Source: Methanolobus profundi (GTDB lineage: Archaea; Halobacteriota; Methanosarcinia; Methanosarcinales; Methanosarcinaceae). Taken from it: 64,000 nt of DNA. Where the stretch lies: positions 1 through 64,000 of the forward strand of contig NZ_FOUJ01000004.1 of NCBI RefSeq assembly GCF_900114835.1, given 5' to 3'. The position numbers were made by a program, and so were the translations under genes. Position 1 is the stretch's first letter. Each line of letters opens with the position of its first letter. The notes under the pieces are model-generated. The model ran no database searches. It saw only the letters and a program-made list of their open reading frames with translations, and was not told the DNA's origin. Of this stretch, positions 1 through 64,000 are shown piece after piece.

Positions 1-68
1 AGAACATTTGACTCGCATGGCTTAGTCGAATACTGATAGCAGTGACCTCTGGCAGGATCAACCAGAAT
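1..68 (-). rRNA. 16S ribosomal RNA, 5' end only
   Basis: Read on the minus strand, bases 68 to 1 begin ATTCTGGTTGATCCTGCCAG, the conserved 5' end of archaeal 16S rRNA, and continue with the helix sequence GCATGCGAGTC-like region of the first domain. The remainder of the gene lies outside the window. The rRNA operon therefore runs leftward off the window edge, with its leader and promoters at 69-600. Confidence 0.97.
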
Positions 69-548
69 TGTTGATCACACACAAAGAATATGTTATTTTG
101 GAAGTCATTTAGGAATCAGTCGGAAAGAACTCTCATTGAGAGAATATTTCCTATTTGCACATAGTTTGGTTAATTCCTTAATTGTTTGTAGTTATACACT
201 ACCGGTCAGAATTAACCGAACTGCCAAATCCAACGTCAGACAGAAAAAGCTTCTGTCTCCACTTGTTAAAGGCGGTGATTGTAAGTGTTTTCGCGCGATT
301 TGCGCGGACTCCTTCAAAGGCTGCCATCGTATATATACCTTCCGGATCAAGAGATTCGAAGGTAAAGGATGAACCTTTGGAGAATATCTGACACCCCTAT
401 ATTCCACTCGGATTTTACTTTTAGGTTTTAATCCTATATGGATTTTTCGGCAATGCCATCTTTCAAGAACTTTCTGATAGAAAGCAGTTGAAAGCCCTCC
501 AAAATACCTCAGAGGGATTTCATACATACCAAGCATAGTACATAAACA
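69..548 (-). other. rRNA operon leader and promoter region
   Basis: This stretch upstream of 16S holds no convincing protein gene. The open frame on the minus strand at 192-536 has no ribosome binding site and no recognisable family. The region contains two TATA candidates on the minus strand (about 571-580 and 329-338). It also has GC-rich inverted elements such as GCGCAAATCGCGC near 290-306. A long leader with processing stems is normal for archaeal rRNA operons; the exact transcription starts are inferred. Confidence 0.6.
329..338 (-). promoter_or_regulatory. TATA box, proximal rRNA promoter candidate
   Basis: The minus strand reads GTATATATAC (a perfect palindrome, so orientation comes from context). 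A start near 310 would give a leader of about 240 bases. Together with the box at 571-580 it suggests tandem rRNA promoters; which one is active cannot be told from sequence. Confidence 0.45.
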
Positions 549-570
549 TAACGTATTTAATTATTTTAGA

Positions 571-580
571 TTATATAAAT
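571..580 (-). promoter_or_regulatory. TATA box, distal rRNA promoter candidate
   Basis: The minus strand reads ATTTATATAA, a near-consensus archaeal box A. A start about 25 bases downstream would fall near 548-550, giving a leader of nearly 500 bases before 16S. It is the strongest TATA match upstream of the rRNA gene. Confidence 0.6.
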
Positions 581-655
581 AAAGGCACCTCATATACCAA
601 TAAAAGAGAGGTACGCAAGCTTTAACAATATAAGTGACATAGCAATACTCAACCC

Positions 656-665
656 CCATATAAAA
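656..665 (+). promoter_or_regulatory. TATA box upstream of the eIF1A remnant and RIO1
   Basis: CATATAAAAG is preceded by C-rich sequence. It lies about 70 bases before the eIF1A-like remnant and 330 bases before the RIO1 start. The promoter probably once drove an eIF1A-RIO1-KH transcript and may still drive RIO1. Confidence 0.5.
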
Positions 666-729
666 GAAGGAAAAGAGTACATCCACAGTAAAAGCTGCAG
701 ATGACCATTATGCTCATACTTAGGTTGCA

Positions 730-953
730 ATGGTCCGAGTTACTCATATAGAGAACAATGAAGTAACAACAAGAACCATGCATGATCCAGACCACACAAA
801 ACTGAGATCGATGGACTTAAAAATAGAATGGGGAAATTACTCATATAATAGAACATGGCTACCAGAGGGAAACATCATTATCGCTATTCCCTAAATTTCC
901 AGAATGAACGATCAAAGATCATATGGAAATATACCTATTCGCAAGTGAAATAG
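730..953 (+). pseudogene. Degenerate, frameshifted translation factor eIF1A-like gene
   Basis: Frame 1 from ATG 730 encodes MVRVTHIENNEV, then a stretch with KLRSMD and TWLPEGNIIIAIP before TAA at about 892. Shifting one base there continues as NFQNERSKIIWKYTYSQVK and stops at 951-953. These blocks match the order of eIF1A: RVRTPRxENNEV, VRCMDG, RMWIREGDxVIVAPW, then [20 protein letters not shown]. The conserved Trp codon after Pro appears to have lost a base. Many conserved Arg and Gly positions are changed, and the normal C-terminal tail is cut short. eIF1A beside RIO1 and the KH protein is a known archaeal arrangement. I read this as a decayed gene copy, with a functional copy presumably elsewhere. 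Confidence 0.75.
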
Positions 954-990
954 CCCAAATGAGAAGGGTACCTGAAAAGGTAAAACAACT

Positions 991-1803
991 ATGAAAAAAG
1001 AAGTAACAAATAAAGTAAAGCGTATCGATACCGAGGTCGACAGATCTAGAATGAGACGGAAAGATACCGATACTCTCAAGGTCAAAGAGAATGTCTTCGA
1101 CGAACCTACCCTTAAAACGTTGTACACCTTATCTAATAAAGGAATAGTTCAGGCCATCGGAGGATCTATCAGTACAGGAAAAGAAGCAAATGTATTCCTG
1201 GCAGAAGGAGAAGAAGAAAAAGACATTGCTATCAAGATATACAGAATATCTTCAAGCACTTTCAATTCAATGGAAGACTACATCCTGGGAGATCCTCGTT
1301 TCAGGAATGTGAGACATTCAAAACGAGACATCATTTTTGCATGGACAAAAAAAGAACAGCGCAACCTAATACGTGCAAAAGAGGCAGGCATCCGGGTACC
1401 TGAGCCCATAGTTGCCGAACGTAATATTCTCGTAATGGAATTCATGGGAGAGGATGAAAGACCATACCCACAACTAAAGGACATACGGCTTGACAAAGAA
1501 ACTGCAAGACCCGTATATGACACAATAATCAATTACCTTGATCTGTTGTACAACGAGGCGAACCTTGTACATGGAGACCTTAGTGAATACAACATACTCA
1601 TAATACCTGACACCAAAGAGCCTATCATCATAGACATGGGACAGTCAGTAACAAAGGAACATCCTCGTTCAAGAGATTTCATGATAAGGGATATCGAGAA
1701 CATTGTTCGGTATTTCAAAAAATACGGCATCAACGAAGACCCACATGAAATTTACTCGGCGATCCGGGATAAAGAAGAAAAAACGGAAATAAAAGATTCA
1801 TAA
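991..1803 (+). CDS. rio1: RIO1-type serine protein kinase
   Basis: The product is an atypical protein kinase/ATPase of 270 residues, the usual size for archaeal RIO1, involved in 40S/30S subunit maturation. An ATP-binding loop STGKEANVFLA lies near residue 61. The invariant Lys is in IAIKIYR, the catalytic loop is LVHGDLSEYNIL (near 193), and the metal-binding segment is IIIDMGQ. The N-terminal 40 residues are basic, as in RIO1 rather than RIO2, and there is no winged helix. The KH-domain ribosome biogenesis protein follows after 15 bases, so the two are probably co-transcribed. A decayed eIF1A sits where the first gene of this conserved cluster is expected. Confidence 0.95.
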   Translation: MKKEVTNKVKRIDTEVDRSRMRRKDTDTLKVKENVFDEPTLKTLYTLSNKGIVQAIGGSISTGKEANVFLAEGEEEKDIAIKIYRISSSTFNSMEDYILGDPRFRNVRHSKRDIIFAWTKKEQRNLIRAKEAGIRVPEPIVAERNILVMEFMGEDERPYPQLKDIRLDKETARPVYDTIINYLDLLYNEANLVHGDLSEYNILIIPDTKEPIIIDMGQSVTKEHPRSRDFMIRDIENIVRYFKKYGINEDPHEIYSAIRDKEEKTEIKDS

Positions 1804-1818
1804 TTATAGGTAGATCAA

Positions 1819-2355
1819 ATGACACATATCAAAGTTCCAAAAGACAGAATTGGCGCAATAATCGGACCAAAGGGCCGCGTCAAGCAGATAATCGAAGAAA
1901 AATCAACATCAACACTGGATATTGACAGTGAAGAAGGCATCGTAGAGATCATCCCAGGAGATGACCCGGTAGGTGCCATGAAGGCAGAGGACGTTATCAA
2001 CGGCATAGCAAGAGGATTCAACCCGGACAAAACATTCGCAATGTTCGATGATGATATGCTCATGCTCGAGGTAATAGACATCTCAAAACACACTGGCACA
2101 CAGAAAGAACTACTACGCCTCAAAGGCAGGATCATCGGGAAAGGCGGAAAGACCAGAGAGATAACCGAAAGACTGATAGGAATAAAGATGTCAGTCTACG
2201 GAAAGACAGTAAGTGTAATTGGAACTCCAGAACAGAACCAGATAGCAAGGACAGCCATAGAGATGCTCATAGAAGGAGCGAACCACGGAAGTGTCTACAG
2301 TTATCTGGAAAAGAAGAGACAGGATCTGCTCCAGTCACAACTCGACTACTATTGA
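1819..2355 (+). CDS. KH-domain RNA-binding protein, Dim2/Pno1-like
   Basis: This 178-residue protein has two KH motifs, IGAIIGPKGRVKQIIEE near residue 11 and GRIIGKGGKTREITER near 103. The arrangement matches archaeal Dim2/Pno1 (Krr1-related) proteins, which bind the 3' end of small-subunit rRNA and stimulate eIF2-alpha or RIO1-linked steps in maturation. It follows RIO1 closely, and the two functions agree. The start ATG is preceded by TAGGTAGATCAA, a weak ribosome site. The C terminus ends with a Gln/Tyr-rich tail. Assignment to the Dim2 family is by motif order and gene context. Confidence 0.9.
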   Translation: MTHIKVPKDRIGAIIGPKGRVKQIIEEKSTSTLDIDSEEGIVEIIPGDDPVGAMKAEDVINGIARGFNPDKTFAMFDDDMLMLEVIDISKHTGTQKELLRLKGRIIGKGGKTREITERLIGIKMSVYGKTVSVIGTPEQNQIARTAIEMLIEGANHGSVYSYLEKKRQDLLQSQLDYY

Positions 2356-2437
2356 TACAAGAAAGACTTAAGGGACTCATTGTATATTTCGCCAAAAATA
2401 TTAATACTCTGAGACCCTATCTCATTACGGTGGATAG

Positions 2438-3133
2438 ATGAGAGGATATACCAACAGTTCCGAGATCAGGATGTATGCAGCCTTTGTGTTGATCCTGCTC
2501 CCCACAGCAGCGCTTTGCTACAAAGGACAACTTGCCCTCGGGACAATAGGCCCCATACCACTGGCCATTATTCTTTTTGCTATGCTTGCAGGCTCCATTA
2601 TAGAGATACCTTTTGCAAAGATACGGTCCAAAAAACCGGAACAGCTTTTCAAGTATGCACCTATCCTTGAGGACATATACTCAGTACCCATCGTAAAGGA
2701 ACTACCCATTGGGAAGCAAAGGGTGTTCAACACAACACTCACAATCAACTTTGGCGGAGCCATCATACCATCTCTCGCAGTCATATACCTGTTATTGACA
2801 CAACCCAACAACACTGCCCTTGAGATAATGCTGATCGTTGTTGTAGCAGTTACCATGCTATCAGAGATGATGGGAGGAATAGGTACAGTGATCCATGAGT
2901 ATATCGGGATCATAGCACTCCCTTTTGCACTCATAGTTGAACCTGAGAATGCAGCAACAATAATGTTCATTGCAGGTGTAGGAGGCATCCTTGCAGGTAA
3001 CATAATCTCTGTTGCAACCTTTAATAAGGAAAGGACCGGCAGCGCCTTCATAAGCATCGGCGGTGCAGGAAGTTTTAAAGCGATATACGTGACAACTATC
3101 GTTGCCACCCTGATATCACATTTCGTCGTCTGA
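2438..3133 (+). CDS. DUF1614 family multi-spanning membrane protein
   Basis: The protein is 231 residues with about six hydrophobic segments, for example residues 11-28, 36-54, 101-122, 130-150, 160-205 and the C terminus. Glycine-rich loops such as MGGIGT and GVGGILAGN are typical of the DUF1614 family found in methanogens and some bacteria; its function is unknown. GGTGGATAG just before ATG gives a good ribosome site. The last 18 bases overlap the end of the convergent KaiC-like gene. No partner gene suggests a role. Confidence 0.8.
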   Translation: MRGYTNSSEIRMYAAFVLILLPTAALCYKGQLALGTIGPIPLAIILFAMLAGSIIEIPFAKIRSKKPEQLFKYAPILEDIYSVPIVKELPIGKQRVFNTTLTINFGGAIIPSLAVIYLLLTQPNNTALEIMLIVVVAVTMLSEMMGGIGTVIHEYIGIIALPFALIVEPENAATIMFIAGVGGILAGNIISVATFNKERTGSAFISIGGAGSFKAIYVTTIVATLISHFVV

Positions 3134-4024
3134 CATACCAAGTCTCTCTGCCCTTCTTTTTTCGATCCTGTCCTGCAAGACCTTTGAAGGAATATTGAGA
3201 GCCCTGTATTTAGCTATACCATTGTTAGTGAAACGGAATGGCTGAGGCGTATGATCGACACGTGTTGCCCTCATCTTCTGAACTGCCATCACAGGCATAG
3301 GAGTCGTATCGATATCATTTGTCTGGATAAAATCAAGGAAGATGACACCATCCCCAAGGAAATCAAAATCATCATACTCTTTTGTCTCGATCCCATGAGA
3401 TTTCTCTGTCACAAGAATAGCAGTTGTCATATTCTTCTTCAATAACCTGTGAAGACCCCTCCATGATGCAGAAGTACGGAAGTCCCCCGGAGCAGTTAAT
3501 ACATTAAGGGAATCGAAAACTATCCGCTCAGGTTTATGGGAATCTATTATTTCCATCATCTCTTCAGATGTTAGCATAGAGATCCCGAAGATCTCAAGGT
3601 ATCCATCATCAATATATTTGCCTACGTCCCATCCAAACCTTGCAAAGTGCTGCACAAGCTGTTGTGCCCTCTCCTCAAAAGAGAAGAAGATACATCTTTC
3701 ACCATTCTTGACACCCTCCATCAGATACTGCATGGAAAATGTGGTTTTACCGGTTCCCGGAGGTCCGGTCACAATTATGGCAAATCCTTTAGGAAAGCCA
3801 CCTTCCAGAAAATCATCCATACCAGGAATGCCCGTGGACACTCTTTTGATGATACGGTCTATGTTCTGGGTATCAAGTTTGGCCTTAAAGCGTGTAGAAT
3901 CAAGATTAAGAAGGGCCTTTTCAAGGACAATATTCTTAGCCCCAAGCTCCTTCTCATATCTCTCAAGAACTTTTATCGCATCTGCACTTAATGTAGTATG
4001 AATGGGGAATTTGGTTTTCATCAC
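3116..4024 (-). CDS. KaiC/RadA-superfamily ATPase, single RecA domain
   Basis: The product is a 302-residue RecA-fold ATPase. An N-terminal helical segment of about 65 residues precedes the KaiC-type motif STGIPGMDDFLEGGFPKG. Walker A is GPPGTGKTTF (near residue 89), the catalytic FEE follows about 30 residues later, and the Walker B-like strand is RIVFDSLNVL. These ATPases (RAD55/GvpD-like in archaea) are abundant in Methanosarcinales, and their targets are mostly unknown. ATGATG follows GGTGGTGTG, so either Met may start. The C-terminal basic tail ends convergent with the DUF1614 gene. Two related ATPases lie at 16318-18729. Confidence 0.85.
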   Translation of the reverse strand: MMKTKFPIHTTLSADAIKVLERYEKELGAKNIVLEKALLNLDSTRFKAKLDTQNIDRIIKRVSTGIPGMDDFLEGGFPKGFAIIVTGPPGTGKTTFSMQYLMEGVKNGERCIFFSFEERAQQLVQHFARFGWDVGKYIDDGYLEIFGISMLTSEEMMEIIDSHKPERIVFDSLNVLTAPGDFRTSASWRGLHRLLKKNMTTAILVTEKSHGIETKEYDDFDFLGDGVIFLDFIQTNDIDTTPMPVMAVQKMRATRVDHTPQPFRFTNNGIAKYRALNIPSKVLQDRIEKRRAERLGMSDDEM

Positions 4025-4050
4025 ACCACCATGTGTACATAATATGTGAT

Positions 4051-4060
4051 TATATATTTA
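4051..4060 (-). promoter_or_regulatory. TATA box for the KaiC-like ATPase
   Basis: The minus strand reads TAAATATATA, about 30 bases before the ATGATG at 4024. A short, nearly leaderless transcript would begin near 4030. Confidence 0.5.
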
Positions 4061-4104
4061 AAATGTTATGGTAATATGGACATATTCCGGATATTATGAA
4101 CATG

Positions 4105-5475
4105 TCATTCCTCATCCTCGGACCTGAGACCTTTTCCAGGCAGGAAGTTACCACGACCTCTTGAAGCCATCAGTTCGCCATCCCATACCACTTCTCCTCG
4201 CGCTATCGTGTACTCAGGGAAGATACCATCCATACCCTCATAAGGTGTCCATCCTGCCTTACTATGCAGATTGTCGCCCTTTATTTCCTGAACATGCCCC
4301 GGATCGACCACGATAAGATCAGCATCATAACCTTCTGCGAACGAACCCTTTGAAAAGCGATCCAGTTTGAATATCCTGGCAGGATTCTTACTGGTCACAT
4401 CGATCATACGGCCTAACGGAATCAGATTCCTCTTCACAGCAACAAGCATCAAAGGCATCAGTGTTTCAACACCAGGTACACCAGATGGAGCACTCTTGAT
4501 ATCTGCATCTTTCTCAGCTTCAGTATGAGGAGCGTGGTCAGAAGCCACCATATCTATAGTACCATCATTCAACGCATTAAGAAGCATCTTGACACTCCGG
4601 CGATCCCGGAGAGGAGGATTCATCCGGCCATAAGAACCCAATCGTTCCCAGTCCTTTGTAGAAAGGAACAGATGATGCGGTGCAGCCTCACTGGTGATCA
4701 TAGGAGGAACACCATCCTTGATATCCTGATACCTTTCCTTACGCAAAAGTCCCACTGATTCAAATGCACTGATATGGCAGAAATGAGCCTTTGTAGCATT
4801 CTTCTTTATCAACTGTATAGCCTTTTCAACAGCAAATGCCTCACAGTGATTCGGCCTTGCCCTGGAATGAGACTCAGGAGACATGTCATTTTTCAAGTAA
4901 GCCTCACATTCAAGCCTTATCTTATCATCTTCAGCATGTATACATGGCAATGCACCTAACTGTTTTAACACTCCGAGTGCCTCATCAAGACACTTCTCAT
5001 CAATATTAAGAGCACCTGTAGACTCTGCCATGAAGATCTCACCAAAAGCAGTGGCACCAAGTTCCCATAGTTCAGGAAGCTTGCTTATATTGCCCGTAAC
5101 ACCACCATAAAGTCCGAAGTCAACAACCGAATTACGATTCGCGATCTTCATTTTATCCTTAAAGGACTTTTTATCGATAGTTGGAGGAATGGTGTTCGGA
5201 TGATCAATAACAGTAGTTATACCACCTGCTGCAGCTGAACAGGAACCAGTATACCAGTCCTCTTTCTCAGTAAGACCCGGATCTCTGAAATGAACATGTA
5301 CATCGATACCTGCAGGTAATGTCAATGCCCCTTTTGCATCAATGATCTGATTCAAACTTTGAACATCGATCTCCCGGGAGATCTGTTTTATCTTACCATC
5401 CTCTATCAGGACCTCAGCTGGCTGAAGATAATTATTGTAGAACACTTTTGTGTTCTTGATAAGAATATCCGGCAT
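4105..5475 (-). CDS. pyrC: Dihydroorotase
   Basis: This amidohydrolase catalyses ring closure of carbamoyl aspartate in pyrimidine synthesis. The 456-residue length fits class I dihydroorotases. The HxH metal motif is in DVHVHFRDPG (near residue 58). Further ligands appear in LPCIHAED and AHFCHISA, and the late Asp is in MVASDHAPH (near 308). The catalytic metal-bridging Lys of class I enzymes is not obvious; GEIFMAES replaces the usual segment, as in many archaeal members. The protein starts MPDILIKN directly after a weak ribosome site. No other pyr gene is adjacent, so it is probably transcribed alone. Confidence 0.93.
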   Translation of the reverse strand: MPDILIKNTKVFYNNYLQPAEVLIEDGKIKQISREIDVQSLNQIIDAKGALTLPAGIDVHVHFRDPGLTEKEDWYTGSCSAAAGGITTVIDHPNTIPPTIDKKSFKDKMKIANRNSVVDFGLYGGVTGNISKLPELWELGATAFGEIFMAESTGALNIDEKCLDEALGVLKQLGALPCIHAEDDKIRLECEAYLKNDMSPESHSRARPNHCEAFAVEKAIQLIKKNATKAHFCHISAFESVGLLRKERYQDIKDGVPPMITSEAAPHHLFLSTKDWERLGSYGRMNPPLRDRRSVKMLLNALNDGTIDMVASDHAPHTEAEKDADIKSAPSGVPGVETLMPLMLVAVKRNLIPLGRMIDVTSKNPARIFKLDRFSKGSFAEGYDADLIVVDPGHVQEIKGDNLHSKAGWTPYEGMDGIFPEYTIARGEVVWDGELMASRGRGNFLPGKGLRSEDEE

Positions 5476-5694
5476 ATTTCCCTATATCCCAGTAAGACTA
5501 TATGCGTTTTATGACAGAGCAAGAATATCCATAGAGAATCTGTATATATAGGTATGTAGATAATATATAGAAACTATAGTGAGTCGTAGATATTATATTG
5601 ATATATATTGTAAGGACACAACCCTTATGTATCGATTTTGTTATGGTTCACTGACAAGTAAATTGAATTTAAAAACTCAATGGTGAATCATAAA

Positions 5695-6594
5695 ATGATA
5701 TCAGGAAAGTTATTAAAGAACATATCGATCTGTTCTGTTGTTCTATTGATAGTTGCAGCCGCATTCATAGGAATTGGTTGCGTTGACCAGGAAAAGACCA
5801 CAACTGGCGACGATACTGGAGAAGAAGTCACAGGATCACAGTCCATTATGATCAAAGGGTCAGACACAGTACTTCCACTCTCACAGGCAGAATCTGAAGA
5901 GTTCATGTATGCAAACCCTGAAGCAAGCATCACCGTCATCGGTGGCGGTTCAGGAGTAGGAATTGCTGCACTCATTGATGGAGAGGTTGATATCGCAATG
6001 GCTTCAAGGCAGATCAAAGACTCAGAGATCGAAAATGCACAGGCTAATGGCATTGACCCTGTGGAGTATGATATCGCATGGGATGGAATTGCAGTTGTAG
6101 TAAACCCAGAGAACCCTGTAACAGAGCTGACATTCGACCAGCTCAAGAGCATCTATGATGGTAGTGTAAGCAACTGGGCAGACGTTGGCGGAGAAGACCT
6201 GACAATAACAGTGATCACCCGTGACAGCAGTTCAGGAACATACGGATACTTCCAGGAAGAAGTACTCCTTGACGAAGAATACCGTGCAGACGCACTTGTA
6301 CAGCCAGCAACTGGTGCTATAGTACAGGAAGTTGCACAGAACACAGGAGCGATCGGATACATCGGCTACGCATACCTTGATGACAGCATAACTGCACTTG
6401 CACTCGATGCAGGCGAGGGATCAGTAGAAGCAACACCTGAGAATATCATAGCAGGAACCTACCCACTTGCAAGACCACTTCACTACTACACGGATGGTGA
6501 ACCAACAGGGCTTGCAAAGGAATACATTGACTACGTAATGAGTTCCACAGGCCAGGATATCGTCTCAGATGTCGGATATTTCCCGGTAAACTAA
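5695..6594 (+). CDS. pstS: Phosphate ABC transporter, substrate-binding lipoprotein
   Basis: Extracytoplasmic phosphate-binding protein. A signal segment ending IGIGC gives a lipobox Cys near residue 26, followed by a Thr/Asp-rich linker. Mature-domain motifs include KGSDTVLPL, GGGSGVG, MASRQIKDSE and RDSSSGTYGYF, all typical of PstS phosphate ligands. I prefer ATG 5695 because GGTGA lies eight bases upstream; an in-frame ATG at 5680 would add five residues. The gene heads a pst operon ending in phoU. The 5480-5680 region is AT-rich with several TATA-like stretches, so the exact promoter is unclear. Induction by low phosphate is expected but inferred. Confidence 0.96.
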   Translation: MISGKLLKNISICSVVLLIVAAAFIGIGCVDQEKTTTGDDTGEEVTGSQSIMIKGSDTVLPLSQAESEEFMYANPEASITVIGGGSGVGIAALIDGEVDIAMASRQIKDSEIENAQANGIDPVEYDIAWDGIAVVVNPENPVTELTFDQLKSIYDGSVSNWADVGGEDLTITVITRDSSSGTYGYFQEEVLLDEEYRADALVQPATGAIVQEVAQNTGAIGYIGYAYLDDSITALALDAGEGSVEATPENIIAGTYPLARPLHYYTDGEPTGLAKEYIDYVMSSTGQDIVSDVGYFPVN

Positions 6595-6619
6595 GGATAC
6601 ACAGTATCTTGAGGAATAG

Positions 6620-7507
6620 ATGTTGAACAGACAATTAAAGGAAAAGGGTATCGAGTCTCTGCTCTTTGCCGCAGGAGCAGCAGCTGTATTAGCCCTTTTC
6701 CTCCTTTGTATATTTTTATTCAAAGACGGATTACTATTATTTGAAAATTATCCGATCAGTAGTTTTCTGACCGATACTAAATGGTATCCGACATCAGAGC
6801 CAGAACACTTCGGGCTTTTACCATTGCTTCTTGGATCATTGATAGTGACCGTAGGAGCAATATTGTTCTCCGTACCACTGGGAATAGCAACTGCGATATA
6901 CATATCTGAACTTGCAGACCCAAAAATATCCAACATATTGAAACCAGTAACAGAAATACTAGCAGGGATCCCATCTGTGGTATATGGTTTCTTTGGCCTC
7001 GTCATACTGGTACCTATCGTCCAGAAAACACTACAGATACCAACTGGCCAAACGGCACTTACGGGATCCATAATGCTTGGAATAATGGCGCTCCCAACAA
7101 TAATATCCATATCAGAGGATGCCATCAGCTCAGTACCAAGGTCCATAAAAGAAGGTTCACTGGCACTTGGCTCCACAAAGTGGCAGACAATATACAAAGT
7201 TACAGTCCCTGCAGCCCTCTCTGGAATATCAGCCGCAGTTATGCTTGGTGTTGGAAGAGCGATCGGTGAGACAATGACGGTCATGATGGTAACAGGAAAC
7301 TCAGCCGTGATACCAGGATTCCCATCAGGTCTTTTTGCACCCGTAAGGACCATGACAGCCACAATTGCACTTGAAATGGGCGAAGTGCCACAGGGAAGTG
7401 ACCACTTCCACGCACTGTTTGCGATAGGTTCTGTACTTTTCATTACTACATTTATAATCAACATAATAGCCAACTACATAAAAAGGAGGTACAGGTTCAA
7501 CCTGTAA
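6620..7507 (+). CDS. pstC: Phosphate ABC transporter permease PstC
   Basis: A 295-residue inner-membrane permease with six hydrophobic segments. The ABC-contact (EAA) loop is SVPRSIKEGSLALGSTKWQ near residue 172, followed by GRAIGETMTVMMV, a diagnostic PstC/PstA segment. An N-terminal extracytoplasmic loop between helices 1 and 2 (about residues 40-70) marks it as PstC rather than PstA. It pairs with PstA, which begins six bases after its stop. Confidence 0.95.
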   Translation: MLNRQLKEKGIESLLFAAGAAAVLALFLLCIFLFKDGLLLFENYPISSFLTDTKWYPTSEPEHFGLLPLLLGSLIVTVGAILFSVPLGIATAIYISELADPKISNILKPVTEILAGIPSVVYGFFGLVILVPIVQKTLQIPTGQTALTGSIMLGIMALPTIISISEDAISSVPRSIKEGSLALGSTKWQTIYKVTVPAALSGISAAVMLGVGRAIGETMTVMMVTGNSAVIPGFPSGLFAPVRTMTATIALEMGEVPQGSDHFHALFAIGSVLFITTFIINIIANYIKRRYRFNL

Positions 7508-7512
7508 TAACC

Positions 7513-8370
7513 ATGTTCTCCAATGCAAAACTCAATGAAAAAATAGCCTTTGGGTTATTGAAGATCGCAACGGGAATGGTTGTTGCCTTTGTACTGGTAA
7601 TTCTGTACTATATAGTATCCAACGGATACAGTGCCATCAGTATTGAATTTATCACTGAGATGCCAAGGAGCAGAATGACAGAGGGAGGCATCTATCCGGC
7701 CATAGTAGGAACATTATACCTCATCATTGGATCCATAGCTGTTGCAATGCCACTTGGTATGCTGGCTGCGATCTACCTCACAGAATACTCAAAGCCAGGA
7801 AAAACAACATGGGCAATAGAAATGGCGATCAACAACCTTGCAGGTACTCCGTCGGTCGTGTTCGGACTGTTCGGACTTGCAATGTTCGTAAAATATCTGG
7901 GCTTTGGGGCCTCAATTCTTTCAGCATCATTAACACTTGCACTACTCATACTACCCGTGATAATCAGGGCAAGTCAGGAAGCACTCCTCACAGTACCTAA
8001 AGAGTACAGGGAAGCATCACTGGCACTTGGAGTGACAAAGTGGGAAACTATAAGGAAAGTAGTTCTTCCGTCTGCGATACCAGGAATGATAACCGGAGCA
8101 ATATTAAGTATCGGAAGAGTTGCCGGTGAAACCGCACCGATCCTGCTCACAGGAGCAGCATATTTCCTACCAAGGCTCCCAGACTCCATATATTCACAAT
8201 TTATGGCACTCCCATATCACCTCTATGTCCTGGCAACCTCAGGAACCAGTATTGCCCAGACAAGACCGATCCAATATGGTACAGCATTGATACTGCTTAT
8301 AATAGTACTGTGTGTGAATATCGTCGCAGTAAGCGTTAGATCACACTATCGGAAAAAGCTTAAAAGATAA
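7513..8370 (+). CDS. pstA: Phosphate ABC transporter permease PstA
   Basis: A 285-residue permease partner of PstC. Six membrane segments are visible. The EAA loop is TVPKEYREASLALGVTKWE, followed by GRVAGETAPILLTGAA, both characteristic of PstA. The C terminus ends with a basic cytoplasmic tail after the last helix. It lies six bases after pstC and 41 bases before pstB, consistent with one transcript. Confidence 0.95.
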   Translation: MFSNAKLNEKIAFGLLKIATGMVVAFVLVILYYIVSNGYSAISIEFITEMPRSRMTEGGIYPAIVGTLYLIIGSIAVAMPLGMLAAIYLTEYSKPGKTTWAIEMAINNLAGTPSVVFGLFGLAMFVKYLGFGASILSASLTLALLILPVIIRASQEALLTVPKEYREASLALGVTKWETIRKVVLPSAIPGMITGAILSIGRVAGETAPILLTGAAYFLPRLPDSIYSQFMALPYHLYVLATSGTSIAQTRPIQYGTALILLIIVLCVNIVAVSVRSHYRKKLKR

Positions 8371-8411
8371 TAAGATCACGTCCATTTTTACATGAGATCA
8401 GAGGATAACAT

Positions 8412-9182
8412 ATGCCAGAAACTTATGAGAACGGTACTGAAATTGAGGTCAAAGACCTTAATCTCTGGTATGGAGACAACCATGCCCTCCACGATATCTC
8501 GATAGATATCCCAAAGAACAGTGTGACAGCATTTATAGGACCATCAGGATGCGGAAAATCCACATTCCTCAGATGCCTTAACAGGATGAATGACCTTATA
8601 CCAAACTGCAGGATCGAAGGTCAGGTCAACATCAGTGGAGAGGACATATATGCAAAAGAAACAGATGTAGTAGACCTTAGGAAGAGAGTAGGAATGGTAT
8701 TCCAGAAGCCAAACCCATTCCCTATGTCGATATTCGATAATATTGCATACGGTCCCCGCATCCATGGCATGAGTAAAAAGGAAATGCCAGAAATTGTTGA
8801 GAATGCACTGCAGTCCGGAGCACTCTGGAAAGAGGTCTCAGACAGACTTGATGTATCAGCCCTTGATCTTAGTGGAGGTCAGCAACAAAGATTGTGCATA
8901 GCAAGAACACTTGCAGTAAAGCCTGAAGTGATCCTATTTGATGAACCATGCAGTGCACTTGACCCCATATCGACAAGCAAGATAGAAGACCTGATCCTTG
9001 AACTGAAAAAAGATTACACAATTGTCATTGTAACACATAATATGCAACAGGCAGCCAGAATATCCGACCATACAGCTTTTTTCCTACTGGGTGATCTTAT
9101 AGAATTCGGAAAGACGAACCAGATATTTGAAAATCCGCAGGAGAAGGAAACGGAAGATTATATAACTGGCAGATTCGGGTGA
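8412..9182 (+). CDS. pstB: Phosphate ABC transporter ATPase
   Basis: A 256-residue ATP-binding subunit. Walker A is [12 protein letters not shown] (near residue 44) and the Q-loop is [14 protein letters not shown]. The signature is [17 protein letters not shown], Walker B is [13 protein letters not shown], and the switch His is in [18 protein letters not shown] and CSALDP are specific to PstB among ABC ATPases. The product powers phosphate import through PstC-PstA. It ends six bases before phoU. Confidence 0.97.
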
Positions 9183-9188
9183 GATCAA

Positions 9189-9839
9189 ATGGCACGAGAT
9201 CAATTTCAACAGAACATGGAAACTCTTAAAGGATTCGTTATTGAAATGGGAGAATTAGCCCGCAACGCAATTGTTGACTCAATGCAGGTCCTGAGGACAC
9301 AAGATGCAGAACTTGCAGAGAAGATATTCCAGGGCGATGAGCTGATCGACGAATATGAACTAAAGATAGAGAAATGTTCCACACAACTGATATCACGCCA
9401 AAATCCAACTGCAGGAGATATGAGACTTGTAGTATCCTGCTTCAAGATAGCAATTGATCTCGAAAGAATGAGCGATCTTGCCGTCGATATCGCCAATGTT
9501 GCAAAATGCATGGAAAAAAATGATCAAGAAGCATTGGAGAATATTTTAAAAATGGCCGAACTATGTGATAAGATGCTACAACGTTCTATCAAAGCCTTTG
9601 AGACACTTGATAAGGAAATGGCCTATGAAACTGCCACAAAGGATGATGAGATCGATAGACTCTTTTACAAAACACAAAGTCAGCTCATTGAAAAGATGAT
9701 CGGGGACAAGTCCATCATAACCAGTGCTTCCCACCTCCTGCTAGTACTTCGTTACCTTGAAAGATGTGGAGATCATACATGCAATATATGCGAAAGTATT
9801 GTTTACATAGCATCAGGGCAAAGGGTCAAACTCAATTGA
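9189..9839 (+). CDS. phoU: Phosphate signalling complex protein PhoU
   Basis: This all-helical 216-residue protein has two PhoU repeats. The metal-binding style motifs are LERMSDLAVDIA (near residue 91) and LERCGDHTCNICESI (near 190), matching E/DxxxD metal clusters of PhoU. It negatively regulates Pst transport and phosphate signalling in bacteria; the archaeal partners are less clear because no PhoR/PhoB pair is present here. It is the last gene of the pst operon, followed by a hairpin terminator at 9911. A second, diverged phoU copy lies 400 bases downstream. Confidence 0.95.
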   Translation: MARDQFQQNMETLKGFVIEMGELARNAIVDSMQVLRTQDAELAEKIFQGDELIDEYELKIEKCSTQLISRQNPTAGDMRLVVSCFKIAIDLERMSDLAVDIANVAKCMEKNDQEALENILKMAELCDKMLQRSIKAFETLDKEMAYETATKDDEIDRLFYKTQSQLIEKMIGDKSIITSASHLLLVLRYLERCGDHTCNICESIVYIASGQRVKLN

Positions 9840-9910
9840 CCAGAAACAAACAATATAAAGCCTGATCATAGATACAAAAGAATAGTTGGCATCAGGCCAT
9901 ATTTGTCAAA

Positions 9911-9938
9911 GGAGGAAACTACCTCCACTACTATTTTT
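9911..9938 (+). terminator. Hairpin terminator after the pst operon
   Basis: GGAGG-AAACTA-CCTCC forms a five-pair stem at 9911-9926, followed after ACTACTA by a run of T. It lies about 70 bases after the phoU stop and fits the end of the pst transcript. Confidence 0.5.
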
Positions 9939-10170
9939 AGCAACATAGCTGATGATCCAGAGACATCTATCAAAATTAGATGAAAAATTATCAGACATAT
10001 TTAATAGGATTGGATATATAAATATGCAGTTCTAAGAAGATACATACGCAAATCTAATATATGAATCATCGACTAAAATTCAGTTGACAGAAATATCACA
10101 ATAATATGAATATATCCTGTAAGCAAAGATACGAAAATGAAAGAATTAAGCGCTTGCAGATTTCACTAAT

Positions 10171-10200
10171 AATGGGTAAATAGTTAATGGGTAAATAGTT
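10171..10200 (+). repeat. Perfect 15-base tandem repeat before the second phoU
   Basis: AATGGGTAAATAGTT occurs twice back to back, ending 52 bases before the ATG of phoU2. Two identical, directly repeated 15-mers are spaced about one and a half helical turns apart, as expected of a binding site for a regulator dimer or a replication slip. No other copy was noticed in the window. Confidence 0.8.
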
Positions 10201-10252
10201 GGCAACTCTCAAAGAGAGCTATACAAGACAATAAAAGGATTGGGTGAAAAAA

Positions 10253-10903
10253 ATGACGCGTACAAGATACCATGAAACTCTTGATATTTTGAAAAATGAT
10301 ATTACACACATGGGAAAACTGGCATATGAGGCAATTGACCGATCGATACTAGCTCTTAAAGAACTTGACAAAGAACTTGCAAGAACCGTCATCGATGGAG
10401 ATCAGGAGATCGATGATTACGAGATGAAGATCGAGAAGGCAATATCCCAGATAATAGCACTTCAGAGTCCTACTGCAAAAGATATGAGACTTGTAACCTC
10501 CTGTCTTAAAATCGCAATTGATATTGAGAGGATGAGCGATCTTGCAGTGAACATCGCAGAGATCGCAAGAGACATGGAAGGAGAGCATATCAAACCCCTT
10601 GTAGATATACCAATAATGGCAGAGGATGCCAGGAATATGCTTGAGCAGTCAATGATAGCTTTTGCAAACAATGATGCAAAGATGGCAGAGGATACTGCAA
10701 AAGAAGATGATAAGATCGACAGGGCTTTCTATTCAATAGAAAAAGAGCTAATTGACATGATGAGAGCTGATGAGAGTATAATCATCAATGCATCACATCT
10801 TTTGTTCGTATTGCGCTATATTGAGAGGATAGGAGACCATGCATGCAACATATGTGAAAGCATAGTCTACATTGTAGAAGGCCAGAGAGAGGACCTCAAC
10901 TGA
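10253..10903 (+). CDS. phoU: Second PhoU-family protein
   Basis: A paralogue of the PhoU at 9189, with the same two-repeat helical fold and the motifs IERMSDLAVNIAEIA (near residue 89) and IERIGDHACNICESI (near 189). GGGTGA six bases upstream supports ATG 10253; a GTG at 10244 would add three residues. It has its own upstream region with a tandem 15-base repeat, so it is probably regulated separately from pstSCAB-phoU. Two PhoU paralogues could sense or couple different phosphate states, which is inference. It is convergent with polB, 29 bases away. Confidence 0.93.
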   Translation: MTRTRYHETLDILKNDITHMGKLAYEAIDRSILALKELDKELARTVIDGDQEIDDYEMKIEKAISQIIALQSPTAKDMRLVTSCLKIAIDIERMSDLAVNIAEIARDMEGEHIKPLVDIPIMAEDARNMLEQSMIAFANNDAKMAEDTAKEDDKIDRAFYSIEKELIDMMRADESIIINASHLLFVLRYIERIGDHACNICESIVYIVEGQREDLN

Positions 10904-10932
10904 TCAGGATATCCAACTGGCCACGATCGAAC

Positions 10933-13653
10933 TTAGAAATCAAATAAGGAACTCTGGGACTTCTTATCGGTCGATGTTTGCTGTTGTGGCTGAACATCCA
11001 CTTCTTTTTTCTTGAATTCAACAGCGTTTGTTTGCGGTTTGTCTGAGAAGTCGAACAATCCTTTCTGCTTTGAGTCATAGTCAAGGTTGGCCATATCCAC
11101 ACCAAAAACGCCCAGAATACGCTCTACAGGCGGCAACAGTTGTTTTTTGATGTAATAGTCCACATCGATAGGAATATTGTTCTCCCTGACATATTCAGGA
11201 TCCTCAGCACGATTTACGAACAGGTCCTTTCCAGCCACGATCACGAATGGAATACGCTCCCCTACAGGAGGAGGAGTACCTGTCCTTTCTTCGATCTTTT
11301 CTGCTACGGTCAGATGAGGTTGTTTGTTCTTATAACTGGTAGCTTTCTTGGAGAACATACGGGTCATCGTCAGGTCTTCAATAATGGCAGAATCAGTCCT
11401 TACATCAATATTCCTTACACCATCCACTACACTACGTACATGCTGAACGGCAGACTCTACATTACCCTCCTTAAGGACCAGCTCCAGAACCCTGTTAAGG
11501 GTCTTTGAAGTGAGACCACACCAGTCCCTTCGGACAGTTTCCATTCCCTTTACCTTAATGCCATCTTCCCATCCATCACCGGAGCGCTCAAAGACCCATA
11601 TAGCATAACGTTTCTTAGCAATGAAAAGTGCACGCCTTGCAATAGATTCGAACTCAAGTTCCATCGGGTCAGGAAGCGAGTCCGATACAGTAGCAGCGAT
11701 CTTGCTACCTACAAGTCCCAGACCATCAAGAGAAACATCTTTTTTAGAAGCACACTGGACGAATACACTGTCAGTATCACCATAGACCACAGACAAAGAT
11801 ACAACTTCATCATTTGGATCGATCGAAGATAATTCTTCTGTAAAATATGCAGAATCATCCCTCAGGATCACCTTGCTGATGCTGCCATTTATGAGAGCAC
11901 GAGTATCGAGGATATTATTCCTTCCAAAACTTGTTACAGCATTTGCAAGGGCAAGACTGTATAACCTGGCCCTTGTGTAACCGGAATATCCGTAAAAACT
12001 ATTGAGCAATATCTTAAGAGCTAGCTGAGTTGCATCAAGAACACGATGCTCAGTCTCATCAGATGTGGCTTTCATCTTCCGCTTTGTCTCAGTTCTTCGC
12101 TGCAACAAACTCTCAAGAATAGACGGCATTATACCCTTGGACACACCAGCAGATACGAACTCTCCTCCAGAGGGAGGCTTTATCGTATCACCATCCGGGC
12201 GGTCCTGCTCCACTACAGTGGTATAACAGAGATTATGCGCCATCATAATAGTTGGATAAAGTGATTTATAATCGAGAATTACAACATCCTCAAGGAGACC
12301 ACGCTTTGGCTCAAGGACCTCACCACCTTTGAGTCCTTCACTACTGCGATTCCTCATTGCTACAAGTTCATCGTTAGGCTTTGGAGGGATAACCCTGTCC
12401 GCCCTGCCATACTCCCTGAGAAGAAGATTATCCACCATAGAGGTCTGGCCACCATCGACCACTTCCTGCAGGATCGAACCGCTCACCTGGGATATTGCTA
12501 TATGTTTGTCCAGAAGCCTGAGTTTCAGGATAAGTTCCATTGCAAGCTCAGAGTCCCTTCGGGCATAATCTATGAACTTAAGTATCCTCTCGCCCGAGTC
12601 ATTCCAGTATTCCTCCATCTCAGAAGGTGCAACATCAAGCTTCTCACTATCAAGGAGCTCTTTTGCCACATTTCTCAAAGTATAACGTTTAAGACTATAC
12701 TGACTTCGGATAAGAGGCAGAGCATCTACAACGACCCTTCCAGGAATTGATACCATGGTTCGGTTACCGATCTTACGGTAACTCAATAATCTTCCGTCAC
12801 GCCCCACAGATGACCTGACATTTTCCCCGGAATCAGTAAGTATGTTCACCCTGTCAGCAATATATGGAACATCAAAATCATTTATGTTGTATCCTGATAT
12901 GACATCTGCATCATATTCCTGGAATATCTCAAAAAATCGGCTTAACATCTGAGCCTCTGAATCGAAACATTCTACATCCTCACCGATACCTTCAACCTTT
13001 TTTGCTACGAGGACTACGGTCTCGTGACCATTATATGCAGGACTGAAGGACATACTCACCATGATAACAGGAGAGGTTTCAGGCACAGGCATAGAGCCAC
13101 CGATAGGAAGACATTCAATATCAAATGCCAGATACTTCAAAGGAGCGATGGACAATTTCTCAATCTCTTCCAGAGAATCAGCAGTAAATACAGAATCGCA
13201 ATATATCCGCCCTTCAGACACAGGTTCGTTCGAAGATGGAGTAGCAGTCACCCATCCCATCCCATGAAGGTCTTTATCGATCAAAAAGCGATTTCTGAAA
13301 AGTATGTCTGTTTCGTATACTTCCTTCACACCAGGAAGTGTCAGAACATCATCACGGATCTCAGGAACATTACGTGGTTCCATGGTCGTGACCTTCAACA
13401 TTGGCTTCTTAGATACCTGATAACCAACCGGCTCGAACTTAGGAACTATATCCACCTTTTTGATAACATCAAATCGCTCCCTGAGCATAGTGGAAAGTTT
13501 GTCGAGTTCCCCTTCAGCATTGAGATAGAAATAAGGCTCAAATCCAGGTACAAAACAACAGACGCTCTCGCCGCCTTCAGCTCTGCCGAAAAGACGAACG
13601 ACAGGCCCATCATGGGTGCCTATGTAATCAGCGTCCAGTATCTGAAAGTTCAT
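10933..13653 (-). CDS. polB: Family B replicative DNA polymerase
   Basis: A 906-residue PolB with proofreading exonuclease. Exo I is LAFDIECL and Exo II includes GYNINDFDVPYIADR. Polymerase motif A is LDYKSLYPTIM, motif B is KILLNSFYGYSGY, and motif C is VYGDTDSVF. The open frame extends 40 codons further upstream, but that part overlaps the tRNA-Met gene, so I start at ATG of MNFQILDAD. TATA-like ATATATGC lies about 25 bases upstream, suggesting a leaderless mRNA. The C terminus carries two PCNA-interacting motifs, QKGLFDF (coding 11047-11067) and the terminal QSSLFDF (10936-10956). Confidence 0.96.
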   Translation of the reverse strand: MNFQILDADYIGTHDGPVVRLFGRAEGGESVCCFVPGFEPYFYLNAEGELDKLSTMLRERFDVIKKVDIVPKFEPVGYQVSKKPMLKVTTMEPRNVPEIRDDVLTLPGVKEVYETDILFRNRFLIDKDLHGMGWVTATPSSNEPVSEGRIYCDSVFTADSLEEIEKLSIAPLKYLAFDIECLPIGGSMPVPETSPVIMVSMSFSPAYNGHETVVLVAKKVEGIGEDVECFDSEAQMLSRFFEIFQEYDADVISGYNINDFDVPYIADRVNILTDSGENVRSSVGRDGRLLSYRKIGNRTMVSIPGRVVVDALPLIRSQYSLKRYTLRNVAKELLDSEKLDVAPSEMEEYWNDSGERILKFIDYARRDSELAMELILKLRLLDKHIAISQVSGSILQEVVDGGQTSMVDNLLLREYGRADRVIPPKPNDELVAMRNRSSEGLKGGEVLEPKRGLLEDVVILDYKSLYPTIMMAHNLCYTTVVEQDRPDGDTIKPPSGGEFVSAGVSKGIMPSILESLLQRRTETKRKMKATSDETEHRVLDATQLALKILLNSFYGYSGYTRARLYSLALANAVTSFGRNNILDTRALINGSISKVILRDDSAYFTEELSSIDPNDEVVSLSVVYGDTDSVFVQCASKKDVSLDGLGLVGSKIAATVSDSLPDPMELEFESIARRALFIAKKRYAIWVFERSGDGWEDGIKVKGMETVRRDWCGLTSKTLNRVLELVLKEGNVESAVQHVRSVVDGVRNIDVRTDSAIIEDLTMTRMFSKKATSYKNKQPHLTVAEKIEERTGTPPPVGERIPFVIVAGKDLFVNRAEDPEYVRENNIPIDVDYYIKKQLLPPVERILGVFGVDMANLDYDSKQKGLFDFSDKPQTNAVEFKKKEVDVQPQQQTSTDKKSQSSLFDF

Positions 13654-13714
13654 GACATATCTTACAGGTTTGCAGCATATATGCTTTGCGTTGATAATAA
13701 AATAAGGAAAAGAA

Positions 13715-13825
13715 TGCCCGGAGCGTGACTCGAACACGCGACCTCCAGATATCTCAGGAGATTTTGGACGCACGGAATTTTATTCCCTATGAGTCTGGCG
13801 CCCCAACCAACTAGGCTATCCGGGC
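13715..13825 (-). tRNA. tRNA-Met(CAU), elongator type, with a 37-base intron
   Basis: The acceptor GCCCGGA/TCCGGGC pairs perfectly with discriminator A and no encoded CCA. Exon 1 is 13825-13788 and exon 2 is 13750-13715. The anticodon stem CCAGA/TCTGG encloses the loop CTCATAA once the intron 13787-13751 is removed between positions 37 and 38. The splice sites form a textbook bulge-helix-bulge: central helix CTCA/TGAG with three-base bulges TAG and ATA. Intron-bearing elongator tRNA-Met is common in Euryarchaeota. A CAU anticodon could also be tRNA-Ile2, but the body and intron position favour Met. Confidence 0.92.
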
Positions 13826-13849
13826 AGTGCAGCACCTAAAAGGACAAAG

Positions 13850-13859
13850 TTATATTAAA
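13850..13859 (-). promoter_or_regulatory. TATA box of the tRNA-Met gene
   Basis: The minus strand reads CTTTAATATAAC across this position, 25-30 bases upstream of the tRNA 5' end at 13825. This matches the normal spacing of archaeal stable RNA promoters. Confidence 0.6.
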
Positions 13860-13924
13860 GAGTATCGATTGAAAAAGGAACGGTACACACATTTAGAGGA
13901 GTATCAAAAAAAAGTTTGCCGGGA

Positions 13925-14524
13925 TCAGTACCCGGTTGCTTCAGCCAGTCCACTAAGAACAGCATAATCATCTGTTGCTCCACCAACGATAAAGACATAC
14001 TCACCATTGTTCCATACGTAAGTGTATCTTTTTACATTGCTGGTCTCCATAGTAATGTATTGGAGTATCCTTACAGCAGAATGACCATTGAGTGAAACAT
14101 CAGTAAATCTACTTTCACCTACAGACAGAGAACTAAACCCTGATCGGTATTCAGAAATGAACGCTTCTGCAGATGTCGTGTCCTCCATCTCGATGACATC
14201 AATATATACATCTGTGGAATCCTGATACATATAAAGACCTTCTGAAGCCCCAATCACACCAGAGATAGAAACGTATTCTTCGCCTACATATTCAGCAGAG
14301 AGTTCACGAACCCCAAGGAATTCATAACTTGCTGGAAGGTCTTCAGATGGTACAAGATCAGAAGTGCCTGCATCAGCAGGAATTGTAGCGATTACATCAG
14401 TAGTGTTTCCAACATCATCAACATCCGCGTCAGCAGGAGTTTCTTCAATTACTTCATCCGTGCAACCGGAGATAGATAACATTAGAATGCTTATTAGTAA
14501 AACCAAAAATATCTTTTTTATCAT
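13925..14524 (-). CDS. Secreted lipoprotein of unknown function
   Basis: The 199-residue protein starts with MIKKIFLVLLISILML and a lipobox SISGC, followed by an acidic Asp/Thr/Ala-rich linker to about residue 60 and a compact domain of about 130 residues. AGAGGTGTAACC before ATG 14524 fixes the start, nine codons inside the longest frame. The mature domain contains YMYQDSTDVYIDVIEMEDTTSAEA and a Tyr-rich strand YTYVWNNGEYVFIVGG. I do not recognise a family with certainty. It lies downstream of the S-layer-type gene on the same strand but beyond a terminator, so it may be a separate transcript. Confidence 0.75.
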   Translation of the reverse strand: MIKKIFLVLLISILMLSISGCTDEVIEETPADADVDDVGNTTDVIATIPADAGTSDLVPSEDLPASYEFLGVRELSAEYVGEEYVSISGVIGASEGLYMYQDSTDVYIDVIEMEDTTSAEAFISEYRSGFSSLSVGESRFTDVSLNGHSAVRILQYITMETSNVKRYTYVWNNGEYVFIVGGATDDYAVLSGLAEATGY

Positions 14525-14555
14525 GGTTACACCTCTTTGATAAAACATCAATATT

Positions 14556-14590
14556 AAAAAAAGATAAGTAAGAAGGGATCAACCCTTCTT
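14556..14590 (-). terminator. Intrinsic-like terminator after the S-layer-type gene
   Basis: On the minus strand, AAGAAGGG-TTGAT-CCCTTCTT (14590-14570) forms an eight-pair stem, followed by ACTTATC and seven T (14562-14556). It lies 12 bases after the S-layer gene stop. Confidence 0.75.
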
Positions 14591-14601
14591 TATTTTAAAA
14601 T

Positions 14602-15798
14602 TTAGTCTCTTCTAACGAGGTATGCTACTGCAAGGAGACCAGCTACTGCGAATACTGCTTCAAATCCAGGGGATTCTTCTTCAGCTGTTTCGTCAGCAGG
14701 CTCTTCGTCCTCTTCTTCAGCAGGCATATCATCTTCAGCCATGTCATCTTCAGGCATGTCTACTGCTTCAGACTCGTTACCTTCTACAACATCATCAGCT
14801 GGCATCTCTTCGTCAGAGTCGCCTGCATCTGTATCATCGACTGCCATCTCTTCACCGATTGTTCTCTCGATGAATGGGTAGTATCTGAGTACAGAGGTGT
14901 TGTCTGCGGTCTTGAGCATAAAGTCTTCTGCAAGTTCGATTTCCTTGTCGGATGTCAGGGAAATTGTACCTGAGTTGTACATTGTGATGGTGTTGGAAAC
15001 TGAATCGACTTCAAGTTCACCAAACTCATCTGATGATTCAATCTCAAGAATGTTCTCGTAGTCAATGAGCCAGAGACCTTCGACAACAGCAAGGCTGTCT
15101 ACCTGACCCTGGAATACATCGGTGATGAGTACTCTGAAGACGATTACATCAGACTGGTCACCAACATCGACATCATAGTCCCAGGTTGCTTCGCCATCTG
15201 TTACATCAATGACTTCGTCCTCTACGAATTCTCCGTCCTTGGAGAGTTCCATCCAGACCTTGTCACCCTCGACATCGATCTGCTTTGCGGTAAGTTCATA
15301 GCCGCCTACAAGCTCGAGTGCGGAGCCAGTTCTGAGTGTGTACTTGTCATCGGTGTCGAGAAGGAGCTTTACAAGCTCGCCTGCATCATCATCTGCAGTT
15401 GGCACATACTTGTCTGCAAAGAGACCAATGAGTGGGTATGTCATGTTGTCATCGCCGGTTACATCTGTCTCACCAGCAAAGTCACCTTCGTACTCATTCT
15501 GTACGATTGTTGCGTTGTATACAAGACCATCTTCACCGATTGCCTCTCCACTAACAATAGCAGAGTTGTTCACGATTGTAAGGGTCTCGCTTGAAAGGTC
15601 TTCGTCTATGTCATACCAGAAACCTGCAAAGTTAGTGGTATTGAATTCGATGTCTCCACTGGAGAGAACATCAGCAAAATCAGTACCGTTGATAATAGTA
15701 CTGCGCACTTCGATTGACTCCTCAATAGCTGTTGCAGGCACTACTAATGCTGCAAGAGCAAGAAGAGCAACTAATGCGATAGTTGTAAATCTTTTCAT
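14602..15798 (-). CDS. S-layer-related surface glycoprotein with PGF-CTERM anchor
   Basis: A 398-residue exported protein. The signal peptide MKRFTTIALVALLALAALVV ends at PATA. One S-layer family domain of the Methanosarcina type (about residues 26-300) follows, with LSSGDIEFNTTNFAGFWYD and several N-glycosylation sequons. Next comes a very acidic Asp/Glu/Pro stalk of about 70 residues. The end, SPGFEAVFAVAGLLAVAYLVRRD, has the PGF motif, a hydrophobic helix and a basic tail, the hallmark of archaeosortase A substrates. Major Methanosarcina S-layer proteins carry two such domains; this has one, so it may be a minor or accessory layer protein. GGAGG precedes the ATG. Confidence 0.9.
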   Translation of the reverse strand: MKRFTTIALVALLALAALVVPATAIEESIEVRSTIINGTDFADVLSSGDIEFNTTNFAGFWYDIDEDLSSETLTIVNNSAIVSGEAIGEDGLVYNATIVQNEYEGDFAGETDVTGDDNMTYPLIGLFADKYVPTADDDAGELVKLLLDTDDKYTLRTGSALELVGGYELTAKQIDVEGDKVWMELSKDGEFVEDEVIDVTDGEATWDYDVDVGDQSDVIVFRVLITDVFQGQVDSLAVVEGLWLIDYENILEIESSDEFGELEVDSVSNTITMYNSGTISLTSDKEIELAEDFMLKTADNTSVLRYYPFIERTIGEEMAVDDTDAGDSDEEMPADDVVEGNESEAVDMPEDDMAEDDMPAEEEDEEPADETAEEESPGFEAVFAVAGLLAVAYLVRRD

Positions 15799-15888
15799 TA
15801 TTTTCCTCCGAATTTATTCTTAAGTAAGTAAGAGTGAGAATCAAAGAATAAAGCGAATTAACGCCCTATCATCTTCTGACAAAGACAA

Positions 15889-15924
15889 TCATTGAGATTC
15901 GTCCATTGCCGAAGGAGACTTCAT
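15889..15924 (-). CDS. Candidate 11-codon leader ORF in the S-layer mRNA
   Basis: On the minus strand, AGGAGGGTG stands immediately before an ATG that encodes MKSPSAMDESQ and a stop, about 90 bases before the S-layer ATG and downstream of the likely promoter at 15978-15990. The ribosome site is stronger than that of most genes here. It could be a translated leader peptide, a decoy, or chance. Confidence 0.3.
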   Translation of the reverse strand: MKSPSAMDESQ

Positions 15925-15977
15925 CACCCTCCTAATCCCGTCATATTGGATTACAAGTGTTCTATTAACCAATTGCC

Positions 15978-15990
15978 GTATTAAAGCTTT
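15978..15990 (-). promoter_or_regulatory. TATA box of the S-layer-type gene
   Basis: The minus strand reads AAAGCTTTAATAC. A start near 15957 would give a leader of about 160 bases that includes the 11-codon ORF. A long, stable leader is common for S-layer mRNAs. Confidence 0.5.
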
Positions 15991-16203
15991 TGTGGTCCAA
16001 TATCAAACAATTATCGCATTGCAATGGCAAACATCGATGCAATTGACGGTAAATGTCGAACTTGTTCGTCGGTCAAAAAGAAAAAACAGGCGAAAACAGA
16101 AGTAATGTTTATAGATTGTCGATGTGTATAATATACTGATCCATATCCAAAAAACAGCTCAAAATGACAAATTAGGCCATTGCAACAGGAATAATTCAAC
16201 ATA

Positions 16204-16213
16204 TTTATATATA
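16204..16213 (+). promoter_or_regulatory. TATA box of the KaiC-like gene at 16318
   Basis: TTTATATATA is preceded by AACATA. It is the clearest box A upstream of the KaiC-like gene and would give a leader of roughly 80 bases. Confidence 0.45.
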
Positions 16214-16317
16214 TGATAACATAAAATGGACATAAAATAAAAGTCTAACAGGGCGCATAAATTTTTCGATCCGCTTTATCAGGTAATTACTAATGGTCAC
16301 AAGGAGTGAATAATAAG

Positions 16318-17097
16318 ATGTTTGATGGTGCAGTTTCTGAAGAAATATCAATGGACGATGAAGCAAATCGTGTTAAAACGGGCATACCGGGGTTTGATGA
16401 GCTATGCGGCGGAGGACTGATCCGTGACAGGACATACCTCATATCGGGCACATCGGGTGCTGGAAAAACCAACTTTTCAATACAATTCATCTATAATGGG
16501 ATTACCAAATATGGAGAAAATGGCATAATTGTCGCCACTGAGGAAAGACCGGAGCAGATAAGAGAGAATGTGCTCAAGTTCGGATGGGACCTGCAGGAAC
16601 TCGAAGATGAGAACAAGCTTGTGATAATAGATGCATGTTCTACTAAGATAGGTATTCCATCACAGGAGAAATACGTAGACGTACGTCCATTCGACATCAG
16701 ATCAATGATGGACCAGATAATAGCCACCCAGGAAGAGATCAATGCAAAACGTGCACTTATCGATTCAACAACATCTGTCAGTTTCTACTTACAAGATCCT
16801 GCAAAGATAAGGATAGAGCTTCTGAAGCTCAGCACAACGCTTGAAGTCATAGGCCTGACATCAATGATGACATGTGAACTGATAGACGAGACCAAACCAT
16901 CCAGATTCGGAGTGGAGAACTTCGTTACTGATGGTACTATAGTATTATACTACAAGAGACACGAGAATGTCAGGATGAGAAGTATGGAGATATACAAGAT
17001 GAGAGGATCGGACCACAGTAAGAAGATCCACCCATACGACATAACTCCAGGCGGATTTGTAATCCATCCACACGAAGAAGTATACTCCATGTTCTAA
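16318..17097 (+). CDS. KaiC-like RecA-superfamily ATPase, single domain
   Basis: A 259-residue protein with the KaiC entry motif VKTGIPGFDELCGGGLIRD, Walker A GTSGAGKTNF (near residue 45), the acidic pair in ATEERPEQI and a strand ALIDSTTS in place of a full Walker B. AGGAGTG nine bases upstream favours ATG 16318; GTG 16306 is inside the ribosome site. The nearby two-domain KaiC-like protein at 17353, the zinc ribbon and the winged helix suggest a small signalling locus. Such proteins in haloarchaea and methanogens often act as signal ATPases; the target here is unknown. Confidence 0.85.
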   Translation: MFDGAVSEEISMDDEANRVKTGIPGFDELCGGGLIRDRTYLISGTSGAGKTNFSIQFIYNGITKYGENGIIVATEERPEQIRENVLKFGWDLQELEDENKLVIIDACSTKIGIPSQEKYVDVRPFDIRSMMDQIIATQEEINAKRALIDSTTSVSFYLQDPAKIRIELLKLSTTLEVIGLTSMMTCELIDETKPSRFGVENFVTDGTIVLYYKRHENVRMRSMEIYKMRGSDHSKKIHPYDITPGGFVIHPHEEVYSMF

Positions 17098-17112
17098 AAG
17101 ATACCGCAGAAA

Positions 17113-17256
17113 TCAAAGATCAGGGAACATTTCCTCATGGCCACATTCAACGCACTTGTGCACTACAAGTGCCCGGCCATACTGATCCTGCCTCTTTATA
17201 GCCGGATATCTCCAACGATTCATTTTTCCATCACATATAGGACATCTGTAGTTCAT
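17113..17256 (-). CDS. Small zinc-ribbon protein, 47 residues
   Basis: The minus strand encodes MNYRCPICDGKMNRW and continues to a second cysteine pair in HKCVECGHEE, ending MFPDL. The two CxxC knuckles are 30 residues apart, the spacing of a rubredoxin-like zinc ribbon. GGTGATATCA directly before the ATG is a strong ribosome site of the type used throughout this window. It is oriented opposite to the two KaiC-like genes and lies between them, divergent from the second. It is too short for usual ORF cutoffs but has clear coding features. The function is unknown; nucleic acid or protein binding is likely. Confidence 0.75.
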   Translation of the reverse strand: MNYRCPICDGKMNRWRYPAIKRQDQYGRALVVHKCVECGHEEMFPDL

Positions 17257-17275
17257 TGATATCACCAACAGTTAA

Positions 17276-17285
17276 TTATATAAAA
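17276..17285 (+). promoter_or_regulatory. TATA box of the two-domain KaiC-like gene
   Basis: TTATATAAAA lies 20 bases outside the start of the divergent zinc-ribbon gene and 68 bases before ATG 17353. The AT-rich interval probably serves both genes. Confidence 0.45.
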
Positions 17286-17352
17286 ATGTATATTAAATTA
17301 ACGAATAGAATATTATCCGACATATCGAAGTAAAATTACAAAAGAAGATAGA

Positions 17353-18729
17353 ATGGACCAGCTTAAAAATATCTCATGTGGCATTAAAGGACTTGACACC
17401 ATACTCGGAGGTATGATGTCACCATCAACCATACTGATAGCAGGATCAGCAGGAGTAGGAAAGACCATCATGTCACTTCAGATGCTTTCAAGTGCATCTA
17501 AGAACGGGGAAAAGGCACTTTATATACCCATCACGACAGAGAATCCTGAAAAGCTCAGCATGTACAATTCCACACTCGATTTCTTCGACGATTCTTTTGA
17601 GGTCCATCCAATTAACAGACAACTTGCAGAAAAGGACCCTTTAACGACCCTCATTGAAATAGGGAACATAATAGAATCTGTAAAACCTGACAGATTAGTT
17701 ATAGACCCGGTCACACCGCTTGGATTCGGATTTATCGAACAGGAAAAAAGAAGGTTCTTCTACACACTTGATTCAATGCTACAGGAAAGGAACATGCTCT
17801 CATTCCTTGTAGGAGAGTTATTGAAACCAGAGATACACAATTCAGTTATTAGCCACCTGTCAGATGGGATCGTATACCTCACCAGAGAGGATAGGAACTC
17901 AAGGGCAGACCACCGCATGGAATTCATTAAAATGAGAGGGATCGACCCTGGAAAGCGGTCAGAGATCACATCTCGCAAGTACCTCTACGACATAAATTCT
18001 ACAGGATTCACAGTATACCCACACCTGAGACCAGAAGAGAACATCGAGCTGGATGATACAAGAGTGGAAACAGGAATACCTGGCCTGGATAGTATGTTCG
18101 AAGGAGGACTCTTCAAATACAACAGCCTTCTGGTAGCAGGAGTACCTGGCACAGGGAAGAAAACATTTGGATTACAATTCATACTTCAGGGATTGGAGAA
18201 CAAAGAGCCAGCAGTCGTTGTCACCTTTGAGGATACACCGCATCAGATGATACTTGATGCAAAAAGGATGGGATGGGACCTCCAATCATATATTGATGAT
18301 GGATCGCTCTACTTCATATGTAGCAATCCAAGCGAGACATACCCGGCAGAACATGTGTCCCGTATCAAAGAACTTGTTGAGAAAAAGATGATCCAAAGGC
18401 TTTTCTTCGATGGAACGAACCACTTGCAATTATCGATACCTGATGAACTGGAGCTAAGAGGATACCTGTACTCGATCACAAGTTATCTGAAAAGCAGGAA
18501 CATAACATCCCTGTTCACAACAGACATACCTGCATCAGAATGCCCCGGGAACGAAAAAATAGATGTTGCAGCCATAATGGACTCTGTGCTCATATTACAT
18601 AATTCCAAAGCAAGGGACCGCAGATATATGTGTGTTACCAAGTCAAGGGGTACAAAGCATAAACGCTCTGTAAAAGAGTATGCTATCGCTGAAAGTGGGA
18701 TAAAACTCAGAACAGACACTTTGATATAA
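17353..18729 (+). CDS. Two-domain KaiC-like ATPase
   Basis: A 458-residue protein with two RecA-like halves. Half 1 has ISCGIKGLDTILGGMM and Walker A GSAGVGKTIM (near residue 32). Half 2 begins near residue 235 with ETGIPGLDSMFEGGL and Walker A GVPGTGKKTF (near 261). The second Walker A has Lys where Thr or Ser normally coordinates magnesium (GTGKKT still has a Thr one place later), so its activity may differ. Each half keeps a Walker B-like strand (RLVIDPVTPLG, RLFFDGTNHL). The two-domain architecture recalls cyanobacterial KaiC, but the phosphorylation Ser/Thr pair is not evident. It is convergent with the winged-helix gene. Confidence 0.85.
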   Translation: MDQLKNISCGIKGLDTILGGMMSPSTILIAGSAGVGKTIMSLQMLSSASKNGEKALYIPITTENPEKLSMYNSTLDFFDDSFEVHPINRQLAEKDPLTTLIEIGNIIESVKPDRLVIDPVTPLGFGFIEQEKRRFFYTLDSMLQERNMLSFLVGELLKPEIHNSVISHLSDGIVYLTREDRNSRADHRMEFIKMRGIDPGKRSEITSRKYLYDINSTGFTVYPHLRPEENIELDDTRVETGIPGLDSMFEGGLFKYNSLLVAGVPGTGKKTFGLQFILQGLENKEPAVVVTFEDTPHQMILDAKRMGWDLQSYIDDGSLYFICSNPSETYPAEHVSRIKELVEKKMIQRLFFDGTNHLQLSIPDELELRGYLYSITSYLKSRNITSLFTTDIPASECPGNEKIDVAAIMDSVLILHNSKARDRRYMCVTKSRGTKHKRSVKEYAIAESGIKLRTDTLI

Positions 18730-18757
18730 ATTGTCAAAAAAGAAATATAAGAGGAGT

Positions 18758-18997
18758 TCAGATGCTCTGAACTCTGCGTTCTAAAGACTCACCCAGATCG
18801 GTCAGTTTATAGATATCGCATTCCTGTTCAACTAACTCTTTTTCAATTAGCTCGTCGACTATCCTCTTCACAGAAGGCTGGGCTATATGCATGTTCTTTG
18901 CCAGTTTCACAGCATCCAGTTGATGTTTGGAGCCCAAAAGTGCAAGCAATTTCTGGCGGTTCTTATTGCCAGTCACAAATCCGATCAATTCTTCCAT
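18758..18997 (-). CDS. Winged-helix transcriptional regulator, 79 residues
   Basis: A small DNA-binding protein beginning MEELIGFVTGNKNRQKLLALL. The helix-turn-helix includes DAVKLAKNMHIAQPSVKRIVDEL, followed by a wing ending YKLTDLGESLERRV. This is the arrangement of MarR/ArsR-like regulators common in methanogens. I choose ATG 18997 because GAGGCA precedes it. The longer frame would begin upstream of the likely TATA box (GTAATATATATC near 19030-19041). Its position beside the KaiC-like ATPases suggests, but does not show, that it regulates that locus. Confidence 0.75.
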   Translation of the reverse strand: MEELIGFVTGNKNRQKLLALLGSKHQLDAVKLAKNMHIAQPSVKRIVDELIEKELVEQECDIYKLTDLGESLERRVQSI

Positions 18998-19101
18998 AAT
19001 CTGCCTCAATAGATAATTGGGTCGCATGATATATATTACTTTTACATGTCCATAGCATATCGGAAAGATAAACATGGACCGCGGGCATCTGTACAAAGGA
19101 T

Positions 19102-19111
19102 ACTTTTATAA
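19102..19111 (+). promoter_or_regulatory. TATA box of the SRP RNA gene
   Basis: CTTTTATAAC lies about 25 bases upstream of the SRP RNA 5' end at 19131, the standard spacing. Confidence 0.55.
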
Positions 19112-19130
19112 CCAGTAATGCATATGTAAG

Positions 19131-19449
19131 GGTGGCAGGCTAGTCCGGGTAGGCCGGCGTTACCTGTAACCCGAAATCGCCGATATGCGGGGGACGAAGC
19201 CTGGAGAAGATGTTTGGATCACTTTCAAACCTGTAATTTCAACTAAGAAGCCCCGTCCTGCTTGGATGACGTTGATATAAGTGCTTGTTGGAGAACTTGT
19301 TCTTATACCTTAACTGTGGGAACCAGCCGAGGCCCGGAAGGGAGCAGGCCTACCATAGACAATCGTCGCTTGGAGGGCTGCGGGGTGGAGAAGAGACTGC
19401 AGACCACCTGGAAGTGTGAAAGATAACGACTCTGGGCGTGCCTGTCACT
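19131..19449 (+). ncRNA. ffs: Signal recognition particle RNA (7S)
   Basis: The ends pair (GTGGCAGGC at 19132-19140 with GCCTGTCAC at 19440-19448), as in archaeal SRP RNA with helix 1 closing the molecule. The universally conserved domain IV, which binds SRP54, is at about 19320-19350: GGGAACCAGCCGAGGCCC, then GGAAGGGAGCAGGCC. The length of about 319 bases matches archaeal 7S RNA. It serves co-translational membrane targeting. tRNA-Ser follows 55 bases later, possibly on its own promoter (GTTAAATACC near 19464). Confidence 0.95.
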
Positions 19450-19503
19450 TAAATCAGGAAAACGTTAAATACCTGAATTGCGTTTAGGGATGAACACGAC
19501 TGT

Positions 19504-19588
19504 GACGAGATAGCCAAGCCCGGTATGGCGCAGGATTGCTAATCCTGTGGTGCTTTGCGCCTCGGGGGTTCGAATCCCCCTCTCGTCG
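19504..19588 (+). tRNA. tRNA-Ser(GCU)
   Basis: The acceptor GACGAGA/TCTCGTC pairs with discriminator G. The anticodon arm CAGGA-TTGCTAA-TCCTG gives anticodon GCT. A long variable arm (TGGTGCTTTGCGCCTCG) identifies a class II serine tRNA, and the T arm GGGGG-TTCGAAT-CCCCC is complete. No intron and no encoded CCA. Confidence 0.95.
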
Positions 19589-19686
19589 TACTCTTTTTCA
19601 AATAAAGTAACAAATTCCAGTGACCACCATATTACTAATGCATCCTTCGACAAAGAACCTAATAATGATAAGGGGCAAATAGAACA

Positions 19687-19923
19687 ATGATGTCAGAAAA
19701 AACAATTATCCCTTTATTGAACAAAGAGGAAACTGAACCTCAAGGTAACCAGAGCGCATGCACTTCCTGTGGTAGCGGAGGATGTTGCGGCGGTTTTGGG
19801 ATAAAGGCAGGCTCCGAAAAAGATGTGGTGTTCAGGAACATATTCCTTTACACGGCCATGGGAGTAATAATGTTCACTGTCGCCTACCTAATCACAAGGA
19901 TCATGGCATGGATCAGCGGATGA
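19687..19923 (+). CDS. Small Cys-rich, C-terminally anchored membrane protein
   Basis: The 78-residue product has a soluble N-terminal part with the cluster ACTSCGSGGCCGGFG near residues 24-38 (five Cys in 13 residues, counting CC). One membrane helix (about 52-74) ends in a short tail. The Cys pattern is compatible with binding a metal ion or metal cluster; no named family is recognised. ATGATG starts after AAGGGGCAAATAGAACA. Its last 36 bases overlap the end of the convergent RNase P gene, so both 3' ends are shared coding DNA. Confidence 0.65.
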   Translation: MMSEKTIIPLLNKEETEPQGNQSACTSCGSGGCCGGFGIKAGSEKDVVFRNIFLYTAMGVIMFTVAYLITRIMAWISG

Positions 19924-20250
19924 TAGATCTTCGTTTGATGCAGTAAAAGGATACCTTTTGATACTCCCGCATTCAAGACAGGTCATAAGAATATAACCAT
20001 TCTTGAGACGGGTCCGTGAATTACTGCCTGGAACCAGCAACGAACCACAATTCCTGCAGAAATTCCTTTTAAGATCAGCAGGTATGCTCACTCGATGCCT
20101 CATCCCTATCTTCCTTGCAAGAGAGACATATCTTTTACTTCTATTAGGAGAGGCAGGAAACTCTTCTTTTGCAAGAGTAAAGAGATACTCTATACGTTCC
20201 ATGGCAATGTTTCTGGCCACTGCCTTGTTCTTCTTTCTGGATTTTGCCAT
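19888..20250 (-). CDS. rnp4: RNase P protein component 4 (Rpp21/Rpr2)
   Basis: A 120-residue zinc-binding subunit of archaeal RNase P, which trims tRNA 5' leaders. It begins MAKSRKKNKAVARNIAMERI with a basic helix. LARKIGMRHRVSIP follows, a hallmark of Rpp21, then two cysteine pairs (FCRNCGSLL and MTCLECGSIKR). The longest frame starts at a GTG five codons earlier; ATG 20250 gives the usual N terminus, and a TATA-like CATATAATAG about 22 bases upstream suggests a leaderless mRNA. It overlaps the Cys-rich membrane protein at its 3' end. Confidence 0.92.
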   Translation of the reverse strand: MAKSRKKNKAVARNIAMERIEYLFTLAKEEFPASPNRSKRYVSLARKIGMRHRVSIPADLKRNFCRNCGSLLVPGSNSRTRLKNGYILMTCLECGSIKRYPFTASNEDLSSADPCHDPCD

Positions 20251-20267
20251 GATCATTACATCCACTA

Positions 20268-20927
20268 TTATATGAGTGACAGAATTCTCGTACCAGGAGA
20301 CTTATCATTTACCAGTGTTTTAAATTGATCTACCGGAACAACAGGCCCATCGTCCTGAGAATATCCTATTGGAACAACTATCTGAGGAGACATTAAAGAT
20401 ACTGCATCCGCTGCAACCATAGCATCCATTGTACCATTTCCACCTACTGGAAGAAGTGCAACATCAATTGAACTGCCCCCTAGTTCAGGAACAGCACATG
20501 TATGGCCGGCATGGTAGAAGGTAAGACCACCCAGTACAAACACATATCCTACACCAGGACCAGATGAAAGCTTGTCATTGCAGGAGTCATATGCTGCAAC
20601 CACTTCTATGTCAACGCCCTTGATGCTTAGTTCACCTGTGAGGGAATCATCTTCCATCACTCTTCGTGCATCTCCCCTGAACTGCAGACCCATTTGTTCA
20701 GGAATAAGGGTCGTACAGTCAGACTTTCTGACCTTACGAATTGAATCGGGATCACAGTGACCGAACCTCTCATGAGTGATAAGAAGAAGGTCTGCCATAT
20801 CATCTTCAGAGACATTACCCTCTATTCCGGAAGGATCAATATAGACCACCATATCATCCGCTTTTATCATAAATCCTGCATTGCCAATCTTTTTTATAAA
20901 AACACCATCAATCGTTGTGCTGTCCAA
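20268..20927 (-). CDS. MBL-fold metal-dependent hydrolase, UPF0173-like
   Basis: A metallo-beta-lactamase fold protein of about 219 residues. VVYIDPSG and LLITHERFGHCD carry the variant metal motif (THxHxDH altered to THERFGHCD). TFYHAGHT and ALLPVGGNGTM match the L-ascorbate-6-phosphate lactonase-like/UPF0173 branch. The first His pair is partly replaced, so metal binding may be modified. An ATG frame extends to 20993, but a TATA-like ATTATTTATGC covers that ATG. GGGATGTGATATC precedes an in-frame TTG at 20927, which I prefer. The substrate is unknown. Confidence 0.8.
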   Translation of the reverse strand: MDSTTIDGVFIKKIGNAGFMIKADDMVVYIDPSGIEGNVSEDDMADLLLITHERFGHCDPDSIRKVRKSDCTTLIPEQMGLQFRGDARRVMEDDSLTGELSIKGVDIEVVAAYDSCNDKLSSGPGVGYVFVLGGLTFYHAGHTCAVPELGGSSIDVALLPVGGNGTMDAMVAADAVSLMSPQIVVPIGYSQDDGPVVPVDQFKTLVNDKSPGTRILSLI

Positions 20928-21105
20928 GATATCACATCCCTGTTCAATGAATACACAAATGAGACTAGACCCATATCTAATTGATGATAGCATAAATAAT
21001 GTGCATTGAACATCCAGACAAATAAAGTAACAGATACATGAGGAAATAACTGCTCAGCCCGGACAAAAAGAACTAAATGTACCAAGGATAAGGGATTAAG
21101 GGAAC

Positions 21106-22509
21106 ATGAAAGAGAAGAAGATCAACATACTTTGTTCAGCTGCCGATGCAGCCAGCCAGAACATAAAAGAGCATTTGCTCAGGAAAGAGGATTGGCAGGC
21201 GACCTCTGAACTTCCAAAAGACTGGAAAGACCTGCTAACTGTCTATGAGGGCATAGATCACAGAATAATAGAGATCAAAGGGCACCACATATACGAAGAC
21301 AGGATCGATGAGAAGATGAGGAATGCTGGATATGACACAGACCTTATTATAGTGGCCTCAAAACACAGGAGCAAAGATGGAAGATCCGTCCTTACTGCAC
21401 ATTTCACAGGAAACCCTAATTCGGCAGATTTTGGAGGAAGACCACGGGAACTGTCGGTCCCGGCACCAAAGACCATGTGCTCGATCCTGAAGAACATGGA
21501 AAAAATGGCAAAGGGAACTAAATATGCCATTAACATGGAATCCACACATCATGGACCTACAGATATGACCACACCAATGGTGTATGCGGAGATCGGAAGC
21601 GGAGAAGAACAATGGTCAGACCCTGTAGCAGGAGATATCGTTGCCAGAGCCATATTGAAAGCAAGACCACAGGAGCTCCCGGTAGCAATAGGATTTGGAG
21701 GAGGACACTATGCTGCAAGGCAGACCGAGCTGATACTTGAAGCAAACGTTACTTTCGGACATAATTTCCCTGACCACCAGCTCCCACACGTAGACAAGGA
21801 CATGATCATCCAGGCATTTGAGAAAACAAATGCAGATTTTGTCTATTTCGACAGGAAGTCAATGAGCTCAAAGGAAAGAAAAAGACTCACAGAGATCATA
21901 ACTGACCTTGGATACACATTATTAAGAGAGAACGAGATCAAAGAGATCAAAGGACTTCCATGGGACCTCTTCGCCAGGATCAAGAGAAAATGTGAAGAGA
22001 TCGACCCTGAATGCCGGCCCAGAATAACTCAACTTTTCAGATATACTTTTGAAAAGATGGCCTGCAACACAGAATATATGCAGCATCCGGACATTTCTGT
22101 TTGTATTCTGAACGAGGAACTTCTTCATGGGTGCATAAAAGCAGATAAAAGCAGAACGATCGACGTTTTAGAGCAGAATGCACCAATATACATGGAGAAG
22201 AAGAATGGAACCATTTCAAACTATGTCCTGGGCATCGGCAAAGATGCAAAAACTGCTATGCAGAACGTCACAAATGAATGCATTAAAATACTAAAAGAGC
22301 ATTATGAAATTAAATATATTCCTGATGAGAATATACTTCAGATAATAAGTAAAAGATTCGATCCAAATGCAGCAAAGGAATTGGGCATACCACCAGGACC
22401 AATGTTGGGCGAACTGGCAAAGGGTAATTCTGTTGTTGTGGACGGAAAGATGATCGATCCAGAAATGGTCCATAAAAGAAAGATCAAGGAAATCTTACTG
22501 TCCAATTAA
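21106..22509 (+). CDS. dtdA: D-aminoacyl-tRNA deacylase, archaeal type
   Basis: This enzyme hydrolyses D-amino acids mis-attached to tRNA. The 467-residue length is near the archaeal DtdA norm. The N-terminal phosphorylase/hydrolase-like half contains ESTHHGPTDMTTPMVYAEIGS and AIGFGGGHYAARQTE, both diagnostic. The C-terminal part has the conserved FDPNAAKELGIPPGPMLGEL. It is followed 58 bases later by ftsZ, which has its own promoter. Confidence 0.94.
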   Translation: MKEKKINILCSAADAASQNIKEHLLRKEDWQATSELPKDWKDLLTVYEGIDHRIIEIKGHHIYEDRIDEKMRNAGYDTDLIIVASKHRSKDGRSVLTAHFTGNPNSADFGGRPRELSVPAPKTMCSILKNMEKMAKGTKYAINMESTHHGPTDMTTPMVYAEIGSGEEQWSDPVAGDIVARAILKARPQELPVAIGFGGGHYAARQTELILEANVTFGHNFPDHQLPHVDKDMIIQAFEKTNADFVYFDRKSMSSKERKRLTEIITDLGYTLLRENEIKEIKGLPWDLFARIKRKCEEIDPECRPRITQLFRYTFEKMACNTEYMQHPDISVCILNEELLHGCIKADKSRTIDVLEQNAPIYMEKKNGTISNYVLGIGKDAKTAMQNVTNECIKILKEHYEIKYIPDENILQIISKRFDPNAAKELGIPPGPMLGELAKGNSVVVDGKMIDPEMVHKRKIKEILLSN

Positions 22510-22520
22510 ATATATATAAT
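22507..22520 (+). promoter_or_regulatory. TATA box of ftsZ
   Basis: AAATATATATAATC starts at the dtdA stop codon. A start near 22541 and the ribosome site GAGGGAG before ATG 22567 complete a normal promoter. Confidence 0.55.
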
Positions 22521-22566
22521 CATACCTGTAATCCAATATACGATTTTCATTTGAGGGAGAAAAAGA

Positions 22567-23679
22567 ATGAGATCCATAGTAGAAGAGGCACTTGCAAGGT
22601 CTGAACAGGAGGCAAACCTCCGCGGCCAGGCCACACAGAATCCGGAGCATAAAGATATAAACGCAGAATTAGAGGAAATGCTGCGCCAGTTACATACCAA
22701 TATAAAGGTCATCGGCTGTGGAGGTGGCGGTTCCAACAGCACACAGAGAATGGTCGATGAAGGTATCAAGGGCGCAGAGTTCATTGCCATTAACACAGAT
22801 GCTCAACACCTCCTGAACATCAAGGCTGACCAGAAGATACTCATTGGAAAGAAGAAGACAAGAGGTCTTGGAGCAGGCAGTCTTCCACAAATAGGAGAAG
22901 ATGCTGCACTGGAAAGCGTTGATGAGATAGCAGAAGTTGTGAACGGCAGCGATATGGTATTCATTACATGCGGACTTGGCGGAGGAACCGGTACAGGATC
23001 AGCACCTGTTGTTGCAGAAGCTGCAAGGGACGCAGGAGCACTCACCATAGCAGTGGTCACATTACCATTCAGTGTAGAAGGACAGGTCAGAAGGACAAAC
23101 GCAGAAGCAGGTCTTGAAAGACTGAGAGATGTTGCTGATACTGTTATAGTAGTTCCTAATGACAAACTTCTTGAAGTTGTTCCAAGACTCCCATTACAGG
23201 CTGCATTCAAAGTATCCGATGAAGTGCTCATGAGAGCGGTCAAAGGTATCACCGAGCTTATCACAAAACCAGGACTTGTTAACCTTGATTTCGCTGATGT
23301 AAGGACCGTCATGCAGAATGGTGGTGTCGCAATGATAGGCCTTGGCGAGTCTGATGGTGAGATGAAAGCTGTAGAATCTGTGCAGAAAGCACTTCGCAGC
23401 CCACTTCTTGATGTAGACATATCAGGTGCAACATCCGCACTTGTCAATGTAATAGGCGGACCTGACATGACGATCTCAGAAGCAGAAAGTGTCGTTCAGG
23501 AAGTATACAACAGGATCGATCCCGAAGCAAGGCTCATCTGGGGAGCACAGGTCAATGATGACCTTGAGCAGACCGTCCGTACCATGATAGTAGTAACCGG
23601 GGTAAAGTCACCTCAGATATACGGCCATGGCGGAGCCAAGAACGTAACAAGGAAATACGGAATCGATTTCGTTAAATAG
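22567..23679 (+). CDS. ftsZ: Cell division protein FtsZ
   Basis: A 370-residue tubulin-like GTPase forming the division ring. The GTP-binding tubulin signature is [20 protein letters not shown] near residue 140. Upstream are [17 protein letters not shown] and INTDAQHL, and the T7 catalytic loop is [11 protein letters not shown]. An archaeal N-terminal extension of about 48 residues precedes the first strand. It ends with the short tail [20 protein letters not shown] hairpin at 23711-23745 follows the stop. Confidence 0.97.
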
Positions 23680-23710
23680 AATACATCCCTTTTTTAACAT
23701 GAGACCTGTT

Positions 23711-23745
23711 GATTGTACCCTGCATTATTTTGCCAGGGTCCAATC
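23711..23745 (+). other. Strong hairpin between ftsZ and secE
   Basis: GATTG-T-ACCCTG pairs with CAGGGT-C-CAATC: eleven pairs with one mismatch around a ten-base loop. It is not followed by a clean T run (GAAAGGTATTTTATT), so it may be an ftsZ 3' end, an mRNA stabiliser or a regulatory element. Confidence 0.6.
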
Positions 23746-23873
23746 GAAAGGTATTTTATTAAAGACGTTGTTTTGAAGGCTCTACAGATTACCTAATAGT
23801 AAATTCTGACATAACTTACGGCTTCAAAATATACGAATGTAATATAAACGATCATAACCGGTTGTGAAGTACT

Positions 23874-24086
23874 TTGGCAGAAGATTCATTCGATCTAAGT
23901 AAAATCAATAGCGCTAGCATAAACCAATCCCTTAAGACATATCTAAGGGTCCTCAAACTTACAAAGAAACCATCAAGAGAGGAATTTATCACCATAGCCA
24001 AAGTCGCTGGGCTTGGTATCCTCGCTATCGGTTTTTTAGGATTCATTACATATGTGTTATTGGTAGAGATGCCTAAATGGGTGTAA
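23874..24086 (+). CDS. secE: Preprotein translocase subunit SecE (Sec61 gamma)
   Basis: A 70-residue tail-anchored subunit of the SecYE channel. The amphipathic segment LKTYLRVLKLTKKPSREEF leads to one membrane helix (VAGLGILAIGFLGFITYVLL), the usual archaeal SecE layout. It starts at TTG, with GGTTGTGA about seven bases upstream; no in-frame ATG precedes the conserved region. TAATATAAAC near 23840 is a probable TATA box. It is followed directly by spt5, the conserved archaeal secE-spt5-rpl11 order. Confidence 0.93.
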   Translation: MAEDSFDLSKINSASINQSLKTYLRVLKLTKKPSREEFITIAKVAGLGILAIGFLGFITYVLLVEMPKWV

Positions 24087-24088
24087 TT

Positions 24089-24556
24089 ATGACCACAGAG
24101 TCTGCAATATTCGTAGTAAAGACCACCGCGAATCAGGAACGTTCTGTAGCAAATATGATCACATTATCAGCTAGGAAAGAACACCTGGACCTCAGAGCGA
24201 TCCTTGCTCCTGACGAGCTAAAAGGATATGTACTGATCGAGGCAGTTTCACCTGGTGATGTAGAGCAGGCAATACAGACAGTCCCTCATGCCAGAGCACT
24301 GGTCAAAGGACAATCCTCGATCGAGGAGATATCACACTTCCTCACTCCAAAACCAACAGTAACAGGCATATCAGAAGGTGCTATCATTGAGATAACATCT
24401 GGTCCGTTCAAGGGCGAGAAGGCTCGTGTTAAGAGAGTGGATGAAGGCCACGAGGAGATAACTGTAGAACTGTTCGATGCAGTTGTACCGATACCTATAA
24501 CTATTCGCGGTGATACTGTAAGAGTCCTCAGGAAAGACGAGGAAGGAAACGTCTGA
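24089..24556 (+). CDS. spt5: Transcription elongation factor Spt5 (NusG family)
   Basis: Processivity factor that clamps RNA polymerase. The NGN domain includes IFVVKTTANQERSVANMI and GYVLIEAVSPGDVEQAI. The KOW domain is GAIIEITSGPFKGEKARVKRVDEGHEEITVEL. ATG 24089 lies two bases after the secE stop, with GGGTGTAATT as ribosome site; the ATG at 24077 is inside secE. The 155-residue length is normal. Confidence 0.95.
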   Translation: MTTESAIFVVKTTANQERSVANMITLSARKEHLDLRAILAPDELKGYVLIEAVSPGDVEQAIQTVPHARALVKGQSSIEEISHFLTPKPTVTGISEGAIIEITSGPFKGEKARVKRVDEGHEEITVELFDAVVPIPITIRGDTVRVLRKDEEGNV

Positions 24557-24606
24557 GAACCTAATTTCCTTATATAATATTTATACAATTCAATGGTGAT
24601 ATTCAA

Positions 24607-25092
24607 ATGGCAAATGTTGTTGAAGCATTGGTCCCAGGAGGAAAAGCAAATCCAGGTCCACCACTTGGCCCTGCACTTGGCCCTCTTGGAATTAACATAA
24701 AAGACGTGATCGACAAGATCAATGAAAAGACAAAAGATTACAATGGGATGCAAGTCCCGGTCAAAGTAATAGTAGCAGATGATAAGAGCTTCGAAATAGA
24801 AGTCGGAACTCCACCAACATCAGCACTCGTATTACAGGAAGCTGGAATCCAGAAAGGATCCGGCGAACCAAACACTGTAACCGTAGGAAACATAACAATT
24901 GCACAGGCAGCAAAGATCGCACGCATGAAGAAGGACGATATCCTCTCATACGACCTTAAGGCTGCTGTGAAAGAAGTCCTCGGTTCCTGTGTCCCTATGG
25001 GCGTAACCGCTGAAGGCATGACCGCAAAGGAATGCCAGAAAGCTATCGACGAGGGACAGTTTGACGATGTATTAGCACAGGAAGCATGGTAA
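24607..25092 (+). CDS. rpl11: Ribosomal protein uL11
   Basis: A 161-residue protein of the GTPase-associated stalk base. VPGGKANPGPPLGPALGPLG at the N terminus is universal for L11, and the C-terminal rRNA-binding domain contains GSCVPMGVTAEGMTAKECQK. It has its own promoter (TTATATAATA near 24570) and the ribosome site GGTGATATTCAA. It is not fused to the L1 operon, which has a separate promoter at 25114. Confidence 0.97.
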   Translation: MANVVEALVPGGKANPGPPLGPALGPLGINIKDVIDKINEKTKDYNGMQVPVKVIVADDKSFEIEVGTPPTSALVLQEAGIQKGSGEPNTVTVGNITIAQAAKIARMKKDDILSYDLKAAVKEVLGSCVPMGVTAEGMTAKECQKAIDEGQFDDVLAQEAW

Positions 25093-25113
25093 TACCATGC
25101 TTTAACCAATAAC

Positions 25114-25248
25114 TTTAATATAAATACTGGTTATTGGAGTGCCACTATAGACAGAGAGATGGCCAACTGGCCTGATACTCTAAACAGATCCGTAGTAGAC
25201 CGTAACGGTCCTGCCTGAACCTAGAGTTCACACTACGGGAGGTAAAGA
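25114..25248 (+). promoter_or_regulatory. Promoter and structured leader of the L1-L10-L12 operon
   Basis: TTTAATATAA (25114-25123) is a TATA box with a start near 25143. The leader folds into several stems: GGCC-AACT-GGCC (25161-25172) inside AGAG/CTCT, GACCG-TAA-CGGTC (25198-25210), and CCGTAGT (25190-25196) with ACTACGG (25232-25238). The last stem abuts and partly covers the GGGAGG ribosome site of L1. In methanogens L1 represses its own operon by binding mRNA. This leader is a good place for such control, but an exact L1 site was not proven. Confidence 0.55.
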
Positions 25249-25890
25249 ATGGCAGACGAAACAACAGTAGAAGCTATAAAAAAGTTATTAGCTGAATCAC
25301 CAGAAAGGAAATTCCCTGAAGGTGTGGAACTTGCTATTAACTTAAAGAATCTGGATATGAGTCAGCCTAAGAACCGTGTTGATGAAGAGATATTACTTCC
25401 ACACGGACTAGGTAAAGACCTCAAGATCGCAGTATTTGCGAAAGGTGAGGTTGGTCTCCAGGCTAAAGAAGCTGGTGCAGAAAGTGTTTTCTCCGAAGAG
25501 GATCTTGCAGAGATGGCAGAGGACAAAGCACGCGCAAGATCAGTTGCAAATGAATTCGACTTCTTCATTGCAGAAGTCCAGTACATGGCACAGATCGGTA
25601 AGGCACTTGGTGCTATCTTAGGTCCTAGAGGAAAGATGCCAACCCCATTGCCACCAGGAAAGAACGTGGGAGATCTTATCAACAGCGCAAGAAGCTCAAT
25701 AAGGGTAAGATCAAAGGACAAGCTCACTTTCCACGTATCCGTTGGCCGCAGGGACATGGATATCCAGAAACTTGCAGAGAACATAGAAACAGTCCTTAGC
25801 AGAGTGGAAGGTGCCCTTGAAAAAGGTAAGCACAACGTAAAGTCTATTTATATTACTTCCACCATGGGTAAGTCAGTGAGGGTGCTATAA
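25249..25890 (+). CDS. rpl1: Ribosomal protein uL1
   Basis: A 213-residue L1-stalk protein and autogenous repressor in archaea. GAILGPRGKMPTPLPPGKNV is the conserved L1 signature (near residue 126), and VRSKDKLTFHVSVGRRDMD and SIYITSTMGKSVRVL complete the fold. GGGAGG seven bases upstream is one of the strongest ribosome sites in the window and lies in a leader stem. It overlaps L10 at TAATG. Confidence 0.97.
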   Translation: MADETTVEAIKKLLAESPERKFPEGVELAINLKNLDMSQPKNRVDEEILLPHGLGKDLKIAVFAKGEVGLQAKEAGAESVFSEEDLAEMAEDKARARSVANEFDFFIAEVQYMAQIGKALGAILGPRGKMPTPLPPGKNVGDLINSARSSIRVRSKDKLTFHVSVGRRDMDIQKLAENIETVLSRVEGALEKGKHNVKSIYITSTMGKSVRVL

Positions 25891-26918
25891 TGGAAGAAGA
25901 TCACCACAGCAGCCACATCCCACAATGGAAAAAGGACGAAGTTGAAGAGATAAAGGAACTCATCAATGAATACCCCATCATGGGAGTCATAGGTATTGGT
26001 GGAATTCCTGCAAAGCAACTTCAGAAGATGAGAAGGGACCTTAAAGGCAAGGCTGTTTTGAAAGTCGCAAGGAACACTCTTATCAGAAGAGCAATTGATC
26101 AATCCAGTGACGATGTAAAGGAAATGGACCAGTATGTCGATGTACAGACTGCCCTTGTGTTCACAGAACAGAATCCTTTCAAGTTATTCAAGACACTGGA
26201 AAAGAGCAAGAGCCCATCTCCTATCAAAGCAGGTGCTATAGCACCTCGTGACATCATTGTCGAGAAATGCGAAACATCATTCCCACCAGGCCCAATACTT
26301 GGAGATCTACAGGCAGCAGGTATACCTGCAGCTATCGACAAGGGCAAAGTGGTAATCAAAGAGACAAAAGCCGTAGCAAAGGAAGGCGAAGCAGTTTCAC
26401 AGAAACTCGCTGCAATGCTTACAAGGCTTGAGATCTACCCAATGGAAGTAGGTCTTGACCTCAGAGCAGCCTTAGAGAACGGACTGGTCTTCACACCAGA
26501 TGTACTCGCGATCGATGAGGACAAATTCTTCTCCGATATCGTACTGGCAACGCAGCAGGCATTCAACATGTCCGTGTTCGCAGCATATCCAACTGCAGAG
26601 AACATCAAGACACTTATTGCAAAGGCAACAACAGAGTCACGCAACCTCGGTGTCAACGCAGTGGTACTGGAACCAGGTATTGTCGATATACTTCTTGGAA
26701 AAGCACAGTCAGAAATGCTTTCAGTTGCATCCATTGCATCTTCTAACAATGAAGAAGCAGTTGACGATGAACTGAAAGAAGCACTCGGCGCAGCAGCAAG
26801 TGCAGCAGCCGTTGCAACAGAGACTGTAGAAGAAGCAGTTGACGAGAAGGAAGAAGAAGAGGAAGAAGAGTCAGCAGAAGAGGACGGAATGGCCGGTCTT
26901 GGAGCTCTCTTTGGATGA
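25890..26918 (+). CDS. rpl10: Ribosomal protein uL10 (P0)
   Basis: A 342-residue stalk platform protein that binds rRNA and several L12 dimers. The N-terminal rRNA-binding part includes GIGGIPAKQLQKMRRDLKG and VARNTLIRRAI. The C-terminal third is helical, then Ala/Glu-rich, and ends with [10 protein letters not shown], the same tail as L12, which contacts elongation factors. The start ATG overlaps the L1 stop, indicating translational coupling. Confidence 0.97.
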   Translation: MEEDHHSSHIPQWKKDEVEEIKELINEYPIMGVIGIGGIPAKQLQKMRRDLKGKAVLKVARNTLIRRAIDQSSDDVKEMDQYVDVQTALVFTEQNPFKLFKTLEKSKSPSPIKAGAIAPRDIIVEKCETSFPPGPILGDLQAAGIPAAIDKGKVVIKETKAVAKEGEAVSQKLAAMLTRLEIYPMEVGLDLRAALENGLVFTPDVLAIDEDKFFSDIVLATQQAFNMSVFAAYPTAENIKTLIAKATTESRNLGVNAVVLEPGIVDILLGKAQSEMLSVASIASSNNEEAVDDELKEALGAAASAAAVATETVEEAVDEKEEEEEEESAEEDGMAGLGALFG

Positions 26919-26971
26919 TCATAATTTACGAACTACAGAATTTACATTGATAAAATAAAAGGTGATTTCAC

Positions 26972-27277
26972 ATGGAATACATATATGCAGCACTTTTACT
27001 CTACAAAGCAGGTAAAGACATTACAGAAGAAGCAGTTACAGCAGTACTTCAGGCAGCAGGCGTAGACGTTGACGACGCACGTGCAAAGGCACTCGTTGCA
27101 GCTCTTGATGGCGTAGACATCGAGGAAGCAATGGCAACCGCAGCAGTCGCAGCAGCACCAGCAGCAGCAGCAGCACCAGCAGCAGCTGAGGCAGCACCAG
27201 CAGAAGAAGAAGCAGCTGAAGAAGAAGAAGCAGCTGAAGAGAGCGGCATGGCTGGTCTCGGAGCACTCTTCGGATAA
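26972..27277 (+). CDS. rpl12: Ribosomal protein P1/L12 (archaeal)
   Basis: A 101-residue acidic stalk protein. The N-terminal helical dimerisation domain (about 1-60, [20 protein letters not shown]) leads into an Ala/Pro-rich hinge and a Glu-rich stretch, with the factor-binding tail [10 protein letters not shown]. The hinge DNA is a GCAGCAGCACCA-type low-complexity run. AAAGGTGATTTCAC precedes the ATG. It is the last gene of the operon, followed by a terminator at 27290. Confidence 0.97.
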
Positions 27278-27289
27278 ACAACCTATTTC

Positions 27290-27325
27290 TTGTCCGCCTT
27301 TGTGCGGACAAAACATTCTTTTTTT
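27290..27325 (+). terminator. Terminator of the L1-L10-L12 operon
   Basis: TTGTCCGC pairs with GCGGACAA around CTTTGT (27290-27311), followed by AACATTC and seven T at 27319-27325. It also lies at the 3' end of the convergent methyltransferase gene. Confidence 0.8.
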
Positions 27326-27971
27326 AATCAGCTTTCCTGAAAAGCTGGCATTTTACATATGATTTGATATATTCCTCATTTTCAAGGACCAGATCACTTT
27401 CTCTGCAAATATCAGGATAGTGGTTGTTCCAGCTCTCCGGAGTTTCCTTGAACATAAAAAAAGGAAGCATCATTACAGTATCCAATCCAAGTATAGGCTT
27501 TGCACAATCGACTATAGCAAAGTAGGAATCATCTTTTAGTATCCTGGAGACTTCCCTGATAGCACCTTTACGCACATCCGAAGTCGTCTCACAGAAGGCC
27601 ACAGACGTCACTACAAGGTCAAAGGAAGAATCAGCAAATGGAAGCATGTCCATCGTCCCTTTGTAAAGATTAAGCGATATATCTGCCCTTGCGCCCTTAG
27701 AGAATGCATAACCAAGCTGGGTACTGGAAAGATCCAACCCATGTATACTAACATCGTTTTCAAGCCTCCTGGAAACCGCCAGACCTACTGATTCGGTCCC
27801 ACAGCCCAGATCAAGGACAGACATCCCCTTTTGGAGAGGAAGAGCAGCAGCTACCTGCTCATAATAAGTACGACCAAAGCCAAGCATTGTTGCAAAGAGA
27901 TCATAATGCTTCCCACCAAAGAACCAACCAAAATTATTTCCTTTTTTGTGATTGATCTCCAAACCCCCCAT
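27324..27971 (-). CDS. Class I SAM-dependent methyltransferase
   Basis: A 215-residue Rossmann-fold methyltransferase. Motif I is SVLDLGCGTESVGLAV, the acidic motif II follows in IHGLDLSSTQL, and motif IV is FDLVVTSVAFCE. It resembles UbiE/arsenite-type methyltransferases without their specific cysteines. The true start is probably ATG of MGGLEINHKKG (27971). A TATA-like ATGTTTATTGC about 29 bases upstream and the lack of a ribosome site suggest a leaderless mRNA. The substrate is unknown. Its 3' end touches the ribosomal operon terminator. Confidence 0.82.
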   Translation of the reverse strand: MGGLEINHKKGNNFGWFFGGKHYDLFATMLGFGRTYYEQVAAALPLQKGMSVLDLGCGTESVGLAVSRRLENDVSIHGLDLSSTQLGYAFSKGARADISLNLYKGTMDMLPFADSSFDLVVTSVAFCETTSDVRKGAIREVSRILKDDSYFAIVDCAKPILGLDTVMMLPFFMFKETPESWNNHYPDICRESDLVLENEEYIKSYVKCQLFRKAD

Positions 27972-28082
27972 AATACAGATGATCAGCAGAAGCAATAAAC
28001 ATGCACCCGTCTAACTCCCAATAAATAATATGATTCTAACCCTACATATATTTTGCAACCATTCCAGAGACATATTTATGAA

Positions 28083-29714
28083 TCAGGAATTCTTCACAAA
28101 CATCACAGCGAACAGGAAAATGGCACTTGTAAACCCAATAATACCCATCACAGGCAGGTAGCCATCCCCATTAATAACAAAGTATGAAGAGGATAACAGA
28201 ATTCCCAGCAGGAATGTGTACTTTGCAATAGAATCTATCGTCCTGTATTTCCGGATCTCATCGGTCTTCTTCTCGAACCTCTCGATCTTGTAACCACGGA
28301 TAGTTTCAATTACATCATTTACGCCCTGAGGAAGTTCCTTGATGATCTCCAGATACCGGTCACCTTCCAGTTGCAGATACTCGAATGCCTCGAATGGAGA
28401 ATACCTTTTCATCAGAACCTTCATGATGACAGGTTTAGCATTTTCCAGCAGATTGAACTTTGGATCGAGCTCAAGACAATTAGCTTCGATGAGAATCAGA
28501 GCCCTTTCCAGTGTTGAGAACTCAGTTGGAAGGGACAGGTCATACTTCAGACCAAGGGTCGCATAATTATCACTCTGGCGTTCACCGGATGAATAATTCT
28601 GTTTCGATATGATGTCATCAAGGTCCAGCTTAAAGCGGCGTATGTTGATATCTTCTTTATTGACACCGGTGATCTTCATAAATGATTCAAAGACAACATC
28701 CAGTCTCTTCTTGTAAATACCATAGAAAAGATTGAGCATATTACGCCGGAGCTCATCATCGATAGTGCCCACTGCACCAAAGTCGATATAGGCAATTCCA
28801 TCTTCCTGCAGTATTATGTTCGAACTATGAGGATCAGCATGATAGAAACCATCAATATAAACCTGCTTTAGATAACTTTTACTGATAATGTCTGCATACC
28901 ACTTCTTCCTTTCAGGAGATACTTCTGAAAGCTTTCTGATGGTGACACCTTCCATATAATCCATGATGAGAATGTTCTCGTTTGAAAAATCATCATATAT
29001 ATGTGGAACATGAACCTCATCAACATCTGCAAAATTCTCTTCGAAGCGCCTTATATTCCTTGCCTCATTGCTCAGATCAAGTTCACGGTTCAGAAGCTCA
29101 CTGAATTCATAAAGGAAGCCATCAATATCGAAATTCTTCCCAAGGCCAATAGCCTTTACAATAAGAGGTTTGATGTCCCTTAGTATAGCAAGATCAAGGT
29201 TGATGGTATCTAGTAGATCAGGCCTTGTTATCTTTACAGCAACCCTCTTCCCATTGAGCTTCGCCTCATATACCTGAGCAATAGAAGCACATGCTATAGG
29301 TTCAGTGTTGAACTCATCGAATATATCAAGAACATCGATATTCGAACTTGAAAGTGTCTCATTTATCTCTTCAGGACCGATACTGCAGCTAAAGCCATCA
29401 AATGCTACTTTCATCGTATCGAATCCAAGAGGATTTACATTATCCTGAAGATTACCAAGTTCCTCTATATAGATCGCAGGGACTATATCAGGCCTTTTGC
29501 TCAGTATCTGGCCCAGCTTTATAAATGTAGGACCGAGTTCCTCTAAGGCTTTTCTGAGCTTAACTGCCTTTTCCCGATTCTTAGAATCAATTACACAGGG
29601 ATTTCTCCTGTTGGAGATATAATATTGATTTACTTCGCTATACAGAAGACTGAATAGATTATATTTTGAGAATACCCTAAGAATAGTTATATACCTGCGG
29701 ATCTTCCGGAGCAT
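28083..29714 (-). CDS. UbiB/ABC1/ADCK-family atypical kinase-like membrane protein
   Basis: A 543-residue protein. The KxGQ motif is in FIKLGQILSKRPDIVP (near residue 65), the family's hallmark. The nucleotide-binding Lys is in VAVKITRPD, the catalytic region is YHADPHSSNIIL, and the metal motif is AYIDFGAVG. Two predicted membrane helices sit at the C terminus (about residues 490-540). Such proteins act in isoprenoid quinone or lipid metabolism in bacteria and mitochondria. In methanosarcinal archaea methanophenazine or isoprenoid lipids are possible targets, which is inference. It stands alone, with TATA-like CTATATCTAG just upstream. Confidence 0.9.
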   Translation of the reverse strand: MLRKIRRYITILRVFSKYNLFSLLYSEVNQYYISNRRNPCVIDSKNREKAVKLRKALEELGPTFIKLGQILSKRPDIVPAIYIEELGNLQDNVNPLGFDTMKVAFDGFSCSIGPEEINETLSSSNIDVLDIFDEFNTEPIACASIAQVYEAKLNGKRVAVKITRPDLLDTINLDLAILRDIKPLIVKAIGLGKNFDIDGFLYEFSELLNRELDLSNEARNIRRFEENFADVDEVHVPHIYDDFSNENILIMDYMEGVTIRKLSEVSPERKKWYADIISKSYLKQVYIDGFYHADPHSSNIILQEDGIAYIDFGAVGTIDDELRRNMLNLFYGIYKKRLDVVFESFMKITGVNKEDINIRRFKLDLDDIISKQNYSSGERQSDNYATLGLKYDLSLPTEFSTLERALILIEANCLELDPKFNLLENAKPVIMKVLMKRYSPFEAFEYLQLEGDRYLEIIKELPQGVNDVIETIRGYKIERFEKKTDEIRKYRTIDSIAKYTFLLGILLSSSYFVINGDGYLPVMGIIGFTSAIFLFAVMFVKNS

Positions 29715-29848
29715 CGTTACTATGTTGACTCTTGTACTAGATATAGATTGGCTTCATTCTAATAATTCTTAATTCCACATGACCAGAAGACAGAATTTCT
29801 TTGTTCTGAAGCAAATTCCCATTTAATAGAATAAATAAAAAAATATTA

Positions 29849-29862
29849 GTGTTCAGTAACAC
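29849..29862 (+). promoter_or_regulatory. 14-base palindromic operator upstream of cbiO
   Basis: GTGTTCAGTAACAC has five-base arms GTGTT/AACAC around CAGT. It lies seven bases before the TATA-like TATTTATAAC (29871-29880). A nearly identical sequence, GTATTTAGTAACAC, is found before cbiM (32663-32676), the other half of the same transporter. It is probably the site of a metal-responsive repressor. Confidence 0.6.
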
Positions 29863-29959
29863 CAAACAAGTATTTATAACAAGATCCTTATGTAGAATGA
29901 AAAAGCTCCCTGTCAAAAACAGGCTTTTTGGCCGGTTGAGATACCTGTACGTGACCACA

Positions 29960-30805
29960 ATGACCGAAAAACCTATCGTCCAGTTAAAAGGAGTATCCTA
30001 TTTTTACGCAAGCAGCAAGACAAAAGCTCTCGACAACATCGATCTTGACATCTATGCTGGAAAGAAGATCGCGATCCTTGGAGCTAATGGTGCCGGCAAA
30101 TCCACTCTTTTCAAACATCTCAACGGCATACTCAAACCTGCAGCTGGAGACATACTCGTAAAGGGTGAGCCAATATCAAAGAAGAACATCAGGACAGTAC
30201 GCCAGACAGTAGGGATAGTGTTCCAGAACCCTGATGACCAGATACTTGCACCTACGATCGAGCAGGATGTTGCATTCGGTCCGATAAACATGGGACTTGA
30301 TGAGGAAGAGGTTGAAAAAAGAGTAAAGAAAGCACTGGAACTTGTCAACCTTTCAGGTTTTGAGGAGCGTTCACCCCACCACCTCAGCGGCGGTCAGAAG
30401 AAGCTTGTTGCCATTGCAGGAGTACTTGCAATGCAGCCGGAAGTTGTCGTATTGGACGAGCCCACAGCAGGACTTGACCCATTGAGTGCTGAGAATATCA
30501 TGAAGATAATAGATGGCATGAACAAGAAGTTCGGTATCACTGTCATCCTCTCAACCCATGATGTGGACATCGTTCCTCTTTTTGCAGATATTGTCTACAT
30601 CATGCACCACGGCAGAATAGAAGCCAGTGGAACTGCCAGAGAGATATTCAAAAAGCACGAAGTTCTTGAGAATGCACATCTGAGAATGCCACGTATTGCA
30701 GAGGTTTTCGAACTACTGCAGGAATCCGGCATGGATGCCGACATAATGATCACACCACACGATGCAAGGGATGAGATAATCCGACTGGTGGATAACAGGA
30801 AATAA
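29960..30805 (+). CDS. cbiO: Cobalt/nickel ECF transporter ATPase
   Basis: A 281-residue ABC ATPase. Walker A is GANGAGKSTLFKHLNG and the Q-loop is FQNPDDQILAPTIEQDVAFGP, typical of energy-coupling-factor (CbiO/EcfA) ATPases. The signature is HLSGGQKKLVAIAGVLA and Walker B is VVVLDEPTAGLDP. I start at ATG 29960 (MTEKPIVQLKG); the frame extends upstream across the probable promoter without family similarity. cbiQ follows after 11 bases. The substrate-binding membrane subunit CbiM is encoded convergently at 31969. Nickel and cobalt are needed for methanogenesis cofactors F430 and corrinoids. Confidence 0.92.
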   Translation: MTEKPIVQLKGVSYFYASSKTKALDNIDLDIYAGKKIAILGANGAGKSTLFKHLNGILKPAAGDILVKGEPISKKNIRTVRQTVGIVFQNPDDQILAPTIEQDVAFGPINMGLDEEEVEKRVKKALELVNLSGFEERSPHHLSGGQKKLVAIAGVLAMQPEVVVLDEPTAGLDPLSAENIMKIIDGMNKKFGITVILSTHDVDIVPLFADIVYIMHHGRIEASGTAREIFKKHEVLENAHLRMPRIAEVFELLQESGMDADIMITPHDARDEIIRLVDNRK

Positions 30806-30816
30806 AAGGTCTGCCC

Positions 30817-31623
30817 ATGGAGATCACACTCACTGATATTGAAAGGGAAGCATACAAGGACAGCCCTGTCCACAGACTTGACGGAAGAGCAAAGATCCTC
30901 GCAACAATCGCGATCATTGTCTTCGCAGTCAGCCTGCCACGCATGGATGAGACGAATTTCATGAAACTCGCCATCCTTGAGATATATCTCATATCACTGA
31001 TGGTAATTGCAAGGTTAAATCCCCTGTACACCATCATGAGATTCCTTTCTATACTTCCTTTCGGGCTTGCCATTGTGCTGATCCAGCCATTTGTGAGACA
31101 ACCTTTCATCGAGTCATTTACCGTATACCCTGTTGACCTGCCACTTGGGATCACCCTGACCTACGAAGGTATTTTCTTTGGAATGGTCCTTCTTGCAAAA
31201 TATGCGGTCTGCATAACTGCCATTGTACTAATGTCCTCCACAATGAAGATGAACGATATGGTGACCTCGGCCAGGCGTCTTGGAATGCCGGCAGAGTTTA
31301 CCCTGATACTTTCAATGATGGTAAGATATCTGTTCGTATTCTGGATAATACTCAAACGCATAAGAGTAGCCCAGAAAACACGTCTGTTCTACATATGGAA
31401 CAAGGGCGTACCACACAGATGGATACTTGAACAGGTGGCTTACACCATAAGCTCACTTTTCATCCGCTCCTACGAACAGGGAGAAAGAACATACATCAGC
31501 ATGCTCTGCAGAGGATATTCCAGTGCTCAGAAAGTATATGTCCACAAGAACAAGATAAAAAATACAGATATTCTTTTTGCAATAATAACGATCGGAGTAT
31601 TATTGCTGGCTTTTACAGCCTGA
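30817..31623 (+). CDS. cbiQ: Cobalt/nickel ECF transporter transmembrane protein
   Basis: A 268-residue T component with five to six membrane segments. The conserved N-terminal stretch is DSPVHRLDGRAKIL. The ATPase-coupling motifs near the end of the cytoplasmic region are RLGMPAEFTL and AYTISSLFIRSYEQGERTYISMLCRGY, typical of CbiQ/EcfT. It lies 11 bases after cbiO and ends 37 bases before the convergent PDGLE gene. Confidence 0.92.
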   Translation: MEITLTDIEREAYKDSPVHRLDGRAKILATIAIIVFAVSLPRMDETNFMKLAILEIYLISLMVIARLNPLYTIMRFLSILPFGLAIVLIQPFVRQPFIESFTVYPVDLPLGITLTYEGIFFGMVLLAKYAVCITAIVLMSSTMKMNDMVTSARRLGMPAEFTLILSMMVRYLFVFWIILKRIRVAQKTRLFYIWNKGVPHRWILEQVAYTISSLFIRSYEQGERTYISMLCRGYSSAQKVYVHKNKIKNTDILFAIITIGVLLLAFTA

Positions 31624-31638
31624 TTTAAAAAATAGAAA

Positions 31639-31672
31639 TAAAAAAAGAAGAGCAAAGAAATTATTTCTTTGC
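31639..31672 (-). terminator. Terminator of the cbiM-PDGLE transcript
   Basis: On the minus strand, GCAAAGAAA-TAA-TTTCTTTGC forms a nine-pair stem (31672-31652), with the PDGLE gene stop codon in its loop. CTTCTTTTTTTATTTC follows as a T-rich tract. A hairpin whose loop is the stop codon is compact and may also serve the opposite cbiQ transcript. Confidence 0.7.
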
Positions 31673-31972
31673 AAGTTTTCCTAGTCCAAAGCTAATGCCT
31701 AGCACCAGAAGAGTACCAATAACTATGGCAAGGACCTCGCCGGTCTTACCCTGACCCTCGATCGCGTAGTCAGGCATTGGGGATTCCATGAAAGGTTCAG
31801 ACTCTTCCATCTCAGCTAATTTTGCTTCATCTATAACATTTCCTGCAGCACTTTCCAGACCATCCGGATCAGAAGATGCAAGGAATGGTGCAGCAATAGC
31901 TACGAGCAGAGCAATTATTATTCCTGCGTACAGGAATTTCATATTCATACCCTTACTGACACTCACGTTCAT
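31661..31972 (-). CDS. PDGLE-domain protein, CbiN-like subunit
   Basis: A 103-residue membrane protein. Helix 1 (about residues 12-32) is followed by DPDGLE, the domain hallmark, then an acidic extracytoplasmic loop and helix 2 (about 80-97). PDGLE/CbiN proteins associate with CbiM in Co/Ni ECF transporters. The start ATG overlaps the cbiM stop at ATGA, showing translational coupling; an internal ATG after AAGGGT is a possible alternative. Its stop codon lies in the terminator loop. Confidence 0.9.
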   Translation of the reverse strand: MNVSVSKGMNMKFLYAGIIIALLVAIAAPFLASSDPDGLESAAGNVIDEAKLAEMEESEPFMESPMPDYAIEGQGKTGEVLAIVIGTLLVLGISFGLGKLAKK

Positions 31973-32619
31973 GCCCCCACCCCATTGACACTGGTGACGG
32001 ATGAATCCAGCAGGTCAGGTCTTGCTTTTTCTATTGCAATGATAACTATAGCAGTGATGAGACCTTCACCGATGAATCCAATTATAAGATGGTAAAGACC
32101 CATTGCTGCAAGTCCTGCTTCCAGAGGGAAGGTTCCTGCAACATACATCTCAACAGCACATGCCACAGAGGATACGAGCAATCCCAGCCATGCACCTACA
32201 AAGGATGCAGCTTTGATCCCAGTCTTGTTCTTCAGAGCGGCAAACGTATAATACCCGACAAAACCAGAGATAACTCCCATGTTCACGATATTTGCACCCA
32301 TTGTTGTTATTCCGCCGTCTCCAAAGACAAAGCCCTGAACAAGTAATACAAGTGTGAGCACAAGAACTCCGGCCATAGGACTTCCAAATATGATAGCAAC
32401 CAGTGCAGCACCGACCATGTGTCCGCTAGTTCCCATTCCTATAGGAATGTTAAGTGCCTGTATAGCAAAGATACCTGCAGCAAGTGCAGCAAGGATAGGT
32501 ACTTTCATGTCATCGAGTTCTTTTCTTGCCCATTTAAGGGACATAAATATGAAAGGCAGAGCTATTACCCAGTAGATGATCGCCTGCCCCATGGGTATAA
32601 ATGAATCAGGTATATGCAT
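31969..32619 (-). CDS. cbiM: Cobalt/nickel ECF transporter substrate-binding membrane protein
   Basis: A 216-residue S component beginning MHIPDSFIP; the His2-containing N terminus forms the metal site in CbiM/NikM. At least five further membrane helices follow, with the conserved GTSGHMVGAALVAIIFGS (metal and structural loop). GAGGATTAAAA is the ribosome site. It pairs with the PDGLE subunit and, across the locus, with CbiO-CbiQ. Confidence 0.95.
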   Translation of the reverse strand: MHIPDSFIPMGQAIIYWVIALPFIFMSLKWARKELDDMKVPILAALAAGIFAIQALNIPIGMGTSGHMVGAALVAIIFGSPMAGVLVLTLVLLVQGFVFGDGGITTMGANIVNMGVISGFVGYYTFAALKNKTGIKAASFVGAWLGLLVSSVACAVEMYVAGTFPLEAGLAAMGLYHLIIGFIGEGLITAIVIIAIEKARPDLLDSSVTSVNGVGA

Positions 32620-32662
32620 TTTTAATCCTCATGATGTTATAAGTAGTGATATGAAAATAATA

Positions 32663-32676
32663 GTATTTAGTAACAC
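32663..32676 (-). promoter_or_regulatory. 14-base operator at the cbiM transcription start
   Basis: GTATTTAGTAACAC (written on the plus strand) shares 12 of 14 bases with GTGTTCAGTAACAC upstream of cbiO. The minus-strand TATA box GTATATATAC at 32697-32706 predicts a start near 32676, so a protein bound here would cover the transcription start, as repressors do. Confidence 0.6.
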
Positions 32677-32696
32677 TTGTGGATACGTAATAGGAT

Positions 32697-32706
32697 GTAT
32701 ATATAC
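32697..32706 (-). promoter_or_regulatory. TATA box of cbiM
   Basis: GTATATATAC, read leftward, gives a start near 32676 and a leader of about 57 bases ending in GAGGATTAAAA before the cbiM ATG. Confidence 0.6.
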
Positions 32707-32744
32707 TTACTGAACTAACATTATTAGAAAACGTATTACTCAAT

Positions 32745-32770
32745 TTTTGTACAACCTGGACTGTACAAAA
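32745..32770 (+). promoter_or_regulatory. Perfect palindrome next to the radical SAM promoter
   Basis: TTTTGTAC-N10-GTACAAAA has eight-base perfect arms. The TATA box ATATATAAAA begins six bases later (32776-32785), and the ATG is at 32814. The position over the BRE/TATA flank fits a dedicated repressor or activator. It does not resemble the cbi operators. Confidence 0.65.
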
Positions 32771-32813
32771 CCAAGATATATAAAAGAGAAAGTGATAGAA
32801 CCAAGAGAATACC

Positions 32814-33788
32814 ATGGCTAAATACTCACCATTCATTGCAGCAAAGGCTGTCTGGCAGATGCGGATAAGAAAACGTCCCTTCGTACTGTCACATGCCATC
32901 AATTCCAGATGTAACATGAAATGCTCTTTTTGCGAATACTGGAAAGCAGAGGGTGAGGAAATGGCACTAAGTGACATATTCAGGCTTCTTGAAGAAGCAC
33001 GGGCATTTGGGATACTCGTCTATAATGCATGGACCGTTGAACCATTGCTAAGAGAGGACCTGCCCGAGATATTAGCCCATGCGAAACAGCTTGGAATGGT
33101 GACCTCGCTCATTACCAATGGACTACTGCTGGAGAAAAGGATAGATGAACTGAAAGACCTTGACTATCTCTCAGTTTCAGTTGACGGGACCACCAGTTAT
33201 AAGGATATACGAGGGATCAGCCTTGACAGGATAATGCCGGGTATCCTGAAAGCTAAAAGTATAATCAAAAATCCACTTCTGCTGAACTGCGTCATCAGCG
33301 GAAAGAACCTTGATGATATAGAAGAACTCATCACAATGGCAAAAGACCTTGATGTAAAAATATCATTCGAACCCATGTACGAGTTCCAGGGAATAGAGAA
33401 CAATACATGGAACGATATGGGCATAAGGGACATGGACAAATACCACAGGACAGTGGACAGGATAATAGAGATGAAAAAGGAAGGCTACCCGATCATCAAC
33501 TCATACACATACCTGGAAATGGTCCGTGACCTGAGGACCGAGTTCACATGTCATGCCAATGACATAATACTGGATGTAACGGCAGATGGCAGCATCGAGA
33601 ACTGCAGAGTACACCGCAAACCGATCGGCCACATCGATGATGGGATAGCCAATGTATGGAAAAGCACAAAAAAGCTTAGAAAGGACATAGCACATAACTG
33701 TAATAAATGCCTTTTCTTTGGTTATGTTGAGAACAGTCTTATGTATAATTTTAATCTCGAAGTTGCACAACACTATGAATGGATGTGA
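32814..33788 (+). CDS. Radical SAM protein, HpnH-like architecture
   Basis: A 324-residue protein. The 4Fe-4S/SAM motif CNMKCSFC (CxxxCxxC) is near residue 34. The TIM-barrel core contains LSVSVDGTTSYKDIRG and ITNGLLLEKRID, and later cysteines (FTCHANDI, ENCRVHRK, CNKCLFFG) could ligate an auxiliary cluster in a SPASM/twitch-like end. Radical SAM proteins of this type modify lipids, peptides or cofactors; the substrate is not clear. It is a single gene behind a strong TATA box and an eight-base-arm palindrome, so it is probably specifically regulated. Confidence 0.85.
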   Translation: MAKYSPFIAAKAVWQMRIRKRPFVLSHAINSRCNMKCSFCEYWKAEGEEMALSDIFRLLEEARAFGILVYNAWTVEPLLREDLPEILAHAKQLGMVTSLITNGLLLEKRIDELKDLDYLSVSVDGTTSYKDIRGISLDRIMPGILKAKSIIKNPLLLNCVISGKNLDDIEELITMAKDLDVKISFEPMYEFQGIENNTWNDMGIRDMDKYHRTVDRIIEMKKEGYPIINSYTYLEMVRDLRTEFTCHANDIILDVTADGSIENCRVHRKPIGHIDDGIANVWKSTKKLRKDIAHNCNKCLFFGYVENSLMYNFNLEVAQHYEWM

Positions 33789-33827
33789 AATATTTGCATC
33801 CTATAAAGCAATACATTTAATAAGATA

Positions 33828-33858
33828 ACACCACCAAATAATAATTAAGAGGTGGTGT
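33828..33858 (+). promoter_or_regulatory. Inverted repeat covering the ribosome site of the cohesin-domain gene
   Basis: ACACCACC (33828-33835) pairs with GGTGGTGT (33851-33858), which contains the ribosome binding site three bases before ATG 33862. If the transcript starts upstream of 33828, the hairpin would hide the ribosome site. If it starts near 33842 (from ATTTAATAAG), the repeat would instead be a DNA operator. Confidence 0.6.
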
Positions 33859-33861
33859 ATA

Positions 33862-34494
33862 ATGTCTGAAATCCTGAAGTCCAGTTCATTAATATCTATT
33901 GTCCTGTTCACTTGTATCATACTATCATTGACCGGCCTTGCAAGTGCAGAGTCGGCCATCGGACTCTCCCCCTCGCAACTCAATGTAGAAGAGAATGAGG
34001 AGTTCACACTTGATATTATAATAACATCAGATGATAGTGTATCAGGTTGTGAACTTGAGCTTTCCTATGACCCCGGGCTTGTCAGTATAACATCGATCAC
34101 CGAAGGGGATTTTTTCAAGCAGAGTGGAAAGAGTACTATATTCTCACAGGGAACAATTGACAATGATGCAGGCACTGCTACCGGCATATATTGTGCCATC
34201 ATTGGTGATGATCTGCAACTCAACCCGGGAACCTTTGCAACCATTACACTTAGCTCAAAGGGAAACGCAGGGATCACTGAAATGGGTCTGAAGAATGTCA
34301 TCATAACAAATTCTGCAGGTGAGAAACTACCAGTGAACATCAAAAAGGCAACACTGACCATTGGCGATGTGGAGACAGTTGCAGAAGAACAGGAAGATAT
34401 CGAAATTGGAGCAGAGGAGAAACAAACAGGACAGAATACCCTTATACCGGTCATATTCGCTTTGATGTCCCTGTACTTTATCAAAAGAAAATAA
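33862..34494 (+). CDS. Cohesin-domain surface protein
   Basis: A 210-residue exported protein. The signal peptide has a hydrophobic core about residues 9-27, ending LASAES. One cohesin-like beta domain (about 31-165) includes VEENEEFTLDIIITSDDSVSGCELELSYDPG, NPGTFATITLSSKG and a final strand VNIKKATLTIG. A Glu-rich linker leads to a C-terminal helix and basic end (YFIKRK) that would anchor it in the membrane. Cohesin folds bind dockerins in bacteria; methanogen versions probably mediate surface protein contacts. No dockerin was recognised in the window. Confidence 0.82.
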   Translation: MSEILKSSSLISIVLFTCIILSLTGLASAESAIGLSPSQLNVEENEEFTLDIIITSDDSVSGCELELSYDPGLVSITSITEGDFFKQSGKSTIFSQGTIDNDAGTATGIYCAIIGDDLQLNPGTFATITLSSKGNAGITEMGLKNVIITNSAGEKLPVNIKKATLTIGDVETVAEEQEDIEIGAEEKQTGQNTLIPVIFALMSLYFIKRK

Positions 34495-34512
34495 GAACAA
34501 AAGATGTAGAGA

Positions 34513-35292
34513 TCATTTGGTACTAATTATCCCGATCTTTACATCATTACCATTGTTCAGACGTAACAACTTTGATGCACTTCCCTGATTCACGGATATC
34601 TCGAAGAAACCATGACTGCCTATAAGGGAGAGCATCTTCCCTCTGGACACCTCACCATATGTGCGGAGGAAAGGCATCTGCCTTCCCGCAATGGACAATA
34701 TAGTACCCTGCAGAATTGCTTTGGTGAGTTCTGCACCCGGAATATTGGTGACGATATTACCGAACTCATCTATGTACACCACTTTTGCACTGATAAAATC
34801 CTTCTCTATGATATATTCTGACAGGTCCAGCCCTACATATTCATCAGTCTTGCTTCCAAGATCATCAAGATAGATCCCTTTTGATATCTGTGCGGCCACC
34901 GGGGCAAAGATATCCCTACCATGAAATGTTGATGAGACCTCATCCGGAATGTTATCGGAACTTATCTCATAGACCTCCGGGTCCCCGAGGAGGTTGGCTG
35001 CAGGGATAAGCAGACCATTATCAGGCCCTACAAGGAATTGTCCCCCTGCACGGATAGCTATTGCTTTCCTATCAGTACCCACTCCCGGGTCGATCACAGC
35101 AACATGAATTGTCCCCGGAGGATAATACTTTACAACTGAGTACAAAGCAAGAGCACCTGCATGGATATCAGTTGGCGGGATCGAATGAGTAACGTCAACA
35201 ATAGTAGTATCAGGAGCAATACTGAGTATAACACCTTTCATGGATGCAGGATAGAGCGATCCAAAGTCCGTGGTCAGGGTAATTATTGACAT
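34513..35292 (-). CDS. SAM hydroxide adenosyltransferase (DUF62 family)
   Basis: A 259-residue enzyme that splits S-adenosylmethionine into adenosine and methionine using water; the fold is related to fluorinases. The N terminus ITLTTDFGSLYPASMKGVI is characteristic. IDPGVGTDRKAIAI and the catalytic triad region STFHGRDIFAPVAA (Asp, Arg and His motif) follow, as does VVYIDEFGNIVTNI. No halogenase-specific loop is evident. The ends of this gene and the cohesin-domain gene are convergent, 18 bases apart. Confidence 0.92.
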   Translation of the reverse strand: MSIITLTTDFGSLYPASMKGVILSIAPDTTIVDVTHSIPPTDIHAGALALYSVVKYYPPGTIHVAVIDPGVGTDRKAIAIRAGGQFLVGPDNGLLIPAANLLGDPEVYEISSDNIPDEVSSTFHGRDIFAPVAAQISKGIYLDDLGSKTDEYVGLDLSEYIIEKDFISAKVVYIDEFGNIVTNIPGAELTKAILQGTILSIAGRQMPFLRTYGEVSRGKMLSLIGSHGFFEISVNQGSASKLLRLNNGNDVKIGIISTK

Positions 35293-35382
35293 AAAAAGAA
35301 TTTTGTTTATCCTAATATAAATATGTGCTTAGGAAATTCTGATACAAATATCATTTATTGACCTACATGGTCGAGATAGACA

Positions 35383-36537
35383 TCAGACTGAAGTCTTATA
35401 TTGACCCGGAGAGAAAACGATCTCGAACCTTGCACCTTCACCAGGAACACCGGTCTCCCTTATTCCTATCCCCGTAATAGACAGGATCTCTTTAGAAAGG
35501 AAAAGTCCGTATCCTGAACTGGAACTGCCTTTCTTGAACAATCTCTTTTTATCGGCAATACCGATACCATCATCCTGGAACACTACTAGAAGATTGTTGC
35601 CTTCCTCTTCGGTAGTAATAGTAAGATTTGTGGCATTGCTATGTTTTATCACGTTGCTGGCCAGATTATAGAACACTTTCTTTATCATAGGGTCTGTGAA
35701 AACAGAGTAATCCATTACATCTATGTGAAGGTCGATCAATGTCCGGTCTATCGACACCATGGCCCCGGTAAGAGTATCCATCAGATCGACCCACTGAGGA
35801 GCCTGGATACCTATCTCCTGATAGTCCTTGGCGAACATAACATGCCTGTCAATGGACTTCACATTAACTTTCATTCTTTCCAGTAGCATGAGAATATCCG
35901 GATCTTCCACCCTCTCCATTACCAGATACAGATATCCCTCCAGTATCATTACCTGATTAGTTATATCATGGCGAGTTATAGAACTTAAGAGATTGAGCTT
36001 ATTGTTCGCCTGCCTGAGTGCTTCCGACCTCTGCTCTTTTTCAGTTATATCCTCTGCAACCACATCGACCAATATCATATTACCATTGATATCATACTGT
36101 GCCGAAAGACTGACCGAACACATGATAGTACTTCCGTCCTTTACTTTGAAAACCACATTACGGTCCTTTATCCTGCCTTCGCGTTCCAGTTCTTTCAGTA
36201 ACTCAAGCCTTGCTTCCGGATAAAGGTACATATCTACAGCTGGTCTGTCCAGAAGTTCATCCTCATCATTAACACCCAACATCCTGCAAAATGCAGGATT
36301 TGCCTGGATCACACGACCATCGTCCCATGGTTCAGTCTGGATTATCCCAATATTTACATTCTCTACCAGAGAACGATACTTATTCTCACTTTCCTGCAAT
36401 GCAAGCATTGCCTGATTTAGTTCACGTATCTGATCCCTTAACTGAGGATAGTAGCTCTTCCTGTGAGATGTCTCGCCCAGACCAATTATCTTGTTCCTGA
36501 ACGCAGCCATCCGGTCAGCATTCTCAGAGGGCTCCAT
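35383..36537 (-). CDS. PAS-domain sensor histidine kinase
   Basis: A soluble 384-residue kinase. An N-terminal module (residues 1-45, including SHRKSYYPQL) is shared with the kinase at 37856. One PAS domain (about 50-175), a dimerisation segment with phospho-acceptor His in SSITRHDITNQVM (near 194) and an ATPase domain follow, with N box VFYNLASNVIKHS, G1 DDGIGI and GYGLFLS. The start ATG lies inside the end of the alcohol dehydrogenase gene (14-base overlap), so the two are co-translated. No response regulator is nearby, typical of methanogen kinases. No membrane segment: it senses a cytoplasmic signal. Confidence 0.88.
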   Translation of the reverse strand: MEPSENADRMAAFRNKIIGLGETSHRKSYYPQLRDQIRELNQAMLALQESENKYRSLVENVNIGIIQTEPWDDGRVIQANPAFCRMLGVNDEDELLDRPAVDMYLYPEARLELLKELEREGRIKDRNVVFKVKDGSTIMCSVSLSAQYDINGNMILVDVVAEDITEKEQRSEALRQANNKLNLLSSITRHDITNQVMILEGYLYLVMERVEDPDILMLLERMKVNVKSIDRHVMFAKDYQEIGIQAPQWVDLMDTLTGAMVSIDRTLIDLHIDVMDYSVFTDPMIKKVFYNLASNVIKHSNATNLTITTEEEGNNLLVVFQDDGIGIADKKRLFKKGSSSSGYGLFLSKEILSITGIGIRETGVPGEGARFEIVFSPGQYKTSV

Positions 36538-37714
36538 GATAAAGTTCCTCTATATCCTCTAAGGTGGCAGGACGCGGGTTTGTTGCCAGACATGGATCCA
36601 GTAATGCATTATGACTAAGGAAATCAATATCTTCTTCCTTCACGCCTATATTGGACAAACCTGGTTCAATTTCCAGATGTTCGTTCAGACCCCTTATCAT
36701 ACCTACAAGACTGTCTGGACCACTGTCCGTTGATGAGCTATTTCCTGACATTGCGGCTTCAAGGTCCCTGTACCTATCAGGAACCTGAGGATAATTATAA
36801 GCGACCACATGTTCCAGAAGCTGAGCATTGCATTCCCCATGGGCTGAATCCAGATAGCCACCCAGGCTGTGTGCCATTGCATGGACCAGACCCAGACTTG
36901 CGTTGGAAAATGCCAGGCCTGCATACATACTTCCCAACATGACCTTCTCCCTTACCACAATGTCGTCAGGATCATCATATGCCTTTGGAAGATACTCACT
37001 TACCAGTCGCGTAGCTTCCAGTGCGAACATGTCCGTAATGACAGATGAGGCATTCGACACATAGGACTCAAAAGCATGACACAGAGCATCCATACCCGTA
37101 TCTGCTATCAGTTCCAGGCTCATGGAAGTAGTGATCACCGGATCAATAAGCGCAAGGTCTGCCAGCATGGCCTTACTGATTATGGCGAATTTCCGTTTCT
37201 TTTCTTCATCGGTGATGATAGCGAATTGTGAGACATCAGCAGAGGAACCAGCTGTTGTTGGGATGCATATGATAGGCGGAGCAGGGAATTGTACCTCGTC
37301 CACACCTTCCAGCTCCAGGACATGACAATGATTGGATGCCACTGCGCCTATGGCCTTACCACAGTCCATGGGACTCCCACCGCCCACTGCAACGATAAGG
37401 TCGCATCCTTCATCAATATAGACATCAGCCCCCTGCATAACCTCCTTAGAACGAGGATTAGGGGTTACCTTATCGTAGGTCACTACATCCAGACCTGCTG
37501 ATGCAAGATTGTCTGCGACTTCACCGGTCCAGCCTGCTTTGACAACACCGGGATCACTTACCAGAAAGATATTCTTTCCTGAGAGACTGAGAGCATACTG
37601 GCCTATAAGTTCGCGTGAATCATCCCCTAATATGATCTCAGGTGCCAGGAATTTTCTGGTCATCAGTGTTCCATGCATCACACTGCCATTATCATCTACC
37701 CCTTTCATGGCCAT
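36524..37714 (-). CDS. Iron-containing alcohol dehydrogenase family protein
   Basis: A 396-residue group III dehydrogenase. The NAD(P)-binding loop is VAVGGGSPMDCGKAIG. The metal ligands are Asp in ALIDPVITTS and His in DALCHAFESY, GLVHAMAHSLGG and DSAHGECNA. The family reduces aldehydes or oxidises alcohols and is uncommon among obligate methylotrophic methanogens, so acquisition by transfer is possible. ATG 37714 (MAMKGVDD) follows GGTTGTGG; a GTG extends it by six residues. It is transcribed before the PAS kinase at 35383, which overlaps its end. Confidence 0.88.
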   Translation of the reverse strand: MAMKGVDDNGSVMHGTLMTRKFLAPEIILGDDSRELIGQYALSLSGKNIFLVSDPGVVKAGWTGEVADNLASAGLDVVTYDKVTPNPRSKEVMQGADVYIDEGCDLIVAVGGGSPMDCGKAIGAVASNHCHVLELEGVDEVQFPAPPIICIPTTAGSSADVSQFAIITDEEKKRKFAIISKAMLADLALIDPVITTSMSLELIADTGMDALCHAFESYVSNASSVITDMFALEATRLVSEYLPKAYDDPDDIVVREKVMLGSMYAGLAFSNASLGLVHAMAHSLGGYLDSAHGECNAQLLEHVVAYNYPQVPDRYRDLEAAMSGNSSSTDSGPDSLVGMIRGLNEHLEIEPGLSNIGVKEEDIDFLSHNALLDPCLATNPRPATLEDIEELYHGAL

Positions 37715-37855
37715 GAAACCACAACCTTCCACACAAATTGCCTGTTACTGTTCACATAAAGTATCAATAATGAATATTCTTCCATACCAAACCCCAATAA
37801 TATATTATATTGTGATATTATAAAGAGATAGCTTTTAGAAGAAAGAGTTGAAGAA

Positions 37856-39076
37856 TTATCTACATAAAGGCAATGTAAAAGTGAAGATGCTTCCTTTTCC
37901 GGGCTCACTTTCTGCCCATATAGTTCCACTATGAAGCTCTACAAGCTCTTTTGACAGAGCAAGTCCAAGACCTGTACCCTCGTGTTTTCTTGATTCAGAT
38001 GAATCGAGCTGGGTGAACGGAGTAAAAAGCTTTTTGAGACCTTCATTGTCAATACCGATCCCATTATCGGTTACAGATATATGGACATGATCGCCTTTGA
38101 TGGTCGTATCGATCGATACAGTTCCCCCGTTATCTGTAAATTTTATAGCATTGCTGACAAGGTTGTAAATTATTTGTGTGAGCTTTGCCCTATCTGCGAA
38201 TACACACCCTGCACCATGATCGACCGATGTCTTTAATCTGATATTTTTATCCTCCAACGCATGTTTGAAAGTAAAGAGAAACTCATTATAGAGATCCATA
38301 ATAAAGACCTCCTCCCTGTACAATCTCATTTGCCCGGACTCGATCCTGGAAATATCCAGTATCTCGTTAATGATACTTAGCAGATGTTTCCCACTTTGAG
38401 AGATATTGTTGAGGTACTTATATTGCATGTCATTTATCTCTCCAGAGATACCATCAAGCATTGCATCAGAAAAACCAATTATAGAGTTCAAAGGTGTCCG
38501 CAATTCATGACTCATATTAGCAAGGAACTCGCTCTTTGTCCTATTAGCATTCTCTGCAGCGATCTTTGCCTTTAGCATCTCATCCTCAGCTTTTTTCTTC
38601 TCAGTGATATCCATTGATATGACAAGGAACCGATCACCCGGAATGCGCACAGCATGAAGTTCCATATAGAATACCCCGCCATCTTTTTTCCTGTAGGGGA
38701 ACTCACCTGACAATTTGCCTTCATCATGTAACTGCTTAAAGACCCTGACATATATTTCATATCTTTCTGAAAGCACAAGGTCAGTGACATTCATTTGCAG
38801 CATCTCCTCCCTGGAATATCCGGTCTGTTTGCATGAGGCAGGGTTCACATCGATGAAGTTGCCATCGAGGTCCATTACAAAAATAGGATAAGGAGAAACT
38901 GTCACATATGTCCTGTACTTTTCCTCACTTTCACGCAATGCCTGCATGGTCGTGTTAAGTTCCTGGATCTGCTTCTGCAACTGAGGATAGTAGCTCTTGC
39001 GGTGCGATGCCTCACCCAGTCCGATTATACCTTTTCTAAGGTTATGCATCCTGTCATCTTCATCTGAAGGTCCCAT
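37856..39076 (-). CDS. PAS-domain sensor histidine kinase (HisKA type)
   Basis: A 406-residue cytoplasmic kinase. The N-terminal 45 residues (GEASHRKSYYPQL, QELNTTMQALRESEEKYR) match those of the kinase at 35383. PAS domain with PAC (about 50-160), HisKA with FLANMSHELRTPLNSIIGF (near 185), and HATPase with NLVSNAIKFTDNG, DNGIGI and GTGLGLALSKELV. The C-terminal halves of the two kinases differ: this one is a standard HisKA type, the other an SSITRHD methanogen type. It probably reads a related input. TATA-like TTATATGAC is about 85 bases upstream of the ATG. Confidence 0.9.
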   Translation of the reverse strand: MGPSDEDDRMHNLRKGIIGLGEASHRKSYYPQLQKQIQELNTTMQALRESEEKYRTYVTVSPYPIFVMDLDGNFIDVNPASCKQTGYSREEMLQMNVTDLVLSERYEIYVRVFKQLHDEGKLSGEFPYRKKDGGVFYMELHAVRIPGDRFLVISMDITEKKKAEDEMLKAKIAAENANRTKSEFLANMSHELRTPLNSIIGFSDAMLDGISGEINDMQYKYLNNISQSGKHLLSIINEILDISRIESGQMRLYREEVFIMDLYNEFLFTFKHALEDKNIRLKTSVDHGAGCVFADRAKLTQIIYNLVSNAIKFTDNGGTVSIDTTIKGDHVHISVTDNGIGIDNEGLKKLFTPFTQLDSSESRKHEGTGLGLALSKELVELHSGTIWAESEPGKGSIFTFTLPLCR

Positions 39077-39336
39077 TTTTAGTCCCTTTGTTCATCCATA
39101 CCATAGAACAGTGGTCAATAGAAGGAGATCGCCCAATTTCCCCATCACACGTAGAACAATGTCATATAACATCATATGAGGACAAGACCCTAGCTTTTGT
39201 AGTCCCATGAAGAAACATCAGCTGATCGTAACCAAACCTTCCCATAGAACATTATAGCCATCTATTAATAAAGCCATTAGTCCATATTAAGGAAAAATAC
39301 CGAGAGAAACTTGCAGAACAGGTAATTTGAGATAAG

Positions 39337-39377
39337 GAATAAAAAGAAAAAGAAGAAAGATAATGCCTTTCGGCATT
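39337..39377 (-). terminator. Terminator of thiC
   Basis: On the minus strand AATGCC-GAAA-GGCATT (39377-39362) is a six-pair stem with a GAAA loop starting at the thiC stop codon. A T/C-rich tract (TCTTTCTTCTTTTTCTTTTT) follows. Confidence 0.65.
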
Positions 39378-40665
39378 ACTTACAAAGGTCGTAGTTAGCG
39401 TTAACGATCTTAAGAGCGCAGAAGTCACCGCACATGGTACATGCATCTTCGTCGCCTGGTGATCTGCTGTCACGGGTTGCTCTTGCAAGTTCTGGGTCAA
39501 GTGCGAGTTTGTACTGTGCTTCCCAGTCGAGTTTTGCGCGTGCTCTGCCCATTGCGAGGTCAACTTCACGAGCTGTTTCTGGGTATTTGACCATGTCACC
39601 GACGTGAGCAGCGATCTTTGAGGTCTTGACACCTTCAATAACGTCTTCAAGGTTTGGAAGTGCAAGGTGCTCTGCTGGTGTTACGTAACAGAGGAAGTCA
39701 CAGCCTGCTGCTGCAGAAGCTGATGCGCCGATAGCTGTTACGATGTGGTCACGGCCTGCACCGATGTCAGATACCAGTGGACCGAGCATGTAGAATGGTT
39801 TTCCACCGCTCATTGCTTTCATGAGCTTGACGTTCATCTCTACCTGGTCAAGTGGTACGTGACCTGGTCCTTCTACGATTACCTGAAGGTCGTATTTGTC
39901 GTGTGCTATCTGTGCACATTCGGAGTTGATGATGAGTTCCTGTACCTGTGCTCTGTCAGTTGCGTCTGCTACTGCACCTGCACGCATTCCGTTACCGGTT
40001 GAAAGGGTAACTTCGTGTTCCTTGAGGATCTCACAAAGATAATCGAACTCTGCGTAAAGTGGGTTTTCCTTCTCGTTGTGCAGCATCCATGTGCTCATGA
40101 ATGCACCGCCACGGGAACAGAGACCACCGAATCTACCGTGTGCCTTCAACCTGTCAAGGACAATGTTGTTGATACCTGTGTGGATAGCCATGAAGTTTGT
40201 ACCGAGCTTTGCCTGTTCCTCGGTTGCGTGCCAGAGATCGTCCTCTGTCATGTGGACAATGGAACCGTCCCTCTTTGCTGCTGTGATGAATGCCTGGTAG
40301 AGTGGAACTGAACCGACTGGAAGGGATACTGCGTCACATACAGCTTTCCTGATACCAAGGAAGTCTCCACCGGTACCGAGCTCCATAAGTGTGTCTGCAC
40401 CTGCAGCTTCAGCAGCCTTTGCTTTCTTGACTTCCATGTCAAGGTCAACGATATCTGATGATGCACCAATGGATGCATTTACCTTGGTTGTAAGGCCTTC
40501 ACCCATACCACAGATCTTTATGTCCCTGTAAGGGGTCATTGGGATTACGATCCTTCCTGACGCGATACCACGTCTAATGAACTCTGGGTCTCTGCCTTCA
40601 TTCTGGGCAACGATCTTCATCTCTTCTGTGATCTTACCATTTTTTGCATCTGTAACTATTGTCAT
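39376..40665 (-). CDS. thiC: Phosphomethylpyrimidine synthase ThiC
   Basis: A 429-residue radical SAM enzyme that converts aminoimidazole ribotide to the pyrimidine half of thiamine. VNASIGASSD, GTGGDFLG, and the late barrel motif EGPGHVPLDQVEMN are typical. The C-terminal 4Fe-4S site is CTMCGDFC (CxxCxxxxC variant of ThiC). Length matches the short archaeal ThiC. TTGAGGTATAAAC precedes the ATG, with TATA ATTATATAC at 40708-40716. Inverted repeats just upstream (40733-40760) may be a thiamine-responsive operator. It is transcribed alone. Confidence 0.97.
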   Translation of the reverse strand: MTIVTDAKNGKITEEMKIVAQNEGRDPEFIRRGIASGRIVIPMTPYRDIKICGMGEGLTTKVNASIGASSDIVDLDMEVKKAKAAEAAGADTLMELGTGGDFLGIRKAVCDAVSLPVGSVPLYQAFITAAKRDGSIVHMTEDDLWHATEEQAKLGTNFMAIHTGINNIVLDRLKAHGRFGGLCSRGGAFMSTWMLHNEKENPLYAEFDYLCEILKEHEVTLSTGNGMRAGAVADATDRAQVQELIINSECAQIAHDKYDLQVIVEGPGHVPLDQVEMNVKLMKAMSGGKPFYMLGPLVSDIGAGRDHIVTAIGASASAAAGCDFLCYVTPAEHLALPNLEDVIEGVKTSKIAAHVGDMVKYPETAREVDLAMGRARAKLDWEAQYKLALDPELARATRDSRSPGDEDACTMCGDFCALKIVNANYDLCK

Positions 40666-40707
40666 GTTTATACCTCAAGAGTAGATGTAACTTACAATAA
40701 CTAGATC

Positions 40708-40716
40708 GTATATAAT
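40708..40716 (-). promoter_or_regulatory. TATA box of thiC
   Basis: The minus strand reads ATTATATAC, about 45 bases before the thiC ATG, giving a start near 40687. The operator-like repeats at 40733-40760 lie directly upstream. Confidence 0.55.
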
Positions 40717-40732
40717 GTTTGTCAAAAAATAA

Positions 40733-40760
40733 ACTTTAGATAAAGTCAAGTTAACTTTAT
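40733..40760. promoter_or_regulatory. Three half-site operator array upstream of thiC
   Basis: ACTTTA-GA-TAAAGT (40733-40746) and ATAAAGT-N7-ACTTTAT (40740-40760) are overlapping perfect inverted repeats built from three copies of the half-site TAAAGT/ACTTTA. AAGTTAACTT (40748-40757) adds a third palindrome. The array starts 17 bases upstream of the thiC TATA box. Confidence 0.6.
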
Positions 40761-40962
40761 AGGTGCTGATATTTAATGAAATAATTTAGAACCGGAACAA
40801 TTCCATCAGACAATAATGTAATACAGTGAGTTCATTTAAAGAAAAGACAGAGACAAATACACAAATATAGAACAGACAGAGGACAAATTAATTTGTTTTT
40901 TAGGATAGCAAAATACACATTATTATATAAAAAAGAAAGAGCACATGAAATGAACCAAAAGC
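40761..40962. other. AT-rich intergenic region between thiC and the glycosyltransferase
   Basis: About 200 bases without a convincing gene or RNA. It includes a short inverted repeat AAATTAATTTGT near 40884 and is otherwise simple AT-rich sequence. Confidence 0.5.
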
Positions 40963-41883
40963 TCATTCATTCTTTTCTTCGCTTATCTTCCTTAAAAAAC
41001 GCATATTCTCCCTGTGAAGAGTAACCATAAGATCGCTCAGCATTCCGAAAACGAACATCTGGAAACCTGCAATGATAAGCAAGGTCGTGAGGATGGTCAT
41101 AGGAATGCGCGTGACACCATGGAACCACTCGACAACAACATAAGTGCCGGTAAAGAGCCCTGCCATGATAAATGCACCACCGATCAGACCAAAATAGAAC
41201 ATCGGATTGTGAAGCCTGGCCATCTTATAGATAGTAGAACCTATCCTCATTCCATCTTTTAGAGGATTCAGTTTGGTAGCACCCTCCGAATGTCGTGCCA
41301 GATATGTCGTTGGAACTTCCTCGATACGCAGATCTTTCTTAACACTCTCGATAGTTATCTCGGACTCTACCTCGAACCCCAGTTTCTTCAATTCAAAGGA
41401 CTTGATAGCCTTTTTATTAAAAGCACGGTAGCCTGTGAGAATATCGTTGAGCCACACACCATAGGCCATACCGAACATCTTGTTGATCAGCTTGTTACCC
41501 AGAAGATTGAGCCTGGTGAATGCCCCTTTCTCATAGTCGACCAACCTGTTACCCATTACATGATCGGCCTTTCCTTCAAGTACAGGACCAAGCACTGCAT
41601 GGACATCCTTTGCAAGATTAGTACCATCACCATCGGCCATTACAACATAGTCCTCTTCGATAAGATCAAAGGCCTGCTTAATAGCCTGCCCTTTGCCCTT
41701 CCCGGTCTGGACAATGACCCTGGCTCCTTCAGCCTCAGCGATCTCACGCGTCCGGTCCTTGCTGTTACCATCTATAACAAGTATATTGTCAAAGCCTTCT
41801 GAGCGAAAGTCCCTGATGACCTGACCTACGGTAGCCTCTTCGTTAAGAGTAGGCAACAGAATACAGACATTCTCGTTTGTCAT
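40963..41883 (-). CDS. AglJ-like dolichol-phosphate glycosyltransferase
   Basis: A GT2-family enzyme of about 306 residues with two C-terminal membrane helices. CILLPTLNEEATVGQVI opens the domain, NILVIDGNSKDRT and VMADGDGTN carry the metal-binding acidic motifs, and NDILTGYRAFNKKAI is typical. The layout with two C-terminal helices matches AglJ (Haloferax S-layer N-glycan starter) and its methanogen relatives. The upstream part of the frame lacks similarity, so I begin at ATG of MTNENVC (41883). It starts 26 bases after tbp and may be co-transcribed with it. N-glycosylated S-layer and pilin-like proteins in this window are plausible targets. Confidence 0.85.
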   Translation of the reverse strand: MTNENVCILLPTLNEEATVGQVIRDFRSEGFDNILVIDGNSKDRTREIAEAEGARVIVQTGKGKGQAIKQAFDLIEEDYVVMADGDGTNLAKDVHAVLGPVLEGKADHVMGNRLVDYEKGAFTRLNLLGNKLINKMFGMAYGVWLNDILTGYRAFNKKAIKSFELKKLGFEVESEITIESVKKDLRIEEVPTTYLARHSEGATKLNPLKDGMRIGSTIYKMARLHNPMFYFGLIGGAFIMAGLFTGTYVVVEWFHGVTRIPMTILTTLLIIAGFQMFVFGMLSDLMVTLHRENMRFLRKISEEKNE

Positions 41884-41908
41884 TGATAGAAAATAGAAAT
41901 GAAAGGTC

Positions 41909-42460
41909 TTAAAGCAGACCCATGCTGTCAAGCTGCTGTCTTACGACCTCAACACCCTGCTCACAGTTCTCAGGGGATTTTCCGCCGGTGACCACAAGCT
42001 TTCCGGAACTGAAGATCAGAACTACGACCTTAGGATCATCGATACGGTAAACAAGACCAGGGAACTGTTCTGGTTCATACTCGATGTTCTCAAGACCAAG
42101 ACCGATAGCAATTGCGTTAAGGTTCAGTACTGCCTGAAGGTCTGCTGATGCAACGATGTTCTGCACAGTGATCTCTGGATCCTCGATGGTCTTAATTCCA
42201 ATACCATTGAGCTTCTTTGCCATGTTGCCTATGACAGTATGAACATCAGCCACGTTCTTTGCACCAGTACATACTACTTTACCGGAAGTAAAGACAAGGA
42301 ATGCTGCTTTTGGGTCAGAGACACGATACACAAGCCCTGGGAACTTCTGCTTGTTATATTCCGCGCCCTCGAATTCAGCTTCTATCTTGGTAAGATCGAA
42401 CTCCTCTGCAAGCTTGGTAGATGCGACCACATTTTCAATTTTGATGTTGTAATCTGACAT
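41909..42460 (-). CDS. tbp: TATA-box-binding protein
   Basis: A 183-residue general transcription factor formed by two direct repeats of about 90 residues. The repeats contain [18 protein letters not shown] / [18 protein letters not shown], then [11 protein letters not shown] / [11 protein letters not shown] and [14 protein letters not shown] / [14 protein letters not shown]. The DNA-intercalating phenylalanines are present in each half. GAGGATTATACT precedes the ATG. Two TATA boxes lie upstream (42505-42513 and 42527-42537). Confidence 0.98.
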
Positions 42461-42504
42461 AGTATAATCCTCATATTTAAAGCGGGCTAATATTCAACAA
42501 TTCA

Positions 42505-42537
42505 GTATATAAACTTATACCCTCTTGTTTATATAGG
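42505..42537 (-). promoter_or_regulatory. Tandem TATA boxes of tbp
   Basis: On the minus strand CCTATATAAAC (42537-42527) and TTTATATAC (42513-42505) are 22 bases apart. The proximal box fits a start near 42483. Two good boxes in front of the gene for the factor that binds such boxes may allow self-regulation; this is inference. Confidence 0.5.
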
Positions 42538-42600
42538 TTTTTAAGAAAACTCATAAAATGATGAAAGTAGCAGGAATTTTACTATTAACTGCACTTTCGT

Positions 42601-43719
42601 TCAACTATCCTCTAACTTCTTAAGTCCATCTATGACAGCATCATATTTGCTGCAAACCCTTTCCAGCAGGTTACTTTCAAGGTTCTTGTGGGTCGGGATC
42701 AGAATGTCTGCGCCTTCTGAAACCTCAACTCCTTCGGTGGATGTACCATAATCCGGAGCTATGACCACCCCTGTAGAGGACACTCCCAGCCTTAGATCAC
42801 TGACAATGCGCGCAACCATCTCTGTTGCAGGCTGGACCTTCTTGCTGATCACAAGTGCCTTTGAAGCATACCTTTCCTTGAGGTCCGCGATAAATTCGAT
42901 ACTTGACTCAGCCTTCTCACTATCCCCAACGTTCTCAAGAAGCCTGATAGAATCAATGAGGTCATCGAATGTTGTAGAACTCGCCTCAATGATCTCCCCG
43001 TCATAGTATTTGCTGACCTTTTCAACATAGCCTTTTGAGATCACAAGCTTGTAAACATCCTCAAGCTCATCCAGTTCGTCCTCGGTAGGATCATAGGCAT
43101 TGATGACCTTGTACTCCCTGATGCCACAAAGGTCCATGAGGGATTCATACATAGGCGTGACACCGATGAACCTTCTTCCAAGCCACTTGTTAAGGCCGCT
43201 CTGCCCGCTCTGAAGACGGGAAAGCTCAACGATCTTCTTCTTCACAAGTTCAGGGTCATTGGATTCAAGACCGAAATAATCAGCGAACAGAGAAGTAGTA
43301 CGAAGTAGCTTGGTCCTGCCATGAGGCAAAGCTTCAACAAAACCTCTCTCCTTCAGTTCCCTGATGTGATCATAGGCAGAGTTACCTCTCATATCCACAA
43401 GATCGGACTGGATAAGCGGCTGATGGTAGGCGATCATAGAAAGTGTGCGCAACATCGGAGCACTCAGTTCCTTTGGAGCAAATGGTCTCACCATATCAGT
43501 ATACTTAGGCTTGACCTGCATCACATACCGTTCACCTAGGTCGATCACCTCGATACCAGACTCCCTTGAGGCATACTCATTCACCAGATCAGTGGCAATA
43601 GTTATGACCTGTTTTTTCTTCTTACCTGTAAGCTTGGCCAGGGTTGCCGCATCGATCGCGCCCCCGGCAGCAAAAAGCACTGCTTCGATGACTTCCTTAT
43701 CACTCATATTTCCACTCAT
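42601..43719 (-). CDS. scpB: Chromosome segregation protein ScpB with long C-terminal extension
   Basis: The N-terminal half (about residues 1-180) is ScpB: two winged helices including EAVLFAAGGAIDAATLAKLTG and LSMIAYHQPLIQSDLVDMRG. It partners ScpA and SMC in the condensin-like complex. The remaining 190 residues (from about YFGLES onward) have no counterpart in typical ScpB (180-220 residues in total). They include LGRRFIGVTPMYESLMDLCG, a mixed region and a final domain with SKKVQPATEMVARIVSDL. The extension could be an added binding domain. ScpA ends 17 bases upstream. Confidence 0.85.
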   Translation of the reverse strand: MSGNMSDKEVIEAVLFAAGGAIDAATLAKLTGKKKKQVITIATDLVNEYASRESGIEVIDLGERYVMQVKPKYTDMVRPFAPKELSAPMLRTLSMIAYHQPLIQSDLVDMRGNSAYDHIRELKERGFVEALPHGRTKLLRTTSLFADYFGLESNDPELVKKKIVELSRLQSGQSGLNKWLGRRFIGVTPMYESLMDLCGIREYKVINAYDPTEDELDELEDVYKLVISKGYVEKVSKYYDGEIIEASSTTFDDLIDSIRLLENVGDSEKAESSIEFIADLKERYASKALVISKKVQPATEMVARIVSDLRLGVSSTGVVIAPDYGTSTEGVEVSEGADILIPTHKNLESNLLERVCSKYDAVIDGLKKLEDS

Positions 43720-43736
43720 AAGCCGGAAAACACCTC

Positions 43737-44570
43737 TTAAACAGCCCTGATATCATGTTCAGCAGGGTAAACATACAGTTCACCGAACAGTTCCTTCTGT
43801 GTAAGCCAGACCTTCTTGTCCGTTGCAAGGAAAAGCAATGATACATACGTCATGATATTCTCAGACCGGTCATCTGTCATCAGGTCGGAGAGCATAACAC
43901 ATTCATGTTCTTTGAACGACTCGGTCAACATCTCACCCATATCCCTGACACGCCCAAGGATATCCTCCTCGTGGGCAATACCAAGAACCTCGTCAGTGGT
44001 TACCGCAGACCTCTCTTCCAGCTTGCGGTGGACACTACGGTCCTTCCTTCGGGTCTCGACCTTCTCGGCCTTTCGCAGCTCGACTATAAGTTCCTGAAGC
44101 GTAACAGGACGGGTGGCCCTGCGCCTTATCGGAAGTTTAGGGATAGGATATTCATCGACCTCATAGAGATCAAGTTCATCCTCGAACATGTCAAAGACAT
44201 CCTCTTCCTCCTCTTCCTGAACTATTCCGGTGGACTTCATACGCAAAAGGATAGCTGCATAGAGAAGCGTCCTACCGGATATGCGCAGGTCAAGCATCTG
44301 CATCACTTCAATACGTTCGAGGAACATGTCGGTCACATTGACAATATCGATCTCCCAGGGATTGATGGCACCATCCTTTGCAAGGTTCATAAGGATCTCG
44401 ACAGGCTCACTAAGCACATCCTCCGGGAACTCGAGAAGAGCCTCATCAACACCCATATCTCTTAAAGTCTCAACAAATGCCGGGTCGATGGTGCATGGTA
44501 ATGAAACACCCGTTGCCGGAACGACATCGATCACCTGGACCATTTCCATGTCCTCTGCTATTTCGTTCAA
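43737..44570 (-). CDS. scpA: Segregation and condensation protein ScpA
   Basis: A 277-residue kleisin subunit bridging SMC heads. The N-terminal SMC-contact region includes ILMNLAKDGAINPWEIDIVNVTDMFLE and LLYAAILLRMKS, the kleisin hallmarks. A central acidic linker (EEEEEDVFDMFEDE) follows, and the C-terminal winged helix has YVSLLFLATDKKVWLTQKELFGELYV. It starts at TTG (44570), whose last two bases are part of the smc stop TGA; a downstream ATG is the alternative. The tight overlap shows coupling to smc. Confidence 0.9.
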   Translation of the reverse strand: MNEIAEDMEMVQVIDVVPATGVSLPCTIDPAFVETLRDMGVDEALLEFPEDVLSEPVEILMNLAKDGAINPWEIDIVNVTDMFLERIEVMQMLDLRISGRTLLYAAILLRMKSTGIVQEEEEEDVFDMFEDELDLYEVDEYPIPKLPIRRRATRPVTLQELIVELRKAEKVETRRKDRSVHRKLEERSAVTTDEVLGIAHEEDILGRVRDMGEMLTESFKEHECVMLSDLMTDDRSENIMTYVSLLFLATDKKVWLTQKELFGELYVYPAEHDIRAV

Positions 44571-47500
44571 CGTAATTTCACACCTGTAATACTTGTAATG
44601 TTATTTTCCTGCATGGCAACACCAATGGTACGCTCTGCAGCCTCGATCATTGGTTTTCTCAGGGAGACGACAATGAACTGTGCATTGGCAACTGCCTTCT
44701 TGACACGCTGGGCAACCTTTCCTGCATTGGCACCGTCAAGGAACATATCGATCTCATCGAATGCATAGAACGGTGCTGGCCTGTATTGCTGGATAGCGAA
44801 AACAAATGAAAGGGCAGTGAGACTCTTCTCTCCTCCTGACATAGCTTCCAGACGCTGCAAGGTCTTTTCCTTTGGCTGTGCCTTCAATGTCAGGCCACCT
44901 GCAAAAGGATCATCATAATTATCAAGAACAAGCTCACCGATACCATCAGAAAGTTCATTGAATATCTCTCTGAAAGGTTCATTGATACCATCATAGGTCT
45001 CCATGAAAGTATCTTTCTTAAGCTGCTCATACTGTGATATACGCTCAAGGATCTGCTCCCTTTCAGATGATAGGGTATCACGTCTTGTAACGAGGTCATC
45101 AAGTCTTGCCTCTACCTCATCGTACTCATCGATAGCACGCATGTTCACAGGCTCAAGACGCTCCATTGCTTTCTCGATAGAACCGATCCTGGTGCGTACG
45201 GTCTCATAATTAGGGACTTCCTCGGACTCCTCGATACCACGTCTCTGGATCTCCTCTGCCAGTTCTGTGACCTGTTCATCAAGGGCTTCCTTAGTAGCTT
45301 TGAGAGCCATCATCTGTCTGGTGCTGTCATCGAATCTGACCCTTATCTTATCGTATTCCTTCTTCACAGCTACATGCTCATCATGCAAGCGGACACGTTC
45401 CTGCTGTAATTCCTTCAGTTCATCAGCAAGTTCATTCTCACGCTGCTGTTTCTCTTTAAGGGTTTCCTCAAGCTCAGTGATCTTTGCCTTAAGGTCAGCT
45501 ACACGCTGTTTATGATTGGCCTTGTTCTCATCCATGGACTTGATGAGTTCCCTGTTATCCTCGATCTTCGTGTTTGCATAATCACGGTCAAGATTGAGTG
45601 CATTCAATGTGGAATCGATATCCCTTACACGACCATCCAGACGCCTGATCTCTTCATCAAGCTGCTCTGCCTGCCTGTTGAGTTCAGGGACCTCGGAACC
45701 TGCAAGTTTCTTTTCAAGGACCTCGATGTCCTTCTCAAGAGAGATAACAAGCTCTTCCTTTTCCTGCTTCTGGGTGACGGTCCTGTCCATCTCGTCCCTG
45801 AGTTCCTTACGGGACTCCTCTATCTCGATAAGCTCCTGACCCTTGGCCTCGATAAGCTGAGCAAGACGCTCGCCCCTGCCTTCGATCTCATCAAGTTGCA
45901 TCTGCTTCTTGGAGATATCCTTGTCATGCTCATGGATCTCACGGTTTATCTGTGAGATGTGGCCTTCCACCTGATCAAGTTTCTTGATGGCATTGGCACG
46001 CTTTGAGTCGAGTTCGGTTATCTTCTCAGCTATTTTCACCAGCTTGTCCTTTTCGGAAGCAGCGAATGAAAGACCGGAACTCTGTGGCTGGGAACCACCG
46101 ACCATTGCACCACTTTTCTCAATGACCTCACCTTCAAGGGTGACCATCCTTAAGCCTCCCATCAGGCGACGTGCATTGGTAAGTGTATCAACGACAAGAG
46201 TATCCCTGAAGACATTCCAGAACGCAGCCTCGAACTTCCTGTCAAAATCGACCAGATCCATGGCGTATCCAATTACACCCTCTCTGTCAGAAAGATCCTT
46301 ATATGGCCTGCGGGCTTCCATCTTGTTCAATGGAAGGAATGTAGCTCGTCCGCCACGCCTCTGTTTAAGGAAAGATATGGCACGTGAGGCATCCTCGTCA
46401 TTTTCAACAACAATAGATTGCATACGTCCACCGGCAGCTATACCAAGTGCATTGGAATACTTCTGGTCCACACTACCAAGTTCTGCGATAGTACCGTATA
46501 TTCCCGGAAGACCGTGATGTTTCTTCTCGTTCATCACCATGTCAACTGCTTTGGAATACTTACTGTGGTCCTCTGCAGCACGCACACGCATCTCGATCCT
46601 TGCATAATCATTCTGGTGCTTTCGAAGCTCTTCCTCGAATTCCTTTACAATGGTCTTTAGCTGGGAACGGTTGTTCTCAAGGTCATCGATATCCTTTGTC
46701 AGGGCATCTATCTTTTCATTGAGCTTCTCAATATCATATTCAACCGACTTTGTATCACTATCAGAAGATTCAGCCTTCGACCTTGCATCAGCGATCTCAC
46801 TTTCGATATCCCTGACCTCTGCAGACTTTCTCCTCAGGGAATCGAGAAGACGGTCCTCCTGACGCATCAGTTCATTTTTCTCATCCTTGATGGTCTCAAG
46901 TCTGGACTTAAGAGTGCTGAGCTCATCCCTTGTCTGAGCAAATTTAGCATCCACATCAGCGATCTTGCTCTGAAGGATCATGCGCTCGGTCTTGCGCTCG
47001 GACATTTCGGCAAGGATGCTCTCCTTCCTCATTGTCTCTTCAGAGATATTAGAATCAAGCTCCTCAAGTTTGCCTTTGATCTCATCGATCTCAACAAATA
47101 TCTTCCTTCGTCTTGATTCGACATCTTCCATTTCCTTTTCAGAAAGCTCGATGGTGTCAACACACCTCGAAACTTCACCTCTGATACCTTCGATGTCCTT
47201 CTTGATCTGTATCTGTTCATCCTCACCCATCCTCTGGATGTTGATGGTCATTTCCTCGAGTTCCTGTTCGAGCTTCTCCACATCAAGACGTTTGGTCTCA
47301 AGACCAAGTTCCAGTTTACCAAGGACCTCTTCCTTGGCAACGATATCATCAGCAACTGACAGAAGTTCGGTCTTTGCATCCTTGAGCTTTGCAAGCAATA
47401 CAAAACCCTCGAACTTCATCTTCTCTTCTTTAAGGGACTGATATTTGAGAGCCTGATCACGCTCTGTTTTGAGCTTTCCAAGCTGCTGACCTACCTCTTC

Positions 47501-48091
47501 TATGATTATGTCTACCCTTTCCACTCTTTCACGTACTATCTCAAGCTCACTGAGTGCCCTGTCCCTTTTACTATCGAACTCGGCAACACCGGCGATCTCA
47601 TCGATGATCTTACGTCTCTCGGTGGGGGTCATATTGATGATGCGAGTAACATCTCCCTGCATCACAACGTTATAGCCCTCAGGGGTCACGCGGGCCTTGG
47701 CAAGATAAGTATGAACCTCAGTAAGGCTCGCAGCCTTGCCATTGAAATAGAAATAACTGTAATATCCGGAGTCTGTCTCACGGATCTTCCTTGTAATAGT
47801 GATCTCATCAGCATCGAACGGCATTTCACGGTCAACATTATCAAAACGGATAGTTACCTGTGCAAAATCCGGTTTTTTAGAACCTTCGCCATTGTAGATA
47901 AGATCGGTGAGCTTTTCAGCCCTCATTGTCCTTGAACTGGAAAGACCAAGCACGAAGAGGATCCCATCTATTATGTTAGATTTACCACTACCATTCGGAC
48001 CGGAGATAGTGGTGAAACCATCAAAAAAAGGTATTTTTACCTTTTTCCCGAAGGATTTGAAGTTTATAAACTCAAGTTCCTTGATATACAC
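44567..48091 (-). CDS. smc: Chromosome segregation ATPase SMC
   Basis: A 1174-residue SMC protein. Walker A is GPNGSGKSNIIDGILFVLG near residue 32. Two coiled-coil arms flank a hinge (about 510-680, with HHGLPGIYGTIAELGSVDQKY and GGRATFLPLN). The ABC signature is EAMSGGEKSLTALSFVFAIQ, Walker B is FYAFDEIDMFLD and the D-loop follows. It starts at GTG after GAGGAATC. It overlaps scpA by the stop codon, and the coiled-coil protein at 48119 ends 27 bases upstream, so a four-gene operon is likely. Confidence 0.97.
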   Translation of the reverse strand: MYIKELEFINFKSFGKKVKIPFFDGFTTISGPNGSGKSNIIDGILFVLGLSSSRTMRAEKLTDLIYNGEGSKKPDFAQVTIRFDNVDREMPFDADEITITRKIRETDSGYYSYFYFNGKAASLTEVHTYLAKARVTPEGYNVVMQGDVTRIINMTPTERRKIIDEIAGVAEFDSKRDRALSELEIVRERVERVDIIIEEVGQQLGKLKTERDQALKYQSLKEEKMKFEGFVLLAKLKDAKTELLSVADDIVAKEEVLGKLELGLETKRLDVEKLEQELEEMTINIQRMGEDEQIQIKKDIEGIRGEVSRCVDTIELSEKEMEDVESRRRKIFVEIDEIKGKLEELDSNISEETMRKESILAEMSERKTERMILQSKIADVDAKFAQTRDELSTLKSRLETIKDEKNELMRQEDRLLDSLRRKSAEVRDIESEIADARSKAESSDSDTKSVEYDIEKLNEKIDALTKDIDDLENNRSQLKTIVKEFEEELRKHQNDYARIEMRVRAAEDHSKYSKAVDMVMNEKKHHGLPGIYGTIAELGSVDQKYSNALGIAAGGRMQSIVVENDEDASRAISFLKQRRGGRATFLPLNKMEARRPYKDLSDREGVIGYAMDLVDFDRKFEAAFWNVFRDTLVVDTLTNARRLMGGLRMVTLEGEVIEKSGAMVGGSQPQSSGLSFAASEKDKLVKIAEKITELDSKRANAIKKLDQVEGHISQINREIHEHDKDISKKQMQLDEIEGRGERLAQLIEAKGQELIEIEESRKELRDEMDRTVTQKQEKEELVISLEKDIEVLEKKLAGSEVPELNRQAEQLDEEIRRLDGRVRDIDSTLNALNLDRDYANTKIEDNRELIKSMDENKANHKQRVADLKAKITELEETLKEKQQRENELADELKELQQERVRLHDEHVAVKKEYDKIRVRFDDSTRQMMALKATKEALDEQVTELAEEIQRRGIEESEEVPNYETVRTRIGSIEKAMERLEPVNMRAIDEYDEVEARLDDLVTRRDTLSSEREQILERISQYEQLKKDTFMETYDGINEPFREIFNELSDGIGELVLDNYDDPFAGGLTLKAQPKEKTLQRLEAMSGGEKSLTALSFVFAIQQYRPAPFYAFDEIDMFLDGANAGKVAQRVKKAVANAQFIVVSLRKPMIEAAERTIGVAMQENNITSITGVKLR

Positions 48092-48118
48092 GCGATTCCT
48101 CTGTTTTTATGAAAAAGA

Positions 48119-48979
48119 TTATTTTCTTCGTGTGGTGACCACTACTGCATCTTCATCTTCACGAGCCTCAACGGTCTCGTATTCGGAATCTTCGTCATTA
48201 CAGGATGATGGTGTGTCCTCTTCTGCAACTATATAATTACAGGATTCGGTCTGCCTGCGTGTATTCCCGGCAAGTCTGAGCTGGCGTTCATCATCGGTCT
48301 CTGCAATAATATACTCTGACCGGTGTTCGGGTTCAGGCATTTCAGGCTGCTTCACCGAAGGGACTTCCCTTACATTGAAACGTACATTTGAGGAAGGAGC
48401 GATCGATGATCGTTCCTCTGGATCCTGTCCGTCGGACCTGACAGAGACCCTTGAACTAACAGGTCTTGCTGTTGGAATAGGGCCTTTAGGAACCGGTCTT
48501 GCGTTAGGGACAGCAGAGGAAGCTACAGGAGAGGGCGGAACTGAAGCGCTTTCTGTCTGAGATGTGAATGGAGCGACAGGTTTTGTTTCCGGCCTGTACA
48601 ACTTAGGAATTGCTACAGGGACCGGGGTTGGTTCTGGCTCTGGTGCCTCTTTCACAGGAGGCTCTGCAGACTGCCTTTTTTCCACTACCTTCTCTACTAC
48701 CGGTGCTTTTGGCACAGAGGACTCTTTTAGGGCGCGAAGCATTGATTTCTGGTCAAGGAGCTCATCCATGATACCATTAAGATTACTGCTCAGGGACTGG
48801 ACCTTACGTTCGAGCTGCACAATACGGTTGTGAAAATCGAGGTCGTTCTTAAGGTCACTTCTTATCTCACGGAGTATCGACTCACGGAGATTGGTCTTGA
48901 TATCATCTATCTCTGATTCTTTTTCCTTGAGCTGCCGCTCAAGGCGTTCAATTACAAAGTCCCGGTTCTCTGTATTCAT
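48119..48979 (-). CDS. Coiled-coil protein of unknown function at the head of the smc operon
   Basis: A 286-residue protein. An N-terminal coiled coil (about 1-85; RLERQLKEKESEIDDIKTNL and RIVQLERKVQSLSSNLNGIM) is followed by a long Pro/Ala/Ser-rich disordered region and an acidic end. Two similar short motifs, EYIIAETDDE and NYIVAEEDT, occur near residues 225 and 246. There is no recognisable enzyme domain or membrane segment. It stands directly before smc-scpA-scpB on the same strand with a GAGG ribosome site and its own TATA box. A role as SMC-associated factor is inferred from position only. Confidence 0.75.
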   Translation of the reverse strand: MNTENRDFVIERLERQLKEKESEIDDIKTNLRESILREIRSDLKNDLDFHNRIVQLERKVQSLSSNLNGIMDELLDQKSMLRALKESSVPKAPVVEKVVEKRQSAEPPVKEAPEPEPTPVPVAIPKLYRPETKPVAPFTSQTESASVPPSPVASSAVPNARPVPKGPIPTARPVSSRVSVRSDGQDPEERSSIAPSSNVRFNVREVPSVKQPEMPEPEHRSEYIIAETDDERQLRLAGNTRRQTESCNYIVAEEDTPSSCNDEDSEYETVEAREDEDAVVVTTRRK

Positions 48980-49051
48980 GAAAAGCCTCGCAAATCCATT
49001 CAGTCCCTCATCGCTGTTATGCGAAAATACTACGTTAATATATGAACAAAA

Positions 49052-49061
49052 GTATAATATA
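49052..49061 (-). promoter_or_regulatory. Promoter of the smc operon
   Basis: The minus strand reads GGTATATTAT at 49061-49052. A second TATA-like TCATATATTA lies just downstream. The ribosome site CGAGGCTTTTC precedes ATG 48979. Confidence 0.5.
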
Positions 49062-49116
49062 CCTTATGGTCAGCTCATGTATTTTTTTCAACCAATAAAT
49101 AAGTATTTAATTCGCC

Positions 49117-51777
49117 TCACCGGGCATAGATGCTGGAATTGTTTGTGACCGGGTCTTTCTCAACTGCAAATACGTGGTCAGCAGAATCAATGAGAGATTC
49201 ATCATGAGATACGATAAGGATCTGTGCCACCCCTATATCCCTCATCATGTCAATGAGCTTTATCAACTGGTGTATATGTCCCCGGTCAAGGAAAACAGTA
49301 GGTTCATCCATTATAAGAGATGGGAGCCCTGCACCATCATTGGATGATGTTCCAAGTGACAACAACCGGTATATAGCACACCGGAGCACGAGATTGAACA
49401 AAGCACGTTCTCCACCACTTAGAAGCTTCGGCTCAAGGGCAGTACCATCCTTCTCGAAAACTGTGAGATTGTAATCAGGATCAAGCATCACATGAGAATA
49501 TGCATTGTTGGAATACATGAATGAGAATATCTCATTTATCAACATATCAAGGGTCTGTATGTTACTGGAACGCAGATGTGCACGGATACGTACATACATG
49601 CTTTCAAGTTCCTCTGCATCGGAATATACTGCACTCAGATATTCCCCGCGATTCTTCAGCATGATCAGGTTCTTTTTAAGATCTGCAAGTCGTTTCCGGT
49701 CATTTTCAGCCATACCTGCCTTTTTCATCACATCATCCTTCTCGGCCTTCAACTTATCTAACTCGGAATTGATGAACTTGAAAGCAGATCCATAGTCCCT
49801 GTTAAGTGACTCGAGCTCCTTCTTATCGAACTCACCCATCTTCTTCTCGATATCTTCCAGAGATCCCTTTTTCTCCCCTATCTGACCATCAAAGAGAGAG
49901 ATCATTTCCTGGATGCTCTTTATCTTTTCGTCCATCTGCCTGATCTCTGAATCGATCTTATCGAACTCACCAAGTAACTTTTGCATCTCACGAGCAAGTC
50001 CAAGCTTTCCAAGAAGGACGGAATGTTCTTTCAGGACAGACTCTTCTCCCTGCTTTATCTGCTGAACCTTTTCTCTGGTCTCAGCAAGAGTCGTTTCAAG
50101 AACCTCTTTACCGGATATCAGTTCTTTTACCCTAACCTCATCTTCCCTGATACGTAACCCATACTCTTCAATACGTTTCTCATCTCTCTCGATCGCTTCT
50201 TTAGCAGACCCGATATCCCTGATGACGGACTCAATTTCCGACCTATGACCACGGGCTGTTCTGACCTTTTCGACCCTTCCCTCAGCTTCACTCTTCTTTA
50301 TCCTGAGTTCTGAAAGTTCCGTGCCCAGTTCAATTAACTCTTCATTATCAGAGACAGTTGATTCTTCCACACATGAACCTTTGAGCTCCTGACCACACGT
50401 AGGACATTTTCCTGCATCAAGGAGCTGCTTTGAGCGTTGAAGGCGATTCTTTATCTCAGAGACCTTCACCTTGAGTTCTGCTTCCTTAGCATGGAACATC
50501 TTCTGCTGGTCATTGACAAGATCAAGTACCTCATCGATATTCTCCAGTTTTTCAAGGCTCAGACCAAGAGACTCGATCTTAGCAACAACGTCCTTGCGCT
50601 TGTTGTCAAGCTCTCCGATACTAAGTCTGTGTTTCTCAATGCCATCCTTGATGGCTTTGATCTTAGACTCAACGTCCTTTCCTGAATTCTCAAGAGAACT
50701 TACCTGTTTCTCAATATCCTTCACTGACCGGACAGTATTGAGAACATCTTTTTCCAGTACAGCCTTTTTGCTTTTGGTCTCGCTGATATCATCACGCAAA
50801 GAACGCTCATCCTCATCCAGCTTTGAAACGACCGCATCAATGTTTTCAGGAGATGCTTCCAGCTTTCCCCCGATCTCTGAGACCCTGGACCTTTTTACCT
50901 CAAGAAGCTCCTTACGTGACCTGATATCCTTTAAAAGAGAGTCAATGGAAAGGAAGGATTTTGAACGCCTTTCAACCAATTCCCTGATCTGCTGTTGCAC
51001 AGCCTCTTTCTTGCTGGCAAGTTCTCCCAGTTCGGACATCTTCTTTGTTACCTCGTCCATTCTGGAAAGAGTGCGATCCCTCTTCTCGTTCAAAGATGAA
51101 ATTTCCCCATCGATCTCATTGGACCTCGTCCTCAAAGCAGCCAGTCTGCCACTTGGATCACTGTCCTCTACCAGAAGGATCTCACTGGTAACTTCCTTGA
51201 TACGTCTTTCATTATCTCTCTGATGACGACCGACTCCCACCCTGGCACTTGAAGCCCTTTCACGATATTCCTCCAGTTTACCCAGTTGGAGAAGGTCATC
51301 GATCATCTTCTGCCGGTCCTTGGGTTTCGAGTTGATCAGAACATCGATCTCTCCCTGACGAATATAAACACAGTTCCTGTAAGCCTCTTCATCCATATTG
51401 AGAAGAGAATGAACTGCCTCATAGGTCCGTGTTGCCTGATCGAATATTATTTCCCCGTCCTTCTTAAAGACGGATCTTGTATTGGATGCACGCCCCTTTT
51501 CAGGATCGTTCCTGAAGGACTGCTCAACAGAATAGGTATGACCGTTCTGCTCGAACTCCAGAAATATAGATGCCTTTGAAGCCCCTTTTGTGATGATATC
51601 AGAAAGCACGAACTCCTTGTCCAGTGTCTTACTTCCGAAAAGTCCCGTAAAACATGCTTCAAGAAGACTGGACTTTCCACTGCCATTCACACCTGAGACG
51701 ACTGTCACACCATTCTTGAAGGAGATGTCAAGCTCCTTATAGCTCCTTATATTCTCAACCTTCAGGCGTTTTAGCAT
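49117..51777 (-). CDS. rad50: DNA double-strand break repair ATPase Rad50
   Basis: An 886-residue SMC-like ATPase working with Mre11. Walker A is VSGVNGSGKSSLLEACFTGL, followed by a first coiled-coil arm. The zinc hook CPTCGQ (near residue 440) joins two molecules. The second arm, signature LSGGERALFNLVLRCAIYRLL, Walker B SLIMDEPTVFLDRG and final LIVSHDESL complete the fold. ATG 51777 overlaps the mre11 stop as TGATG; a GTG one codon earlier is possible. The partner is directly upstream. Confidence 0.97.
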   Translation of the reverse strand: MLKRLKVENIRSYKELDISFKNGVTVVSGVNGSGKSSLLEACFTGLFGSKTLDKEFVLSDIITKGASKASIFLEFEQNGHTYSVEQSFRNDPEKGRASNTRSVFKKDGEIIFDQATRTYEAVHSLLNMDEEAYRNCVYIRQGEIDVLINSKPKDRQKMIDDLLQLGKLEEYRERASSARVGVGRHQRDNERRIKEVTSEILLVEDSDPSGRLAALRTRSNEIDGEISSLNEKRDRTLSRMDEVTKKMSELGELASKKEAVQQQIRELVERRSKSFLSIDSLLKDIRSRKELLEVKRSRVSEIGGKLEASPENIDAVVSKLDEDERSLRDDISETKSKKAVLEKDVLNTVRSVKDIEKQVSSLENSGKDVESKIKAIKDGIEKHRLSIGELDNKRKDVVAKIESLGLSLEKLENIDEVLDLVNDQQKMFHAKEAELKVKVSEIKNRLQRSKQLLDAGKCPTCGQELKGSCVEESTVSDNEELIELGTELSELRIKKSEAEGRVEKVRTARGHRSEIESVIRDIGSAKEAIERDEKRIEEYGLRIREDEVRVKELISGKEVLETTLAETREKVQQIKQGEESVLKEHSVLLGKLGLAREMQKLLGEFDKIDSEIRQMDEKIKSIQEMISLFDGQIGEKKGSLEDIEKKMGEFDKKELESLNRDYGSAFKFINSELDKLKAEKDDVMKKAGMAENDRKRLADLKKNLIMLKNRGEYLSAVYSDAEELESMYVRIRAHLRSSNIQTLDMLINEIFSFMYSNNAYSHVMLDPDYNLTVFEKDGTALEPKLLSGGERALFNLVLRCAIYRLLSLGTSSNDGAGLPSLIMDEPTVFLDRGHIHQLIKLIDMMRDIGVAQILIVSHDESLIDSADHVFAVEKDPVTNNSSIYAR

Positions 51778-53312
51778 CACAGGTAATCACCCAGATTATA
51801 TTGACGGGGTTTCACAGAACCATTCTCTTTTTTCTCTTCCTCTGAAGAGGGTTTTTCTTCAGGGAGATCATCAAGAGCTTTTTCTGGAAGCTCTTCCTTA
51901 TCTCCCTCTAAACCTGAGATATTATCAGTATCATGCACCTCTTTCTCATTGACCGACACATCTGATACGGCATCATCAGAAGTATCAGCAACTTCAGCAT
52001 TGTGCTGATCAGGTACATCTTTTCCAGGCAAGGTCTCTTCTACATCATGGTCTACCATGACCTCGACCGGGGACTCTTCACCAATATTATCAACTTCAAT
52101 TTCAGGAATCTCTTCAGACCTATCCGTTTCAACATCCACGGAAGGTACAGGAGTACTAAGGGACTCAACAGGTACGGATACAGAGAAATCGATCTTATCA
52201 AGCAGTTCACCCAGTTTGTTCTCCGCCTCATCACCAACCTTGGTCTTTACAACATGAGGGTCCCTTATGATATCATCAAGCAGCAGACCACCGGAAGTCA
52301 GGTTCATCTTCCTGATCTCTTCCTTGACAACATCATCCGGATCAGAGAAAGAGACATTTAAAGATGGATCTGCAAGCGTATCAACACCTGTACGAAGGTC
52401 CTTTATCCCCGGAACCAGTGCACCTCTTGAAAGAAGGAACCTCTCAACCTCACTGAGGTCCATTTTGGACATAACATCACCGGATAGTTCTACAAAGGCC
52501 ACCTTATCGGTCAGGTCGTATTCCTTTATAGCGGAAAAAACATCATCCAGAGCATTCGAACCTTCTGTGAGAGCAACTGGTATGAAAACAAATTCACGGG
52601 TCGATATTGTCCGTTTACTTATCTCTATGCCACTTTTACCAATAGTGACTATATTATATGACCGGGGCTCACGCTCAGCGGTACTGTTCCTTTCGGTGCT
52701 CCCGGCATATGTGACCCATACATCATCCACTTTTGTGATCTCATACTTGTGATTATCTCCAAGAAGTACAGCATGAATATCGAACGGTATTGAATCGATC
52801 ACTTCTTTGATATCCCATTCACCAAATGCGAATGGTTTTACGAGCTGATGCATCACAAGCAGATTATAACGTGCATCTGTCCCTTTGCCATTGAATGTAG
52901 AATAATCGAACAATGGTATCTTTGTCTTTGCAACACTGTCGATACCATATATTGCCACATCTCCCAGTCGGTAAGGCTCGGCCCCAAGGCGGGTCACAAG
53001 ACCAAGACTACCGTAAAGATCAAGCCATTGGGTACTCTGTTTGCTCTCATGGTTACCAACAATAGCAAGCAAAGGAATACCTGCAGTCTTCAATCTTGAG
53101 AAAAGGCCCATGGCATCAAGAATATCATCAAGTGTAGGGTTCCTGGAATCGAACAGGTCTCCTGCATGAACTACAGCATCCACACTCATATCAATAGCAT
53201 CATCCACCACATTGGAAAAAGCATTGAGAAAATCCTTTCGGCGCACATCACTGTGATACTGCCGATACCCAAGATGCGTATCCCCTGTGTGAAGTATCCT
53301 TATCTCATCCAT
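51777..53312 (-). CDS. mre11: DNA double-strand break repair nuclease Mre11
   Basis: A 511-residue calcineurin-like nuclease. The N-terminal metal motifs are GDTHLGYRQY, VVHAGDLFDSRNPT, IVGNHESK and a GDNHKYE segment. It pairs with Rad50 for end resection. Residues about 370-495 are an acidic, repetitive, probably disordered tail much longer than in compact Mre11 proteins. The final residues QYNLGDYL have the spacing of a PCNA-interacting peptide (Gln, aliphatic at +3, aromatic at +6). The rad50 start overlaps the stop. Confidence 0.96.
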   Translation of the reverse strand: MDEIRILHTGDTHLGYRQYHSDVRRKDFLNAFSNVVDDAIDMSVDAVVHAGDLFDSRNPTLDDILDAMGLFSRLKTAGIPLLAIVGNHESKQSTQWLDLYGSLGLVTRLGAEPYRLGDVAIYGIDSVAKTKIPLFDYSTFNGKGTDARYNLLVMHQLVKPFAFGEWDIKEVIDSIPFDIHAVLLGDNHKYEITKVDDVWVTYAGSTERNSTAEREPRSYNIVTIGKSGIEISKRTISTREFVFIPVALTEGSNALDDVFSAIKEYDLTDKVAFVELSGDVMSKMDLSEVERFLLSRGALVPGIKDLRTGVDTLADPSLNVSFSDPDDVVKEEIRKMNLTSGGLLLDDIIRDPHVVKTKVGDEAENKLGELLDKIDFSVSVPVESLSTPVPSVDVETDRSEEIPEIEVDNIGEESPVEVMVDHDVEETLPGKDVPDQHNAEVADTSDDAVSDVSVNEKEVHDTDNISGLEGDKEELPEKALDDLPEEKPSSEEEKKENGSVKPRQYNLGDYL

Positions 53313-53411
53313 CAGGGATTATCATATGTTTTTGTGATTTTTAATTGTTTGGGGCGGATAGAGAAATAGACATTGCCACAGCCTAATTGTATTGTTTTGA
53401 TATTACAATTC

Positions 53412-53424
53412 TTTTTTATATAAT
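53412..53424 (+). promoter_or_regulatory. Promoter of pilin-like cassette A
   Basis: TCTTTTTTATATA is a strong TATA region 27 to 39 bases before ATG 53451, giving a short leader. The same 12-base core TCTTTTTTATAT precedes cassette B at 58213-58224. Confidence 0.65.
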
Positions 53425-53450
53425 AAATACCTAATAATACAACGGGCATC

Positions 53451-53918
53451 ATGGATAGTAAAGGACAGATCACTATAGATTATCTTATCAGCGTCACTAT
53501 TTTCCTGTTTGCAGTTGCTTTTGTATTCAACTACACTTCAGGCATATTCACACCTTTTATCTCGAATTCTGATGAAGTTACTCTTGTCGCTGACAGGGTC
53601 TCAACAGTCCTTGTAGAAATGACCCTGACCGAAGGAGATGGAAACGTCCCTAACATGGTGAACAGTTCGAAGGTAGATACATTCCTTACAGACCTCAACA
53701 ATAGTTACGAAACAACTATCGATGACCTGGGTATGACCGGCTCATATGTCAGATATGACCTCAATGTAACACTCGAAAATGAGACAGGCATCATCCGTAT
53801 GGCTGGCAAGGAAATGCCATCCGGAGTAAATATCGGACAGACGAAAAGAATAGTTCTTCTCAGATATACCGACACGGGGAACAGAGAGACGGCCATCATG
53901 TCATTCAGGGTGTGGTAA
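53451..53918 (+). CDS. Pilin-like protein A1, GQITIDYL type
   Basis: A 155-residue protein starting MDSKGQITIDYLISVTIF. A short charged leader ending in Gly is followed by Gln and a long hydrophobic helix, as in archaeal type IV pilin-like proteins cut by a prepilin peptidase. The soluble part is about 120 residues, beta-rich with several N-glycosylation sequons. It is collinear with B1 (58249), whose N terminus SGQIAVDFLLGIS is equivalent; the B1 body is twice as long. Both end in an F/VEV or SFRVW-type strand. First gene of cassette A. Confidence 0.7.
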   Translation: MDSKGQITIDYLISVTIFLFAVAFVFNYTSGIFTPFISNSDEVTLVADRVSTVLVEMTLTEGDGNVPNMVNSSKVDTFLTDLNNSYETTIDDLGMTGSYVRYDLNVTLENETGIIRMAGKEMPSGVNIGQTKRIVLLRYTDTGNRETAIMSFRVW

Positions 53919-53919
53919 C

Positions 53920-54534
53920 ATGGTCATATGGATATTCCCGGATGAAATGGATACACACGGCCAGATGCATTCCCTGGAAGCATTGATGGCATCACTGATA
54001 ATGATCGGAATAATAGTCTTCGCAGTAGAGGCTACTTCTCTGACACCCCTTACATCATCAACTGCAAATGCACACATAGAGGCACAATTGCAGACAATGG
54101 GACAGGATATGTTGAATACATTGTCCTACACAGGTCACGAGCATAACTCTGATCTTAAGAATGACATACTGAACTGGAACGGGACAGAATATGTGTGGAA
54201 CGGGACAGGATACGACTCAAGAGACTCCAATAATATTACACTGGTGAACAGTTCACTTGGAGAGATATTTGAATTCATAGCTATCCCAAGAGGAATTGCC
54301 CACAATGTCCATTTCACATGGGTCAATGAGAATGGAATTACCATTTCCAGACCTTACATCTATAATGGGGACCCATCTGACAATGCGGTGATAGTTTCAA
54401 AGAAGGTTGTGCTTTCCGATTACGAAGTTGGGAACACATCGACCTTCATAGTAGATACAGGCATACCAGATGCAGATAATAGTAGCGAATTCTACAACAT
54501 AGTCAACGTCAAGATGACACTCTGGAGAATGTGA
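53920..54534 (+). CDS. Pilin-like protein A2, HGQMHSLEA type
   Basis: A 204-residue protein; the likely functional N terminus is MDTHGQMHSLEALMAS (from ATG 53947), a Gly-Gln prepilin-like site before a hydrophobic helix. The body has sequons (NGTEY, NGTGY, NNITLV) and a segment HNVHFTWVNENGI. The end NIVNVKMTLWRM matches RVVEVRMTTWKV of B2 (59202), showing homology over the whole length. It starts two bases after A1. Cell-surface subunit role inferred. Confidence 0.65.
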   Translation: MVIWIFPDEMDTHGQMHSLEALMASLIMIGIIVFAVEATSLTPLTSSTANAHIEAQLQTMGQDMLNTLSYTGHEHNSDLKNDILNWNGTEYVWNGTGYDSRDSNNITLVNSSLGEIFEFIAIPRGIAHNVHFTWVNENGITISRPYIYNGDPSDNAVIVSKKVVLSDYEVGNTSTFIVDTGIPDADNSSEFYNIVNVKMTLWRM

Positions 54535-54554
54535 GAGAACTGGGGCGTGAAACA

Positions 54555-55409
54555 ATGAAAAGGTTCGATGATAGTGCACAGTTACTTATCCTTGCAGGAT
54601 TTGCAGTGGGCGTAGGCATTGTAGTTCTTACCATAATGCTGAACAATGTGATATATGCCAGCAACATCGCATCTGAATCAAGCATTGATACTTCACGCAA
54701 CGATATCGAGAATGCCATCAGTATGACCACAGAAGCATATGAAGATGCATACAGATCGGCAACAGAGGCAGGACCCTTCAATAATACTATTTTTGAACAA
54801 TATCTGAACGGATACGAGGAAATGGCAGCAAGGAACTATGCCATAGCAGGCCTTACATTCAACCTTGATAATAACACACTGCATGAAGCATATATGACAA
54901 AGAACGGACTTTTCGATGGCGAAGATGACTGGACCATCGTCAGGAACGTCAATACAACGGATGTTTTCCTTTTCGAGGTCAACGATACCTCTACGCTTGG
55001 GAACAGTTCCAACAGTTTCATGATCACGATAACTAACAGCACAGGACTTCTATGGTCTGTGGAACTGTACAATTCCAGTGGGAATATAAATATCACCGTA
55101 ACCGACCAGTCATCTGTTATTGAACAACACGTTGCCACCTCACAGATCAATGTGACAGGGGACATGAAAGATTATACCGTCCCAGCATCTTTCCAATTCG
55201 ATTCCCATACGTCAGGAAATGACTATTCAATAAACATCGTCAATGGAAGCAATGTCATTGCTTACTGCACTTTAAATGGCACTCTTACTACCGGGGAGCC
55301 TTTCACTTTTGCAAGATATTTCGTAGCTAAACCCACGATCACAATGCATTCCAGGGAGATGAGCATAACACGCGAAATCCCAACATCCTTACCAGGGAGG
55401 GTATCATGA
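54555..55409 (+). CDS. Pilin-like protein A3
   Basis: A 284-residue protein beginning MKRFDDSAQLLILAGFAVGVGIVVL: a short polar leader and one membrane helix, then a large beta-rich extracellular region with many sequons (NNTIFE, DNNTLH, NSTGLL, NGSNVI). ATG 54555 has GGGGCGTGAAACA before it, so I prefer it to the upstream ATG at 54531. The position matches B3 (59711), whose NGQWIILSGLVISLI N terminus is the counterpart. It overlaps A4 by ATGA. Confidence 0.65.
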   Translation: MKRFDDSAQLLILAGFAVGVGIVVLTIMLNNVIYASNIASESSIDTSRNDIENAISMTTEAYEDAYRSATEAGPFNNTIFEQYLNGYEEMAARNYAIAGLTFNLDNNTLHEAYMTKNGLFDGEDDWTIVRNVNTTDVFLFEVNDTSTLGNSSNSFMITITNSTGLLWSVELYNSSGNINITVTDQSSVIEQHVATSQINVTGDMKDYTVPASFQFDSHTSGNDYSINIVNGSNVIAYCTLNGTLTTGEPFTFARYFVAKPTITMHSREMSITREIPTSLPGRVS

Positions 55410-55885
55410 AATTACGTAACCTGAATGAGGACGATAATGCAGTATCGATAACAATAGGATTCATACTTACATTTTCGATAACTGTGATAATACTTGTAAC
55501 TATACTCAGCTCGTTCTATTCTCTTATGGACAGAGCAGAACAGACCGTTATGCGAGATGAGTTCGAGATACATGGAAATGATATTGCAGTTCGTATCGCA
55601 ACCATCGACACCATGATCGGAACTGCGACCAATGCAGGCTCTGACGTAGGAGAGCTCAGATATGAGCTGTCGCTTCCCGAGCGAATAGCGGGGAAAACAT
55701 ATTCCATAGAGATCGTTAACAGCAGCAAAGGTATCGTCTTTATGTCAGAGGAAAGGGAAGAAACAAAGATCATTGTCCCATACTACACCAAGAATACGGT
55801 GGTCCATTCAACTACATTACATAGCCCGAAGGGAGAGTACATTATCAGGTACGACCCCGGCGCTAATGCCATAATAATATCCTGA
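55406..55885 (+). CDS. Pilin-like protein A4
   Basis: A 159-residue protein: a short acidic leader NLNEDDNAVSIT, a hydrophobic helix (about 15-35), then about 120 residues. The segment LRYELSLPERIAGKTYSIEI corresponds to IETEYRIPEKVGKETYIINA in B4 (60163), and both have a final region rich in Ser/Tyr/Ile. Its ATG overlaps the A3 stop. No catalytic motif is seen; a minor subunit of a surface filament is likely. Confidence 0.65.
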   Translation: MKLRNLNEDDNAVSITIGFILTFSITVIILVTILSSFYSLMDRAEQTVMRDEFEIHGNDIAVRIATIDTMIGTATNAGSDVGELRYELSLPERIAGKTYSIEIVNSSKGIVFMSEEREETKIIVPYYTKNTVVHSTTLHSPKGEYIIRYDPGANAIIIS

Positions 55886-55896
55886 GGGAAAGGAAA

Positions 55897-56673
55897 ATGA
55901 CAGGAAGATATAAAATATTCACTTCAGATGATGCTGTATCAGAAGTTGTCGATTTCAGTATCACCCTTGGAATAATGCTCCTGGCAATAAGCATCATAGG
56001 CCTGGTGGGCTATCCTCTTATCGAACACATGAAGGAATCAGGACATATAGAGAATATCAAGCAGAGCTTTTCCGTTCTTACCCCTAACATGAACAAGATC
56101 GTCTCGGGCAAGGCCCCTTCACAATCCGTAGAACTGAAGATGTATGGAGGAGGCGTGTTCATCACAGGAAGCAGTTATATGAACATCACCATGGACAAGT
56201 GGAATGACTCCTCGTCCTCAATTGATACTATTTCCTTCGAAAGACAATTGCGTATGATACAGAATGACTACAAGTATACGACAATAGCCTATGAGAATAC
56301 AGGTGCATGGGCAAGATATCCCCCTGGCGGATCGGTCATGGTAACAAAACCGATGTTCGCATATGACGACAGTTCAATGATCATCCCCATGGTGACCATC
56401 ACAGGAACAAAAGGGATCTCTGGTTCCGGGCTTATCAGAGTTATCTCAGAGGGCGGACAGCTCGCAGTAGAAAAATACGAGAATGTATCCAGGGTCCGGA
56501 TCGAGATATCCAGTGAATATTATGATGCATGGGCAAGATATCTGGACAATTCCGTAGGCATGCAGATGATCGATCTTAATTCAAGCAGCAGGACCGCGAT
56601 CATGGAAAAGAACTACAGCCAGAATATCGATGTTTTCGTAACAGTATCGCCAATGAGTGTGACCGTAGAGTGA
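55897..56673 (+). CDS. Pilin-like protein A5
   Basis: A 258-residue protein with leader TSDDAVSEVVDFSI, a hydrophobic helix (about 18-42), and FSVLTPNMNKIVSGKAPSQS. A strand block AWARYPPGGSVMVTKPMF and a later ISSEYYDAWARYLDN follow. These blocks recur in A6 (GGGVWSRYPNGRSVMISPPEF, SEFYNAWADYANS) and in B5 (GGVFKSYPPDSTVMVSQPPI, SPYAPRWAEYLED). A5, A6 and B5 are therefore one family. It lies 11 bases after A4. Confidence 0.7.
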   Translation: MTGRYKIFTSDDAVSEVVDFSITLGIMLLAISIIGLVGYPLIEHMKESGHIENIKQSFSVLTPNMNKIVSGKAPSQSVELKMYGGGVFITGSSYMNITMDKWNDSSSSIDTISFERQLRMIQNDYKYTTIAYENTGAWARYPPGGSVMVTKPMFAYDDSSMIIPMVTITGTKGISGSGLIRVISEGGQLAVEKYENVSRVRIEISSEYYDAWARYLDNSVGMQMIDLNSSSRTAIMEKNYSQNIDVFVTVSPMSVTVE

Positions 56674-56699
56674 ACAATATAATTTAAAGGTGTTATATC

Positions 56700-58151
56700 A
56701 TGAAAAACTTCATAGGATCAGAAAAAGCTGTCTCTGCAGTAGTAGGAGTAATAGTGATACTTGCACTTACGATCACATCGATCAGCGTGATCTTCCTGTA
56801 TGGTGTTCCAACTATATACAAGATGGAAGATATGGCAAATGCCCAGAAAGTGGAGCAGGCCTTCACGGTATTCGACTCAAGGACCAGTAAGGTGGCTTTA
56901 GGTGAGTCACCAAGTCAGACCACATCATTCTCAATGATGGATGGGGACATACAGGTGAACGGGAATAATGCATCATACGAAGAGAGTAAGATCGTTGTTA
57001 TTTCTGTTGATATAGATGCCGCATGGTACAATAGTTTCAAACAGAAAAGATACAGATGGGAGGGGTGGAAGAACTACACCAGTAATCCCGGTATGAACGA
57101 GTTCAATTCTTCAATGGGAAGTATTGTTTTCACCAATGATGACAGGGTCATCGGTTATGAGGGTGGAGGAGTATGGTCCAGATACCCTAATGGAAGATCA
57201 GTGATGATCTCACCTCCTGAATTCCACTATAATGGAGAAACTCTTACCCTGCCAATAATGAGAATTGAAGGAGATGCTGCATCTGGTGGAGTATCTGATG
57301 TCGCAGTAACGATCAGCTCAGACAATATGCCTACCATAATGTATCCGGACCCTGCAACTGATTCCAGAAGAACGAATCCTCTTACATCGGATAAGGTCAT
57401 CATTTACATCAAGAGCGAGTTCTATAATGCCTGGGCAGATTACGCAAATTCCCTTGCATATGCCAGTGCTGTAACAGATGACACAAACAAGACAGCAGTC
57501 ATAGAACTTGAAGTTATTCCTGCAATGGGTAAGGACACTCTTAAAACTGCTTTCAAGATCGGTGCTGTCAATCAGGATAATCCGGCACCCATATACAATT
57601 TCTCATTCGACCTCGAAGCAAGGGCATCACAAGGTTTGAACCCGAGTAACTACCAGATCACTGCCACCTCAGGAACAAAGACACTGACCTATACACTTGC
57701 AAAGAAAGGTGGTGCCAACCAGCTTGAAATAGGAGTTATCTATGAGGATGTTGCCCCGGGCGGAGGAATTGAAACATGGGAAGGTAATACTGAATTTCCC
57801 GTAAGTGGCACGAAAGAAGACCAATCTGCAAATGTGGACCTGCTTTCAACAACATTGACCCTGGAATATGAAGAGAGCAGCGATTTCTCATGGGCGAACA
57901 ATACATCGATCAGTATAACTCCTGATATTGAATACACCGGTGGGGAAGATGTTGCATTATATGATCTGACACAACATTACCTGAAACTTCTGACGATGGA
58001 AGGATCTGTTGTGTTCAACCTGCAGCAACCAGGAAATTCCGATCCAGTGGACTATGATGAATCAACCCTTACTTTGTACTATGATGGAATGCCTGGAAGT
58101 ATCACTTATCTTCATGTGAGCAGAAATGACCTTGTAGCGACATTGAACTAA
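56700..58151 (+). CDS. Pilin-like protein A6 with additional C-terminal domain
   Basis: A 483-residue member of the A5/B5 family. N terminus GSEKAVSAVVGVIVILALTI, close to archaeal pilins and flagellins that start with AVSxVIG. The conserved core reaches about residue 275. The extra C-terminal 200 residues (FDLEARASQGLNPSNYQITA and LTLEYEESSDFSWANN) have no counterpart in A5 or B5. It is the last gene of cassette A, 26 bases after A5 with GGTGTTATATC before the ATG, followed by a new promoter at 58213. Confidence 0.7.
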   Translation: MKNFIGSEKAVSAVVGVIVILALTITSISVIFLYGVPTIYKMEDMANAQKVEQAFTVFDSRTSKVALGESPSQTTSFSMMDGDIQVNGNNASYEESKIVVISVDIDAAWYNSFKQKRYRWEGWKNYTSNPGMNEFNSSMGSIVFTNDDRVIGYEGGGVWSRYPNGRSVMISPPEFHYNGETLTLPIMRIEGDAASGGVSDVAVTISSDNMPTIMYPDPATDSRRTNPLTSDKVIIYIKSEFYNAWADYANSLAYASAVTDDTNKTAVIELEVIPAMGKDTLKTAFKIGAVNQDNPAPIYNFSFDLEARASQGLNPSNYQITATSGTKTLTYTLAKKGGANQLEIGVIYEDVAPGGGIETWEGNTEFPVSGTKEDQSANVDLLSTTLTLEYEESSDFSWANNTSISITPDIEYTGGEDVALYDLTQHYLKLLTMEGSVVFNLQQPGNSDPVDYDESTLTLYYDGMPGSITYLHVSRNDLVATLN

Positions 58152-58212
58152 GACTGTACTATAATCAGTAAGACCTCTCTGTGTAACAAAATATCACTCA
58201 TATTTAACAAAT

Positions 58213-58224
58213 CTTTTTTATATT
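58213..58224 (+). promoter_or_regulatory. Promoter of pilin-like cassette B
   Basis: TCTTTTTTATAT, identical over 12 bases to the core of the cassette A promoter. It lies 25 to 36 bases before ATG 58249, so the mRNA should be nearly leaderless. Confidence 0.65.
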
Positions 58225-58248
58225 GAGATGGTCATATATACAGACTGA

Positions 58249-59205
58249 ATGAAAGATGAGAGCGGACAGATAGCCGTTGATTTCCTGTTGGGCATATCCC
58301 TGGTCCTCATTGCTCTTTCTTTCACAATGCAGTTCGTCCCAGGGCTTTTTACGTCAGGTTCAGCAGGGGAGAGTAGTTTAGACTATACAGCTTACCGCAC
58401 AGCCACGATCCTTGTAGAGGACACTGGCTGGTGGGAGCACAGCACCGGGAATGGAACTGACTGGGAGACACACACCTCTGATCTGATGAGGATCGGCCTT
58501 GCTGTTGACGATGAACCGGGAACAAGGCTCACCAACGTACCCAACCTCATCTCAAAAGATAAGATCGGACAGTTCATGCTACTTGATGAAAGCATTATGG
58601 TCGAGGTGCTCGGATTATACAATAATGTTGATGGGTCGCGTTTTGCCTACGGGTACAATATATCGATCACAAAGAAAGGAGCAATCATTAACGTCAATAA
58701 CACGGCCATTACCCGTGGAACAACAGTCCCGGACGACCAGGAGATCGCAAAGATCTCAAGGATAGTACTGATAGAACATGGAACAACTGCTGTCCTTAAA
58801 GGAGATAGTATTACCAGTTCATCCTCATCAAAGGCAACTGTTAACATAACAGGACCTTTTGAAGAGAACATAACAATACAGCTCCAGAATTTAAATATCA
58901 GTGGAGTAGGTCCTGCTTTTGTGAATGCCAGCCTTGACGGAGCAATACTGACACAACCTGCTGATATGACCATCTACAGACTGGAAGGATGGGATCATTC
59001 ACCATTTAGTGGAAGCCTGAACGGTACAGATGTGATCTGTTTTAACATCGACAACTCACTTTTCAATATGGGTACTGAATACAGGATCGACCTGGAGTTC
59101 AGTAACGTTACATTCAACAATACAGGAACATCTTTTGTAAATTACAATAATATCAGCAGCCCGCTCTACGAACCTGCTTACCTCACAGTGGAGGTGTGGC
59201 AATGA
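58249..59205 (+). CDS. Pilin-like protein B1, GQIAVDFL type
   Basis: A 318-residue counterpart of A1 with the same N-terminal block (KDESGQIAVDFLLGISLVLI) and following hydrophobic helix. The extracellular part of about 280 residues includes TILVEDTGWWEHSTGNGTDW and several sequons (NISI, NITGPF, NITIQL, NASL). It is longer than A1 by about 160 residues. The stop overlaps the ATG of B2 (ATGA at 59202-59205). Confidence 0.7.
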   Translation: MKDESGQIAVDFLLGISLVLIALSFTMQFVPGLFTSGSAGESSLDYTAYRTATILVEDTGWWEHSTGNGTDWETHTSDLMRIGLAVDDEPGTRLTNVPNLISKDKIGQFMLLDESIMVEVLGLYNNVDGSRFAYGYNISITKKGAIINVNNTAITRGTTVPDDQEIAKISRIVLIEHGTTAVLKGDSITSSSSSKATVNITGPFEENITIQLQNLNISGVGPAFVNASLDGAILTQPADMTIYRLEGWDHSPFSGSLNGTDVICFNIDNSLFNMGTEYRIDLEFSNVTFNNTGTSFVNYNNISSPLYEPAYLTVEVWQ

Positions 59206-59714
59206 ACGAGAAGGGGCAGTTGCATACCCTGGAAGGACTGGCAGCAGCTCTGATGATAACGATGACAGTGCTTGTGATATCACAAAGTACCATGATGGTA
59301 ACCCCACAGAATGAGCTGGCTGTGAACGTCCATCTTGAGCAGCTCAGTTCAGATGCTCTTGCGGTCATTGATACCGCAGACTCCGGTTCAGTAGAACATG
59401 ACCTTACAGAATGTGTTTCAAGCTGGAACATGATGGAAGCAACATATCCTGCAAGTAGCCTCTGTGATCTTGATGATGAACTTTCTTACCTGTTGCCTGG
59501 TGTACTGTACAACATCGAACTTGCGTACTTCAAGGACCAGAACCTCAATGTGAAGAAGGTTATAATCAATGGTCCACCCGGTGAGAACTCTGTTGTTGTA
59601 AGGAGATTTGTAACAATTACCAACGAGACAGTAAATGATGCCGGAGGTGGCTGGAACCTGAAAGAAGATGAATTGAGGGTCGTAGAAGTGAGGATGACAA
59701 CATGGAAAGTATGA
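59202..59714 (+). CDS. Pilin-like protein B2, KGQLHTLEG type
   Basis: A 170-residue protein starting MNEKGQLHTLEGLAAALMIT after GAGGTGTGGCA. It has a Gly-Gln prepilin-like site and a hydrophobic helix. The extracellular part of about 140 residues ends RVVEVRMTTWKV, homologous to the end of A2. The start overlaps the B1 stop and its own stop overlaps the ATG of B3: the cassette is translationally coupled. Confidence 0.68.
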   Translation: MNEKGQLHTLEGLAAALMITMTVLVISQSTMMVTPQNELAVNVHLEQLSSDALAVIDTADSGSVEHDLTECVSSWNMMEATYPASSLCDLDDELSYLLPGVLYNIELAYFKDQNLNVKKVIINGPPGENSVVVRRFVTITNETVNDAGGGWNLKEDELRVVEVRMTTWKV

Positions 59715-60166
59715 AAGATAATACGAACGGACAATGGATCATTCTTTCTGGACTAGTCATATCACTTATACTTATAGGACTTGCCACCCTGGCCAACCAG
59801 GCAGTTATAGCAGGATATCATTCATCCAATGCCGCTCTTGAGTTTCCCAAAGAGAGCATCAGGGAACTAAATTCACATACCAGGGACAATGCAAGGATAA
59901 TAAAGGACCTCACACTCCATATCAACAGCACCAGTAATGATACTGTACCGTTTATCTATGAAGGTCTTTTCAAAAATTATAGTGAACAGATAGAGGGCCT
60001 TTATGCACTCCATGGGGAAACCGCAGACCTTACACTGGTATCTGTTAATTCCACTAATGGAACGGTCAACACATCTGACATCGACATGATATTTGTCAAT
60101 ATCACATATTTCGACGGTAACACATACTATTCTTCAAGACCCGAGATAATCGAGGTGAATGAATGA
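59711..60166 (+). CDS. Pilin-like protein B3
   Basis: A 151-residue protein MKDNTNGQWIILSGLVISLI with one N-terminal membrane helix and an extracellular domain with sequons (NSTSND, NYSEQI, NSTNGT). It holds the third cassette position like A3 and is about half its length. The ATGA overlap with B2 favours ATG 59711 over the upstream ATG at 59702. Confidence 0.62.
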   Translation: MKDNTNGQWIILSGLVISLILIGLATLANQAVIAGYHSSNAALEFPKESIRELNSHTRDNARIIKDLTLHINSTSNDTVPFIYEGLFKNYSEQIEGLYALHGETADLTLVSVNSTNGTVNTSDIDMIFVNITYFDGNTYYSSRPEIIEVNE

Positions 60167-60600
60167 AGATGCTCAAAGATGAGTCCGGAAGTTCACTACT
60201 ATTCGAATACATATTGTTCTCCCTGATATGCATTGGCTTTTTCATGGTAGTGAGTATCAATTCCAATGAGATCTTCATCCAGAGACCAAATGAGGTTGTA
60301 ATGGAGGATGAGATGAGCGATATAGGGAATATGATGAGCACACTGATCACTGACATATATCTGATACTTCCAGATAACGGTAAAATAGAAACAGAGTACA
60401 GGATCCCTGAGAAAGTTGGAAAAGAGACGTACATCATCAACGCGGATATCGCTTATACGGACCAGATAATAGAAGTGGTCTCATCATCAGGAAAGACAGT
60501 AAGGGTGACCATCGGCGGGATCGCTACTACAATGCCTATCAACGGAACGGTCTCAAGCAGTTCCACATACCACATGATCAGTTATGATTCAACAAGATAG
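60163..60600 (+). CDS. Pilin-like protein B4
   Basis: A 145-residue protein: KDESGSSLLFEYILFSLICIG leader and helix, then a short domain with IETEYRIPEKVGKETYIINA as in A4. GAGGTGA precedes the ATG, which overlaps the B3 stop. Its last 17 bases overlap B5. Confidence 0.65.
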   Translation: MKMLKDESGSSLLFEYILFSLICIGFFMVVSINSNEIFIQRPNEVVMEDEMSDIGNMMSTLITDIYLILPDNGKIETEYRIPEKVGKETYIINADIAYTDQIIEVVSSSGKTVRVTIGGIATTMPINGTVSSSSTYHMISYDSTR

Positions 60601-61318
60601 AAAAGATTCAGCTGTTTCGGAGACACTTGGATACATACTTTTGTTCGGTATTGTCACCCTGTCCATGGGAGTGATCTATACGGTGGGCTATCCCGTACTG
60701 CAAAGTAACATGGACTCCAATATATTTGAAAGTGCAGAGCAGAGTTTCATCGTACTCCAGAGTGGAATGGACCGTGTAGCCTTTGACCAGGTACCTTTGA
60801 AGATACTTAAAATGAAGTTGCAGGGGTCATCTTTGGCCATAAGTAACACATCATCGGTCACCATTACATATGATGGGAACCCGCCATTGAATATAACAAC
60901 CGGCGATCTTGTTTTTGAAAAAGCAGGAAAGAAGATAAGCTATGAGCTGGGAGGGGTCTTCAAATCATATCCACCTGATTCAACTGTAATGGTATCACAG
61001 CCTCCCATATATGCGATCACCAGTGACAATGTGGAAGTGACAACTATAGGGATCGTTTCACTCAAAGGCAGCGATTATGTCTCTGGAAGAGGTATAGCTA
61101 CCCTCACTATCGAACATGGATCCAGCACCATGGAGCGCACAACATCACCTACAAATGTAGATATACAAATTAACAGCCCCTATGCACCAAGATGGGCAGA
61201 ATATCTTGAAGACAACGGGTTCTCAGTAACAAATATCACATCTTCCTCCGTCCATGCAAGTAAGAACAATACTATCCTGATCCTGAGTCTGCATGAGATA
61301 GATGTGGATATATCCTGA
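60584..61318 (+). CDS. Pilin-like protein B5
   Basis: A 244-residue member of the A5/A6 family: leader QDRKDSAVSETLGYILLFGI, hydrophobic helix, EQSFIVLQSGMDRVAFDQ, GGVFKSYPPDSTVMVSQPP and INSPYAPRWAEYLEDN. It overlaps B4 by 17 bases and is the last gene of cassette B. The giant repeat protein gene converges on it, 55 bases away. Confidence 0.68.
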   Translation: MIQQDRKDSAVSETLGYILLFGIVTLSMGVIYTVGYPVLQSNMDSNIFESAEQSFIVLQSGMDRVAFDQVPLKILKMKLQGSSLAISNTSSVTITYDGNPPLNITTGDLVFEKAGKKISYELGGVFKSYPPDSTVMVSQPPIYAITSDNVEVTTIGIVSLKGSDYVSGRGIATLTIEHGSSTMERTTSPTNVDIQINSPYAPRWAEYLEDNGFSVTNITSSSVHASKNNTILILSLHEIDVDIS

Positions 61319-61373
61319 AAAAGATAAGAAGAGACCATAAACCCATCTTCCCAGAACATTCTCCTTTAAGTCA

Positions 61374-64000
61374 TTAACATATACAGATGGTACCTTTTGG
61401 TCTGACATATATCACTTCTTCAGCCACCAGTACATCACTTGCATTGTTCACATTATATGCATAAGCAGTGATGTATGCCTTACCGGCCGTAAGACTGGAG
61501 AAATCAACTGAATCAGAACCTACAACTGTCAGATTGATGGGGTTCTCATAATTGTCAAAGTAACCAATGCTACTGTAAAGATGCACATACGCAAAACTTG
61601 AATTACCCATTGTATCTGTGAGTGTCAACTGTATGTTAGAAGTGCTGGCTATTGGCAGAGTGGTCTTGTCAGGTACCATATCCAGGCTTCCCAGTGAATA
61701 GGACAGGACACTGGCCGCACCCCCACCAACACTCGCCGTTCCTCCGCTTGGTATGTAAACAGTGATGTTCTCACCGCTGAGGTCTGTATATGTGACGGTG
61801 GAAGTTGGCATTATTATAGGAACATACCCTGCACCATCGATCCTCATCTGGTACCATATACCCCATTTATCGCCGGCACCCATATTTGGCAACTGCCATT
61901 CAAGTGTGGACATACTACTGGATATATTGATAGAAGGTTCAGCATTCCCGGTAGCTGGTGCCACAGGGTTGTTGAAGACGGTTGCATTGCCTGTGGTGGC
62001 ATTGCTACTGCCTGCTATATAACTTGCCTTTGCAACAGATGATGAGGTCACATAGTTGTAAGGTACATGGATATCCAGCACAGGCCCACCTGCAGAGAAG
62101 TTCGTTATCTGGGAGGCGATCCCCCTGAAGATATCCTTTAGAACACTGGAATTAGGTGCAAAGTAGTATTCACCACCGGTTATGTTTGCAATTTCCTCAA
62201 GTACAGGGTCAACCTCGGATTCATTGTTACCGAACCCCACCGTATAGATCACAGTATTGTTATCCCGTGCCCTGTATGCTTCCTCAAGCAGAGAGTGATA
62301 ACCTGCATTGTCCATACCATCGGTCATTATGACTATGGTAGAGTTCCCATCTGCTGAAGATAGCTCAGTGTTAGCAACAAAAAGACCTTCGTCGATAGCT
62401 GTCAGCCCATCGGCAGTTATTGTATCAATTGCATTCTCCAGATGTGACAGAGAGTCATTCTCAAGGGTCGATGTCACACTGGCTGTCCACTGGTTCCAGG
62501 ATACCGGAGTACTTTCTGAGACAGGGTCGACGTCATTGAACACTATATCGAAACATTCATAGTACCTTGTAGAGGATGTCTCAACCTCAGAGACAATGCT
62601 CCAGGAACTACCGTCCCACCTCTGTACGTTCAGATCATTGTTACCGTCAGAGGTCATCAGGAACATTGCATCAGAATCCGGGTCAGGGGTTAGCTGTACC
62701 CATCGTGTATAGCCACTGCCACCAAGCCCTGATGCCAGCGATTCCGGACCCCAGGAACTACCATTCCATATACGGTATCTTGGGATAAGGTCACTTGTAC
62801 CCCATACCACCATACCTGTTCCACTGGACTGTTCAAAAGCAACATCCATGGACCTTCTGCTATATTCGTACACATCGGTCTCTATCTCCAGTGGTGATGA
62901 CCAGGATGAACCATTCCATGATGTGACATGAATATCATATTTGTTATCCAGTGCTGCAAGGAGGATATTATCGGAATTGGGATCAGAACCCATCTTTATC
63001 CAGTAGACACGTTCATCAGGTTCATACAGGTTGTTTGCAGAACTCCAGGAACTGCCATCCCATATACGATACATCACATAACCCGTGCTCAGATCGGACC
63101 ATGTGACAATTGCCCTGCCTGTCCCATGTTCATAGGCAAGGTCAAAGCATTGATAACCTGTTGCTCTGGCATTGTTCGTGATAATTACCGGATCAGCCCA
63201 GGAAGAGCCATCCCAGACCTGTGCCCTTATATCCCTCTGGTCATCAAGTGTCACAAGTACCATCTCATCGGATGAAGGATCAGTTTCCAGTCTTACCCAT
63301 CCAACATCTCCCGCTCCAGGACTGCTACCATCTACTGCTGAACCTGAGCTCCAGGAACTGCCATCCCATATACGATACATTGGGATCCTGCCATCTATAT
63401 CCGTATCCACATATACAACAACAGCATCACCTGATGTCTGTTCATACTTAAGGTCAAAGCCTCTTCTACTGTAGGAATCGAGATGAGATGTGAACTGGTC
63501 AACGCTGCCCCATGAGGAGCCATCCCATATCTGTACATTAAGATCGTAATTGTTATCCGAAGTGGCCATTATCACTTCTGAACTAAGAGGATCGGACTCG
63601 AGCAGTACATAATAAGGACTTCCACCAACATAATTTGCAGATCCCTCGGAAGACCATTCTATTCCATCCCAGGTCCTGTACCTTGGAGTTCCACCTCCTC
63701 CACTGCTATCATAGTATGCGGTCATGATGGTATCGATATCAGATGTTGATACATTTACAGTGAACTTTGTATCTGAACCATTGCCTGACCCCTTGAGAAC
63801 TTCCAGATAATAAGGATCACCAGCTGAAAGCATATATGATACATCACAACTGCCAGTGCCATTAGAAGATGAAACTACATCTATACCTTCATAGAGATGG
63901 ACATCCATGAATGATGTGTCATCCCATGTTACATTGAATGTGTAGAAACCAGTCATATCAGGGATGAAATAACCCACCCACGAACTATTATCAAGAACAT
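61374..64000 (-). CDS. Giant secreted repeat protein with von Willebrand A segment, 5' end missing
   Basis: The frame is open to the window edge; 875 residues are visible. In order: a PPC-like beta domain (YFIPDMTGFYTFNVTWDD); four repeats of about 98 residues, each with two copies of the WDGSSW-type turn and an YRIWDGSSWSS block, together like an eight-bladed propeller; a von Willebrand A segment with LTAIDEGLF, STIVIMTDGMDN and TVGFGNNESEVDP; then Ig-like or Hyalin-like strands ending GTICIC. The DxSxS of the MIDAS is not seen in this part and may lie upstream. Many sequons indicate an exported, glycosylated protein. No C-terminal anchor is evident. Confidence 0.82.
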   Translation of the reverse strand, partial: VLDNSSWVGYFIPDMTGFYTFNVTWDDTSFMDVHLYEGIDVVSSSNGTGSCDVSYMLSAGDPYYLEVLKGSGNGSDTKFTVNVSTSDIDTIMTAYYDSSGGGGTPRYRTWDGIEWSSEGSANYVGGSPYYVLLESDPLSSEVIMATSDNNYDLNVQIWDGSSWGSVDQFTSHLDSYSRRGFDLKYEQTSGDAVVVYVDTDIDGRIPMYRIWDGSSWSSGSAVDGSSPGAGDVGWVRLETDPSSDEMVLVTLDDQRDIRAQVWDGSSWADPVIITNNARATGYQCFDLAYEHGTGRAIVTWSDLSTGYVMYRIWDGSSWSSANNLYEPDERVYWIKMGSDPNSDNILLAALDNKYDIHVTSWNGSSWSSPLEIETDVYEYSRRSMDVAFEQSSGTGMVVWGTSDLIPRYRIWNGSSWGPESLASGLGGSGYTRWVQLTPDPDSDAMFLMTSDGNNDLNVQRWDGSSWSIVSEVETSSTRYYECFDIVFNDVDPVSESTPVSWNQWTASVTSTLENDSLSHLENAIDTITADGLTAIDEGLFVANTELSSADGNSTIVIMTDGMDNAGYHSLLEEAYRARDNNTVIYTVGFGNNESEVDPVLEEIANITGGEYYFAPNSSVLKDIFRGIASQITNFSAGGPVLDIHVPYNYVTSSSVAKASYIAGSSNATTGNATVFNNPVAPATGNAEPSINISSSMSTLEWQLPNMGAGDKWGIWYQMRIDGAGYVPIIMPTSTVTYTDLSGENITVYIPSGGTASVGGGAASVLSYSLGSLDMVPDKTTLPIASTSNIQLTLTDTMGNSSFAYVHLYSSIGYFDNYENPINLTVVGSDSVDFSSLTAGKAYITAYAYNVNNASDVLVAEEVIYVRPKGTICIC

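Follow-up and report, generated by a model that had tools for sequence, protein, structure and literature searches.

What do the eleven consecutive pilin-like genes of a methanogen contig build, and which machine assembles their products? The genes belong to a Methanosarcinaceae genome and lie on a 373-kb contig (G000:C14), whose first 64 kb (64,000 nucleotides) constitute the window analysed here; an earlier note on this DNA took the genes for a five-component filament or pseudopilus duplicated once. The question is of some relevance, as adhesion by archaeal type IV pili and the role of their many minor pilins are largely unknown.

Pilin-like genes of the window

The eleven open reading frames are present as the earlier note had described them, each encoding a short polar leader, a class III-like site of the [G/A]-Q or A/G-VS kind and one N-terminal hydrophobic helix. 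They are listed here with the neighbouring genes, including those located just beyond the window.

53451..53918, + strand: A1, slot 1 of type I, DUF7287 pilin-like, 155 aa, D at mature position 5 (PF23958, E=1.3e-32; 53% identical to D1)
53947..54534, + strand: A2, slot 2, DUF7288 pilin-like, 195 aa, E at position 6 (PF23959, E=3.5e-47)
54555..55409, + strand: A3, slot 3, DUF7261-like, 284 aa, helix start without acidic residue, predicted tip cap (PF23922, E=4e-4, below cut-off)
55406..55885, + strand: A4, slot 4, DUF7266 pilin-like, 159 aa (PF23928, E=1e-13)
55897..56673, + strand: A5, slot 5, DUF7289 pilin-like, 258 aa, with a long helix (residues 11-69) followed by a beta domain (PF23960, E=2e-23; AlphaFold2 pLDDT 91.7)
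56700..58151, + strand: A6, slot 6 of type I, DUF7289 with C-terminal DUF7308 extension, 483 aa (PF23960, 6.8e-24; PF23985, 1.2e-23)
58249..59205, + strand: B1, slot 1 of type II, a C-terminally extended DUF7287 protein, 318 aa (PF23958, 9e-17)
59202..59714, + strand: B2, slot 2 of type II, DUF7288, 170 aa (PF23959, 3.7e-23)
59711..60166, + strand: B3, slot 3 of type II, short form, 151 aa, helix start without acidic residue (matches only the slot 3 profile of type I, 1.5e-8)
60163..60600, + strand: B4, slot 4 of type II, 145 aa, corresponding to the VWA-grafted slot of Methanomicrobia-like relatives (matches the slot 4 profile of type I, 8e-13)
60584..61318, + strand: B5, slot 5 of type II, DUF7289, 244 aa (PF23960, 5.9e-33)
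61374..63998, - strand: giant 1, C-terminal part, predicted secreted VWA/lectin-propeller protein convergent with cassette B (Pfam Big_1 x3, VWA x2, PA14-like; propeller model and fold match)
contig 61374-66905, - strand: giant 1, whole gene, 1,843 aa, Sec-type signal recognized by eye
contig 67,162-70,258, just beyond the window: cassette C, five genes, like B (own-genome searches)
contig 70,548 to about 76,500, - strand: giant 2, open frame of 1,983 codons, between cassettes
contig 76,705-82,770, - strand: giant 3, 2,021 aa, between cassettes
contig 83,079-87,783, just beyond the window: cassette D, six genes, like A (own-genome searches)

The gene families of the cassettes are already known Pfam DUFs, B3 and B4 being the two proteins for which the Pfam scan returned no family match. 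For A2 the start was taken at MDTHGQ, over the longest frame beginning at 53920, and its nearest named relatives are from Methanolobus species (75-79% protein identity). Across the homologues collected, the class III-like site is read from the sequence in nearly all slots, with cleavage being predicted, and the start of the helix has a slot-specific character: D at +5 in 69 of 73 slot-1 proteins, E at +6 in 82 of 83 slot-2 proteins, and no acidic residue from +1 to +7 in any of the 85 slot-3 proteins. The AlphaFold2 model of A5 displays the architecture of a long helix (residues 11-69) followed by a beta domain, and a PDB fold search with this domain matched no solved structure, so that the assignment of a pilin fold to DUF7289 rests on sequence signature and architecture.

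Both the combination of leader, N-terminal helix and beta-rich domain and the gene order DUF7287-7288-(7261)-7266-7289 are those expected of a pilin set of the PilB4 type, known from Haloferax volcanii and other euryarchaea (PMC4858521), and the same pilin families occur in the same order beside an ATPase and a double-length TadC in haloarchaeal-like relatives. As judged from their sequences, the Methanolobus cassettes thus represent an archaeal type IV pilin set of a kind already described. Also, slots 5 and 6 behave like arCOG02911 of the same source (duplicates of 250-550 aa), under an arCOG-to-DUF mapping that we infer. In Methanosarcinales the cassettes differ from the PilB4 system in being detached from the motor and in having diverged into two types, with a genome holding as many as four cassettes.

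The overlap of gene starts and stops, from which a fixed subunit ratio had been proposed, holds throughout B (-4, -4, -4 and -17 bp), but in A only A3 and A4 overlap, the other genes being separated by gaps of 11-28 bp. In any case, gene overlap tells nothing of stoichiometry, and the fixed ratio is therefore unsupported.

Collinearity and descent of two cassette types

BLASTP detects pairwise similarity for four of the five A/B partners (A1/B1 1e-11, A2/B2 4e-12, A4/B4 1.5e-4, A5/B5 8e-28) as well as between A5 and A6 (3e-25), and finds none between A3 and B3. We have then compared profiles built from the cassettes of the family (25 of type I, 13 of type II), and strong hhalign scores were obtained only between equal slots, with values of 5e-21, 6e-20, 1.5e-8, 8e-13 and 3e-33 for slots 1 to 5; type I slot 6, being itself a DUF7289 protein, predictably matches type II slot 5 as well. 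Since hhalign E-values refer to single comparisons, the off-diagonal slot pairs are a better yardstick, and the best of these reaches 5e-5. When the N-terminal 48 residues were trimmed, slots 1, 2, 4 and 5 stayed significant, which indicates that the likeness exceeds what is common to pilin N-termini, whereas slot 3 dropped to 28% probability, its homology therefore depending mainly on residues 8-104, including the helix. These results confirm that A1-A6 and B1-B5 are collinear paralogues, cassette B following the gene order of A. Neither of the two outcomes regarded beforehand as fatal to this proposal, namely a lack of similarity between A and B or a loss of order in homologous operons, was seen: the order P1-P2-P3-P4-P5(-P6) is kept in 87 of 87 cassettes across the phylum, these having been chosen for starting with P1-P2, and permuted loci (L088, L140, L170) occur outside that selection. 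Of the 150 genomes of the order, 104 carry DUF7288, as do 193 of the 295 sampled in the phylum.

A single duplication of a five-gene set, as proposed in the earlier note, is ruled out by cassettes C and D and by the slot-5 tree. In fact, the contig carries four cassettes, and identities range from 40-54% for A/D pairs and 50-72% for B/C pairs to about 24-29% for the detected A/B partners. In the slot-5 tree, Methanosarcinales type II joins Methanomicrobia-like type II, apart from type I, with moderate support (84); the split between types I and II is deeper than that between Methanosarcinales and Methanomicrobia-like type II, and the A/D and B/C splits fall inside Methanolobus and its near relatives. 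The cassettes thus appear to represent two old types, type I with six genes and type II with five, each duplicated again in Methanolobus. A6 is not the extra, extended copy it had seemed to be, but the conserved sixth gene (DUF7289 plus DUF7308) of type I, a sixth DUF7289 gene being present in most cassettes of this type. The terms haloarchaeal-like and Methanomicrobia-like reflect our reading of GC and gene content. For several relatives, gene starts are mechanical ORF starts. In one type I relative (L039) slot 2 is broken into two ORFs.

Candidate motor

The reported lack of an assembly ATPase or prepilin peptidase in the window extends to the whole contig, on which neither a motor ATPase nor an A24 peptidase is encoded, and no cognate ATPase and TadC were found within about 10 kb of the Methanosarcinales cassettes. 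A nearby ATPase, which the earlier note had suggested seeking in related genomes, is indeed present in haloarchaeal-like and some Methanomicrobia-like genomes. In the former (GC 58-68%; L133, L135, L136, L137, L149) the cassette follows or adjoins an ATPase of 850-1,380 aa and a TadC of about 680 aa, an arrangement like that reported for PilB4 of Haloferax (PMC4858521), and some Methanomicrobia-like genomes have an adjacent ATPase of 513-561 aa with a TadC of about 620-640 aa; L143, L148, L151, L154 and L155 also have both genes next to the pilins. As the PilB4 group is described as including pilins encoded apart from their motor (PMC4858521), we do not take the absence of a motor from the locus as excluding membership in this group.

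The genome itself encodes nine PilB/VirB11-type ATPases above cut-off, none of them on this contig, and a single A24 prepilin peptidase in trans. Among these ATPases, C7:1,046,371 is the nearest match to those adjoining the pilins in L143, L154 and L155 (56-57% identity) and the top-scoring match of all five haloarchaeal-like ATPases, with small margins and weak forks in the ATPase tree. An orthologue (>=64%) is present in 20 of 20 cassette carriers and in none of 5 non-carriers among 25 chosen genomes. Within the 150 genomes of the order, 96 have both this ATPase and DUF7288, 41 have neither, 8 have DUF7288 only and 5 the ATPase only, i.e. 13 are discordant; the tally was made by hand at a threshold of E<1e-200, with one truncated match of 70% identity scored as present. 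The corresponding Fisher p of 4e-23 ignores shared ancestry and is not to be taken literally. Two further points weaken the co-occurrence: the losses are concentrated in a pair of large genera (probably Methanosarcina and one related to it), and two good genomes (G087, G025) are exceptions in which the orthologue is absent.

The paralogue C7:345,083 was considered first, because a DUF7289 gene adjoins it in one locus with its TadC. As a general motor it was rejected: it is missing from several carriers, present in cassette-free genomes and shows no co-variation with the cassettes. The ATPases adjoining type II cassettes in L148 and L151 are slightly closer to this paralogue.

VWA proteins, grafted pilins and a possible pilus tip

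Three giant proteins of about 1,840-2,020 residues, predicted to be secreted and containing VWA domains, are interspersed among the four cassettes. They have signal-peptide-like N-termini, and in Pfam scans they show Big_1 three times, one complete VWA and part of another, together with a PA14-like stretch and a repeat region. DRSGSM motifs are seen, and the order of the motifs (DxSGSM at 602 and 624, TDG at 1528) suggests that the second, outer VWA is split behind its first strand by an insert comprising the inner VWA, the PA14-like part and the repeats. The repeat region is predicted to form a beta-propeller (pLDDT 88.5), nearest to the PLL/PHL/BP39L lectins (E about 1e-10, TM on target 0.65-0.70, 11-14% identity).

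In the giant-bearing Methanosarcinales families, 14 of the 15 type II cassettes are followed, at a distance of -8 to about 565 bp, by a convergent giant; type I cassettes have no convergent giant. The earlier note took the cassettes by themselves, whereas type II cassettes are regularly accompanied by the convergent VWA gene that in the window occupies the stretch from 61374 on. A distinct arrangement is found in 13 Methanomicrobia-like cassettes, where no giant is seen and slot 4 measures 790-969 aa; the three of these proteins that were scanned consist of a DUF7266 pilin with PKD, VWA and DUF11 modules. The grafted VWA is interrupted at the same place as the outer VWA of the giants (DVSGSMDPDY, then SDG about 310 residues on), and from VWA through the next domain the graft aligns with the C-terminus of the giants over 208 columns (hhalign 99.4%, 6e-22). 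In the Methanolobus genome the three giants are the best matches to the graft (1e-12, against 5e-4 for the next). Two points count against this link: VWA domains are widespread, and BLAST pairs the graft with the inner VWA of the giants while its profile match falls on the outer one. Type II cassettes at L144, L150, L165, L167 and L089 have neither giant nor graft in the stretch read. Other slots are also extended in relatives, with FG-GAP repeats on slot 2 in two genomes of family f3 (1,511 and 1,604 aa) and Ig-like Big_7 grafts on slots 3 and 4 elsewhere; such combinations of a pilin with a non-pilus domain are modular pilins, slot 4 of the window being ungrafted.

Grafts of 400-1,300 residues on slots 2, 3 or 4 speak against the five-component filament of fixed ratio that had been proposed, and fit low-copy tip subunits better than main filament subunits. 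We favour, with a probability of about 0.55, the reading that the cassettes encode low-copy pilins of the tip or priming complex of a PilB4-type pilus, that type II presents a VWA adhesin and that the motor genes lie elsewhere. The pilins, five in type II and six in type I, would assemble in the membrane, with slot 3 at the apex as a cap, since its lack of an acidic residue parallels the bacterial tip cap subunit without the conserved Glu5 (PMC10191384). An ATPase/TadC pair encoded elsewhere, for which the best candidate is G000:C7:1,046,371-1,050,782, would then extend the complex with a PilA-like major pilin. The cap is the weakest step, as not all archaeal pilins obey the Glu5 rule. The VWA adhesin would be presented in trans in Methanolobus, as a separate giant, and in cis in the Methanomicrobia-like relatives, as the graft on slot 4, and the four cassettes and three giants may provide several alternative adhesive tips for one pilus machine.

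It is also conceivable, if unlikely, that the cassette pilins make the whole filament, either as a heteropolymer of five or six components or with slot 4 or 5 as the major pilin. Makarova, Koonin and Albers (2016, PMC4858521) propose one pilin of the Haloferax PilB4 locus as its own major pilin, which counts against the tip-complex reading, and slot 4 of type I (DUF7266, about 155 aa) has a weakly Pilin_N-like N-terminus. However, the large grafts on slots 2, 3 and 4 fit poorly with a major subunit, and nine PilA-like Pilin_N pilins above cut-off are encoded elsewhere in the genome.

We consider quite improbable a short pseudopilus that secretes or displays the giants in the manner of type II secretion, with no true adhesive pilus: the signal-peptide-like N-termini and the linkage to type II cassettes would agree with it, but there is no outer membrane to cross, the grafts reveal that a VWA module can belong to a pilin, no cassette protein has a Pfam hit at E<=1 to the minor pseudopilins GspHIJK, and type I cassettes lack the convergent giant. 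Equally doubtful is that the giants are independent S-layer-associated proteins hitch-hiking in a surface-protein island, for although they lie on the opposite strand, hence in another operon, and archaeal surface proteins often carry VWA and Ig-like domains, the 14/15 linkage spans several genera and the in-trans and in-cis architectures share the split VWA and the following domain.

Returning to the tip-complex reading, the fixed-order cassettes beside giants look like the archaeal equivalent of the adhesive tips that bacterial type IV pili can interchange. A bacterial pilus starts from a minor-pilin complex, on which PilY1 or grafted modules may be present (PMC10191384, PMC7541494, PMC8179133). 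As with PilHIJK and PilY1 of Myxococcus xanthus, which has three minor-pilin/pilY1 clusters (PMC7541494), and of Pseudomonas, a minor-pilin cluster lies beside a large VWA adhesin, several clusters would serve one machine, and one subunit is acid-less (the cap in bacteria, PMC10191384; slot 3 here). The giants share with PilY1/PilC-like proteins a VWA with MIDAS motif and linkage to minor-pilin genes. They were rejected as PilY1 homologues, since Pfam gives no match to the PilY1 C-terminal domain (IPR008707), and, unlike in the bacterial system, their propeller is lectin-like and the cassette pilins match no bacterial minor-pilin family in Pfam. With somewhat less than even confidence, we suggest that an exchangeable adhesive pilus tip may have arisen in archaea independently of bacteria, with a conserved five-pilin complex, an acid-less cap and a separate or grafted VWA/lectin adhesin, the alternative tips of the four cassettes being served by one motor; if true, this would be a second origin of the PilHIJK-PilY1 solution. 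A literature search for a VWA pilus tip in archaea returned only the 2016 survey, whose sections consulted here do not describe type II pilins coupled to a VWA adhesin, be it separate or grafted (PMC4858521).

A close parallel to the graft is PilB of Streptococcus sanguinis, a pilin module bearing a VWA with MIDAS motif, where the same types of graft are found on pilins and on separate tip proteins (PMC8179133); the archaeal carrier differs in being a DUF7266 pilin with PKD and DUF11 modules and an interrupted VWA, and in the window the VWA protein is separate. The likeness of the giants to the seven-bladed sugar-binding PLL/PHL/BP39L lectins is one of predicted propeller fold, which in the giants, unlike in these lectins, is embedded in a multi-domain protein of 1,840-2,020 residues.

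Giant proteins and large reading frames

Three paralogous giant secreted proteins are encoded on the cassette-bearing contig, in which VWA domains are apparently nested and a lectin-like beta-propeller is predicted:
61374-66905, giant secreted protein
70548-76500, giant secreted protein
76705-82770, giant secreted protein

In a relative's locus, L100, the giant gene is found as two ORFs, owing either to a frameshift or to genuine division of the gene:
L100:11373-15149, one ORF
L100:15189-17867, the other ORF

At L135, within a haloarchaeal-like genome, two oppositely oriented cassettes flank a large ORF:
L135:9023-15826, plus strand, 2,267-aa ORF with a DUF7289-like match

Slot-2 pilins with FG-GAP repeats

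Two members of the order, both from family f3, possibly ANME-2, carry slot-2 (DUF7288) pilins whose domain is in two halves, FG-GAP (integrin-like) repeats being inserted between them:
L092:5003-9538, minus strand, 1,511 aa
L093:5041-9855, minus strand, 1,604 aa

Other loci of the genome

Directly upstream of A1, the first gene of cassette A, we observed genes, named by eye, that have no relation to the cassettes:
49117-53312, strand opposite to A1, Rad50- and Mre11-like genes

Another contig (C7) holds a separate type IV pilus locus, probably the PilB3-type system:
C7:662001-674009, four PilA-like pilins, an ATPase, TadC, one more Pilin_N gene and a DUF7289 protein
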